DNA of 64,000 nucleotides from Xylona heveae TC161. Its lineage: Eukaryota > Ascomycota > Xylonomycetes > Xylonales > Xylonaceae. The notes below the pieces were generated by a model. It did not search any database, was not told the DNA's origin, and saw only the letters and a program-made list of their open reading frames with translations. The number at the start of each line of letters is the position of its first letter. Within the stretch, counting starts at the first letter, position 1. The DNA lies in NCBI RefSeq assembly GCF_001619985.1, contig NW_017264197.1, forward strand, positions 992,001 to 1,056,000. The letters are read 5' to 3'. The position numbers and the translations under genes were made by a program. This document shows positions 1-64,000 of the stretch, in pieces.

Positions 1-68
1 ACGGCACCAAGCAGATCAATCGGCGGCTTGAGCTTTGACAGATTATCGCAGTAAAGTTGCTTGGGCAT
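1..68 (-). CDS. Possible 5' end of a divergent gene, cut by the window edge
   Basis: On the minus strand an ATG at 68-66 opens a frame that stays open to the window edge (22 codons, beginning MPKQLYCDNLSKL). It lies 268 bases from the THO2 start in head-to-head arrangement, a spacing usual for a shared promoter. No family can be recognised from 22 residues, and such a short open stretch can occur by chance. The sequence beyond base 1 is needed to decide. Confidence 0.3.
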   Translation of the reverse strand, partial: MPKQLYCDNLSKLKPPIDLLGA

Positions 69-336
69 CACGAATCCTCAGTTGTCTCTGGTTAAATTCA
101 TCTCTTCCACGACAACCGTCCCTTATCCCACGCGATACATCGTGAATTCTTATTTGGAATTATTTGAGGCTGGGATATTCTGAATTTAACATTGAACCTA
201 ATTCCGAAACTCAGGGTTACACGGGATCTGATTTCCGCATTAGTTCTCACTACACTCTTTTCATGCGTTCCGATTAATATCTTCTTCTCTGCCAGCACAG
301 AGGGCCTCTGTGTGGTCGAGTCCGAGAGACGGAGTC

Positions 337-3300
337 ATGGGAGGTCCTGGAGGGAAGCGCAAGCGGGGTGAGCGAACCTACTCTCAGGACAGCAACGATG
401 GATCTCGACCGTCGCCGCATCGTCCGGGAAACTTGAATCTCGCCCAACAAAACCAAGCCCATCAAGGTCATCAACAACAATATGAACATCGTGGCCGAGG
501 TGGTCGACGCTACAGCCGTGGAGGTCGAGGTGGTGGCATGCAGCAGAGGAGTCCGTCGAATGGCGCGCAATCCAATTTTACTTCACCTCGAAACACCAAC
601 GCTCTGTCCCCGCCAGCACCACCATCGCAGCTTAGAGAGAGTGTGAGACGCGCTCAAACACCGCCAGCACAACCGTCAACACAACCGTCAACACAACCGT
701 CAGCACCATCAGCACCGGCGCCCCGACCTGACGCTCCAGCACCAGCTTCTGCGCCGATCCAGCCCGTAGCACCCGCCCCGAGCCCGCGACCACCTCAGCC
801 ACCAGTGGAGAAAAAGCCTCCTACTCCCTATAACTATGAATATTTGACAGCTGAACGGGTAGCTTCCTGGAAGGAGGCGGGTCGGAAGGATATTGTCGGC
901 CTGGGTACGAAAGCTCGCACCGGCGAAGACCCCATTATACTCGGAGGGATCTTCCAGGAGCTGCTGAAATCCGGTTTAGATGGCAAAATTGAAGCTATTG
1001 ATGCGGGAAGTGCTATCAAAGACCTTTTGGCGGGGGAGGCGTCTGCCGCCGAAGATGACGCAGCGGACGGCGAAGAGAAGTTTGACCCCCAATCGCTCTT
1101 TCTTGACTGTCTCTCTATCCTGACTGAGAACGATGTCGCGAATCCGCTCCTGCGCACAATTGTTGTGGCGACCGAGGTGTCTCCTGCATTGATGCGACAG
1201 GAACTCGAAACCCCGTTGCTCCAGTCCCTTGGAATGATCAGAGATACTTTTGGTCGAATGGGAATTCGGAAACAGACGAACCTCCTCTACCGTCAATCAA
1301 ACTACAACCTTTTGCGTGAAGAATCCGAGGGATACTCGAAACTTGTGACGGAGTTGTTCACGACTAGCAGCCATGAACCTCCAACAAGTGAGGTGGTGGA
1401 GGAAACTTTTGAGAGGGTCAAAGCCTTGATTGGTGCATTCGATTTGGACGTTGGCCGAGTACTCGATATTACGTTGGACGTCTTTGCTGCAGTTCTTGTG
1501 AAGCAGTATCGCTTCTTTGTTAAATTTCTGCGAGCAAGCTCCTGGTGGCCCAAGGAGAAAATTTTTGAAGGCATCCAATCTTCTGACCAAGGCGTTGGAA
1601 CTCTTCCTCTGTGGGCATTGCCTGGTTCAGCTGGTTGGACCATCGACGATGAGGAGAGGGAAAATCTTTCTCGCTTGAAAGAACAGCGGGATCATGCGTT
1701 CTGGGACCGAGTCCGTGAAGTAGGCATGGATGCTTACTTTGAACTTGGTGGTAGGAGAGTCATTGGAAAATCGGGGCTGGCCCATACGAATGATATTGCT
1801 CATCAAGCATCGGATGCCGACAAAGACATGGAATGGATCGAAACCACTGGGACTCTCCCGCCACAGGGAAACCGAGTCGCTGCTCAGCTCCTTGGCTTCA
1901 AACTACGATTTTACGCATCGCCTGCACGGGACGCCAATGATTCTTTGCCGGTAAATCTGATATACCTGGCTGCTTTGCTCATAAAAATTGGTTTCATCTC
2001 TCTTCGAGATCTCTATCCTCACTTATGGCCCGCCGACGAGGCAATGGAAGCGGTTCGGGAACAGAAAATGAAGGAGAAGGCTGAACGGGAACGCGCAAAT
2101 CGACCTGGTGGAGGCGCAATGAATGCTCTGGCCATGGCTGGAGCTCTTGCCGATGACACAATATCTGTGCCATCACGACTCCGAGAGATCGACGACAATC
2201 GAGGCACACCAAACAGAAACGAAAGCGAAGCGGCGAAGACTCCTGGCAAAGAGGCAGCACAAGAGAGCACCACTGAGGAGGCTGAGAAGGAGAAGCTCCC
2301 GGAACCAGCCGATCAGAAAGTTCAGCTGTTGAAGAGTCTCTTGTGCATTGGTGCCATCCCAGAGTCTCTTTTTATGCTCGGTCGCTTCCCGTGGCTTATG
2401 GATGCGTTCCCTGATCTACCGGCTCACATCCATCGCATATTACATCACTCTTTAAGCAAGGTTTACGAGCCATTGCGGCCGTTGAGTGATCGCGAAGGCT
2501 TGCGACACTCGAAGAAGATACCAGATCCTGATCAATCTGGAGTGCCAAAAGGTCAGGTGCGATTAATAAACGCCCCTGTTCGCAAGGTCTTGCGGTGGGC
2601 TCAGATTGACCGAGACGACACGAATGAAGCAACAGATTATCGTTTCTACTGGGATGAATGGTTAGACCATGTTCCGGCCTGCCAAAATGTCGATGATGTC
2701 TTCTCACTCTGCTCAACGTTTTTGAATTACTCTGGAGTCAAGATTGGCCAGGATCCAGCGCTCTTGATGAAGCTTGCTCGCATAGGGAAGCACAGCCTCA
2801 ATACGGATCCTTCGCCTGAAAACCATGCTCGGTGGATCGACCTGTCAAAGCGTCTCTTGGTACCTGCACTCAGCTTGACCAAGAACAATCCCGGTGTCGT
2901 CAACGAAGTATTTGAGCTGCTGAGGAACTTTCCCACGAGCACCCGCTACTCGATCTACGCTGAATGGTATACTGGTCAAATTTCTCGCTTGCCGGATATC
3001 AAAGTGGCGTTCGATCAGGCCAGAGCAGAGACAAAAGATGTTCTGAAGCGTATCAGCAAGACCAACGTAAAACCCATGGCCAGAGCTCTTGCCAAGGTTG
3101 CCTATGCCTCGCCTGGTGTGGTCTTCTCCGTCGCTATCAGCCAGATTGAATCGTATGATAACCTTGTCGAGGTGGTCGTTGAGTGTGCTCGTTACTTTAC
3201 TTTCCTCGGATATGACGTCCTGACCTGGTCATTGATGAATTCCCTTGGAGGCAAGAATCGCAACCGCGTCCAGGCCGATGGTATGCTAGCCAGTAAATGG

Positions 3301-6300
3301 CTGTCAGCCTTGTCTCTGTTTTCTGGGCGCGTCTTCAAGCGCTATTCTGTCATGAATCCCACTCCGATCCTACAATATGTGACAGATCAAGTTCAAAAGG
3401 GAAACAGCACGGAACTTATTGTCCTCAAGGAGATGACGCTTGCAATGGCTGGCATTGTCGCAGACACGAACTTCAATGAAGCTCAAACACAAGCAATGGC
3501 CGGAGGTAGTCTTCTTCAATCGCTTACTCTCCTCCAATTATTAGATAAACGGCATGAGACGAAAACCACAGCTAAGAGGCTATTGAGAGCCCTGACCGAG
3601 CCAAAACTCGCTGGGCAGCTGCTCATCTCCATTGCTCAAGAGCGACAAACGTGCATTTTCAAGGTGCCGGAGCCGGACGCTCATTTGAAGCTCTTGGGTA
3701 ACCTCCTCGACGAGATCCACAGAGTACTCGCACAGTACCTTGACTTTCTTCGCAGCAATTTGTCAGTCAAGGAATTTGATGGACTTGTTCCAGATGTCAT
3801 CAGCCTCATCCGCGATTTTGGTCTTGACCCAGCCATAGCGTTTTGGTTTAGCAGGCCAAGCATCGTACAGGCCTTGGCCGATGACAGTCAAAGCGCAACT
3901 CCAATTGTACAGGCCTCATCGAAGCCGAGCGAGTCACCTGCAGTTGAAGCTGATGAAAATGTGAACGAGGATGGCGATGTCAGCATGAGTGACGTGAAGC
4001 CCGAAGAGGGTGAGCAGACTGAAGATGCGGATGCAGATCGCGAACAGGGTGAAGAAGTAAGGACACCTGATGTGAAGGAAGCCGAAGAGGTCACGACGAA
4101 CGGAGACCTTGACATGCAAGATAATCTCCCCTCGACAGATGTGCCAACACCGGTGCCAGGTGCTGAGGCTAACAGTACCGGTGAGCCTTGGCACCCTGTT
4201 CTAAAAGATCTGGCAGAGAGAATAAAGGCAGCAATGCCAGAGGAGAACTGGGAAATCCTCAACGCAAACTTTTATATCACCTTCTGGCAATTGACCCCCC
4301 AGGACATGCTGGTTCCGACGCAAAGCTATGATGCTGAAATTACTCGTCAGCAACGCAAGCTGACATCGATTATCAACGACCGCTCAGATATGACTGTAGC
4401 AGGCCTTCAGCGAAAGGACAAGGAGAAGAAGCATCTCGATGATCTAAAGGATCGGCTTCGTGGTGAAATGAAGACGCAAGTTCAGTCTTTCTCTCAAACA
4501 AGAAGTCGACTACAAAGAGAGAAGGACCACTGGTTTCCCAATTTCTGGGGCAAATGGGATGCTCTCAATGAAGCCCTCATTCAAAACTGTTTCCTTCCTC
4601 GCCTACTTCTTTCGCCCTCTGACGCTCTATATACGTTCAAGATGCTCAAATTCCTTCACTTCTCAGGCGCCGCTAATTTCCGCACAATGGGCGTTATCGA
4701 TAATATCTTCAGGGAGAAGCAGCTGACTGCACTAATGTTCATGTGCACTTCTCGAGAAGCGGAGAACCTTGGCCGATTTTTCAATGAGCTCTTTCGTGAT
4801 CTCAGTCGCTGGCACGCCGACAACGCCATCTACGAAAAGGAAGCCTATGGTGTCAAGCGTGACCTCCCTGGGTACGCTAAGAGGTTAAGCAATGAAACCA
4901 AGGGCCCAGAAACATTTTTGGACTTTGAAGAATTCCGCAGACTGCTTTACAAGTGGCACAGAAGCTTCAACAATGCTCTCAAAGCATGTTTCACCGGTGG
5001 CGAATACATGCACATCCGTAACGCGATCATTGTTCTCAAGGCTGTTCATCTCTACTTCCCTGCAGTTAATTGGATTGGCCGAGACCAGCTTACGTGCGTT
5101 ACGGAGCTCAGCCAGAATGAGAAGAGAGAGGACCTCAAGATTGCCGCTACATCTCTTCTTGGCAACCTGAAGCGGCGGGAAAAGCAATGGATGCTTCCTC
5201 AGGCATTCAATCTTGTAAACGCAGGCCTAGTCCGCCAACAAGCTGGCTCAGGAAACCCTAGCAGCCGTGCTGGCTCGGCGGCTCCAGGTACACCTCAACC
5301 AGAGTCCAAGCCCGGGACACCACTCGACGCAACCGCTGTAGAGTTTAGACCAAAGGAGCAAGCAAGGTATGCAACGCCGAAATCAATCGCACTACCGGTA
5401 TACGACAAGAATCTAACACACATCTAGTTCAAATGGTATTCTCGCTCCCCAAGCGAGTACTGATCGAGCTGAAGTTGAGGATGGCGAAATCGAAGACGCC
5501 AAAATGAAAGATGCGTCCACCGCAAAAGCAGAGTCTAAATCAGGAGAAGGCGACAACGCGCAAGATAGGGAGGCGCAAAAGCCGGGATCCTCGACCACCC
5601 CTGTTTCGCACATGACGGAAAATGTAACGGAAAAGACTGAAGACGTTGAACCCGAGGCGTCACAACCCCCAGCTGAATCTGAGGCACCGACCTCTAAATC
5701 GCGACAAGCCCATGAGCAACCGGGGCCAAGTCCAGCACCCTCAGGACCTAGCCTCGATCCACGCCCAAATCTTCGACGAAATGCATCTAATTCTGCAATT
5801 GGACGCCCTCAGCATGCTTTGCCAGTACGACCGGAAGGCCCGCCGCCCAGATCTCATGACCGCCGAACGGGAGAGCAGTTTGGCGAACGGCGTGAAGGAA
5901 GAGATCATCGATTTGCTGAAACAGGAAGAGCAGATCGCCAGGGTGATTACCTGCATGATCGTCGACAAGGCCCGCCGGCCGTGGGCCGTGAGCGGTATAT
6001 GGGTAGTGATCGGGATCGCCGAGATCTGCCTAGGGCAGAAGAACGTGAAGGCTTTGTTCGCGCGCAGGCAGAGGAACGTCCTGGCAGACCTCACAGGGAT
6101 TCTCGTCCGAGGTCAAGAGAGGGAGACTGGCATGAGCGTATGCCGAGCGATAGGTCTTTTGGCCAAGGACTGCCACCCACTTCGCGAGCGTCCGATTTCC
6201 CTGCACGACCGGCTCGAGAATTGACAAACATGGGACCTCCACCGCCAGGTCCGCCTCAACATCATGAACAAGGGGGTTACCTGGCTGCGCAGCCTCATCC

Positions 6301-7933
6301 TGATCGGGCTGCTCTTGTCAATGGACCTCAATATCCCGAGCGGGGCGCTGCTGGTGGCGCCGATGGAGGCCGAAGGGAATCTGGGAGATATGAGAGAGAC
6401 AGTCGTAGAGAGCGTAATTCGCATCCTCAATCTCCATTGCGCCCGGAGGATAATCGGTTGCTTGGGCAACAAATGCGGGAGGATGGACGTGAATACAGCA
6501 GCAACTATGGACCACGCTATGACGAGAATAGACCTCCCACAGGACCAAAGGGGGATCGGCCGCCTAGGGGCGGCATGGGTGACCGGGAAGTGCCTCCACA
6601 ATCAGGGCCTCTCCCTGGTGCCATGGATCAAACTCATGGTCGCTTGAATCAAGATTACAGGCCCCCAGCCCGGCAGCAGGACCCCAACTATGGACGTCTT
6701 AACGCCGGACCAGAAATCCCGTCAGGCCCGCGCGGAAGGGGTCAAGGCAGAGGCGGAAGAAATACGAGTAATGTGCGTCAACAAGAACCACCTTTTCCTA
6801 CGGGACCTCAGATGCCCTCGCCAACCATTTCTGAGCGTCAGCCGCCAAGAGGACCGTCACGCGGTGGGCCACGGACTTCGTCTGCGCAATTCGAGTACCC
6901 ACCATCATCCGGCCGAGCGTCGCCGCCATCTACATCCCACGAAAACGCTCCAGACATGAGTGGAGTACACCCAGACCGGCTGCAGGCACTTCGCAAATCT
7001 CCGGATACTCCACCCTACGTCAAATCAGCCGCATTACCGCCACAGCCGGCAATGGCGGCTCCTCCCGTCCACCCAGGCCCTTCGCCTTCTGGCCCAGCAC
7101 CTTCGGGTCCTCGGAACCAGTACGCTGCACCAGTTAGCCCTGGCGGGCCTGGTTCTGGTGGCAGAAACCCTCCAACTGGACCGTCATCGGGAGGCGACCG
7201 AAACCGGGGCGACAAGCGGTTCGCCGGTATTCAGAATGTCCTTCAGCAGAGTGGCCCTGAGCGCAGTGACCGTGGGCCCCCTGTTCGTGGACGAGGCGGC
7301 AGGTCTGCCAATGCAGGCGGAATGTCGTCTTTTGGCGGCAGCTCTGAGCCATCGACACCTGGCGCAGGCGGTCGCTCCGAAGGCCGACCTGATCTCTTTT
7401 CTGACCGCGTGACTATGCCGAGTGTTGCCACACCTCCAGTCGATGAACGTCCGTCAAGCCGGGCACATCGCACGCGAGGCGGAGAAGGAGACCGCCGTTC
7501 GGCTCGGACCGAGTCCAGCCGACCTAGTAGTCAAGACCGGGCCGCAGGAAGTCGACGTGATGAGGAGCGCGCTCTTAGACGAGAAGATGGGCGTGAATCC
7601 CGCGGCAGCGGACGAGATGACCGAGAGCGCAGCCGTCGATCACGCGGAGACGACGGGCCTTCGCGAGAGCGCCGGGATGGCCGCGGTCGTGACGACGCCG
7701 AGCGCAGAGGCGGAGCCAGCACAAGTGGAGGAACTGTAGGCAACACTGTCGGCGGATCAGAGGAGGGACAACGGTCTTGGGGAAGTGAAACCGGTCGTAC
7801 GCGAGGCAGTGACAGGCGAGATGATCGTGATCGCGAGCGGCGAGACGGACGCAAACGCGGTCGCGGTGGTGACGATTCTGGAACTGGAGAAAGGAGCTTT
7901 GGAGATGGGAAGCGGCCTCGCCGAGCGCAATAA
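337..7933 (+). CDS. tho2: THO complex subunit 2 (THOC2/Tho2)
   Basis: This is the largest subunit of the nuclear THO/TREX complex, which couples transcription elongation to mRNP assembly and export and prevents R-loops. Exons are 337-5366 and 5428-7933. The 61-base intron (GTATGC donor, CTAAC branch near 5413, TAG acceptor) joins a phase-2 codon exactly, giving 2511 residues, a size usual for filamentous fungi. I chose the ATG at 337 (MGGPGGKRKRGERTYS); the open frame runs upstream only through a GTG at 310, not a eukaryotic start. The N-terminus is basic and RGG/Pro/Gln-rich, with a QPST repeat near residue 120. A helical THOC2 N-terminal region follows (about 150-880), then the conserved segment with FELLRNFPTSTRYS (about 860) and the Tho2 C-terminal domain (about 1282-1600, starting EPWHPVLKDL). 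An acidic linker lies near 1200-1280. The last 800 residues are low-complexity and Arg/Gly/Ser-rich, typical of RNA-binding tails. The family call is firm. Confidence 0.93.
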
Positions 7934-8925
7934 GCAGGGGTGACCGCCAGCAATACGGGATGAGACGCTCTTATTGCCGAGAGATCTCATTAAGTGTATG
8001 AAGGCAAGACTGGATGTACGAGAGGCGGAAGAATCAAGGAAGAAGAGAAAGCGATATAAAACTTATACTCATTGGGATACCAGATCTTGCATTCTGGAAT
8101 GGGCGTTTTATTTATTTTATTTTATGGTTTGGATTGCATGGTAGCGAATGTCAAGCAGCGTCAGCGAAGAGAAAACCACAGACAGCAAGCCTGGAGTTAT
8201 TGGGGTTATCATTCATCTTTCCCTGTTCAAATTTATTTCGATCCTTTTCAAATCCATTTCTTCCATCTTCTTCATTCATCTCTTATTTTCCTTTTCCTTT
8301 CTTTTTATCAATATCAGCAGCGCAGCCTCGGACGCTGTACCGCCGACGAGGACATTGGCTCTGCCTAACTTTGTAAAGTACGGAGTATGCCAATAGTTAT
8401 GTACATTATAGACCCAATATGTGACCGCTCAGTCATCATCCAATTGAACCAAGTCAAATTTTTATCTTCTTGTATGTAGTCAATTTGTTAGCATAAGATT
8501 CACATCCATTGTACGAAGTATGTTACAAAATACGGCGTTACGAACGTCGTCCGTTGTCGTTTTTTAGCTGTCGGACTGTCCGCAGTCAATTTCAATGCCG
8601 AAGCTTTAGTTAAGTTGGATATGGCAGACGTCGCGGAACATACCGTCCCCCGGTCATAGGATTATAAATGATGCCATGCTGCTCTGGCGCGGGCCCTGGC
8701 GCGAGCGAGTTGCGCGCCCCACGGGTCAGGGTATACTAAACATTCGTACGGTTGCGGGGCCCTGGAGCTACAGGATTTATAATATTGTTTTCCCCTTCCC
8801 CTTTCAATCTTCTTCTGCTTATTCTTCTCCTTCTTTTGATACCACCTAATCTTTTAATATTATCTCAGAAGCCTGCGTCTAAACTCACTGGCGCATTACG
8901 AGGCGTAAAGCTATCGTCCAAAAAC
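7934..8925. other. Intergenic: THO2 3' region and CCS1 promoter
   Basis: No gene seen. A pyrimidine-rich stretch lies at about 8205-8330 (THO2 3' UTR side). The TACGGAGTA-type motif common in Eurotiales intergenic DNA lies at 8379-8387. A GC-rich patch (8687-8730) is followed by C/T-rich sequence (8790-8870) just before the CCS1 start, as is usual for a fungal core promoter. Confidence 0.5.
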
Positions 8926-10259
8926 ATGACCGTTACGCCGTTTCAGGTATGTCATGAACCTACCAGAGAGACTGGGGTGCGGGGCGGGGGAGTCACAATT
9001 AGGAAGGGAAAAGTTAAGGGAAGAAGAGGGAAAAGAAGGAAAAGAAGAGGGGAAAGGAAAGGAATAGAAAAGAAGGGAAGAAGAGGGGAAAAGAAAATAA
9101 CAGAAGCTAATATATGGTTTGGGCAGACTGTGTTTGCGGTGCCGTTGAGCTGCGAGGACTGTATCAAGGATGTTTCTACGTCGTTGAACAATATCCAGGG
9201 TATGCAGACTATGCGGACACTTCTTTACCTCCCCTGCACTATACTTGCGACGCAAAAGAGAAAAGGGAAAGGAAAGGAAGGGAGATATGAGACGATGCAC
9301 CGCAACGCATCGCAAAACAGGGATAATGTAACAACAAAGATAGCAAGGCGCTGACTCACCGTTCTTGGGACACAGGTATCAACAAGATCGACGCAGACTT
9401 GAAGCAGCAGTTGATTTCCATTGTGGGCACTGGTACGTTTTCCAGAAGATTCAGAAGGACGACGAGGGGTCTCGTCAAATAAGACTATGTTGGAACTATG
9501 TGCTGATAAGATTGTATTTAGCTGCGCCCTCTGCCATCGTTTCTGCCATCCAGGCTACCGGCCGCGATGCAATCTTGCGGGGAAGTGGTCTTCCAGATAG
9601 TGCGTAACCTAAGTCGTCCCCCTTTCTCCCGTCAAACCAGATCATCTCGCCCATCGCCCATGGAGATAAGTAGCGCTAACCACCGGGGATGATGGTGATG
9701 ATTAGGCGCCGCAGTATGCATTCTCGAAACACATTCGACAAGCGTCGCCGACAAGGTGCGCGGGATTGCGCGCATGGTGCAAGTCTCGCCGACCCTGACC
9801 GTGGTTGATCTGACAATACGCGGCCTCTCGCCGGGCAAATACTGGGCGAGTGTGCGGGAGACGGGCGACATTTCTCAGGGCCCGGCCTCGACAGGCGGCA
9901 TCCTGGGGGCGCTGGAAAGTAGTGCTGCTGCTGCTGGTGCCAAAACACAGGGACAAGAAGGTCAAGGTCAGAAGGCACAGCCACGAGGGCTGTTTGGTAC
10001 CGTGGAGATTGGCAAGGGCGGAATGGGCAGTGTGTTTTTCGACCGCCCGATACAGATATGGGAGATGATTGGACGGAGTATGGTCGTGTCCAAGCAGCAG
10101 CCCGAGGGGGGGAACTTTGACAAGGAGGACCCAGATACCCTGGTTGGGGTGATTGCGAGGAGTGCGGGCGCGTGGGATAATGATAAGACGGTGTGCTCGT
10201 GTACGGGCAAGACGTTGTGGGAGGAGCGCAAGGAGCAGGTGGGCAAGGGGATGATATGA
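8926..10259 (+). CDS. ccs1: Copper chaperone for superoxide dismutase (Ccs1)
   Basis: Ccs1 loads copper into, and forms the disulfide of, Cu/Zn superoxide dismutase in the cytosol and the mitochondrial intermembrane space. Five exons: 8926-8946, 9127-9199, 9376-9432, 9522-9599 and 9706-10259, with four GT-AG introns of 180, 176, 89 and 106 bases. They join to exactly 260 residues. The N-terminal heavy-metal-associated domain carries the CxxC metal site (Cys16, Cys19; context VPLSCEDC). The central domain is SOD-like (about 77-235; AAVCILETHS at its start). The C-terminus has the chaperone CxC motif (Cys240, Cys242; VCSCTGKTLWEER), which plain SOD lacks. All three expected domains and both copper sites are present. 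Intron 1 is filled by a purine-only tract, described separately. No copper-response element was recognised. Confidence 0.93.
9000..9105 (+). repeat. Polypurine tract inside CCS1 intron 1
   Basis: About 100 bases almost purely A and G, made of degenerate GGAAAAG/AGAAGAGGGG blocks, fill the second half of the first CCS1 intron up to the branch site (GCTAATA, about 9105). The result is an intron of 180 bases rather than the usual 50-70. It is simple-sequence DNA with no coding meaning. Confidence 0.75.
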
Positions 10260-10631
10260 TTAACATTTGTCTGGAGGCGTTTGGAGGTTGGGCGAGGGGA
10301 GCGGGAGGGAGGGCTGGTGGCGTGGTGTTCGGGAGTTTATGAGAAAGTGGTTCAAGAGTGGCAGTATAAAGGATGAGGTGTTTTGAAGGCGGGATTTACG
10401 AAAGTTCTGAAGGGATCATGAGTTGGATGATGATAAGAAAAGGCAAGTAAGTAGGATCAGGATCAGGCTCCATGCGCAGCTAAGCTACATAGCGTTTTTT
10501 TATTGCAAATATATTCAGAAGTTGAACAGTTTGAACTACCCTGGTAGCTTTCTCATCCTCATGCTATACTGCTGCACACAGTTCCTTTCTAGTCACCTTT
10601 CCTTTTCTCCTTTTTCTCCCTCCTCGCAACA
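10260..10631. other. Intergenic between convergent genes
   Basis: This is the shared 3' region of CCS1 (+) and the uncharacterised minus-strand gene. G-rich sequence just after the CCS1 stop gives way to T/C-rich sequence near 10575-10630. No separate gene or RNA seen. Confidence 0.5.
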
Positions 10632-12011
10632 CTAAACTCCCAAAACGCCATACTCGTCCTCCTGCCTCTGTACATCCCTCAAGACCCTCTCAAACACGAC
10701 ACTCACCGTCTTCCTATAATGCCCGGGGGACCTATTACTCGCCACATACGCAGCCGCCACGCTCCAATCGACTTGTTCGAGCACGGTATCGAACAACCGA
10801 CGCAGTTCGGCCGCAGATATGTCGACGGTGTAGTTGTATTGCGGGATATGTTCGTTTGAGCGCCGAGCAGGGTCGGGGATGTAAAAGTGTGGATGGTTTG
10901 AGAAGAGCGGGCGAGGGGTCATCCCTTGTCCCTTTTGCTCTTCTTGCTCCTGGCCATGGTTTTGTTCCTCTTGTTCCTTTTGTTCCTGGTTCGGCTCCTT
11001 CGGTTCCTGTTTCAGAAACCTAGCGTGCTTCGCAAAAGGAATCTTGACATCGTGAGTCTTGGCAAACAGGCGTCGGCGGACAGGGGGACGGCTCAGCGTC
11101 TCATGACTCTGTGCTGCGTCCCTGTCGAGCTTGCAGCTGCCAGTGGTTTTGTCGGTGTCAAAGCCAAGATCATAGTTGTCAACGTCGGAGAGTAATTCGT
11201 CAATCGTGCGTTTGCGATTCTGTTTCTTGAGATTTCCGGAGTAGTGGTCAAGTTCGCGCTGCGGACAAGGAGTTGTGGGGGCGTACGGACGATGCGGTCT
11301 GTTATTATTGCCGTTGACGCTGTTGCTGCTGATGAGGTCCCTGTGAGGGTGGTGTACTTGGTGCTTGCTTTTGGCGGCATCTTCAACAGATCCAGCAACT
11401 TGAGTCCTTCCAGCGCCTTCAATGAGGGTTTCAGTGCGCAAAGGCCGCAGAGGATATCGTTCTTGACGACCACGAGAAGAAATCAATCTAGATTCAAAGT
11501 GGCCTGGATTCTTGGAGTCATTTAAAGACGAGTTGGCGTCTGCTGAAGCGGCGGTGAGTGGAGGCGTAAGAAGGAAATCTGCGTCTAGGGAAGAGTGTTG
11601 TAGAGAGCTTCCACGGTTTTGGCACTGATTGATAGAATCATGAGAGTATATCTCCTCTGTGTTAGAGCACTGATGGTAAAAAGTCAGTATAGCTTAAAAA
11701 GGCAAAGAGCGTAGAGATGTCAAATGGAGAGGAAATAAGAGATATGGCGGGATTGAACTCTCTGACGCTCTTTCAGCATCCAAGGGGTCAGAAAAAAAAG
11801 GTAGAAGGTAGGCCGGTACACCTGAAATCAAGTCTGAAAGGGAGATCAGAGGAGACAAACTTACAGTCTCAGTTGAGGCGGGTGCTTGCATATTTCCTCC
11901 TTCTCCCACTCCCGGGGCGGTTAAAGTCCCTTTGGACGAAGACGGAGATGGATTGACCGGGTGCATGCAGGGCTGGTGAGCTGGAGGAGACATGCTCGCT
12001 CCATCAAACAT
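10632..12011 (-). CDS. Uncharacterised fungal protein with a Myb/SANT-like C-terminal segment
   Basis: Function not recognised. Exons on the minus strand are 12011-11865 and 11669-10632. The 195-base intron has a GTAAGT donor, a CTGAC branch and a CAG acceptor, joins in phase 0 and gives 394 residues. The ATG at 12011 (MFDGASMSPP) is the first in a frame that continues open upstream without another ATG. The protein is mostly disordered: a Ser/Pro-rich N-terminus, a basic middle (KKQNRKRTIDELL, RPPVRRRLFAK) that could be a nuclear signal, and a Glu/Gln-rich run around residues 260-285. The only compact part is the last 60 residues, where DWSVAAAYVASNRSPGHY has the W-x(3)-A-x(5)-R-S spacing of a Myb/SANT third helix. 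That likeness is inference only. It lies head-to-head with the gene at 13258. Confidence 0.75.
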
Positions 12012-13257
12012 GTTGGGTTGAACAAAGTTGAAGCGTGCGTTGAACTGCTGCAGGGTATTAAAGGAAGAGTGGATGACTACATGAAGGAGTGTGGCGAGCG
12101 TTGAAGATTTGAGGAGTACGGAGAAAGGAGGTGGCTGGTGCCTGGGGCCTGGGTTTTGACTGGTAAGTCGAGAAATGAGTGAATACAAGGACAAGGCCAG
12201 ATGGAAGGGTAAAAAAGAAAGACGTAAAAAATGTGATTAGCTACATGTGTTTTTGAGAGCATCAAGTGGGACTCAAGAGGCGGCTTTAGAGAAACGCTCA
12301 TGTCCAACCGCAGCACAGTGCTGGAGGCATAGCCAAGGCGTGCAATCACATCAACGACATTTATTTTCCAGATATTTATCTCTGCAGCATATCACAGAGT
12401 TAGAGTCGATTAAATTCAACTGGAATGAAAGAGACCGCAAGACGAAATGAACCACTGATGCATTTGAGCAAGACCAAAACTTTAGATTGCATGGCAAAGT
12501 GCGGACGAAATTGAAAATTCTGCGTAAAATTGCTGGCTGTATGTTCAGCTTTGGCTTCATAGGAGTTACGGTAAAATCAATGGATGACTAGCTGAGTAAA
12601 TGACATCCTGAGAGATACGTAAGACTTGGGAGGTTAGAAATTTGGTTGAGAAGTCTGATTGATATCAGATACGCACGTGATATGCATTTCCCCGTCATTT
12701 TCTCTTCGAAACAAAGAATTACACACTGACACCCTGGCAGACCAAACACCGGCTGACTGCGTTTCACACCTGTGTTTATGCTGCATCCAGCCGCCAGACA
12801 ATCCTCAACATGTCCATATCACCGCTGAATGGCAGCATCCCTATCATTAACAGCAGTGTCCTAGTTTGGCACTCTAGGTACACGTAAGTACAGATTGATA
12901 GAGTGCTCTTACTCGACTTTCAAGTGTAGAAGAACACTCCATGCCTGCAAAATGGTTCGGCGTCTCTAGACATCAGAGTCATCATGGTGACTGCTCTTTT
13001 CATGAACAGAGCGGTCTCTGTACTGCTGCGGTTCCCAGCATGAAGGGTTCTGATACCAGTGTGTTTCAGAGTATGAGACTATTACTCAAACATGCCCTCA
13101 TCTCTTGTTTATCCCACCACGCGTTCTTCTCTAGAAGAACTTCTCATTCGAATCTACCTTTCTTCCCTTCTTATGATTGCTTCCTCCCTGAGGCCCTTGT
13201 GAATTGTCTTTTCATACCTCGACAGCCTGAGACTCTTTTATTTGAGCGCAGATCGTT
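12012..13257. other. Divergent promoter region of two uncharacterised genes
   Basis: 1.25 kb lies between two start codons pointing away from each other. It contains a CACGTG hexamer near 12676. No open frame here is supported by splice sites or by likeness to a family. Confidence 0.5.
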
Positions 13258-15162
13258 ATGGGAACTCCGCCTCTAGATCAACCGGCTTGCACGGTTGAGC
13301 AAAGAGGGAATGGCGATGACGATGTCATCTTCGTTTCCTGCAGACCTTGTGCCCACAGAGCAGTCCCGCAGGCCTCAGCTGATAAGTCTGTCCCGATTGA
13401 ACCTGCCGCTACTCCCCAAACGTCAATTGCAGAATCACTTGCTGAAAGAGATCTCTTGAGCGGCGAGCCAGCTGTGAGTAAGGTGGAAAAGTCCGATGGA
13501 GAAGCCTCTCAGGTCATTCCCAAATTGGAGCCTCCGGTTGAAACGCCATCAGAGCTTAAAAGTCGGCACCAGTCTGCCCTCCGCGCTTGCTCAGAGCCCA
13601 ACATTAGCCTTGACAGTTCCAAAGTGGTTAGGCCTCAGCCGCCATTGTCGTTTGGCGGACCCGTCGTGGAAAATGGGGAGGCTAATTCGAAGCAGGCCAA
13701 GCTAGACCTTGCAACTAATGGAACTGGTCGCCAGCATATCCCTGGAAAACCCGATAAATCGATTGCAGGCCCAAAGGAGTCTCTGGGTACTGCACGTCGC
13801 CGCGCAAGCTTCGACGCTCCTCCGATCAAGACTCATGACTGGGTGCGTCCAGAATGGTGCCATGATTCTCATTCTGAGAAGAAGCAGGAGAACCCAATTC
13901 CACTGCAGCCACCTGTCTCTGCTGTAAATCTGTTGCCCAATTTAGAGCATGCATCAGTTGAATTGGCTCGTCCGAAAGAAATTGTTCCTGCCAAAAGGAA
14001 CCAAGAGTCGATAGGAAACACCGGTCTGAAGGAAAATAGACATTCAGAGGAGCAGCAGCAGCAGCAGCCAAAGAGAGCCAGAGTTAGTCTTGGAATGAAC
14101 CAGGACCCCAAGGAGAACTTGAGTCCCGTGGTCTCCGATCAACCGCCCCTCGCAGATCCTAAGAAACGGTACGCGACTTTAGAGTTGTTTGGACCCGCAT
14201 CGCGTCCATATTATGTCCCGGGAAAAGGACTAATACGCACAAACCCCCCTTGTACACTCACTCATCGACGAATTGCTGGAGAATTGGTGGCAAGTTTCCC
14301 GCTTCGCGACCCGGAGGCTGAAGAGGGAAACCCTTCAGTCCCGGGGAATGGTACTGTCGACTCGCCACCCCGCAACCAAACACTTTGGTCAGTTCCTGCT
14401 TTTGATGCCTCGGTGGATCCGCGACTCAATCCAGGTATCACCACCACTAGAACACCCAGAGGCTTCGGATACGAACCTGCCAACAAAGACTGTGGAACTG
14501 CACAGGCCACTGCAACGCAGTATCAGCGCCCTCAGACTGCCATGATTCCCCCAGTCGCGGCTTCACTCCCAAGCAATGCTGGTCCTGTAAACAGAGGCAT
14601 CAAGGAAAAGAAGTATACTTGGACACCAAAGATGTATCTTGATTTTAGCTTGTCCTTGTATCAGAACTATGGGTTCCAAGAGTTTGCGCACAGACATGGA
14701 CTGCCTCTCACCGAGGTAATCGACAAGTTTAGTGCTATAGTACAGCTTCCGTTCCTCGACGAAGCAGAAAATGCCGGGACGGAGACTGTGTCAATATGCC
14801 GGAAGAGAGTTGCGTCGTTTAAGCAACGTGAGAAAGAAGTGCTCGAAATTCATAAAGCTGAGGAACGAGCTGCCAGGACGGCAGAAAAGGAGCGTGCGAA
14901 GGCTGCCACCCGGGGAGTTGAACAAAGGGTTGCTCATGACGGGTTCAACAGCAGTAGCATGAGAGTTGGCGGTGAAGTACCCCCTCACGGAACTAATCCC
15001 AGAGCTCTCCATGCCGGAAACATTTCAACGCGTGTTGTGGCGAATTCGCACGCTGTCTCTGATCCAGAAGCCACTGGCCGAGATGTTGCGACCACACAGA
15101 CCAGCATGGCAAAACTGCGTGAGACTCTCAATGGCAGCAGCAATGTTGCCCACAGAGCGTGA
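13258..15162 (+). CDS. Uncharacterised fungal protein, 634 aa
   Basis: Single exon with a true ATG at 13258 (MGTPPLDQPA) and a TGA at 15160. No known family is recognised. Residues 1-440 are low-complexity, with a Gln run (EEQQQQQPKRARVSL) next to a basic cluster that may be a nuclear signal. The conserved-looking core is near residues 445-510, beginning KYTWTPKMYLDFSLSLY and continuing FQEFAHRHGL and FSAIVQLPF; this suggests a small helical, possibly SANT/homeodomain-like module. A Lys/Glu/Ala-rich helix follows (EKEVLEIHKAEERAARTAEK, about 527-546). A regulatory or chromatin role is guesswork. Codon use and frame integrity support a real gene. Confidence 0.8.
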   Translation: MGTPPLDQPACTVEQRGNGDDDVIFVSCRPCAHRAVPQASADKSVPIEPAATPQTSIAESLAERDLLSGEPAVSKVEKSDGEASQVIPKLEPPVETPSELKSRHQSALRACSEPNISLDSSKVVRPQPPLSFGGPVVENGEANSKQAKLDLATNGTGRQHIPGKPDKSIAGPKESLGTARRRASFDAPPIKTHDWVRPEWCHDSHSEKKQENPIPLQPPVSAVNLLPNLEHASVELARPKEIVPAKRNQESIGNTGLKENRHSEEQQQQQPKRARVSLGMNQDPKENLSPVVSDQPPLADPKKRYATLELFGPASRPYYVPGKGLIRTNPPCTLTHRRIAGELVASFPLRDPEAEEGNPSVPGNGTVDSPPRNQTLWSVPAFDASVDPRLNPGITTTRTPRGFGYEPANKDCGTAQATATQYQRPQTAMIPPVAASLPSNAGPVNRGIKEKKYTWTPKMYLDFSLSLYQNYGFQEFAHRHGLPLTEVIDKFSAIVQLPFLDEAENAGTETVSICRKRVASFKQREKEVLEIHKAEERAARTAEKERAKAATRGVEQRVAHDGFNSSSMRVGGEVPPHGTNPRALHAGNISTRVVANSHAVSDPEATGRDVATTQTSMAKLRETLNGSSNVAHRA

Positions 15163-16399
15163 GAACCAGTGGCGTGGATTGTTTGTTGATGCCAGTACAG
15201 ATTGTGGTCGGATCCTTGCTGCTCAAGCAATTGGCAGTCATAAGAAGAGTTCATTGTATCATAGTCGGGCGGGAGAAGATGATCAAGGCTTGAGAGCTCA
15301 CGAGACCATTTCCGTTTTCTGCGATGGCTTAAGTCACATCAAGCCGTGCAGGTGTTTTAATTATTCTTTCTCATGTTGTCTTCGCCGTGGTGTAGTGACA
15401 TCGAGAATAGCTTTGTATCTGGAAGCTCAAGAAATTTCCTTTTTATTCCATTCCGAATAATCTTTTTCATTTGTTGTCTTTCATGGATGATTTCAGGCGT
15501 AAGTCATCGACATTCGTGACAGGTTGAGTCTGATCCACAAAGGCGGTGACTAGATTGAAGTGGCCTGGGACAGCCAAAGAATGACAGCTCGGTCAAGATC
15601 CAGTAGATCAAAGGCTCACGACTATTTTCCACTTTCAATATTGCTTCTCTTGGATCAAGCCTACTTAATGATATCGTACCTTGAAACCATGAAGTCTCCT
15701 GGATATTGGCGCTTTAAATGGACATTTACTGCTCATGCAATCAGGTGAATCGCTCTTTTCAAATTCATATCAATAGTGAAGGGAGTCCTGGACTATAAGG
15801 CGTGTGAGTGATCTAAAGACCTCATATTTTCATGCAACCGGGTACAGACCTCTCTAATCCTCCAAATATCAGACGCTTGCTTCTCCAGCAAGCATCTTTA
15901 TCCTTCCTCTCCAATGCTAAAGTCCCGATCATCAATCGTTTTGTGCGAATTCAAGAATCAACGTCCGTCTACCTTCCGTCAGCGGAATATCTTGCTGATC
16001 AGCTAATCTGCCATAGAGAATGTCTGATATGTACAGCACCGGTGAACTGTCATTGAAACCTGATAACTGGGGCGATGAGCATACAAAAACTGTTCTCAAA
16101 AGATTCTTTGCCATCAAGCTCTATCACTGCTCGACACCGGAAATGAGATGCGAGAGAACGAAAAATTGCAAAGAGACCTATTGGCTCTGGGTGAGGAGGC
16201 TAGCTCGAAACAGGTACCGCAGGACGGACATGCTCGGATTGGCTGGGATGAGTGAGGCAAAGGCAGTCAACTTTATTGATTACCTGATTCAAAAGAAGAA
16301 AGCTAGTATGGATAATATCTGATTTTACCTATGTTCCATAGAGCATAAAGGGAAAGAAGCTTTAAAAAGAGCAATAACAGAAGATCATTAAACAAATAT
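15163..16399. other. Intergenic between convergent genes, with one small ORF
   Basis: The 3' regions of the 13258 gene and of ETF beta meet here. Apart from the 100-codon frame at 16020-16322 (listed separately) nothing coding is supported. The sequence is AT-richer than the flanking genes. Confidence 0.45.
16020..16322 (+). CDS. Doubtful small ORF (100 codons)
   Basis: An ATG-initiated frame (MSDMYSTGELSLKPDNW) runs to a TGA at 16320. It encodes a charged, basic peptide with a segment LWVRRLARNRYRRTDMLGL that could form a helix. No family recognised and no clear upstream exon. It sits where the 3' UTR of the convergent ETF beta gene would be, so it may be chance. It is kept because it is the only long ATG-started frame in this gap and its composition is protein-like. 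Confidence 0.25.
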   Translation: MSDMYSTGELSLKPDNWGDEHTKTVLKRFFAIKLYHCSTPEMRCERTKNCKETYWLWVRRLARNRYRRTDMLGLAGMSEAKAVNFIDYLIQKKKASMDNI

Positions 16400-17762
16400 C
16401 TATAGTGCACCGAGCTCCTTGAGCTTGCCAATGAGCCCATCCACGCTATCGACCTTGCCGCCACCTTTTCTCGGTGCGGGTTCTACAAAATCGCGTTAGT
16501 AAGAGATTTGTTTCACAAGATACCGTCAAAGGTGGGACCAAGAGAAAGAAATACTCACCCGTAACCTTGACTGTCTTCAGCCTTCTTGTCGCATCTACAC
16601 CCAGGTCCTGCAACGTCATCTTGTCCAACTTCTTCTTCTTTGCCTTCATGATGTTGGGCAAACTGGCGAAACGGGGTTCATTTAACCGCAGATCCGTAGT
16701 GATAATCATAGGTAGCTTGGCACTTAGAGTCTCAACTCCGCCATCGACCTCGCGTGTCACAGTGACCTGTTCACCCTCCACATCTACTTTGGATGCCTGT
16801 GTGGCCTGAGGCCAGTTCAGCAGACCGGCGAGCATTTGGCCCGTCTGATTGGCATCATCGTCAATGGACTGTTTGCCAAGGATGACCAGGTTGCGCTTCT
16901 CCTTCTCAACCACAGCTTTCAGCATCTTAGCCACACCTAGAGGTTCGAGGTCCGGCTCGCCCTTGTCGGTGGGAATTTCAACATGGATTGCTCGGTCGCA
17001 GCCCATGGCCATGGCGGTCCGGAGGACATCCTGGGCCTTCGTGGGGCCGGCGGAAATAGCTACAATATCTTCGACCGGGACCTTGCGCTCTCGGATACGG
17101 ACGGCCTCTTCCACGGAAAGCTCGTCAAACGGGTTCATGGAGTGCTTCACGCCAGCAGTCTCCACAGCAGTCTGAGTCTTATTGACGCGAGGCTTGATCT
17201 GTCGGGAACAGTCCACAGTTAGCTTAGAATCACTTATCCAGCTAAAAACCAATGTCTGCGAAGCAACAATTTCCCTTCCATTTTGTCCGCACACCTGCAA
17301 ATGCACCACTCTTCTCCGTCATCCATCATAACCAGTGCCCTTGAGCTTGCTTATGTTTGCCCTATTCGGAAACCAACGTGCCTTGAATGGCGAATTCGGC
17401 CGAAGACTGTCGGGGTCTGAAGATTCGCATCTCGTAATAACCTCAGGTCACTTGGGAGGACGCATAGTCAAGGAATAATCCGCGTTTCAATGCTCAAATT
17501 ATGGCGTTTCCTCCCTTTTGCACTTTTCCTCCCTTCAGCTTCACATGTTGATGAGCGTGTTCCCATTTGCTCGAACTATTGATTGTTGACGTTTCTTTTT
17601 CCGCGGACCATAATATTCCAACAGCAATATGCAGCATATGTTTTTGGTTCTTGATTTCTGAAAAAGAAAACCTCCAATCTCCAACGGAGCATAAGAAAGG
17701 AAAGGACCTACCGCATAGTCAATAACCCGCTTGACGGGCACAAGGATACGCAGAGAAGACAT
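16400..17762 (-). CDS. etfB: Electron transfer flavoprotein subunit beta, mitochondrial
   Basis: The beta subunit of ETF pairs with the FAD-bearing alpha subunit in the mitochondrial matrix and carries electrons from acyl-CoA dehydrogenases to ETF-ubiquinone oxidoreductase. Exons are 17762-17712, 17198-16559 and 16482-16400; introns are 513 bases and 76 bases (the latter with a perfect TACTAAC branch). The model gives 257 residues, the normal family length. It begins MSSLRILVPVKRVIDYA and continues IKPRVNKTQTAVE, the hallmark start of EtfB. The VKHSMNPFDELSVEEA and AMAMGCDRAIHVE segments follow, as does the basic loop LPNIMKAKKKKLD that contacts partner dehydrogenases. The C-terminus is GLIGKLKELGAL. 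The first intron is unusually long for this genome. Two CCTCGG-type hexamers lie 190-235 bases upstream of the ATG. Confidence 0.95.
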
Positions 17763-18813
17763 GGCGAATATTCTTTTTTAAGCCGCGATATTGTGAATAA
17801 ACGAGTTCGAACGGCCAATATCGGACTTATAAAAGGAAGGTCAATCAATTCGACCGCTCAGCAGTCTTCAAAATGACTTCCCTCGTCAACTTCTCGTCAG
17901 CAGAGCGGACTGATTGAACCTGAGTAGATCCTCAACTTTACACTTTCAACCTCGGATCTCCAGGCCCTCCGAATCCCTGTCCGTGCTGTCCCGAGGCCGG
18001 AGCTGCCGGCTTGACGCGGTCGCTTATGTAAGCCAATACGTCGCACATATCAAGCGCGAACTGTCAATAACGGGCTATGATGATAATTTCAAGGTCTAGA
18101 AACACAATCTTCAATTTCAGCTGTAGCTTATATCAGTTGCTTGCTATATTGAAAGCTTAACTTGCAAGAAAGCTGGTGTACGTTGTGATGTTATCTGATC
18201 GACTTCAAACTCATGCAGATGATTTGGCAGTAGTGCTCTATTTATGCTATTTACTTTTCTACCGATCAACTTAGGAGAAACTTCAGGCACCACTGTCTGA
18301 TTATGCGAAGCTGCGCCAGAATTGAATGTTCAATACTCAGAATAATCAGAGAGGTTGAAACAGGAACATTTTTGTTCCGATGCAATGCACATTAGCAGTC
18401 CTTTTTCCCACAGACGTCAGTAGCACGGGGAACGCCCTCGACATGCTCTTCTCTGAGCGGGGAAACACCTTGCTAAAGTCACTCGAGGTAGCCCCTCTCT
18501 TCTTCCAAGACATGCGCTGCTTTCATTTCCGATGACGGATGCCAAATCTCGATGTGGTTGGTCCTTTCCACAACAGTGCAAGCCCGATATCCGGTGAATG
18601 TAGGGCTTCAATGAAGTGGCTCCCAGGAACATATAGAGGGCATATGAGCCATAGAGGTGATATCAGTTCGTAAGAGGCGTCCAGACCTAGCTATTCCTCG
18701 AAAAGAGAATAATGACCTCTTGATTTCACCAGGGCAGCATGAAAGTACTCGGCAATTCTTGGCAACCATAACGGCTCGACCCCCGTATTCAGACTTTCGA
18801 CGACGTGCAAATT
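17763..18813. other. Intergenic: ETF beta promoter and TAH18 3' region
   Basis: No gene supported. The ETF beta promoter half (17763-18100) carries the two CCTCGG/CCGAGG hexamers listed separately. The remainder, 18100-18813, is featureless AT-rich sequence and the TAH18 3' flank. Confidence 0.5.
17950..17996 (-). promoter_or_regulatory. Paired CCTCGG / CCGAGG hexamers upstream of ETF beta
   Basis: CCTCGG lies at 17950-17955 and its inverted copy CCGAGG at 17991-17996, about 190-235 bases upstream of the ETF beta ATG. In Aspergillus nidulans the fatty-acid regulators FarA and FarB recognise this hexamer in genes of beta-oxidation. ETF beta belongs to that regulon by function, so a regulatory role is plausible but inferred. 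Confidence 0.45.
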
Positions 18814-21077
18814 TTACCAGGTCTCTTGCTTATATCGACCTTGTTTCTCCATATTCAAGAGATAGTTTTCCGCGTTCTGGCGGTCAGACTTCCCTTCCTT
18901 TTGAAAGACCTCTATGAGAGCTTCACGGACTGCTTGAGGCATCTTGCCAGATGACCTGAAAGATTTTTGTCAGTTATAGAATTGGAGCGTGACTGTACTC
19001 GAAACCTACCCGCATATGTAGATGATACCAAGCGCTTCATGGAGAAGGCGGTAGACCAGCTCCGATTGCTTCCTTACGAGATCTTGAACATAGATTTTTC
19101 CTCGCTGCCGATATGTTAGCGACGATCAATCAAGAACATTTATTTCATTCACCTGATCCCTAGAAAAGGCAGCATGGACCTCAAGATTCATCTTTGAACC
19201 AATGTCATCCCATTCCTTTTCGAAAAAGAAATCAGCTTCACGGTTTCGGCATCCATAGAAAAGCGCATTTTCTCCCACAGGGGAAGAGCTTTCACTTTCT
19301 GAAGATTCCCCTGCGTCCCTTTTAACCGGGCTTTGTTTCTCCTCGGCAAGAGCATACCGCTCCCAAATCAGAGACCTCATTGGCGCAACACCGGTGCCTG
19401 GACCAATCATGATGACAGGTTTCTGCATCTCGCTCGCAGACATGTTGAGGCCACCTCGCTGCAATAGAATGTTGAGTTGTGTCCCTTCCGGCAGCTGTGA
19501 AAGGTATCGAGTACAGACGCCTTGTCGAATCCTTTTGATTACAGTTTTATATTTGACGATGGCGACCAAGAGCTCGAACTTGGCATTCCCATTAGGGCAC
19601 CTCTTCAAATTGCCACCGCTCGCAATGCTAAATTGTCTACCGCGTATTGGCGGGATGACGTTTGCGATCCATCTCCAAGTGATTTTGACCGTATCCATCT
19701 CCTGAAGGACTTCAAGTATGCTTCGCCTCGGTCGAGAAGTGTAGTCATAAAGCTCGTCCGTGAACTCTGGATTTGCAAATTCTTGGAGCCGCTCCTTTTG
19801 CATCGTGTCCTTGGTGAAGTGAGCGGCCAGAGCAAAGAAGGAGCGCCTTGGGATCGAAGTAATGTCCAAATAATGAGTCAGGAGGCTTCGAAGGGTCAAT
19901 TGAGGATATGGAAGTAAATTTGAGACGGGCGGCGGAGGGTATGCCTGTGTATTCTGAGACGGGTAGGTGGGGACAAACTTGATGGGCTCATCTGCATGGG
20001 AAGTCCAGCCCATCAATTCCAGTAATTGCTCCACATCCTCTGGAAAATTCTTCGGGAAGAGCATCAACAGATCACCTGGTAAGTAATCCAACTTGGCTGA
20101 TGTGGTCAGTGTAAGATGTCGAACGTCTTGCCAATGGTTTGACGGCGTCACACGCTCATTCCTCGACAACGTCGCCGTCAACGTGTTTGGGATCGGTAGT
20201 ATGGCCGGATCTGGCAGCCTATTTGTCTCAATCGGCTCCGCTGGCTGAGCTGCAGGCTTTATATTGGGCTCAATTTCGGAAGCTTTGCCGCCCTCTGGCA
20301 GATTGACAAATTCCAATGTCCACTTTGGTTGCAACAGAACATCATCAGGGATAGAGTGCACTCCTTTAGGCAAGGGATACCGCTCCAGAAGGTGCTTCTT
20401 CAAATCAATAGCCCATGGAAGTATGCATCCGTCAAGTCTGTGTATAGTCAGAGCTGTCTTATAAGAAATATCGTAGAGATCCTCAATGTGACAATGCAAC
20501 TTACCCTTCAGGATGACGTTCATCGGCCTCTCCACGTGGATATATTTCATTGGCGCCTAGCTGGAGAAAACGTTTATGAAGTTTACGAACAGCCCAGTTG
20601 AACCTGATCACGTGTCAGATTTCATTCATATTAACCTTTAGCAGATTTTTCTTACTTTGGATAAGAACTATCTCCCAGTCCAAATGAGGTAAATTTTACA
20701 TGTTGAAGGTAGTCTGCTGGAAGGCGTTTTCGAAGGAGGCTCTTCCAAAACGCCCTCGCATTTGCGGGGAGATCACCCTGGCCTGTAGTCGATATAACCA
20801 AGATGACAAGGCTGAATCGAGAGAGATCAGCCTTGAAAGGGCCTAGTTAGCATCAATTGGTGGCAGGTAGGCAATAGTAGATCTCATATAAAAATTTATG
20901 TGCGCGTACCAGCTCCACGGCATTCATCTCGGCCACACGGGTGACAAAATGAAGGCGTTCGGCGAGGTGACCCAGGTCACCAGCCAATTCTTGCGCATTT
21001 CCAGACTCGGAGCCATAACAGATAAGACACGTTCTTTCATGCAGACTCTCATTCTGTGTCAACGTGGGCGAATGCAT
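18814..21077 (-). CDS. tah18: NADPH-dependent diflavin oxidoreductase (Tah18/NDOR1)
   Basis: Tah18 passes electrons from NADPH through FAD and FMN to Dre2 at the first steps of cytosolic Fe-S cluster assembly. Six exons: 21077-20910, 20831-20656, 20603-20505, 20437-19153, 19104-19010 and 18955-18814. Intron lengths are 78, 52, 67, 48 and 54 bases. All phases close and give 654 residues, the usual size. The N-terminal flavodoxin domain has the FMN loop YGSESGNAQE (from residue 21), then STTGQGDLPANARAFW and FGLGDSSYPKFN. The FAD domain holds RQFSIAS near residue 413. The NADPH domain has GPGTGVAPMRS near 490 and YGCRNREADFFFEKEW. The C-terminus ends GRYKQETW. The first intron must use an AAG acceptor to keep frame (20834-20832). 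An insertion rich in Ser/Glu (about residues 515-535) separates two NADPH-domain motifs. Confidence 0.94.
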
Positions 21078-22210
21078 GGCCTTGTGTGTCAAAATGTCAG
21101 TATCAATCAGCAGCATCTGATAAAGAGTGTGATTCCAAAAGCAGTATCACAGTCACGTGCAAGGATAGCTCAGATACCTGAAGAGTTCCACCTGGCGGCC
21201 CATGACGACACAAAGGACCACCAAACGATCGATGAACAGAAAGTGGATCGCTCCGTCCTAGTCTACTACCGTAGTCATGAACACTTCCGTCACTTCTACG
21301 AAGTACGGCTTTCAATTGCTGAATACTTTGTACAATCATACATCATCATCAAAATGTGGGTCTCACGTGTAAAAGGTGACCATGTACTGCCTGCGAGAAG
21401 TATACTTTTTGCCCACAGCGACCCTCATCGAAGAGGCTAGTACCTCATGTCTCCTTTGGCCGGGTCGGGAGCAAACAGTCCCTGAGAGCATCTGGGAGGG
21501 TTCATGACGAATCATGCAGGGTCTCCCAAGAACAAAAAGGTCAAAATGCAGACAATGGACAATGACGGTCTCGAATATGTGACTTGATGTTGTCACAGTG
21601 CTTGGCGGTCAGAGGGAAACGATACTTCATCATAGGTAGTTTTTGTATCTGTGTTGGTGAAAATTGAATAGTATTAGCTCAGACGGAACCTATGTGTGAG
21701 TACCTCGCTTGAGTCTTGGCAACCCACACACAAAGGGCTGGCTCCCCCTGGGTTCTGCCAATCAACACCCACACACAACGTCAAGGCCCACCCTTATTTC
21801 CGTCACTCACCAACTGTATGTTGTCCTTCTCCTTCTCTTACTTTCCCCCCTTCATCACCAGTCAAGCTAGAACCGTTCCATCCCACAACTGTCAACTTCA
21901 CGATCTTCTCCCAAGTCGGTCACCTTTCGGGCACTCAGCTCCCCAGTTCTTTTCAACTCTCCCTCCTTTCAAGCTCAACGTTCCTCTCCACGCAGGCGGC
22001 ATCACCCACCTCGTGTCATTCAAATCAGATCGGCAGACTATCCAAGTTCCACTAGGACAGCTTTCCCGCTTCTAGTGTCATCTAACCCCTTTCCTACACG
22101 CGATCCTTTCCATCTCTGAGGCAGTTCTCCCATCTCGCGAGTACTTCCTCGGTCAAATACATTTCAAACGTTCGCGTCCGTCAACAGAAAGACTAGAACA
22201 ATCATACAAA
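21078..22210. other. Divergent promoter region of TAH18 and the RRM protein gene
   Basis: No gene supported. CACGTG elements lie near 21172 and 21364 on the TAH18 side. The half next to the RRM gene (21830-22205) is strongly C/T-rich, as expected for the promoter and 5' leader of a highly expressed fungal gene. Confidence 0.5.
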
Positions 22211-23565
22211 ATGTCCGCAAGTGCCGTCGACAGCGCCACCGCCTCCATGGCCAACACCACCCTCAATGAGCCTTCCGCCTCCGCTGCTGGTGCCAACATC
22301 GGTGCAGGCGGTGAGAAGCCCATCGATGCGGCTCACAACGAGGCCGTCATCGCCAGCGCGGCCGAGGGTCGGAGACTCTACATTGGGAACCTCGCATATG
22401 CGACCACCGAGGGAGAGTTGAAGGAATTCTTCAAGGACTACCTGGTGTAAGTAACTGCCGTCTTTCGCGTCGGACATCCATGTCTCTTTGTCGCCGCATA
22501 TCACAGATGCTAATAATTCCTGTTTTTAGGGAGTCTACTTCCATCCCTGTCAACCCCAGAACCACTCGTCCCGTCGGCTATGCCTTCGTTGACCTTTCCA
22601 CTCCCTCAGAGGCTGAGCGCGCTATTGCTGAGCTCTCCGGTAAGGAAATCCTTCAGCGCAAGGTCTCCGTCCAGCTCGCCCGTAAGCCTGAGCCTGCTGG
22701 CGAGAAGGCCGAGGGTGCTCAAAGTGGTGGTGAGGGTCAGAACGGCGAGGGCCGTCGTCGCGGTGGTGGCCGCGGCCGTGGCCGTGCTCGTGGCCGGGGT
22801 GGACGTGGCGGTCGTGGTGGTCGTGGTGTAAGTTAGACGATTTTCCCCCCGATTCCAAAAAAAAAACGAAGCACAATTGCTAATTTGGGGTTTCAACGAT
22901 CAACAGCAGCGTAACGCTGAGAAGGATGAAACCGCTCCTGTCTCCGCTGAGGGCCCTACCAATGTCCCTGGTCAGGTTGCTCCCTTGACTGAGACCACTA
23001 ACGAGGCTTTGACTGCTGAGCAGGGTGCTGAGGGCACCATCACCGTCGATCCCTCGAAGGACAAGGCCCAGCGTGCTCCCCGTGAGCGTAAGGCTCGTGG
23101 TCCCCCAGAGGACGGTGTCCCCTCCAAGACCAAGGTCATGGTGGCCAACCTGCCTTATGACCTTAGGGAGGACAAGGTATGATTATCTCTTCTTTGACCA
23201 CAACTTTCTGCAACATACTGACGCCGTTTGCTCTGTAACAGCTCAAGGAGCTCTTCTCCGTGTATGAGCCAGTATCAGCCAAGATTGCTCTGCGCCCTAT
23301 TCCCCGCTTCATGGTCAAGAAGCTCCAGCAGCGCAACGAGCCCCGCAAGGGCCGTGGCTTCGGTTTCGTCACCCTGGGCTCTGAGGAGCTTCAGCAAAAG
23401 GCCGTTGCCGAAATGAACGGAAAGGAAGTTGAGGGCCGTGAGATTGCTGTCAAGGTGGCCATTGACAGCCCCGGCAAGGAGGACGATGCCATTGAGGGTG
23501 CTGCTTCTGTCACCGAGGGTGAGCAGAAGGAGAACGGTGTGGCTCCTGCGGAGACCACTGCTTAA
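22211..23565 (+). CDS. RNA-binding protein with two RRMs and an RGG linker
   Basis: Exons are 22211-22446, 22530-22827, 22907-23176 and 23242-23565, with introns of 83, 79 and 65 bases. The product is 375 residues from a clear ATG (MSASAVDSATASM). RRM1 (about 54-130) has RNP2 LYIGNL and RNP1-like VGYAFVDL. A Gly/Arg linker (RRRGGGRGRGRARGRGGRGG, about 159-178) ends exactly at an exon boundary. RRM2 (about 245-345) has VMVANL and a long loop before RNP1 GRGFGFVTL. The architecture resembles abundant fungal single-stranded nucleic-acid or mRNP proteins, but no specific yeast ortholog can be assigned. Codon use is strongly biased to C-ending codons, which suggests high expression. Intron 2 ends in CAGCAG, so two acceptors one codon apart are possible. 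Confidence 0.9.
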
Positions 23566-25699
23566 ATTCCTTGTTTCTTTTTCGTCGTTACAAAATTCCA
23601 CCACACCAACCCTTCTACTATCTCTCGTCTCTCTCTTCCCCTCTTTCCCTCTTCTCTCCCCTTTTCCTCCTGTGACGTCCAATACTCTTTTTGTTCGTCC
23701 CTGTCTTAAGTGTGGTTTAGAAATGAATGGTGTTTGGGTGATGGGTTAGCTTTGGGTGCATAAAACTGTGGGCAGCGGCCTGTCAGAGACGGTGTCGATT
23801 ACAGCCAATGGTTAAGCTTGCTTAGATTCTGAAAAGAAATGAGCCTTTTTATTTTTCCTTTTACCTTCTCTTCCTTGACTCTTCTCGTCTCATTTTTCAC
23901 TTTCAAAAGCTGTGTTATTATCGTCCCTTTGTACCCCCTGCTCTCCTATTGTTGTATCATTGCTTGTGAAGGAGATTTTGTTTCTTTTCGAGATGTCTTC
24001 GTGTCTGGAGCGTGCACGTTGTGCGCTCTTTTATCCTTGTCCAAGACCCAATCTTGATGGGGACAATGATGTGGAGGAAATGAAGGTGATAATAATGGCG
24101 CCGTGGAGGGTTGATTGGTCGAGTTGAGTCGAGTTGAGGGTTTAAGGGTCAGAGCATGGCAAATTCGTTTGTCGGTTTCTCCATCTTGGTTGCTCGTTTT
24201 ATTTCTTTTGTCTCTTTGCAATCTTCATTCTCTGCCTCTGACGGTTGCCCTCCCGGCAGTATGCAATGCGTTTCCCTTTGACGATTCATCCATCTCCCCT
24301 TTCCACCGTTTCATTCAAGTCTTTTCCTTAGGACATTTTCACGGGTCTGTTCAAAAAGACTTTTCCCCTTCTGGACTTGTCATATTCCTCGATTCGTTCT
24401 ATTCTTAACCCTCTTACCCATTTTCATTCCGCTCGCTTCCTCAAAGTCTACCATCCTATCCACATCACAAAAAACACTCTCTACCTCACGCTTTCCCACA
24501 ATAAGAACACACGCATTTTCTCCGCGTGCGAGAATATCGTTGTATTTTAACGGACATGATTAACGACGAAATAAAACTTCTTCTCGAGATGCATTTATCT
24601 TCTTAAGGAGAAGGAAATAAAATGACCTTTTCTAATAGTTCTTTTCTTTTTTTCTGATGGTTTTGGTTCATATTCTTGTCCAAACAGTGTCGCGTATTTA
24701 TGATATGTGCACATGTTTTATTTGCCATATTTCTTGCTACGTTACACGATCGACATGATGAACATGAATTACAAAACCAAGCAACGGCAGCGGTAGTAGA
24801 GACATACCTTAACTACCGTACCCAACACACTACTTTACCTTACTTACCTTACTTACCTTACGTACCTACTACCCGTTTCTTCTGATACGACTGTCCTTCC
24901 TTCCATTCATCGCCGCATTTGCATCAACTTATCAAGCCATACATCCCACACATCCACACATCCACACATCCGCCCAGAACGCTTTCCGTCTTCCAGGACA
25001 TCTTGCTCTTGAACATTAGGGATACGCATAAGGCGAGTAGATACGGGATAAGCAGAACATTACGATTTCACAACATTACAAGTTCGCAGATACGCAAATA
25101 CGCAATACGCAGTCCTTGCAAGTCGAGAAGTGTATCTGGTTGTATACCTGCCTTGACTGAAGAAGAGAAGCGAAAGATATACGTCAAACGACGAAGAGAA
25201 GATATACCTTAATGATGAAGAGAACCTTAGGAAATGCCTAAGACGAACCCTAAGATATGCCGAAGACGAAGACAACCCTGTGTGGTGATGACCAGTTGTA
25301 AGCGTCTGGCTTGAGAAAAGGAAAATAAAGTAAAAAATATAAAACAAGTTGAAAAGCTAGCTAAGTACCTAAGTGCAGTATAATACCTGCGGTGTAAACT
25401 TCTGCCAATGATGTCGTCCCGTCAAAATATAGTGACAATCTCTATACGATTTACTAGGTGCTCAGTATTGTTGGTTTCATCGCATCAATTTAACTTCAAT
25501 CTGAATCTCACAATCAAATTGTTCTTTAAGAGTCGTCGAACTGCGCAGGACAGCTTGTCGCGTAGAAGTCGAGGAAAGAGTACAATGGAAAGAACAGAAA
25601 AAGAAGAAAAATATCTCCAAAGGGGAAATAGGATGGTATGATTAATAAAAAAAAATAAACAACTGTTATTATAACGTTCTTTAATTATTGCTAGAGATT
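23566..25699. other. Intergenic between convergent genes, 2.1 kb
   Basis: The RRM gene 3' UTR is T/C-rich (23570-23900). Further on, a short CTTAC-type repeat (about 24833-24868) is the only structured element. Small frames here are short and have no family likeness. Nothing else is supported. Confidence 0.5.
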
Positions 25700-27651
25700 T
25701 TACATTGGGACATCTTCCAATTTATCTGCAACGCCAGCTGCTCCGCCGGCTGTAACTTCGCCAGGGGGGACGGTACCTGGCCCACCTGCAACGGGAGTGG
25801 TGCCACCACTTCCACCGCCAGCGCCACTCGTTGTGCCGCCTCCTTCTCTGCGCACGCGAGCGCCTTCTTTGAGTTTGGACCAGCGCTCACGATACCGAGA
25901 TACGACTGTGCGGAGCTTTTCGTTCTCATGAGCAGTCTTTTCGAGCTCGCGGCGCGTCAGACGGAGTTGTTCTTCAATCTCACGAAGTCGGTCTGCATCT
26001 GAGCCTGGAGCTGTGGATGCTGCTGTGGCTCCGACAGTAGCAACGCCTGCTCCTGTTCCAGTGGTGAGACTTGCAGGCTTTGATTGCTGCATTTGAGGCA
26101 ACATGTTGGGATGCATGGCGCGCAAACTCTGCTGCAGAGCCAAGGAGGAAGATTGAGCATTGGCTTCCCACATGTGTAGTCGACGGCTAAGTGTGTCTGA
26201 GAGTTGTTTGAGAGCTGAATTCTCAAGCTGGAGCTCTTCCATAGTCTTGTTTGCTCTGCGAGACGTAACACCCAGTCCTATTCCGGATGCTGTGCCTGTC
26301 GCCGCGAGCCTGCTACTACTCGCCGACCCTAAGCGGCGGTGTAGGTTGGGCGAGCTAGGCTGAGGGCTCTCTCGGGCATCCACGAATTCGTCCATTTGAT
26401 CATCACCGGCTTCGCTGGTGCTGCCGAGTCCCAAGGCAGAGTTACGGGCGCTATCCTGTTCTGCGCGGGAGAGGATCCCCGCATAGCTGATTGTGCCGCC
26501 GGTGGTGGGTACTACGTAGAAGCTTTCCGCGCCGCCAAATGGTCCGCTTGTGCTGGCTCCGTTCTCTTCACGGATGGCGCGCAAGGCAGCGCGAGAGAAG
26601 AGCTTGGTGACATCGGGATCGGCCGATGCACGTTCTTGTTTGTCGGGTTTGGCAGCTGTCTGGACCTGACTTGGTCGTTGCCGTTGGACTAGTTCTTGGG
26701 GCGGCGCGGGTGGAGCGGATTCCTCGCTGGTCAAAGGAAGTCCGGCAAATGCAAGCGGAGCGGATAGTCGAGATAGGAAGCCTTCAAATGTCGAATAAAA
26801 GCGTTGAAAAGGTTCGTCGTTGGAGGCGGGAATCTTCTTGGAAGCTGTATTGGCTTTTTGCTTCTCCACCTCTCGAGTCGGAGATTGTGCAGTAGGAGAA
26901 TCTTTCAAGCTTGTATTTGTCATGAGTTTGGGTGGAGACTGTGCGCCAGCCTTTTCCGCATTGGAGGAATTCGTTGCCCGTGTTCTGGCCTTGGCGGGAC
27001 CTGACACTTTTCCTCCAGCATGCTGTGCCGTGAGCGTGGGAGAGACCGGCTGGGCTCGTCTCTGCTGGTTGGCGGGAATTCCACGTGCTGTGGCAAGATT
27101 GCTGGCTATGGACGAGCTCAAGTCTCTAGTGGGTGCACGGGAAGGTGTAGGCAAGGATGGAGGCTGCTGTTGCTGTATTGCAGTTTTCAGGGAAGATGGC
27201 GATTGGGCAGGAATCGGTGACCCAGGCTGGGGGGAAGGCACAGAGGTTGCGGCATCTGAGGTTGTGTCGACCTTTTCAGAAGGCCCAGCTGATGCAGTGG
27301 GAACGGAGGATCTGAATTTTAGAATCTGTGCAAGCTTCTGGTGATGCTGCTCGAGCAGTTGCAAGGTGCGAAGGGCCTTTGCGATAAGCATTATCAGCAC
27401 ATAGATCGAAACACCGTGTTGTCGTCTTCTATTTCACCTCTGCATCGTTGCTTCCTTTGGCAGCGTGTGCAAACTCGCCGGCTGCCAATTCATGTTCCTC
27501 GCTGGCAGCAGTGGCATTTGACTTATGAAGCTCTTTGACAGCACTTCTCGCGTGGGCATGAGCCTATCGGGTGTTAATTAACAGTCAGTGAGATACAGGA
27601 GCAGAGAAGTAAAAGAAAGTGTCTTACCAACGTGAGTGGTGCAGCTTCCAT
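25700..27651 (-). CDS. MIT-domain and coiled-coil protein, Atg38/NRBF2-like
   Basis: Exons are 27651-27628, 27563-27438 and 27376-25700, with introns of 64 and 61 bases; 608 residues. The first exon has only eight codons (MEAAPLTL). Residues 3-70 (PLTLAHAHARSAVKELHKS through LQLLEQHHQKLAQILKF) form a helical hairpin with the sequence habit of MIT domains and of the NRBF2/Atg38 N-terminus; that family joins the Vps34 phosphatidylinositol 3-kinase complex I in autophagy. The middle is long, disordered and rich in Ser/Pro/Ala/Gln. Two coiled coils follow: about 427-470 (TMEELQLENSALKQLSDTL) and about 511-560 (RLREIEEQLRLTRRELEK). The tail is a Gly/Thr/Pro-rich run. The MIT and coiled-coil pattern is what I see; the Atg38 assignment is inference. 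Intron 2 ends in AAG. Confidence 0.8.
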
Positions 27652-28424
27652 GATGATTTGAGTGGAGATAAATTTCCTATCTCACTATTCACAGATTGGC
27701 CATCTTTCATTTAGAGATATGCAAGGGAAACATGAGACCACAGTGCAGTTGCGTGAACGTGAGAGAGAGTTCCCATGTTTCGCCAAAAGTGACGTTTTTG
27801 GGATGGTGAGATAAGGCGGGCAGGTGCTCGTACCGTGTAATAAGATAGGTACTTTGGATCCAGGGCGGAGGCGTTTAGAATCCGGGGTACCGAAGAAACG
27901 CGGGAACGAAGAAGGAAGGAGCGAGTCGGGAACCAAAAGAAATCAGGAAGGAACGACCAGAAACGAGTCGAGACGAAACCCCGAGGGCGAGCGAAGGAGG
28001 GAAACAAACTGGACGGATGGGGCAACTGCGTCACGACTCTATATTAACCCATAACTTAGGTAGGTAACTGCACCTAGTCGGTTTCTGCCCCTCTACCATC
28101 GTCATCAACCCCCATCACCTTTATGTATCGTCACTCTTCTTGATTCATATCATACCCGAGTTACTAGTTGTTCGTCCTTGCCTGTCCTCTCTCGTTCGCT
28201 CTCTACCTACACTGCCACTCGCTTTGTACCCACTACCAGCGACATCCCCACCACGAGGCATTGCGGCTGAGTTTACTACGCCCTACCATCTCCACGCAGA
28301 GACCTCAACTCCCGATCGATCTAAACGCAACTCCCCCTCTCTTCCATTTGTCCTATGATCAACTGATTTGTGGTTATGTGACTGGAGTGCCCTCCTCCAT
28401 CTACCAATCTTTGGTGATTCAGTC
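27652..28424. other. Divergent promoter of the MIT-domain gene and the GRAM/VASt gene
   Basis: No gene supported. The part next to the minus-strand gene is purine-rich (27880-28010). The part leading to the sterol transfer gene (28070-28420) is C/T-rich with several CCACTACC/CTACC runs, typical of a fungal 5' leader. Confidence 0.5.
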
Positions 28425-31400
28425 ATGGCCACCACCGACATGGAGCCTCTCTCCCCTCAGTCGACGCGGAGCTTGTCGCAGAGCGTTCTAGGACTGCGGG
28501 CACACAAGACTTCTAGCCTTTCAGCGCAATCTCTACGCAGCAACGACGATGCCACTCCTTCGCGACGAAATAGTATCCGCTCTTCGATTGATTCGACAAT
28601 GGATAGACTAAGGTCCCGCGCAAACAGCGAACAGGCCGAACGAGGAAGCTTCTCCAAACTTTTGCCAATCAAGAAGGATCGCAGAAGAAGACGCTCACGA
28701 CGGGACAAGGAGAATGATACACAATCCTCAACGGAAGAATCTCTACGAGGCCGCAGTCTTGAACCGCGACTTGATTCCACTCAAGGAAGTGCCGTTGTTG
28801 ATGATGTTAGTGAGGGCAACAAGAGCAGTAGCAGTCTGATGACCTACGATGAGTCGGAAGTAGATACGTAAGTTTTTTTTTTCTTTTTTGGAAATCATTT
28901 GTGCTTTTGATCTTGCCTGCAATTATTCATTCATTTATTATTTTCGCGGTAATACATGTCTATTCTGTTTTGGCGATGGCAAGAGAAAATGGATGACGTT
29001 GTTTGGCTCGGTCGGCGACATGGGTGCCCGAGGGCCTCCCATATCCACAGGGGTCCACTGGAAGTCCCCGAAGCACAGGTGTCGCGTACGCTGGCGTGCA
29101 CAGCTGCCACCTCCAGTCCTCTGTGCCATGAGGAGAGAGGTACACGCACTGCTCCACTCAGCCACCTTGAGTAGGGGTCTTTTGGCACTGCCTTCCACCG
29201 AATCTCACCTGTTCTTGCTCGGCGCCCTTGATCCATTCGTTATTTTTTGAATGTTTTCTTTCCCTTTTTGTGACTATAGCATTTGCTTGTGATATCCTTC
29301 TGCTTGCTTGACCTGGCGAGGGCACCATGTGGCTTTGATCATCCCAGCATCTCATGGTTGTTTTTCACCGCTTTTTGAGTTTCCACATGTCAATGTTGCT
29401 GATGATGATACCTCACTCATAGATCACCGACAAGGCCAACCATTACCCCTCACGACTCGCATTCGGGCTACCTCACCCTTTCATCCCCCTTGATCAATGT
29501 GTCTTCCCATCCCGACGAAACACAGGCGCCGGCTCCATCAGGCGAGACAGAGAACGACTCTGCAGTCAACACCCTAGAACTTCCTGCCCCTGTCCAATCA
29601 CCAGCCACCTTGGCCGCACCCAAGTCGGGGTCCCGCTCACGCTCCGTGTCTCCCCTGGGCAAAATTCGTACTGCATTTTCGTCTTCGAAGGGCATCTCGA
29701 GCACTCAATCAAGCCCCGATCGTGCCTCAGTAAAATCGTCGGGTAGCGGAAAGGAAAGTGCAAAGCGGATCTCAACTTTTTTCGCATCGAGGAGCCGTCG
29801 AAACAGTGTGGATTCGCGCACAACTTCCAAGCCTGAAGAGAGCACAACTTTAATCCCTACTACCGAGGACCCCACGTCGCCATCAAAAGAGCCTTCAAAA
29901 CAAGCACCAAAAGAGCGAGCCGGTCCGACACCCTTGCCACAATTAAGCATCTCTGCAGGCAAAACCCTAATCAAGGACGCTCCTGCTACGACCATTACTC
30001 CTCCCACGCCCACTGATCCTCGTATACTACCGTCTCCGCCGACCTCTCCTTCCAAAGAGCCGAGTAAGCCTGCCATCCAAGTCACATCACCGCGGTATTC
30101 TGGATTAGGCTCCAACCCCAATATCGTCACGTCCCCGTCGGGAAACATGATATCACACCGTCGAGTGCGCTCAGCATCGGCAGCCAATCATCCAAGTAAA
30201 CTCTCGCACTCCATCACGCCGCTTACGCCTACGGTTGAAGAACCGCTTACGCCCGGCGGCTCACTCTCGCCATCAGCAGGTGCCGGCGGCTTCTTCTCCA
30301 CAATGTTTACCGCCGCGCAAAATGCGGCCACTTCTCTCACCAACAGTCTGTCGAACACGTCCGTTGCTCAGCAGAGCCCCTCGAGAGGTCGTGCGGGTAC
30401 TCCCGTGGCCGAGAGCCCACCAATACTGGAATCCAAAGAGGAAACACTAGTGCCTGGAGAGAAAGGCGAGGGCTCACCTACCGATGAGCCCGTACCTGAG
30501 CCGAAGAAACTGGCCGTTGAAACACTTGGTATGGGTGATTTGAGTCTGAGTCACCTGGGCATACCAGTCGATTTGGCTCCTCCGGCAAATGATACAACAC
30601 CGAGTGGAAAGACGGAGAGGACATCTATAAGTCCAAAGCGAGGCCGATCGCGCACGACTACCCAAATCGAAGACTCTCTTCGGCGCGGCCATGATCACTC
30701 TGCGGGAAGAGCAATAGCGGCGGCTTACGCAGCGTCGGTTGACAGTGCGCCCGTAGCTAGGCCACGCTCGCTGCATGAACAGAGCCTCGCTGGGGCTGAT
30801 GGTGCCTCGCTGAATGGAAGTGAGCAAGATAACGAGAGTGTCATTAGACGAACTGGTAGTGTTCGCAGTCGCATGGCTGGACGAAATCGCAAAAGTTCAG
30901 CCGCGACCAATACTACGTCTTCGACTGCTGTTGGAGGGGTTAATCCCGCCGCTTCTGCCAGCTTGCCACGCCTGACTGGTTTTGCGGTGGCAAGCAAGAA
31001 GAGAAACAGGGATTTTCATCAATTGTTTCGAAGCGTCCCTGAAGATGACTATCTAATCGAGGACTATAGTTGCGCGCTGCAACGGGAAATCCTTTTATCC
31101 GGAAGGCTTTATGTGTCAGAAGGACACATCTGTTTCTCGAGCAATATCCTGGGGTGGGTCACGACATTGGTCATTAGCTTTGACGAGGTCATGTCGGTCG
31201 AGAAAAAGAGCACTGCGATGATTTTCCCTAATGCCATTGTCGTTCAAACGCTACATGCCAGGAATGTCTTTGCAAGTCTTCTCAGTCGAGACGCTACCTA
31301 TGACCTTTTGGTAGGAATTTGGAAAATTAGCCATCCCAGTCTGCGCAGTTCACTGAATGGCGTGCGGCTAGAAGAAGCTGGAGGAGGTGACAAGACTGAA

Positions 31401-32995
31401 AAGGCCGAAGCGAGTCCGAGCGAAGTTGGGTCTATCGAGATGGATGATGAGGATGAAGAAGAGGTCTACGATGAAGACGCGGATGACGACGGTCTTGGCA
31501 GTTTTACTGAGCCTGGAGATGGCAGCGTTATCGGCAGTGAGAATGGTGACGGAAAAGTACTCAGCCGAAAGACCTCCATGAACATTGGTGCCTCCGCGGG
31601 CGGGACAACAAATGGAGCACAGACCAATGGCGATACGACTGTATCTGCCAACGGTCTGGCTGGGGGTAATGATTTCCCCGGTCCTGCAAGTCACGCACCT
31701 ACCGAATGCGGTGATCAAGACTCTCACTATGACAAGACAGTGAAAGATGAAGTTATTCCTGCTCCGATAGGAAAAGTATACACCATGATGTTTGGCCCAT
31801 CATCTGGTGCTTTCATGTCGAAATGGCTTACGGAAGATCAAAAGGTGCTCGAATTGCAGCTTGATGATGATCAGAAGGGTTTAACGGATGACAATCGCAC
31901 GCGGACTTACTCATATATTAAGCCTCTTACTGCATCTATAGGACCCAAACAAACCAAGTGCATTATTACGGAGACCCTCGATGCACTTGATTTAGAAAAG
32001 GCGGTATCGGTGACGGTAGCAACACAGACCCCTGACGTTCCTAGCGGGAATGTCTTTAGCGTCAAAACAAAATATTGTCTTTCGTGGGCACCCGGCAACT
32101 CCACTCGGCTAGTGATGAACTGTACCATTGAATGGACCGGAAAGAGTTGGCTCAAAGGTATGTGCCTGGATTCTCTCTGGAAAATTAGAGCTGCTTTTAC
32201 TAATATTTAATCTCATTCGCAGGCCCTATCGAGAAGGGCGCAAGCGATGGACAAATGACATATGCAAAAGATCTCTTTGCGGCGCTGCGTGCAGCTGTTT
32301 CGTCAAGGTCTCGTGCTGGCACTATGACCTTGAAGCCAAAGGGCAAGAAGGGTCGCAAGCGACCTGCAGCAGAAGCGGCCATCGTTGCTGCCGCTGCCAA
32401 GGAAGCCGAAGCAGCGGCGAAGGCGGCGAAAGCTCGAGAGAGCTGGGGTATTCTCGAGCCACTGCGAGGGCCGTTGGGTCCTGTTGTCGATCTTCTGAAG
32501 CCTATATTGACCGGAAATTTCGTTCTCGGAATCATGTTCATCCTTTTGGTAATGATATGGATCCGGCAGTCTCGACTCACTGCGATGACATCTGGAGGTG
32601 TTGGCATAACCGGCCTAGGAATCCCGGAGAGAATTGCCGCATACGAAGAAATATGGGCCAAGGAAGAAGGCGAGTTATGGAATTGGCTCGAAGACCGTGT
32701 TGGTCTTGCAGATATTGCAGCCCCTGTTATGGCCGGCCGTCGTGACAACGAAGATGACAAACAATCCAAAACAAACAAGTATCGTGAGGGACTATCGCGA
32801 GGAAATGAGCTAGCAGCAAGACTTGCGGCAGAGCGAATGCGGGAGCGTGAGGTGGACGATGCCATCCGAATTACCGAAGAGAGATTACGTACATTGAAGG
32901 ATGTTGTTGAGCGAAAAAGGGCGATGCGCAAACAATCTGAGCAGCCTGGGGCCAAACAGGCATCAAAATCACAAAAAACCCATCTCACTGTTTGA
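28425..32995 (+). CDS. GRAM and VASt domain sterol transfer protein (Lam/Ltc/GRAMD1 family)
   Basis: Lam/Ltc proteins sit in the ER at membrane contact sites and move ergosterol between membranes. Exons are 28425-28867, 29423-32157 and 32223-32995; introns are 555 bases (GTAAGT donor, TGCTGATG branch, TAG acceptor) and 65 bases. Phases close to 1316 residues. Residues 1-670 are disordered and Ser/Thr/Pro-rich. The GRAM (PH-like) domain spans about 675-785 (DFHQLFRSVPEDDYLIEDYS, ISFDEVMSVEKK). An acidic linker follows, then the VASt/StART-like sterol pocket at about 917-1085 (VIPAPIGKVYTMMFG, YCLSWAPGNSTRL). A single membrane anchor lies near 1157-1173 (FVLGIMFILLVMIWI), with a charged helical tail after it. 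Domain order matches the family. Which yeast Lam it matches is uncertain; the lone VASt domain fits the Lam5/Lam6 type better than the two-VASt Ysp2/Lam4. Confidence 0.92.
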
Positions 32996-33787
32996 GAAGA
33001 GACGGTAAACATTTTGGCACAAAAGCTGCACAATTTTTTTTCCTTCTTCTTTTACTCATTGATGGCCAATCTTAAGCGTCTTGTATATAGCTGAGGGCGC
33101 TGCAATCACTCCGGTGCGTTGGTTCCTTTCCGTCAGATGCATCGTGAAACAACTGTTCTACGATGTTCAGGGACGAGTTCTTTCATTTTACATATGAAGC
33201 GTCTTTTTCCTTTGTTAAATAGCGGTAACGGTGATATGGTGCTTTCACAGCAGTGCATTATCGTTAAATTTTTGTTTCGGGGCGCGAATTCCGATACCCT
33301 TTAGGGAGATAGCATCAATTCAGGCGCTAGTGGTTTCAAATATCAATCTCTCTTTTCTTTAAATACAAAATCACCTCTTGTACCTTGTGGCTTAAGAAAC
33401 TCCCATAGTGCATTTTGTGGAGCGTATGTGATGGTGGTACCAAACCTTTTCTGTTTATGAACTTCCCCTTTGGGGCGAATAAGTTAGGCGGGACTTGCAG
33501 AATCACATGCATCCTGGGGACTACCGAGGGTAATCTACGAAATCAGCCTCTGGCGATCTTGCTGCAAAACCGATCACTTATTGTGATGTTGATTGGAAGA
33601 AAACAGCTCGGTCTACCATTGAAGACTGGGTATAATTCTATCAAAGTACTTCTAGATCATTGCTTACAATTTTATGCCACCATTTGATGACTGATAGAGT
33701 GACTCTTGTTTCATTCCGCGCTGACCGGCTTCGAAATTGACTCTTTGCTTTTCTTATCCATCATATTATTGATCTATTTTGGTCAGT
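32996..33787. other. Intergenic: upstream of the isomerase-like gene
   Basis: No gene supported. It holds the 3' end of the sterol transfer gene and the promoter of the next gene, with a CCGAGG hexamer at 33524-33529 listed separately. Confidence 0.5.
33524..33529 (+). promoter_or_regulatory. CCGAGG hexamer upstream of the isomerase-like gene
   Basis: A single CCGAGG, the reverse complement of the FarA/FarB core CCTCGG, lies 259 bases upstream of the ATG at 33788. A single hexamer is expected by chance about once in 2 kb counting both strands, so the weight comes only from the gene's fatty-acid role. Confidence 0.3.
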
Positions 33788-35026
33788 ATGGCTACGCTAT
33801 TTACCATACCCATCTCATCAACACTGTCCTCGCCCGATGGAGAATCACCTGGCTCGGCTTCAGGATCAAGTCCGGCTGCAGCTCCTCCAGGGTCTCCAAC
33901 GGCCGGTACCCAGAAAGGATGGAATATCACAGTCACTCAACCTTCCCCCAAAATCTACTTTATCAATTTCGGTTGTCCCCCAGACAATCGACTATCTGTG
34001 TCCTTCTGCAACGCTCTTCTGCTTGCTCTTGATATTTTGGAATTTAAACATCCTCGTGGAGTAATCGTCACAACCTCGGCAATTCCCAAGTTCTATTCAA
34101 ATGGATTGGAGATTCGGCAGGCGCTGAGCATGAAGGGCGGCGCTTACTGGGAAGTTTTGTACAGTGTTTGGAGGAGATTACTTACGTGAGTTGACTTTGA
34201 CCACTATTCTTTTTATTTTATTTTCTTTCTTTTTCCCTTTTTTGGTGGAAATGTAGACTGCCTTTCATATTGATCACCTTTCGTCAATCTTCATTGGTTT
34301 CCTCTGTATCCCCTTTGCGAGGATCATTCCATTTTCTCCACTAGACATATGCAAATTTTGCTCATGAGATAAGGTTTTTTTGCTTGCTGAGCCCTGATAA
34401 TATTATTCCGAATGGCCTTGTTTTCGGCCTAAGATATCGTACTGTCTTCAATTCAGAGCTTGTGCTGGAGATGTATACAGCTCTTACGCTGGATACCTTT
34501 CAATTGACAACTATCAAGCTATCCTATGCCTACAATTGCCCTGATCAACGGGCACGCCTTCGCCGGTGGCCTCATGCTTGCCATGATGCACGATTATCGC
34601 ATCCAGAACCCTCACCGGGGCTTCCTTTGCCTCAACGAGATTGAGCTTGGCATGCCTCTAAAGCCACCCATGTCGTCTATTTTCCGGCAAAAAGTCACGT
34701 CTCCTGGGACATATCGTACATTAGTGCTCGAGGCCAAGCGTTTTGGTGCTTTGGAATCGCTCAAAGAAGGCCTGGTTGATGGGCTAGGCGGTGTTGATGA
34801 AGTGCTCACGTTTATCGAAGAGCTCAAGCTTCTTACGAAGACCGAATCGCCAACTTATGGTATCCTCAAGGAAGAAATGTGGAGGGAGACGGTGGCATAT
34901 TTGGATAATTGGGAGGGTGAGGAAAAGAGACTTCAGCGGTCGGCTAAACGGAAGGATGAGAGAATGAAGGAGGCAAAGGAAAGAATTGGAAATTGGGAAA
35001 ATGCGGCTGGGAAGTCGAAGCTGTAG
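33788..35026 (+). CDS. Peroxisomal enoyl-CoA hydratase/isomerase family protein (Eci-like)
   Basis: This crotonase-fold protein most resembles delta3,delta2-enoyl-CoA isomerases, which shift double bonds of unsaturated acyl-CoA during beta-oxidation. Exons are 33788-34185 and 34519-35026. The 333-base intron joins phase 2 codons and rebuilds RRLLTYPMPTIALINGHAFAGG, a typical crotonase core (NGHAFAGG near residues 143-150; then MLAMMHDYRIQ). The length, 301 residues, fits. The first 45 residues are a Ser/Pro/Gly-rich extension before the domain (WNITVTQPSPKIYFINF). The last three residues are SKL, the canonical PTS1 signal, so the peroxisome is the likely location. Isomerase is preferred over hydratase because of the LNEIELGMPL segment and overall likeness, but substrate is not settled. 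The intron has an AAG acceptor. Confidence 0.88.
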
Positions 35027-36563
35027 AATGTTTATTGATCGAAGTTGATGCTTTTACGAATGAGTGCTGGGCGGGATCGAGCACAGTATTAGCTTTGAGA
35101 CCAGTTCCGCATCCAGATTTTCTTGTTTGTTCATGAATATATTCATTCTCTTCTTGTTATTTTTTTAATTTTGAAGATAAATTTTCTTCCTTGGCTTCTT
35201 ATTTGGAGGTATTTAAATCGTATAAAGGAGTGATGTCTTATTCTTGGATGATTTTGCTAAATTATCTCAAATTATTCTATTAATCAAGCCGAAACGGGAG
35301 ATGATCTTGCTGGACAAGGTCCAATATCTTCCTTGGCTAAGGTAGGTATGTATCACGGGGAAATGCTAGAAGAATGACGCAATTCTCAGGATTGGGATAT
35401 GAACACTGACTTGTCCGAATGAGCTGGTCGAAAAACGAAAAAGTGCATCCAATCTAGAATTTTTCATTATATCAATCCTCCTTCGATACATTACTTGATC
35501 GATTCTGGAAGGTCTTTGTACCTGTCTGTCGGACAATAGCAACTCTTGGGTAGGTGGTGATGCTACCGGGTACGCTGTGCTACCCCTGTCAAAGATATGA
35601 TTTCGGTGTGGCTTTTGGTATCCTCGTATCAGAGGGAGTCGTCATGTCGTATCACCACAACTCACCTTCTCTATCTAGTTAATCTGGCTAACTCACTACT
35701 GTGTCGCAGCCTTGGATACCCTTGCATATGTCACGGCTAGACTTGCTTGATCATGACTGTATTCAGTTGAACGGACAAGCTTCCTAAAATCAGTCCGCGA
35801 TATGACCGAGCGACTGCGAAGGAAATAGCCAAAAAAAAAAAAAAAAAGGAATTTTATGTTCAGAAGTTTTGTGTTGGAGTACTGGTACAACCGATTGATA
35901 AAATAGAAACATTACCAATGAACGATTCTCCCGACCACGTCGCATTTGGTCCCTGGATCATGGTGGAGGTGGGTTTGCCGAAGCTTGGCCTGAACCCTAC
36001 CCGCCGCCGACCAGAGAATGCCCCGCATCAAGATCCCGGAAGGGGAAATGCTTCAACCATCCTGCCGACCTTCCCATCTTTCTTATGGTCCTTTCAGCCC
36101 CCGAACACCCTGGCCATTTGCTGTGATGGCGGACCACTCACGGCTAGCAACGCTTGAAAGCTGACACTACATCCGACCGGGAAGGTCTTCCGTGTTTTAG
36201 TGGGTTCAAGCATTAGACTCATTTGTTACGATTGCAGGCTGAAGTGCTTTATCTCGGCCAAACACTGAGCTTGCTTGGAGTCCTACCTGCCCTGCGCCTG
36301 CATACTCTGGTAGAGGGAAGCTGGCCATGCTGCAAAATGATGTTACCATTGTTGACTAGGCTCCAGAGCCGCCAGGCACCTGGACGCAGTTCACCTTCTT
36401 TTATGCTCCCCTCACCCCAAACTGAGAGATCAAGAAGCTAGTAATATTTTATTTTTTCCCTTTTCCATCACACCCTGCAACGGTGTAGTATTCTCGAGCT
36501 CTCTCTTTTTATTGCTTTTGATTTCATTGCTTCTGAGATATTAGCACTCGGCGTCTGAGCGAC
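35027..36563. other. Intergenic, 1.5 kb, upstream of the carboxypeptidase gene
   Basis: No gene supported. A 19-base A run lies at about 35831-35849. A 79-codon ATG frame at 35918 has no family likeness and no splice context. The last 150 bases before 36564 are T/C-rich promoter-like sequence. Confidence 0.45.
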
Positions 36564-38780
36564 ATGGTTCGCTTGCTGACCTTGACTGCCGTCGCTGCCC
36601 TGCTGGGCGCGGCGGTTGGTCAATTCCCACCTACTCCGGAAAATGTCACAACCATTAAATCTAAATACAACGAGGACGTCACCATCTCCTACAAAGATGT
36701 GAGCTTGCACAGTCGGCACCCTTATATTGATTGCAATAAAGTGATATACTAAGTGCGAGTGGTTTTCAGCCCGGTATCTGCGAAACAACTCCTGGGGTAA
36801 AGTCGTATTCTGGATATGTGCATCTTCCTCCTGGCACGCTGGCCGATGTTGGCGAATTCCAGAATTACTCAATCAACACATTTTTTTGGTTCTTTGAATC
36901 GCGCAAAGATCCAGCTAATGCGCCCCTCTCAATCTGGATGAACGGCGGCCCCGGTTCATCTTCCATGATCGGCCTGCTCTCCGAAAACGGGCCGTGTAAA
37001 ATCAATGATGATTCGAATTCGACATATCTCAACCCTTGGTCCTTCAATAATGAAGTGAACATGCTGTACATTGACGAGCCCGTGCAAGTTGGTTTCTCGT
37101 ACGATGTTCCCTCCAACGGCACTCTTGACTTGACCACCTTGGAGACGACGTATATGGACTTCTCGCATGGCGTTCCGGAGCAGAACAATACTTTCCTCGT
37201 TGGAACCTTCCCCAGCGGATTGTTGAATTCCACTGCTAATGGCACTACCAATGCTGCTCGTGCGCTGTGGCACTTTGCTCAGGTTTGGTTTCAGGAATTC
37301 CCAGACTACAAGCCCAACGACAACAAGATCAGCATCTGGACCGAATCGGTTTGCCTCTCTCACTAACATATTTCCTTTCAATGTATGTGCTAATTGATTC
37401 CAAGTATGGTGGTCGCTATGGCCCTTCGTTTACCGCCTTCTGGGAGGAGCAAAACCAGAAGATTGAGAACGGCACTCTCAACAGCACCGGTGAGCTGTAT
37501 GATATTCACTTGGATACGCTTGGTATCATCAACGGCTGGTAAGTCCTTCGTGGGTATGCTCCGGAAAATACCACTGATTTGTTTCAAGTGTCGACCTCCT
37601 TAGCCAAGAATTATCCTATCCGGAGATTGCATACAATAATACTTATGGCATCGAAACCATCAACAAGACAATCTACGACCAGGCCATCAATGATTTTGAG
37701 CGACCGGGTGGCTGCAAGGACCTTATCATCGAATGTCGAGCTCTTGCAGCCGAAGGAGATCCTACCAACCAGGGTAACAATGTGACTGTCAACGACGCAT
37801 GCATGCTGGCAGACATGACCTGCGAAAACCTAGTTGAAGGGGGTTATGTCAATTACTCTGGCGTACGCTTTTCTTTCGTCTCTACCTTCAACATATTCTC
37901 TATACTAACTTTTGACTTTCAACTTCAGCGAAGCTACTATGACATTGCCCACCTCAACCCGGACCCATTCCCGCCGTCCTACTTCATCGGATATCTGACT
38001 CAAAACTGGGTGCAAAAGGCGCTCGGTGTCCCTATCAACTTCACCGAGAGTATCAACTCTGTTTACTATGCCTTTTCGTCGATTGGCGACTATCCCCGTG
38101 GTGGATTTCTCGAAGACCTTTCTTATATTCTCGACAATGGCATCAAAGTTGCCATGGTTTACGGCGACCGCGACTACGCCTGCAATTGGATCGGCGGCGA
38201 ACAAGTCTCGCTGAACGTCAATTACAGTCTCAGCAACCAATTCCGCTCTGCAGGGTATCAAGATGTGAACGTCAACAGCACCTACGTAGGCGGTCAGGTC
38301 CGGCAGTATGGCAACTTTTCATTCACTCGCGTCTACGAAAGTGGTCATGAAGTGCCCGCGTACCAGCCTGAGACGGCGTATAATATCTTCCATCGTGCCA
38401 TGTTTAACAAGGACATTGCGTCTGGAAATCTGTCGAGCTTAGGAAACTACAGCACACACGGCCCAAGCTCAACGTGGCAGATCAAGAATGAGGTGCCGCC
38501 GAGTCCGGATCCCATCTGCTATACACTTGCGCTGGAATATACTTGCACTGAGGACCAGATTGCAAGTGTTCTGAATGGCACCGCGCTGATCCACGACTGG
38601 GTGTTGATTGATAATACTACGTCGGGATTCTTCAATTCGAGCACTTTCAATGGGACAAGTGCTACGCCGAAGCCAAAGGTTACTGCATCGCCGAGTGCTG
38701 CATCCAGCTCGGCAGTTGCGCCGGTCGTCGGTTCAGTCATTGCCCTTGTGCTGACTGCTTTGGCTGGTGGTGTGTTTTAA
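36564..38780 (+). CDS. Serine carboxypeptidase, S10 family, secreted and probably GPI-anchored
   Basis: S10 peptidases cut residues from protein C-termini at acid pH. Exons are 36564-36698, 36770-37348, 37405-37538, 37589-37862 and 37929-38780; 657 residues. The signal peptide covers residues 1-19 ([17 protein letters not shown]). The oxyanion motif is [11 protein letters not shown]. The catalytic Ser238 is the last codon of exon 2, so the WTES/YGGRYGP motif is rebuilt by splicing. The Asp is Asp456 (GDRDYACNW) and the His is His514 (ESGHEVP). Numerous N-x-S/T sequons indicate heavy glycosylation. A Ser/Thr/Pro/Ala-rich stalk and a hydrophobic C-terminus ([17 protein letters not shown]) look like a GPI signal, so cell-surface rather than vacuolar location is likely. 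Intron 4 (66 bases, TACTAAC branch) has no stop in frame. Introns 2 and 3 end in AAG. Confidence 0.93.
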
Positions 38781-40756
38781 TGGTTGGAGGGCATGTAGAT
38801 GAAAAGAGTGATTGCCTTTACTTTTTTTTTTTTTTTCTATCCTTCTTTTCTCGCACCTGAATCGCAACTTTATCCATAGCCCAGCATAGCGATTGGCCAT
38901 AATGTAGGGGAAAACTCCTAGGCTATTATCTAAATAAACAAGGACATTGCATAGCACTGATAGCGATTTAACTGAGTCATCTACCTCTTATTTATTTTGT
39001 CTAGCTTTGAAAAATGGGTATGAGTGGATCTGTGCGATGCATCAGGTGCAGGGTGAAGGTTGAGGTGACAAGAGCTGGTCACAAATCAGTGGAATTTTGT
39101 TGTGTGGACGTTGGGACGAAGAGCTGCTGCGCGGGTAAAACGAATGGTGAATCGCAATTTCTACAGAAGAATTATAGACTACACATAACGAGTCATTTCG
39201 CTGCCTGTACAGTATTTTATTCATAAATACTCGCTGCATTGTAACTTAAGGGTAATTCAAAAATTGGTCAGCAACATCATCATCGTTGTTGTTACTGTCA
39301 TCATTCGGGTGGATCGGCACAATTTAACCCTCTTCTTTTCTCTTCCATGTCTGGCTGCCGTCAGCTGCCGAAAGCGTTTCCCATGTTCCCTTCCAGCACC
39401 CTTGTCCTTTTCTATCCCAGAGTAGTTCTCTCGACAGGTTAGTGAGCCACACAAGTTACTTGTAATCAAAGAAGAGATAATGTCAGACTCGCTCTCGGTC
39501 GGCGCGGGAAAAAGAATTGTAGAGAGGGAAAGCCGGGCTGGAGCCAGGCAGGCAGGAGTGGAAGGAGGCAAATTAACCGGTCCATCCCTCCCTTCCCTTC
39601 CTTCCCTTTCGTCTGCGCGCGTACTTTGTAATGCCTCGCACAATCAGTAACTTACACTTTAACCCTTTTTCTCTTCTTATGACATTTCCCCGAGAATTGC
39701 TATAGCCATGAGCAGCAACTAGGTTGAACTGTGTGCAGCTCTGCATTTCTCTGGCTGTATAGAGCACCCCCGGCTTATCTTATCGTTTGTGACTACCCTC
39801 GTCCCGTATGACGACGACGACGTAATCGCGACAGCTTCAGCCGGCCTCAGCGACTCAGCGACTCAGCGACTCAGCATAATCCTCCAACGACAACCAGCGG
39901 GACAGAAGGGATTCTAATATATTGGACCTTTTGACATTTATACATATTTATATATTGTGTTCGAGATCTGGTCAACACGTAAGTCTGCATTCGCATACAT
40001 ATGTATATTTTGCCCTACGGAGACTGGTCGCGGGGTTGGTTCCCGACCTCGAGTGGGGTCCTGAGAAGCTCGATGCCGATCGTCTGTTGTATTTAATCGA
40101 AAATCGAAGCTGGACCTCAATTGAGCTACCACTTACTCTCAAGGCTGGAGGTGGGAATCGAACGTTGAGTTCGCAAGCTGGACTGGGAAAAGTTGAATTC
40201 TGGACTACCTAAGGAAAATGACGCTAATTCGAACTGCTTGAGATTACGCAGAACAATAAGCCAAAAAAGGGCACCTTGAATGCTCTGCTTCCCCTTGAGA
40301 CGAGAGACGACTGAATTGAGCTGCATGGACCGAAGAAGACGTTAGAGGAACATTTGCGAGTCAGCAGCAGGAAAAGCAAATCACACTCTGAAAGGGCAAC
40401 TGCTTAATTCAGCTACAACTTGCTCGAGCATCGAATGATCCATACCAGGTATATAGCAGTCGTTTTATTGAGAGCCTCCGAGGATATCCAGAGCCAGAAA
40501 AGGAAAGAGCGAACGTGAACTGCGAAAAAGAGGTTCTTGCCAAATCGATAGCCGGTCGAATGGTATAATCCACAGGTGTCCGGTTGATTGAGATTGCGCG
40601 CCGATAGATTGGGCACGGTAACCACTCTGGGATCCGCCGATTGTAAACTGCCCGCGACGATCGTTCCAGTTATCGTCGTGACTGGCATCGTTAATCCAGC
40701 GCACCTAATACTTCCTCGCAAATCGCATTTAGTCGGGACGGCTTCAATTCGACACA
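38781..40756. other. Intergenic, 2.0 kb, upstream of the SYLF gene
   Basis: No gene supported. It contains three tandem copies of CGACTCAG (about 39849-39873) and a short imperfect hairpin (GGTCG...CGACC, about 40026-40049). Frames on either strand are short. The stretch 40140-40170 was checked for a tRNA and rejected. Confidence 0.45.
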
Positions 40757-43039
40757 ATGCCTAGCGGTATGTTGGACAAGACTTGGACTGGGGGAAAGAA
40801 GGGATTCGACAAGGTCTGGGGATGGGCGGATAAGCTTGGAGCACCAGTGAATAAATTATCAAACAAACTTGGCGCAGAAGCGTTCTGGCCAACGACGCTT
40901 GACAAGGAATGCGACAAGGCGGCACGAATTTTGAAAAGCTTTTGCAGTATGCCACTCCTCCTGGAAGCTTTGTAACTTTGTTTTCTAATTTAGTATATAG
41001 AGGATGGGTTCTATGAGGAGACGGTCCAAAAGGGCGTCGACGGCCCGAAACAGAAGCAAAAAGTGCTGAAGAAGATTCCATCAGAGGTAAGTATATCAGA
41101 GGAGCAAATTGCAAATACATACACCTGGAACCTTTTGCTGAGTATATCAAAATAGGTAATTGCCAAGGCTAAGGGTTTAGCAATCTTTACCACGATGCGT
41201 TCAGGTCTATGGATCTCAGGCGCAGGAGGAAGCGGTATTCTTGTGGCGCGAAAAGCAGATGGCACATGGTCTCCGCCGTCTGGTATTCTTCTCCACACCG
41301 CAGGGCTAGGCTTTCTGGTTGGAGTGGACATTTACGACTGCGTCGTAGTCATCAACACTGAAAAAGCACTCGAGGCATTTATGAAGATTCGATGTACGCT
41401 TGGAGGCGAAATCAGCGCCGTAGCAGGCCCGGTCGGCATTGGTGGTGTTGTTGAATCTGAAGTGCACAAGCGACAGGCTCCTGTCTGGACGTATTTGAAA
41501 AGCCGCGGCTTCTATGCTGGTGTGCAAGTGGATGGAACCGTCATCATTGAGCGAACGGACGAGAATGCTCGATTTTATAGCCAGAAAGTTGGAGTCAGGG
41601 ACATTCTGGCCGGCAATGTAAATTTCACGCCATATACTACGCGGATGTTTATGGAGACGCTCAAGGCGGCACAAGGAGACCGCAATATTGATGAGTCTAT
41701 CCTGCCTTCAGAGCCTGCGCCGGGCGACATGGAAGTCGAAAAGCAGGGCCACATTTTCGGCGTGCCAGACGAAGGTGACGAAGACCCGTACGGAGTTTTG
41801 GCTCTGGAGCGAGAAGGCATGGAAATCAGGGAAGCGGGTACAAATTCGCGGCCGACCAGCGAGCAATTTGAGTATCGACCTGCTCCCACGAGTCCTGTGT
41901 ATGCCACGTTCAATCGACGAAGTACGGAGAGTTCGTCTCAAAAGTATGGCGAGGGGAGTCGCCGAGTCAGTCGCATGAGTGCAGTGAGCAACGATGTCGG
42001 TACGCAAACAGCAGAGAATGAGCAAGAGCTGCGCAGCCCCGTGTCCAGATCATCTTTGAAGAAGGACGCAGGATATGCTGATGGACTGGTAACGTCACCA
42101 ACAGTATCCATCTCCGAGCAGGAAGAGCTTGCACTGGAAAAGCAGAAAACCCACGATCAGCCATCGCCATCAAAACGCGCAGCTGATGACGATGATGAGA
42201 ATAACCACAAACAAGAGAATGGCCACGGACCTGAAAACGAAAATGAAATGTCTACTATCCCTCTCGACGACGAACGCGATCACGAACATGAACACGAACA
42301 CGAACAGACGGCCGCTTCTCACGATGACATTTCCACCGAAGCAGTCCCCGTCCAAACCGCGGCTCAGCCACAACGCATCTCTCGAGCCCGCCTCGTCACC
42401 ATTCCCAAGCGCATTCCGCCCGCTCTTCCTCCCCGCAATCCCGGCCGCCGCATGCTTAATGCCGAGCCCACCTCGTCACAGGAGGTTTCTTCATCAGATG
42501 CATCGTCGCCATCAGCCACTACTCCTGCTATCGAAGCCGGGGCATCTGAAGCTCATGAAAATCATGAGACTCCCACAGCCCTTCCAGCGGACGAAGCATC
42601 CGCGCAATCCGAAACCCCAACCTCAACCTCTGCCACCCTCCCTGGCTCCTTTGCCGACGATGACGACGAAGAAGACGAAGCCGGATTCCAGCGCGTCAGC
42701 ATCATTGCCAACCATCGCTCCTCGCAATCTGCACCTGCACCTGCAGATAGCAATGTCAATGCCAACCATGAGGCAGAAGCAGCAAAGGAAGAATCCGCAC
42801 CGCTCACAACAACCGAATCTTCTTCTGCTTCTGCAAAAGCGCCCGCAAATAATAACACCCTCGAAGGCGACGAATTCCATTCTCTCCCTCCTTCGCCAGA
42901 CCGTCCGGCCTCTCCTGCCGCACCAATACTCGAGTCGCATGCTGCATTCAACCATGACAGTCACAATGGTGTTGCAGAGGCGAAGACTGAAAACGGCAGT
43001 GCTAAGAAAGATACGGAAGACAAGGAAGATTTTTCGTAG
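40757..43039 (+). CDS. SYLF (Ysc84/DUF500) domain protein, actin/membrane linked
   Basis: SYLF domains bind phosphoinositides and actin; yeast Ysc84 works in endocytosis. Exons are 40757-40946, 41001-41086 and 41156-43039, with introns of 54 and 69 bases; 719 residues from MPSGMLDKTWTGGKKGFDKV. The SYLF domain covers about residues 45-255, with AKAKGLAIFTTMRSGLW, SGAGGSGILVARKADGTWSP, GFLVGVDIYDCVVV and EISAVAGPVGIGG, all typical. Unlike Ysc84 there is no SH3 domain. The remaining 460 residues are disordered, with an acidic His/Glu repeat (about residues 450-475), a proline motif (IPPALPPRNPGRR) that could bind SH3 domains, and long Ser/Ala/Glu-rich runs. This layout matches the SH3-less filamentous-fungal relatives. 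The function of the tail is unknown. Confidence 0.9.
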
Positions 43040-44580
43040 TTCGTCTTTTTCGTCCTTTCTTCCCCTGTTTTCTTTATTTCCCCGTTTCGTCCTTTCTTCT
43101 ACCTCCCATTTCCCATTTCCCATTTGCCTTTCCCTTTCCCTTTCCCTTTTTTTAATTTCCATTTCGCTTTCATTTTGTCCTTTGCTCTCCTATGCTCTCC
43201 TTGTCTTTGCTTTTCCTTTCCCCCCTTTTTTTCATTTCTTTTTTCTTTATTTCTTCTTCTTTATAGTCTCTTCCTTCTTCCCTTTTCCTTTTCTTCCCCC
43301 TTTTTTTCTTTTCTTTTTCCACTTCAATTCCAGTCAATGCCAGTCAAGCCTCTATCCCTGTCCCTGTCCCTGTCCCCTTTTTTAAACTTTTCCGTATTTT
43401 CTAAAGTTTTAAGTATTTGCTTTTCCTTTTGTCTTCACTTTTAATCCCCATTCTGTGTATCCTCTTCCCCCCCCATTCTGTGTGTGTGTCAGCCATTCCG
43501 TGTGTCTATTTATTAAATCATGCGCCGTTTCGTTATTCAGCGCGGAAGTGACCACGTACGAGTACGAGTACGAGTATCAAGTGTTTACTTGCTGTTTACT
43601 GTGTTTACTTACTGTTTACACTTTACAACTTACGTTTACTGTTTATGTTGATTCCTTACGTTGAGTGTTTACGTGAGTGTTTACACTTTACGTTTAGTGC
43701 TTAGTGGTTAGGTGTATGGTATATTTTATACATTTCAGTTGTGTAGTGTCTTCACATGAGTGTAGTGTCTTTACATTAACGTTTACTGTGTAGTGTCACG
43801 TGTGTAGTGTGTAGTGTGTACTGTGTCACTACCTTACCTTATATCACCTACCTACCTACCTACCCACCCATCTATACCTACTTATCTTAATCCAAGAGGA
43901 TCTTTTTAAGCAACCTGGTATGCTAGTACCAAGCCAAGTAATGAATAAGTTAGTAGGACGATACCTTAGTGATTAGTATTGCATGTTTTTTTTTTTAAGA
44001 GAGACTGAGAGAATATAAGGTAGGTATTGTAGTATTGTACTTTGCATGGCTACACGACCGCAATGCCAGAATGCAGAATGCAGAATGTAGAATGCAGAAT
44101 GTAGAAATATCAGTAAACTTGGCCTCAGGGACGGATGTAATTCTCGACTCTTGATATACTACCAATGTGTCAAGGAAGCAATGGAGGCAATGGTGGCAAG
44201 AGAAGCAAGAGAAGTCAATGCAATAAACATGTATCATTGTTCACTCTGGTCTGGTCGTTTATAATACTGCATTGAGCCATTGCGTCACTGATGTTGTACG
44301 TTGTACGTCGTGTTGTACGTTGAGTTGTACGTTCAAGTTTTACGTGGAAGTTTGAGTTCAAGGGTGGATATGTTATTCAGTTTATATTCCATTTCTTCTA
44401 GAAAAGATAATAAAATACTATGAAAAGAAACCTTTTGAATCAACGACAAACGACAAATCAATCAATACAAGAAGAACACGATATTTGCAGGTTTACGCCC
44501 TTCCAATTTCCCCCCCGTTTTGCCTTTCACGAAATAACCAGAGCATCAAAATAGGAATTAATAAAGGTGTGACAAGACCA
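43040..44580. other. Intergenic between convergent genes, rich in simple repeats
   Basis: A nearly pure C/T stretch (43040-43330) with TTTCCCA and CCCTTT units is followed by a CCCTGT run (43356-43378), GTGTGT and TACGAG short repeats (43480-43580), TGTTTAC-type runs (43585-43700), CCTA repeats (43845-43870) and an AGAATGC/T repeat (44068-44106). No gene supported. Confidence 0.6.
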
Positions 44581-46045
44581 TTAGGCAGCGCCGGCGGCAG
44601 CGGCAGCGGCGACGGTGCCCGGGTTGGTCGGCTGAGTACCGACACGCTCCTTGGCGAGCAAGTCGACGAGGAGCGGGCTCGGACGGCTGTCACGGGTGGG
44701 GTGGAAGATGCTCTGGTTCTTCTTGTAGGCCTTGACGCTCTCGAGGTAGGCGTCAAAGAGGTACGACGAGTCGAGCGGACCGCCCTTGGCCTCGGGGTGG
44801 AACTGGGTGCTGAAAATAGGGCGGGACTTGTGAATCATGCCCTCGTTGCTCGAGTCGTTGAGGTTGACAAAGTACTCCTTCCAGTCGCTAGGGAGCGTGT
44901 TGGCGTCCACGGCGTAACCGTGGTTCTGGCTGGTGATGTGGCAGCGACCAGTGGTGAGGTCGAGCGCAGGAATGTTGTGGGCACGGTTACCGTACTTGAG
45001 CTTGACGGTACGGGCGCCATTGGCCAGAGCGAGCAGCTGGTGGCCCAAGCAGATACCCATAATGGGGATCTGAGAAGAGTCCATCAACTTGCGGAGGTGG
45101 TAGACAGTCTCCTGGCAGTGAGTCGGGTCACCGGGGCCATTGGAGATGAAGACACCGTCAAAGTGGTGCGCGACCTTGTGGAAGGGGTAGTCATAGGGGA
45201 AGACGGTGATGCTGGCGCCACGGCTGACGAGGCTGCGGAGAATGTTTTCCTTGACACCGCAGTCAATGACGGCGACGTGGAGATCGCCCATCGAAGAGCT
45301 CACGTGGAAGGGAGCCTTGGTGCTGACGCGGCGGACCAAATTGATTTGCTCGGGGTCGGTAAAGGCCTCGTCCTGGTCGGCATCGTATTCCTCACCAATG
45401 GTGATGCGAGCGAGCGAAGAGCCCTGCTCACGGAGGAAAGTGACAATCTCACGAGTGTCGACCCCGGAGATGGCGGGGACACCCTCACGAGCACACCACT
45501 CGGCCAAGCTCTCGACGGCGGTCCAGTGGCTGTACTGCTCGGCCACATCGGCCACAACGATACCAGCGGCCTGGATGTTGGGGGACTCAAAGTACTTGAG
45601 AAGGCCATGCTCGTCACGCTTAGACGAAGGCACACCGTAGTTGCCAATCAGGGGCTGGGTGAAGACCAAAATCTGACCACGGTAGGAGGGATCGGTCATG
45701 GACTCGGGGTAGCCGACGAGAGAAGTAGTGAAGACGGCTTCACCAGAAATGTTGGATCTGGCACCAAAGGACTTGCCAGAAAAGACAGGACCGTCCTAAA
45801 CGACAAGCGAAATGAGCACAAAGCGGCTTTTTACATGATCTGTAAGAATGTCAATGGCAACAACATACCTTGATAGTGAAAGTGGCACGGTCACGGGCAA
45901 TGCGAGTGCCACGGGTGGTGCTGGAGACGGGCATCTGACGACCAGTGCTACCCTGGACGGTAGCCATGAGACGGCTTTGGATGCCAAACTTGGCATTGAC
46001 AGGCATGGGCTTTGCAGCCGCCTGTCTAACGAAACGGGCAAACAT
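44581..46045 (-). CDS. cpa1: Carbamoyl-phosphate synthase, arginine-specific, small subunit (mitochondrial)
   Basis: This is the glutamine amidotransferase subunit that feeds ammonia to the large subunit for carbamoyl phosphate in arginine synthesis. Exons are 46045-45869 and 45795-44581 with a 73-base intron (TAG acceptor); 463 residues. Residues 1-30 ([15 protein letters not shown]...) are basic and Ser/Ala-rich, a mitochondrial targeting peptide. The CPSase small-chain domain follows ([20 protein letters not shown]). The class I amidotransferase domain has the nucleophile Cys308 (MGICLGHQ) and the His392/Glu394 pair (FHPEAKGG). Length and motifs match fungal Cpa1/Arg-2. The C-terminus ends in an Ala run. 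Translation is expected to be controlled by the upstream attenuator peptide ORF at 46106-46402, and transcription by the general amino-acid control factor (TGACTCA at 46769). Confidence 0.96.
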
Positions 46046-46105
46046 GATGGTTATATTATATGATATTCAGAAGAGAGAAAAAGCGGCAATGTTCTGAGAA
46101 AGGAC

Positions 46106-46402
46106 TCAGTTTACCGAGGCCTTCCACAAGTGGTCTGTCATGTCGATTAGTATATAGGGCGTCAATCGTTATACTCTGTACAGAGCATCGTACCTGAGAT
46201 GTAGTCCTGCAACGCGTCGAGTCAGCATCAATTGATCATTTCCCGACATGAACGGTATATAGGAAGAAGGACACAAGATTCAGAGGGTCAAGGGTAACAT
46301 TCGGGGACATGAATGACAATAGGACGTGTAGCTTAGAAGGCCTAAAAGGTCGACGGGGATGAGGCATACCTGGGAAGTGTATAGGGTCGCAACCACACGC
46401 AT
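46106..46402 (-). CDS. Arginine attenuator peptide (AAP) uORF of CPA1, spliced from three exons
   Basis: In Neurospora arg-2 and yeast CPA1 a leader peptide stalls the ribosome when arginine is abundant and blocks translation of the main frame. Here the leader is rebuilt from 46402-46370 (33 bases), 46206-46194 (13 bases) and 46134-46106 (29 bases), with GT-AG introns of 163 and 59 bases. The 75 bases encode 24 residues and a stop: MRVVATLYTSQ, then DYIS, then DHLWKASVN. The length equals that of Neurospora AAP, and the core TSQDYxSDHLW is intact with Asp at position 12, the residue essential for stalling in Neurospora. The stop lies 60 bases before the CPA1 ATG. The unspliced leader would not encode the peptide, so splicing is a precondition for attenuation. 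Confidence 0.92.
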
Positions 46403-48080
46403 GCGGGCAACAGTAAGCTTCGACTTCGCTGCTCTTTTAATGGAAAGGGCAGCGGCTCGAAGGCGAGTTGATAAGGGTTTTGTTGAAACTGGGGATGATG
46501 AACAAGTTCAAGCTCAGGGACGTTGGATCGTCTCGTTGAAAGTGGATTGAAGTGACTTTTGGGGGGTAAAAGAAAGGGAAAAGAAGAGAAAGAATTGGCG
46601 GGGGGGGGGGATTTTGATAGAAGAAGTCGGGAGAAGGAGAGTTTAGGGCGCGAAAAAATTGGCCGAAAATGGGCGAATCATTTTAGTTCGCTTGGGCTTA
46701 TCTATCACACGAGTACTTGTTGCTCACACCCAAATTCTATGACGAGAACAAGTACCAATACTGGACCCTGACTCAACTTTTTCGCTACGTAACAAAACAC
46801 CAAAGAGAGTTTATCATCAACCACCACCACCGTCACCGCTCATGACTTTTCCAATGATTATTCACCTCTTTCCTTGTCTTTGCACATTTATATGGATCTT
46901 TCAAAGTGAAATCAATGTTAATACCATCCTCACCGTAGTCCGCACAAGTATCTTTACTGACTTTGAATCTTTATGATGCCTTGGTATGCCGAACTCATTC
47001 AATGACTGGTTGCGGGTTACGATATCTCGGCCCCTCAGGGTGGATTCTAATTACCTCATCCTTATTGGCGATTAATCTAAGTTAGCGATGAGTCAAATAA
47101 AGACGCCTCTGGGGAGCTCCATCACTCCACAATCATTCTCATCAATGGTGTCTATGATACTTTCCACAGATTATCTACATCTCTTTTATCGTCTCCTTGC
47201 TTTCATCTCGTTTGAGTGCTCTTCGGTTTTCCCTCGACATGATTCTAGATATATATTGAAATCGTCATCTACTGTATCACAGTACAAAGCTAGAAGACTG
47301 CTTCTAAAGTTGTGCGGCTAAAGCTCCGACAGGAGAGTACGAGTAAACCTCCTCCGGTCTCGGACCGATATCAAGGATCCACTTTATTCCTAGGAGATCT
47401 CCCAGAGGACGCATTCTGAACATGATCGTCTTGCATTCCGAGATGACCCTCCCGAAGCCACCGATGCGCCGGAAACGCAAATGCCGCCTTCTTCATCTCT
47501 CTACCGAAAGGGTTCAGTGATCCATGTCCGCGGTGGGAAAAGATCAAGCCGTCGTACGCGTTATGTGAAGCCCCTTTGGCGGTGCTGATATCAAAGTCCA
47601 TTCGTGATTTGCCAGCACGTGACTATCAAATGTTTTCTCAAAGCAATCGAACAAGGAGCATTGGCCAATCAACTGTAAGTAAACTAGAATCAATCATTAA
47701 ATTCCTGAAATTGACTTTCACATCCAATTCTCTTTCCAAGTGGACGTCAAAGCCCAACTGTGATTAAAACTGATACATTGACATGTGACCGTGAGACAAA
47801 ATTTATCCCAGTCCTTACCCGGCATTGATGACTCAGCAGCACTTGTCCTCAGACGAGCCCATGACGCCAAAGTCGCAAACCCGACCCCCTTGGGAGGAGC
47901 TTCGTCGCGCGCCCAATCCAAAACACAATTCACCCTTTACACACAACACTCATTCAGAATCTCCTTTTCTATCGCCAGGGTTGCTGTCGCAGGTATTAGA
48001 CTTGCGTGAAATCGCATCTATTCCATGTGATCATCATCACTACACGTTAACTCTCTTTCTCGCTCTTTTCCTTGCCCATC
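46403..48080. other. Divergent promoter region of CPA1 and the Acinus-like gene
   Basis: No gene supported. It holds the CPA1 promoter (a C-less G run at 46600-46609, the TGACTCA site at 46769) and the Acinus-side promoter, which has a second TGACTCA at 47829-47835 and a C/T-rich leader (48020-48075). Confidence 0.5.
46769..46775. promoter_or_regulatory. TGACTCA general amino-acid control site
   Basis: A perfect TGACTCA, the binding site of Gcn4/CpcA/Cpc-1, lies 367 bases upstream of the AAP start codon of CPA1. Arginine genes are classic targets of this regulator, so the site is likely functional. Distance and orientation are acceptable, but binding is inferred. Confidence 0.55.
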
Positions 48081-50039
48081 ATGACCGACTACAGCAAGCT
48101 CAAAGTTGTCGACCTCAAGGCGGAGCTCAAACAGCGTGGCTTACCACAGACGGGACTGAAGCAAGCCCTTATTGACCGTCTTGTCGAGGATGATGCCAAC
48201 TCTCAATCGGCCGCTGCGGATGAAACACCTCAAGAAGCCGAAGCAACGCCTGTTCTTGACCAGCCTGCACCGCAAGAACAACCGGAGCCGGAGGCCCAGG
48301 AAGCTGCAGGTGGCAAACCCGAAATTTCCGTGAACAAGGAAGAGACCGAAATTCCTCAGAAGGAACAGGAGGAACAAGTGACGGGTATTTCAAAGCAGGA
48401 AGCACAGCCGGCTCCTGAGACAAATGGCCACCCCACTTCGCCCACTGGAGCCGACGTCTCGAGTGAGTCTAGAGGCGGCGATGAAGCTCAAACGGAAACT
48501 GCGCAACTGCCCGTCGAAGCACCACCATCATCAGTGCCAGAACAGGCCACAGAAGCTACACGAAGTGAGGATTCGCAATTGCCTGAAGTTGCGCAGAAAC
48601 CAGAGCCAGAAGTTGTGCCAGCATCTGTAGACAAGACTGGAGATGCATCGAGTGCCGGCCAGACTGTTGCGCCCACGCCAACTTCAGTTACAGCGGAAGA
48701 AACACAGGAAGACAACCGGAAACGCAAACGGCGAAGTCACAGTCCCCTTCCATTGCCTAGCGAGACGGCGCAGAAACGCGCGAAGCAGGAGGACCACGGT
48801 GGAGAGGTCCAATTTCACGAAGACGAGGAATCAGAAAATAAGGATCAAAGAGCTCAAAAGGAGGGGATCCCGATAACACCAGAGGAGCATGAAGAAGCGA
48901 AAAGCCAGGAGGAACTGCCTCAGAGGACCGCTGGCGGCGACGAAGCTGTTTCCGCCTCTGAAAAGGAGCAAGAGAAGCCTGAGCGCAGAGAAGAATCACC
49001 TCATGCTCGCGCGTCCCCGCCTGCGCGAGGCGCTGGAACAGGGGACCGACGACTCAAGGACCTCTTTTCCGAATCCTTGAAGGATTCCACGCGTGACAAG
49101 TCGCCGTCACGGCAAGCCGGCCCGTCGACGACATTGGAAGAGGAAGCGGAAGAGGAGGAGGAGGAAGGTCGCACGGTCGGCCCCGCTCTGCACCCTGCCA
49201 CCTCGGCTCTGTACGTCCGGGACTTTATGCGGCCTCTCCAACCTCATACGCTCAAAGCGCATTTGATTTCCCTTGCCACTCCACCAAACTCGTCTCCTGA
49301 TTCGGAGATTCTTCGGACCTTTTTCCTCGATCCTATTCGCACCCACTGCTTCGCCAGCTTTTCCAATGTATCTGCCGCTTCACGGGTGCGCTCCGCATTA
49401 CACGGCCGTGTCTGGCCCGATGAACGCACCCGAAAACCGCTCTGGGCGGACTTTGTGCCTGAAGAGAAGATGGGACAGTGGATCGAAATGGAGCAGAGCT
49501 CGTCCGGTGGGGGCAGGCCCTCTGCCGCCAAGAGGTGGGAAGTGGTCTACGAACCTGCCGAAAATGATGGCGACATGATCGAGGCAGTCTTACGAGAAGC
49601 TGGAGCTGGCTCCTGGAGACCAGAAGCAGGTGCGGGAGCTGGCCGTGGGGTCCAGGGTGCGCCCGAAGGCCCACGTCGCAGCGAGGCAGACTTGTACGAC
49701 CGCCGAAGACCGTCGGACCAAGCGTCCCGTCGACCCTCGAAGCCTGCGAATGCAGGTTTCATGGCCCTCGATACATTGTTCAAATCGACCTCGACCAAAC
49801 CCAAGATATACTATTTACCAGTATCCAAGGATTTATCGGAGAAACGATTGGACGAGCTGGCAGACCGACTGGGTGGACCGGGTCGGAATTTGAGCCGAGG
49901 CGAAGACGAAATGAGACGTTACACATTTGAGGATGGAGACTTGCTGGTCGACCGCGGACTGGACGTAAATCCGGGACGCCGAGGTGGCCCAAGCTATAGG
50001 CGGGGAAATAGCTATGGCAGACGCGGAGGTTGGCGGTAA
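48081..50039 (+). CDS. Acinus-like SAP/RRM protein with RNPS1-SAP18 binding motif
   Basis: Acinus is the scaffold of the ASAP complex (Acinus, RNPS1, SAP18), which joins the exon junction complex and affects splicing. Single exon, 652 residues; the ATG at 48081 begins MTDYSKLKVVDLKAELKQRG. Residues 4-38 are a SAP DNA/RNA-binding motif (LKVVDLKAELKQRGLPQTGL). Residues 40-365 are disordered and Glu/Gln/Pro-rich, with a basic patch (RKRKRRSHSPLPLP). An Acinus-type RRM lies at about 372-470 (LYVRDFMRPLQPHTLKAHLI). Near 560-582, FMALDTLFKSTSTKPKIYYL has the spacing of the Acinus RSB motif (LDxLFxKTxxxPxIYxLPL). The C-terminus is RGG/Tyr-rich. The order SAP-RRM-RSB is diagnostic. Confidence 0.9.
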   Translation: MTDYSKLKVVDLKAELKQRGLPQTGLKQALIDRLVEDDANSQSAAADETPQEAEATPVLDQPAPQEQPEPEAQEAAGGKPEISVNKEETEIPQKEQEEQVTGISKQEAQPAPETNGHPTSPTGADVSSESRGGDEAQTETAQLPVEAPPSSVPEQATEATRSEDSQLPEVAQKPEPEVVPASVDKTGDASSAGQTVAPTPTSVTAEETQEDNRKRKRRSHSPLPLPSETAQKRAKQEDHGGEVQFHEDEESENKDQRAQKEGIPITPEEHEEAKSQEELPQRTAGGDEAVSASEKEQEKPERREESPHARASPPARGAGTGDRRLKDLFSESLKDSTRDKSPSRQAGPSTTLEEEAEEEEEEGRTVGPALHPATSALYVRDFMRPLQPHTLKAHLISLATPPNSSPDSEILRTFFLDPIRTHCFASFSNVSAASRVRSALHGRVWPDERTRKPLWADFVPEEKMGQWIEMEQSSSGGGRPSAAKRWEVVYEPAENDGDMIEAVLREAGAGSWRPEAGAGAGRGVQGAPEGPRRSEADLYDRRRPSDQASRRPSKPANAGFMALDTLFKSTSTKPKIYYLPVSKDLSEKRLDELADRLGGPGRNLSRGEDEMRRYTFEDGDLLVDRGLDVNPGRRGGPSYRRGNSYGRRGGWR

Positions 50040-50543
50040 ATTGATGGCGCGGTAACACGAGTAAAAGGTGGATGCTGTTTCTTCTCACCCCACCCTTTTC
50101 CCCCCTTGTGTGACTTTAATTGGAATTGGTCATGGTTGATCAATGGCTTCAACTTACAAGGAAAATGAAAAGTTTGCAGCGAATGATAGCCGGGAGATCT
50201 CATCAAAAATAATATTCTATTCGTTCATTGGAGCAAATAATGATCGAATGCAATAAATGCAGCATTTACGAAGTGAAGATTGGGTGACTCTGCACTGCAC
50301 AATCAAATGAGATCATTGGGTCTTATCTTATCGATAACGATTTTTCACGTGATAGCGATGACTGTACTTTTTCTGGTCTCTACCAATCCCGATTAGTCAT
50401 TTTTTGCCATTTGACTCTTCAGACTTCCCCCCTGCCCCTCGACAGTTATATCATGAGCACCCCTCTGCCGCGAAGTCTCCTGGTGAGATCTTCGCTTTCA
50501 TCCTGGGCACGCAAGAGGCCAATTTGTTCTAGGTTTTGCGCAG
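50040..50543. other. Intergenic: MET2 promoter
   Basis: 504 bases lie between the Acinus-like stop and the MET2 start. It contains TCACGTGA at 50345-50352 and an ATG at 50453 that is out of frame with MET2 (see findings). Confidence 0.5.
50345..50352. promoter_or_regulatory. TCACGTGA palindrome (Cbf1-type E-box) upstream of MET2
   Basis: The palindrome lies 191 bases upstream of the MET2 ATG. TCACGTG is the site of Cbf1 and of the Met4/MetR-Cys-3 sulfur control system in fungi, and methionine genes carry it. Function here is inferred from motif plus gene identity. Confidence 0.5.
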
Positions 50544-52469
50544 ATGGCTACTTCCACTCCAGAAGCAGGAGCACCCCTCAATGGGGCGGCTACCGCTCCG
50601 CCCGAGGGCTACAGTGAGTATTCACCCTCGCCCAAAAAAAAAAGTGTTACTTGCGCTCCGAAGATCGGCCTTCACAATGTAATCTTCAAATGAAGAGATC
50701 AATGCCAACTAACGTCCCCAGGAAGAATATCCAGCCAGCCTGAGAATCCATTTGCGACATTGATTCCTCACCAGAATATTGTGGTGATACCGTCGTTTAC
50801 GCTAGAGTCGGGAGTGACTCTGCGTAATGTGCCCGTGGCATACACTACGCGGGGCAAATTGTCGCCGAACCGCGACAATGCCATGATCATTTGCCATGCG
50901 CTGACCGGCAGCGCAGACGTGGCAGACTGGTGGGGTCCCTTGATGGGCAAAGGTCGAGCATTTGACGCCTCACGATTCTTCATTGTCTGTCTGAACAGTC
51001 TGGGAAGCCCGTACGGCACTGCCAGTCCAGTGACCAACAAGGACGGAGATCCTTCTTTGGGACGATACGGACCAGAATTTCCTCTGACGACAATCAGAGA
51101 CGATGTCAAGTATGTTTTTGTTCTCTCACATAATTGTCCAAGGTGTTTGACTCCGCTAACATAGTCCCGTTCGAATAGTCTGCACAAATTGATCCTCGAT
51201 AGCTTAGGCGTGAAGCAATTGGCTGCCGTGGTAGGTGGATCCATGGGCGGCATGTTGGTCTTGGAATGGGCATACTTTGGCAAAGACTATGTCCGGTGCA
51301 TTGTGCCCATTGCCACGTCTAGCCAACACAGCGCATGGGGTATCAGCTGGGGCGAGGCTCAGCGACAGAGCATCTACTGCGACCCGAAATATGACGACGG
51401 GTACTATCCCTTTGAAGACCCCCCCACGGCAGGACTGGGTGCCGCCCGCATGTCTGCGCTCCTGACCTACCGAAGCCGCAATTCGTTTGAGTCGCGTTTC
51501 GGCCGCAACACACCTGATCCGTCGCGGCGGCAGAACATTAATGAGCAACCACGACCGCCGACGCCGTCGAACGAGCACTGGGCCGTACACAATGAAGGAC
51601 ACAAGAACCGACGATCTCCGCGCCAGTCGAGCGTGTCCCTGAGCAGTGACGAGCACCGTGCCGCCTTGGCTTCTACCACGTCTACTCCGGCATCCACCTC
51701 CTCCGCTTCCGCTTCCGCCTCGGCAGCATCTATCCACACTGCCTCTTCCACTCCTACTCCCGTCCCTACTCCCGGCGCTGCCGCCACAACCATCAACGGC
51801 ACGAGCGATACCTCCTCCTCTCATCCGCTCACCAACTTTACAGACCCGCAATTCAGCGGCGCCACGACATTCACGCCTCCCCCGCCGCTTTCGACATCCA
51901 ACTCCTCCTCGTCGCTCTCGACCAACCCCCGCAAGCGCGCAGCCACGTACTTCTCCGCGCAATCCTACCTGCGCTACCAGGGCGACAAGTTCGTCAAGCG
52001 CTTCGACAGCAACTGCTACATTGCCATTACGCGCAAACTCGACACCCACGACGTCAGCCGGTACCGCGTCGACCCGTCGTCGCCCAACCCCGTCGGCGAC
52101 GCGCTCGCGCTCATCCAGCAGCCCGCACTCGTCATCGGCATCGAGTCTGACGGCCTCTTCACCTTTGCCGAGCAGCAAGAACTCGCCGCGAGCATCCCCA
52201 AGGCGCGTCTGCGCACCATCGACAGCCCCGAAGGCCACGACGCCTTCTTGCTCCAGTTTGAGCAAGTCAATCACCACATTCTCGACTTCTTTGGCGACGT
52301 CTTGCCGGACATTATGACCTCTGCTCCCATTGACCCGGACTATCGCGATGAAGACGACGTCGACGATGTTGATGCCGAGGCCGCGACGGGTGAGCAATCT
52401 GGTGTAGGCAAGCTGAAGAAGAGCAGCACCTTTGGCGAGGCCGAGGTCGATGACATTACGTCTTGGTGA
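50544..52469 (+). CDS. met2: Homoserine O-acetyltransferase
   Basis: The enzyme transfers acetyl from acetyl-CoA to homoserine, the committed step to methionine in fungi. Exons are 50544-50613, 50722-51109 and 51179-52469, with introns of 108 and 69 bases; 582 residues. It has the alpha/beta-hydrolase fold with nucleophile Ser174 (VGGSMGGM), Asp477 (GIESDGLF) and His506 (PEGHDAF). CHALTGSADVADWWGP and NSLGSPYGTASP are family signatures. Between the two halves of the catalytic core, residues about 262-405 form a Ser/Thr/Pro-rich insertion. This explains the length of 582 against roughly 380 in bacteria and 486 in yeast Met2. The C-terminal 50 residues are acidic. An ATG at 50453 upstream is either a small overlapping frame or part of an optional first exon. 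Confidence 0.94.
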
Positions 52470-54534
52470 TTATTATCCGTTTGGTAGATTATCATCGTCT
52501 TGCTATTTTGTCATATCTCGGCAGTTGTCATCGTCAGGGTAGTTTAGTCGATGACGTTACATCTTGGTAGTGTCATAGTGTCTTAGTTGTCTAGTCGGCA
52601 TGATATTTCTTTTTTCCCCCCTCTGTTTTCTCTTTCTGTGATATTTTTTTTTTTTTTTCAACAAAAGAGCAACTGCACTTGCTGTCCCTGTTATTTTATT
52701 TTTCTTTGGAAAAGTCTTGTGGACCGTGGTATATCCTTAGACCGCCCTCCCCCTCATGAATCCTTCAGAGCGAGACATACACACACAAAAAGCAAGGTTA
52801 TAGTACCTATATCTAGATGCTCCATCTTATTTTACTTACCTACCTACCTACCTACCTACCTAGGTACCTTGTCTTACCTATCTATCTTACCTCAGGGAAC
52901 CAAGTTATCTAGTTATCTAGTCTAGTCTAGTCCTATCCAACTAGGACATGAAATGAAAATATATACACCTACCATCCATCCATCCATCCATCCATACATT
53001 CATCCATCCATCCATTCGTTCTGTTGCACTTTCGTTTTGTTGTAGTCGAGTACTATACTATACTACTATACTACTACACTCCACGAGAGGATGGATATGA
53101 ATACATACGCCACGATATATACGCCACGATATATACGCCACGATATATACTATACGAGACGATATACGAGACGATCAACAAGATGACATCAAAGTGAAGA
53201 GATGAAATATCTACGACAAAAGCCAAGTTCAAGTCAAGTCCAACTCGACAACAGGACTAAGGACTTACTTACAGATGATGAACAAAACGTATAGGAATAT
53301 TTAAAGTTGAAAGTCAAAAGGCAAGAGTCAAAAGGCAAGAGTCAAAAGTCAAGGCAAGGCAAGGCAATTCGAATACAGACTATGGTGTATAGATTATCGA
53401 CTGGACTCTAGACCATCGACCATCGACTAGACTATAAATTGACGTACGGGAATGTCAAGTAACCATTAGTAAGGAACACCAAATCATAAGAGTAATTAAC
53501 ATCAAATCATAAACGTAAGATCAAATCATAAGGTAAGATCAAATCATAAGATAAGTGTAAGAATCAATAATCATAAGACTAAGAAAGAGTATATAAGAGG
53601 TATCAACATATCAAACGACTCTGTGAGTCTAGAGTCTAGAGTCTAGAGTTTCGAGTCTCGAGTCTCGAGTCATGGAGACGGAGCATCTGAATTGAGTCTT
53701 CAAATCTAAAAAAGCTCAAAATCTCGAAAACTCGAAAAACTCAAGAAAAGAATAGAAAAAAAGGAAAAAGAAAAACAAAATGTGTAAAAAAGGAAACAAT
53801 AGAATCAAGAGAAAAGAAAAGAAAATGAGCAAAAATGGTCAATGAAATAATCAATGACAGACATGACTCAAAACGTAAGACGTGATCCGTAACCCTTAAA
53901 TGCCTCCCAAAATTTTGTAGCCACTGTAGCTTGTAGCTAGTAGCTAAAACGCGGTGCGGAACGAGGTGCACCGATTCGAAAACTTGCAAAATGCAGAATT
54001 GAAAAATTGGAAATGCAATATGTAAACTTGATCACTGAGAACGAAGAATGAAGATAACTGCTGATTGAGGATAGAGACTGTCGGACGAGGATAGAGGATT
54101 TGAGGAATGAGGATAGAGAGGCGGATGAAGTAGGATAGAGAGACGGATCAAGGATGGATGGTTCAAGGGGAGGAGAAGAAAAAAAAGCAAAACTGATTGG
54201 AGATATCATCGTCGTAGAATAAGCATAAGCATAAGCACGAAGTGTATAATAGGAAAAAGGAGAAGAGAAAAGAAAAGAAAAGAAAAAGGGAATATGGAAT
54301 GGGAGAGTAGAAGTAGAGAAGAAAAAAAGAAGAAAAGAAAAAAGAAAAGCTCCGCCGGCAATCCTAGGAATAGTACCCCACAAAGGCAATTGTATGAATG
54401 AAAGAATGGATGCAATAATGAATGCAATAATGCAAATGAATGGATATAATGCAGCAAGCACACCCAAAGCAACGCCAATTGTCATTGCCAATGACCCGTC
54501 ACTTGCAAGGTATACCACGTCTTTCGCAAAACAA
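52470..54534. other. Intergenic between convergent genes, 2.1 kb, many tandem repeats
   Basis: No gene supported. A T run (52644-52658) is followed by at least six unrelated short tandem arrays (listed as one repeat region) and then A/G-rich sequence (53740-53830, 54250-54350) on the + strand. The last part is the 3' UTR side of the minus-strand gene ending at 54535. Confidence 0.6.
52837..53672. repeat. Cluster of short tandem repeats
   Basis: The arrays in order are CTAC (about 52837-52861), CATC (about 52972-53016), three copies of the 14-mer ACGCCACGATATAT (53107-53148), AGTCAAAAGGCAAG/AAGGC copies (about 53311-53366), CAAATCATAAG copies (about 53482-53556) and GTCTAGA/GTCTCGA copies (about 53626-53672). 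Units differ in sequence and length, so this is a patchwork of independent expansions rather than one satellite. No spacer/repeat regularity of a CRISPR array. Confidence 0.75.
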
Positions 54535-56461
54535 TCAAGCCTCTGCTCTGAGCTCTTGACGCGAATGCTTCTTACTCAGTCCGAGTCCAAACTTGGTCAA
54601 CTTCTTTCTCCACCCCGGCGAATTCTCGTGTTCCTTGGAGTCATCGTCATTGTGCACACCCATGCGCGATAGCTTCTGAGCAAGTTCATGCGCGTCGACA
54701 GGTCGGCTTCCAGAGTGCCCATAATACGATTGCTGAGATCTGCTTGATTGCATCCTCTGCTTGGCGTCCGACGAAGCAGTGTCTCGTCCTGAAGCGGTGT
54801 CTTTTCCCTGAGCAGCAGCAGCAGCGCCGCGCATCTTCTCTTCAACCGTACGTCGAAGCCTATGCTCTCGTGCGCGCTCCTCGTCATAGGAGAGGGCACG
54901 ATGCATTCCATACTTGTCGACGACAACGGCATTGCTTTCCGTACTGGACGTGTATTGATGCTGCTGCTGCTGCTTGGATTTACCAGATGTTTTCGACGGT
55001 TGCTGTTGACGCATCATATTGGCAACGTGCTTCTTATTATCCGGCTGCTTGGCAGACGAGTCAATCAATCTTATTGTTCCTTCCGGCGGCGTCTCCTTGT
55101 TCGCATCCGCGTCCCACATGTCGAGACTTGGCAAGGGCGGGAGCGCCCGATTCAAGTATGTTCGAGTCTCTTCCTCTTGCTGCTGCTGCTTTTGCTGCTG
55201 CTTCTTTTCTCGCGACGCTGCCTTGAGGCTTGACCGACGCGTGATGCCGCTCCACCACGAGGGCCCAGACGATTCCTTGGAGCTATCCACGCTGCGCTGC
55301 GAACGCTTGCTGCGAATACTGGCCGAGGATGACCGGGGACGAATGTATTCCTTGATTCCTTCCTTGATGCTGCTCGCTCGGCTCAAATGGCCCGTCGGTT
55401 GCGAAGCAGGTGTGGCGGTACGTTTCTTGGCGACTGAACCCACGCGCGACACTGTGCCCGTTCCTCCCTTGGAGAATGATCGATCTTGGAGACTGGGCGA
55501 AATGGCGACAGACGTGACAGCGGTTGAGCGGGTAAAAGAACGATCGGTGGTGGTGTTGGAGCGACTCGTCGACGAAGAGGTGCCATATGAGGCTCCAGCC
55601 GGTATAGGGTTCCGGAATCGGTTGATGTGATACGCTGCCGCTCCGGCCAGTCCGGAACCAGGCTCGACCGAGCTATGTCTCTTGTGATGCTCTGGTTGTG
55701 TGTACGACGCCGTGGCGTTATCATCACTACTGTAACCAAAGCCACCTGCTGCATGTCTCGGTGCCTGTTCCTCTCCTGTCGAGTCGCTGAGACTCCAGGG
55801 ATCTTGGACGCTGAAAGTCGGTTCCGAGGGCCTGCGGTGATGCTGAAGCGGCGGTAGTTGAGGCGGTTGCTCAAAGGCTATCTTTTGACGGTCCTGTCGA
55901 GTGCCCTCGCGCGAAATGCTGTCATCGAATGCAATGTGGCCATCATCGTGGTTCGTTTGACGAGTAGCAATATCTCGAAGTAGCTGAGCACATGAATGTC
56001 GCAATTGCGAGTCCACCAGCGGTGTCAATGGAAATCGGCGGACGATCAAGGGTGAGGCGGGAATGAAGACGGGCGATTCCGCGCCGTTGTAAAGAAAATG
56101 GTCCACATTGTGAACCGCAGGTGAAGGTATGGCCGAAGAAGTCACCTTCTGCTGTAGCGGTCAGCATTGATTTCCCTTCTTTTCTTTTCTTTTCTCCTCT
56201 TTTGGCCCGTCTCCCTTCTCTTCTTGCCCTCTTGTTTTGACCCTGACAATATTCGGTGTTTGAGAGAGAGACATCCCGTCGCCCAAGGTAGCTAGTGTGT
56301 GCATTGTTTGCCCGAAACAAACCCTCATCTCAAGCCACCACATACAGTCTCTTGTGCGTGAGAGGGTAGAAGAAGGGAGGAGTAGCCACGGCAGACGTAG
56401 GGAAAGAAAGAAAACATGTACTTACAATCGGTGTCAGCCTCAAACCAAACTTGCGTTTCAT
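54535..56461 (-). CDS. Uncharacterised Ser-rich fungal protein, 550 aa
   Basis: Function not recognised. Exons are 56461-56426 (twelve codons, MKRKFGLRLTPI) and 56151-54535. The 274-base intron has a GTAAGT donor and a CAG acceptor and joins in phase 0. Its 3' end reads CAGCAG, so the second exon may start one codon later. The protein is disordered and rich in Ser, Arg and Gln: poly-Gln runs near residues 335-350 and 405-412, SWWSGITRRSSLK near 315-327, and a proline motif LPPLPSLDMWD near 363-373. The C-terminus GWRKKLTKFGLGLSKKHS is basic and amphipathic, which could bind membrane or be a nuclear signal. There is no enzyme motif. The reading frame is long and clean, so the gene is probably real. 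Confidence 0.75.
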
Positions 56462-59400
56462 GATGCTGGTCTCATGAAGTGGATCGTCACAAGAAGTAGA
56501 TCCAAGGCGAGGAGGTGAGGAGGAGAGGAAGGAAGGAAGGAAGGAAGAAAGGAAGATGTCGGTAAGGAGAGGTGAAGGATACAGGAGAGGATAGGGGAGA
56601 AATGAAGTGAGGTGAGTTCGAAGGGGAATGCCCAGGGGAGCAAAGAATAAGTTAGTGTGTAAGTGTATGGAATGACAGCACGGATATGGCGTGGCTACCG
56701 TGGTCAGAGGCAGAGCCAAAAAGGACGGCGGCACCCTTTGGCTTGAGGAAGAACTGCGTTCAGAGCCTTTCCTTTCACTGGGCCCTTTTTGCGGCTTTCA
56801 CACCGCACCTAGTCTGAGCGTATGCACACCCACACTACACATATAACGCGTAAACAAAGAAGCAGCAATAGCGGGAGCTATAGCTGTCACCGAAGCGTGA
56901 CTGGGAGCCGAAGCCAACCAAGGACTCAAAAAGACGTAAATGTCGACGTTCCCAGGTCCAGAAAGTGTTTTGTCGCTGTTGGCGGCCCGAAGCGAAGCAC
57001 ACACGGCGAGACGACAGGAAGGGGGAAAATCAGAATATGGTTACTCTTTTTTTCCCTTTGGGTGCCGGCGGGAGCGTGGCACGGGGAGCAAGTAATCAAA
57101 AGGGGACCCTGGGGGTTGGTGAATGAGAGCCCAGAGCGCCGAGAGAATCAAGACGGTTAAGATTGGAGCGAAGCCACGCGGTGACAAAATGTGGACAATC
57201 AGCGCGCTTGATAGGTAGACAACATAAAGTGGCGGCCGATGAGCGGGGCACGCATCGCAAGTGTCGTTTTGGAGGCGCAGGCGACCGACGACGAAAAGCG
57301 GCGGTAATACGGGAACTGCAGACAAGAAATGCAGGAATGGAGGAGGGAATGCCCGTTTTGGAGGGGGGGAAGGGGATCCAGATGCCCTCGATGGTGATGG
57401 TTATGATCGGGGGATTCGGAAGCGATGGGAGGCTGGGGGCCTTGACGCGCCAAGCAATTATTTCATGTAACTGTGCTGCCCTGCAAAAGAAACGTTTTTG
57501 GATAGGGTAGGAGGTAAGGTAAGGTAAGGTTAAAGTAAGGCAGGGACAGGAATGTCCAATGATTATAAGTTGCACGCGAACGAAGAAGAGCGAGCTCGAG
57601 CGGTCGGAGAGAGAGAGAAAAAGAGAGAAAATTGAGATCGAGACAGATTGGAGGAGGTGAGGGAAGGAGAGCAGTTAATTACCACTACAGTTCACTAACT
57701 TGCTACTACACCAAGCTGTTGCTGCTACTACACTGGACTGAGAGCATCTGGCGTGGTTGACGGCGCAAAGGTGCAGGACATGACTATCCGATGACTGGGA
57801 CCCTAAATCCTTTAGTTTGTCGGTGGTGGCGCTTCTCGCCATGGAACTTGACTTTGGGCTGGTGTGTGTGTGTGTGTCTAGCTGTCCGTCTATCCATCCA
57901 GCCATTCAAAGAGAAAAAAGAAGGTGTGGGAACTGACTAGACACGGACAATGTACTGTAACAGCATGGGGATCCGAAACGCGGATAGATGCGTTGGATCG
58001 TGCTCACAAGAATAAAAGCAAGCAACACAAGAATCAGCCAAGTAAAAAGAAGCATGGGACGGGGATCGACATGCAGCGCATTACGTATGAAGGCCAAACC
58101 AAGGCCTTGTCGATGACAGAGCGCGCATAAATCACTATACGGTACAGCATAAGCATTGTCCTTGTCGTCATTATCACAGACAAAAAAAAACCCCCCAAGC
58201 CCTGGCCATTGTGGGTCTCAATCGGCGAGATTTTGCAAAAGTAATCGGGAAAAAAACAACAAGCAAAGAAGAGCAAGGAGACGATGGAAAAAAGGCACGG
58301 TGAATTGACAAGGATGGGTCAGACGGAGCTGGCCAAGGATTCGGGACGTGAGAGAAAAAGAGAAAGAGAGCCAGATGCCTGCAAGATGCTGTGGCTCCCT
58401 CGCTCGGTACCCTCTTATTCGTGGTTAGAATCATATTAATGACAGGGGCGCCATGCTCACCCCATGATCACAAGGTCAACACCGAACACCTTCTCGTCGT
58501 CTGGACTTTGGGTTCTTTTCTCTTGTTTTTTTTTTTTTTTTTGGCCTTTTTCACTCTTATTTTTCATTCAGTTTCAAGATCTACCCGACGGCGTTGAAAA
58601 AGTGGCCTGTTCCTGTCGCAATTCATTTTAAAGATACTTTTGAGGACCGCTTGCGCTCATAAAGTTGTTCGTATCGTAAGTATCTTTGAGTACCGTCAAG
58701 GGTCCAATTTCGGCCCCTTGCTCGTCCCGCTCGAGACCTGACCATGTCCGGCAAGAGAAGGAACTAAAAGGTCACGAGAACTTTTGTTCTCTCGCCTAAA
58801 CTCGCCGGCGCAAAAGTATTGGTTACTTAATTTCCACCTTACCGCCCTTCCTGCCATTAGACTGACCGGGGTCGAACTGCAAGCGAGCCGAGCGAGGCGA
58901 GGCGACAACGTGGGATTCCCGGTTTGGAAACGACGAAACCACACTGATCGCTTCATCGCTCAATCGCTCCGTGGCTTCCTTCCCTCTTTCTCTTTCCGAT
59001 CATCGACTCCGACCCACCGCAGGCCTAACCACCGTACAAGTACGGATTACTCGTCGTCCGTACTCTGAGGCTTCCGAAAGTTGTCAGGTTGTCTGTACGA
59101 GTTTGAAACCCAGCCGTGACATTTCGTATTTTATACTCTGCTGGTCCTTGCATTATCAATTCACAATATTCTCTCCGTTTTATTAATTCTTATAACATAG
59201 AGCAAGTGTTTTCTTTTTGGAGCAGAATCAACATACAAATTTCATCGCACTCAACGTTGGCACCCAAGGCCAATCACATAACCCTAACCCTCTTGGGCCT
59301 TGTCTCCCTTGCAGATACAAACCACGTCAGTCATCTGTTTGCGGACAATTGTCTATCCAGTCTCCATCTTTTCTCAGCCTTTTGATCCAATAACTCTTCG

Positions 59401-62400
59401 TATTCTTTCAGCTCCTACCGAGTAACTTAGTTCGTATCTATCAAAACAACTACTGTAACGCCCATATTTTTTTTTCCCGTGCAAAAGCACTCACAACGCA
59501 CATGCTTACTTCAAACCGGTCAAACATGACCCACGATTTTGCATTTGCCCTTGTTGTGATAGATAAAAGCACCGATATTTTCCTTGCAAACCCTAATACA
59601 AGATCGGAAGATTGACCGCCCTATGAAGTGAGGGGTTCGTGGTCTCCATCTGAACTGTGCTTCGTATACGCGTATGCATCAGTAGGTAGCTTATCACCAC
59701 CAACAAACCGCTGAACCGCTGAACCGCTGAACCGCTGAATCGGCGGAATAACGTTGGACGATCCGTCAACGCTAGTCCTCTATTTCATGTTCGATAACCA
59801 TACCTATACCAAGTACATCTGACGTACTGTTTAACTTTCTGTAGTCTAAACAAAAACGGAGATACTGCATCTGCATCCTGTATAAAAGACTGATACTGAT
59901 GCTGCACAATGTTTCAAACTCAAAAGGAACCGAGGAGTTACGCGTTAGTCAGTCCGGTTCTGTACAGGCGAACCGGGAATTTGACCAAGTTGGGGGGGGG
60001 TTAGTTATCCGAAACATGCTAAACAAGACACCCAACCCCCGCCACAGCACAGAGGTGCGTTGCAGCACCGAGCACCCGCTTTTGAAACGGGGGGGATTTG
60101 AGAATGCTCCGTCTGCCGCATGGTTTTAGTTTAGCTGAGACTCGGTTTTACTAAGAGACTGTGGACTTGGGCTGTTGCATCTGCATCCACTTCCGTAGGT
60201 CCGTACATCCGGACTTCTTACCTCTGTGCTCTGGTAGGTCAGATACGCCTGACGGTAAGGTCGGTTGGGTCCGGAGAATGGCCGGGTGACTAAGAGGACT
60301 GAAGCTCCGCACATGTGAAGAAGTGGGTCCCGTGAGGCACAGAGACCGCAAGTCTACTGGAACGAGGAAGAGCCCTCAGAGATCGAGAGGGCCAAGGGCG
60401 GAGAAACTCCTCACGGCTTTGTAAACCAGCAAAGCGTAGACTGAATCTAGAAGGACATTAGCAAAAGAGGAGGAGGTTCTAACTTCTGTACACCGCTTCG
60501 CCCACGCACGCCTCAATGCCTGGGTTGGCCATAACTTACCATATCCCGCAACTTCGGGGCTGGGCGCCGGCGTGATGCGGGGGGGTTCCCTCGGGATATC
60601 GCATCCACGGTACATGTCGTGGCATATAGCCAGCCACAAAACAGACTACCAAAGGTACCTTACGTTATAGCAAGTGGATCTAAATAGGGTAGGTACCGTA
60701 GATACCCTAAGTGAGGTAAGGTATGCATTCGAATGCACTTCGGATGCCATTGCAGATATGCATGTTTCTCTCGGGTTTGGGATTGGGATTCGGGATGTTT
60801 GTCCGACATCCTGGCGCCCAGCTTGTCCTTGGCTATAATGTTTGTATTATTATATATCTTATACAGACTAATAAATTAATACGATTTTAATGTTTTGTTC
60901 CTGTATGTGCGTTGCTGTTTTATGCATATTATTATTCTTTTTTTTCTTGTGGCATACGTCAACGCATCTATTGCATATCGTAGTTGCTCCGTATTTTGTT
61001 TCATTTACTTTTTGATACATGCATATTTATTTTCGTTTTATTTCCTTTAAAATTAATGCACAGTCATCCTAACCAACTCTGCCAGTACAGCTATAATCCG
61101 TCAAGCCTGTCTTATCCTTTTCTTCTTTCCGAATCCGAATACTATCTGCATACTTGTCTCCACGCAGTCATGTACAATTCAATGCATATACAACATGGCA
61201 TTACTCTCCAATAACGCGTACATCGTACCGTGTGAAGCATCAATGAACAACCCTTCTGCACTGCATCCGTAGTACCTTATAGGCTACTCATCTACCCTAC
61301 CTACCCGTTCACCAGGGCACCTACCTGTTCATGTTCCTTGGGCCACCGACTACCTTATCTGGAACGGACCACTAACTACCTTACCTTACCTGCCTCTCTA
61401 CCTATACGAGCGAGGAGCATCACCCGCCAGGCCGAGGCCGAGGCCGCGGCCGCTCCTTTCCCTTTTGCACGTTAGTTATCAGAGTGCGTCATTCGTCCAT
61501 CCCCAACAAAGTCCAACGCTATTTCTCTCTTGCGAGATAAACTAGCGCATGTTTCGCAATCGTTTCAACAATAATTCATACATCGTACAGTGTGCTATCA
61601 GTACTCTAGCGGCATGCGGCACGCGGATTGCGGGATCGCGGATTGCGGATTGTGGATTGTAGATGGTGAGATTGTGGGGCACTCTAAAAAGTCTGTGGCG
61701 TCATTTGTTGCTGTGTATATTGACTACTAGACGGAGTATAGGGGTGCTACGGAGTACAAGGAGTCTGCATATCTTTACTATTCTAGTAGATCTAGTAGAT
61801 CCAATAGAAAATGCCAATTGGGGACCAGGACTCTTTAGGTAGGTAGGTAGGTGCGTAGATTTCACATGTCTCTATGATTCTAGGTCTAACGTGGTATAAT
61901 CAATAAATGCGTGGGATAAGACGCACAACGTTGGCGCAATGCAGAGCTGGACTTTCGGAGTTTTAACTCTGGGAGATATAGAGATAAGGCTGGAAAGGTT
62001 GGTAGATATATATATATATCTTCATCCGGTTTAGGTACAATTGCGCTGCGCTTGGCTTGTATAAGAGTTCAACAAGACCTAAGGTAGTGATAGGATAGAA
62101 GGCTCTTCCATGGAAGCTAGAAGGTTGGCTATACCGAATATTATTCCTCCGAGATGCGGTTACATACGGTTGCTGCAGATAAGTAAGCAAGTTTCGCAAG
62201 ACGTGGCGGGCTGCGGTGCGTGGGATGGACGTAATGGGGCCAGCGATGGAAGTTTATTAGTATCAATGTTGGGAAATGCTTTATTTGATTGTTGTCTGGC
62301 AGTGGATGGTGAACTGGGGCCTATAGTCAGGTCTAGAGGATATTTCTCGAATTCAAACGAGAATAGGGATGACTGCGGAGAGGATTAAGTGTAGAGAAGA

Positions 62401-62626
62401 CCAATTTGGGAAATGCAATAAAGTAAAGTGCAGATAATGCAGATGACTGTTCCAAAAGCTCATCTTAATTTTGATGCGGATATCTCAAAGTTAAATGTTA
62501 TGAAGAAATGCAAAACTGGCCGCTTTGATGGCCATATGCGGTATTGTAAATGTCGAAAATTACCCAAAAACGCCAATGCTTATGCAAGCAAAAGGTGAGA
62601 AGACGTGTCGCTCGCTGTTACATGCA
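56462..62626. other. Gene-poor stretch, 6.2 kb
   Basis: I can support no gene here. Parts: purine-rich 5' flank of the 54535 gene (56500-56610, GGAA repeats); mixed sequence 56800-58100; a T run at 58529-58542; 58700-59400 with promoter-like pyrimidine sequence; four copies of ACCGCTGA (about 59707-59738); a GC-richer segment 59930-60640 (listed separately); AT-rich 60830-61200; ACCTACC/CCTTACC-type short repeats (61290-61400); GGATTGCG-type repeats (61625-61662); TAGG run (61836-61852); ATATAT (62009-62020). All ATG-started frames are under about 100 codons and unlike any family I know. Confidence 0.5.
59930..60640. other. GC-richer segment of unknown nature
   Basis: The segment stands out from its AT-rich flanks by higher GC and G runs (59992-60000, 60089-60096, 60578-60584). 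On the minus strand 60639-60376 is open for 87 codons (about CDIPREPPRITPAPSPEV), and further open frames lie at 60351-60126. The pattern could be the worn remnant of a mobile element or of a gene, or unusual non-coding DNA. No terminal repeats, target-site duplications or family motifs were seen, so no identity is claimed. Confidence 0.3.
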
Positions 62627-63699
62627 TCAGTAGTAATCTCCGCCGCCGCCTCCATCGTCATCGCCCCAGTCGTCTGCTGCATCGTCTCCGCCATCATCAA
62701 AGTAGTTTTCTGCGTTGTAGTCTCCTCCCATGTCATCGTCATCTTCGGAGAAGTCGTCATCGACATCTTCTTCCTCGGGCTCTTCGTCGAGGGCCTTGTC
62801 CTCGTCATCTTCCTCCTCAACCTCGGGCACATTGTCAATGGCGCGCTTCTTCCTCTCCATATCGTCTACGTCTTCCTCTTCGTCGGCGGCTTCCAAATCG
62901 TCCAAAGCACCCGTGCGATTCGTCGAAATCATCAATCTCTTGCGTTTCTTCGAGCCCGGAACATCGGACTTTTCGTGGTGTGGGTCGAGCGTCGACCAGA
63001 GCTCTGCCGGAAAGAGACGCAGAACTGTGTTTCACAGCCTTTATTAGCTTTATAGTCCCGCCCAGAGCGCTGCCCTCATCTTCTGGGCGCATCTCGTGAA
63101 ACGTCTGCAGTGTGACCTACCATATGGACGGGTGTCTAATCTGGGAATCTTTCTGCGCTTCTTCATATATTTCATGCCGTAGGTTGGCATGCTGGTAAAA
63201 GGATCGGCCGTGGCTGCCGAGGACGTGGCCTTTTTCGCTTCTGCTACATTCTCTCCGAGTTCTGTATAGAGCGGTCCTTCATGTACTCGATCGCGTAATG
63301 TGCGGTATCGCGCAACTTGTGTTCGTTCCAGTCGAGAGAGCTGCTTTGCGATGGGCGGAATAACAGGCTGTATGATGCTCAGCACGGATTCGCTCCAAGG
63401 AACAGTGACATGTGTTGGGCGCGCAGGGTCCATCGAGGTAAGGCACGGAGTAATATGAGAAGAAGGTAATCAAAAAATCGCCCAAGATACTCCAAAAAAA
63501 ATATGTACGGATAATAGTCCGGAACAGCTTGAGTACGTGGACGTCACGGCGCAGTTGAACTCACCGGAAAGAGCTCAGAAGGCCTGGTGTCGAGATCGCC
63601 GTCTAACTCGTCGTACCAGGAAGCATTGGCGCCAGCTATCCTGCCCATCATTCCCCCACCCCCTCGTCCCCGAAATCCTCCTCGCCCGCCTCGCGACAT
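62627..63699 (-). CDS. rpc31: DNA-directed RNA polymerase III subunit Rpc31 (RPC7)
   Basis: Rpc31 is part of the Rpc82-Rpc34-Rpc31 subcomplex that Pol III needs for initiation at tRNA and 5S genes. Exons are 63699-63565, 63367-63121 and 63024-62627, with introns of 197 and 96 bases; 259 residues. The N-terminus MSRGGRGGFRGRGGGGMMG is the family's Gly/Arg start, followed by TRPSELFP. Splicing joins it to PVIPPIAKQLSRLERTQVAR and YRTLRDRVHEGPLYT, the conserved core. RRKIPRLDTRPY leads into ELWSTLDP, and the C-terminal 80 residues are almost all Asp/Glu with a Gly/Tyr end (GGGGGDYY), the acidic tail typical of Rpc31. The first intron's acceptor was chosen by alignment to the family core; the frame is also open upstream from an ATG at 63433, which would give a non-matching insert. 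Confidence 0.9.
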
Positions 63700-64000
63700 G
63701 ACTTAAACGAACTTGACGGGCGGGCGCTGATTTATTGAGTGGCTACCTCGCAATACTGTGTCGATTGAAAGAGATGAATCCGCAGGACATAGTCCTCTAG
63801 CCCGGGGGCTGAATGGTGATGAGTGCGACAATGGTGGATTATGAACAGGGAATTTTTTACTTTTGATGAAGGTTTAGAATTTCTCCGCAAAATTCAGCCA
63901 GCAAACATTCGCTGGTGGGGCACGGCCTAACCGCCCCCCACTAACTCATACGTAAAGTAAATGGCCGATCCTACCCGTCACGCTTTTAGCTCTAGGACTT
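63700..64000. other. RPC31 upstream flank to the window edge
   Basis: 301 bases of promoter-side sequence with no open frame of note. A following gene, if any, lies beyond the window. Confidence 0.5.

Follow-up and report, generated by a model that had tools for sequence, protein, structure and literature searches.

The 64,000-nucleotide stretch of Xylona heveae TC161 DNA analysed here (the window) carries, on its minus strand, a two-exon gene encoding a 463-residue protein. Its second exon matches the Pfam families for the carbamoyl-phosphate synthetase (CPSase) small chain (PF00988, 5.8e-44) and class I glutamine amidotransferase (PF00117, 4.8e-54), and PDB entries for carbamoyl-phosphate synthetases match the full-length protein. 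We take this gene to be CPA1/arg-2; it would encode the arginine-specific enzyme, and its N-terminus likely carries a mitochondrial presequence. In its leader lies a short upstream open reading frame (uORF) divided among three exons, which we read as encoding an arginine attenuator peptide (AAP). The features of the locus, in the order in which they would be transcribed, are:

46769-46775, no strand assigned: TGASTCA element, upstream of the leader
46402-46370, minus strand: AAP uORF exon 1, 33 nt; AUG and residues 1-11 (MRVVATLYTSQ)
46369-46207, minus strand: uORF intron 1, 163 nt, phase 0, GTATGC...TTGCAG, between Gln11 and Asp12; 6 AUGs inside
46206-46194, minus strand: microexon (exon 2), 13 nt; Asp12-Tyr13-Ile14-Ser15 (DYIS) plus base 1 of the Asp16 codon
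46193-46135, minus strand: uORF intron 2, 59 nt, phase 1, GTACGA...TGACAG, inside the Asp16 codon; 2 AUGs inside
46134-46106, minus strand: AAP uORF exon 3, 29 nt; rest of the Asp16 codon, HLWKASVN and TGA
46105-46046, minus strand: spacer from the uORF stop to the CPA1 start codon, 60 nt, no AUG
46045-45869, minus strand: CPA1/arg-2 exon 1; AUG with A at -3
45868-45796, minus strand: CPA1 intron, 73 nt, GTATGT...TTTAG, no CTRAY motif
45795-44581, minus strand: CPA1/arg-2 exon 2; CPSase small chain and glutamine amidotransferase domains

With C at -3, the uORF AUG has a weak context, whereas the CPA1 AUG has A at -3, an arrangement that would fit leaky scanning. The TGASTCA element is presumably a Gcn4/CPC1-type site, but this motif shows no enrichment across the window (9 occurrences against 10.86 expected) and so carries little weight as support. 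An RNA structure or riboswitch in the leader was also considered and dropped: no Rfam match reached the gathering threshold anywhere in the window, and the uORF region folds no better than chance, 182 of 200 shuffled versions being at least as stable.

Downstream of CPA1, low-complexity repeats (TAGG, ACACTAC and GTAAAC-like units) are visible by eye at 43550-44350 on the minus strand. A frame at 48051-50039 on the opposite (plus) strand, pointing away from CPA1, carries a SAP domain together with an RNPS1-SAP18 binding (RSB) motif, and we assume it to be Acinus-like; Acinus works together with splicing and exon-junction complexes, and the closeness of this frame to CPA1 may be coincidence. 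Long open frames also run along both strands of the same 1.3 kb at 51165-52469 (plus) and 51204-52469 (minus); the minus frame, the only one of the two searched, gave no Pfam match.

Identity of the spliced peptide

Joined together, the three minus-strand exons (33 + 13 + 29 nt = 75 nt) encode MRVVATLYTSQDYISDHLWKASVN followed by the stop TGA, that is, 24 residues, or 25 codons with the stop included. The Asp12 codon opens exon 2. In the unspliced leader there is no intact AAP, as the frame from 46402 runs into a stop after 40 codons. Exon 2 is, on the predicted splicing, a microexon: at 13 nt, with GT-AG introns on either side, it falls well inside the upper size of about 36 nt for such internal exons that is given in an excerpt of PMC11121469. 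On re-reading the sequence we recovered the exon coordinates, splice signals and translation of the original prediction, and its count of 25 codons is correct when the stop is counted.

In a phmmer search of 177,635 distinct PDB sequences (E<=10), the spliced peptide had a sole match, 2xl1, named ‘arginine attenuator peptide’ (E=2.3e-5). The PDB match names the molecule only, and we take it to be the Neurospora crassa arg-2 peptide. The alignment is in register, residues 6-21 pairing with residues 6-21 and residues 1-5 lying outside it; 11 of the 16 aligned residues are identical, rising to 10 of 12 across residues 9-20, where the two non-identical positions are Ile/Leu and Lys/Arg. Like the N. 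crassa arg-2 peptide, the Xylona peptide has 24 residues in the same register and lies upstream of the same type of gene; in Xylona, two introns interrupt the peptide's coding region. The core around Asp12, the length, the closed uORF, its weak start and its place in the leader of a CPS small-subunit gene are all those of the AAP class. The AAP call originally made from the sequence is supported by the peptide's sequence, by its length and register, by Asp12, by the location ahead of CPA1 and by the weak context of the start codon. The codon-usage score of the AAP codons is slightly negative (-1.8), 24 codons being too short to be informative.

Splicing with two introns allows many combinations, and a peptide match in three parts might in principle arise by chance from free choice of splice sites. 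To gauge this, we listed the ORFs of 23-26 codons that can be formed with at most two GT-AG introns, each 45-300 nt long, and gave every one a BLOSUM62 score for its match to the 16 AAP residues. In the leader itself (46700-46046, 655 nt) there are 2 candidates without an intron, 16 with one and 53 with two; the AAP scores 73, as against a best score of 31 in 300 dinucleotide-shuffled leaders. Across the whole window, on both strands, it ranks first among 272,049 spliced candidates; the runner-up, at 43, reuses AAP exons 2 and 3, and the best candidate without AAP exons scores only 38 (at 52314, plus strand). Moreover, the match sits upstream of CPA1, which is where an AAP belongs. The PDB match, the shuffled leaders and the window-wide candidates together weigh heavily against chance assembly, which we reject as having negligible probability.

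An alternative start within intron 1 (46310-46106, minus strand) can be joined from a donor at 46274 to AAP exons 2 and 3, giving MSPNVTLDPLNL + DYISDHLWKASVN with a score of 43; the 5′ part of this uORF is probably due to chance.

Splice signals and possible transcript forms

In the 311 nt from 46410 to 46100 there are two NCTRAY branch-like motifs, at 46226 and 46151, one for each acceptor: CTGAC in intron 1, with its branch A 15 nt before the last intron base, and CTAAT in intron 2, where the distance is 12 nt, both of them usual spacings. Of 11 AGs between 46470 and 46100, two have a branch motif at 8-25 nt, and they are exactly the two uORF acceptors; window-wide, 360 of 8305 AGs have one (158 of 4207 plus 202 of 4098). 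For comparison we used four other likely introns of the window, namely the CPA1 intron and two introns of a Ysc84-type gene, all three read by hand with boundaries picked so as to keep the frame, and a candidate at 5367 proposed by an automatic intron finder. The finder performed poorly, returning 3 and then 12 introns, 7 of these 12 without a branch motif, and missing the CPA1 intron both times. The branch motif is present in two of the four comparison introns (Ysc84-type intron 1 and the 5367 candidate) and absent from the other two (the CPA1 intron and Ysc84-type intron 2); it fits the uORF introns, yet it is no certain mark of an intron. The first uORF donor, GTATGC, recurs in the Ysc84-type intron at 40947-41000 and in the 5367 candidate; the second, GTACGA, was found at none of the four.

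In the Ysc84-type gene (40766-43039, plus strand) the two likely introns are short and precede the long frame; with 40947-41000 and 41087-41155 removed, the reading frame runs unbroken into the long Ysc84 ORF. The candidate intron at 5367 (GTATGC...CTAG) lies near the end of the frame of a THO2 (THOC2) mRNA-export gene (310-5427, plus strand) and may join this to 5504-7933 (plus strand), a long frame without a Pfam match.

The splice and branch motifs are consistent with the uORF being part of the mature mRNA. Were transcription to start mainly downstream of 46402, the uORF would seldom be present in mRNA and the AAP exons would be a remnant; in that case an AUG, a frame running over two introns, the core, the stop and the splice and branch motifs would all have remained intact together, a set of working parts that drift would hardly keep, and we consider this reading very improbable.

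We compared six possible forms of the transcript, counting upstream AUGs from 46402 onwards (in the DNA, the nearest AUG further upstream is at 46681). The fully spliced form has 1 upstream AUG and encodes the 24-residue AAP. The form that skips the microexon also has 1, opening an 18-residue uORF without the core: as originally predicted, exon 1 joined to exon 3 gives 62 nt, the frame is lost and the core with its Asp disappears, the product being MRVVATLYTSQTTCGRPR*. There are 7 upstream AUGs when intron 1 is kept, 3 when intron 2 is kept, 3 when acceptor 46194 is used with intron 2 kept, and 9 in the unspliced form, so that intron retention raises the count by 2-8. The AAP is encoded only by the twice-spliced form, which bears out the earlier proposal that the attenuator needs correct splicing. 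As the microexon carries the core (Asp12-Ser15 and one base of Asp16), arginine sensing would need both splices, and given the extra AUGs in the retained introns, intron removal is probably also needed for good translation of CPA1.

This dependence on splicing raises the question of whether splicing itself is regulated, as a second control over arginine repression, which is possible. Microexon inclusion would then decide whether the CPA1 mRNA senses arginine, and we judge this unlikely. The last three bases of the microexon are CAG, and GTACGA comes right after them; splicing exon 1 to acceptor 46194 would thus recreate a donor at the junction, from which skipping could follow: a switch of this kind could be built. 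The skipped form, with its one upstream AUG and a stop before CPA1, could still be translated. Other eukaryotes are reported to splice exons recursively (PMC6224609), and a regulated 20-nt microexon is described in the Xlr2 gene of Trichoderma virens, in an abstract which also states that functional microexons were previously undescribed in filamentous fungi (PMC11121469). The Xlr2 microexon is likewise a very short internal exon, and in that filamentous fungus function depends on its inclusion; it differs in lying in the coding region of a transcription factor, with inclusion responding to glucose, whereas the Xylona microexon lies in a uORF. Against regulation, the proper acceptor at 46207 is the first AG past its branch motif, at a distance of 15 nt as against 28 nt for the following one (46194), which would favour constitutive inclusion of the microexon; and neither the Rfam search of the window nor the folding comparison, with its 182 of 200 shuffles, points to a regulatory structure. 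We therefore give a similarly low probability to recursive skipping at CAG/GTACGA as a route to an inert 18-residue uORF and arginine-blind CPA1 expression, and hold it just as doubtful that intron retention serves to produce a silent CPA1 mRNA.

Proposed attenuation at the CPA1 leader

We propose, at a probability of roughly 0.88, that the Xylona leader carries a normal AAP attenuator assembled from three exons, in which splicing is a constitutive precondition and not a regulated switch; constitutive splicing of the two uORF introns is the most likely behaviour. The peptide, its core, the exon structure, the splice motifs, the AUG contexts and the identity of the gene are what the DNA itself provides, and arginine-induced stalling, leaky scanning and nonsense-mediated decay (NMD) at this leader would follow by analogy with the known AAP family. 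Once both introns had been removed, the weak context of the uORF AUG would let many scanning ribosomes pass on to translate CPA1, and those ribosomes that did read the uORF would produce the AAP. At high arginine the nascent AAP would stall its ribosome at the uORF stop, blocking scanning and lowering CPA1 synthesis, probably with accompanying decay of the mRNA. Since the junction left by the CPA1 intron is 237 nt downstream of the uORF stop, an exon junction complex there could aid this decay where fungi make use of it.

In S. cerevisiae the CPA1 AAP has 25 residues, and its uORF is not known to be split by introns. The Xylona uORF shares with it the gene, the class of mechanism and the conserved Asp (D13 in yeast): according to PMC7969011, the yeast CPA1 uORF has an inefficient start context, its AAP makes ribosomes stall at the uORF stop in the presence of arginine so that synthesis from the main ORF drops, and D13 is needed, D13N abolishing the effect. 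AAP stalling also sets off mRNA decay, as an extract of PMC11550727 has it, and the AAP-bearing transcripts of both S. cerevisiae and N. crassa are given as NMD substrates in a passage of PMC7049704. The same passage describes for the Cryptococcus CPA1 homolog a conserved AAP uORF in the leader, as in Xylona, with strong ribosome occupancy and a transcript that is up in a upf1 mutant.

Neither the peptide nor its function is new; what may be new is the three-exon split, with the core on a 13-nt exon. Among the literature matches listed, none described an intron-split AAP in its title or the start of its abstract (the main AAP survey, Hood 2007, falls outside the scope of this search), and a search combining intron-containing uORFs with the arginine attenuator gave 0 matches. 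A protein scan for AAP relatives gave no match in viral contigs and 26 pattern matches in genome contigs, 0 of them confirmed, and a DNA pattern for the uninterrupted core gave 0 matches in either set; as the scanned sets were of bacteria, archaea and viruses, and such a pattern misses an intron-split core, these counts are no evidence of rarity. The Xylona AAP is best seen as an architectural variant of a known system and, if split AAPs have already been described, as one further example.

An arrest core carried on a 13-nt exon would escape uORF searches of unspliced genomic DNA, and conserved uORFs may therefore be undercounted. Should inclusion of the microexon simply be constitutive, the locus would be of interest for annotation and intron evolution. 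The AAP is, moreover, a textbook sensor acting through a nascent peptide, and its split form in Xylona would allow one to ask, in a simple natural setting, whether control by a nascent peptide can be gated by splicing.
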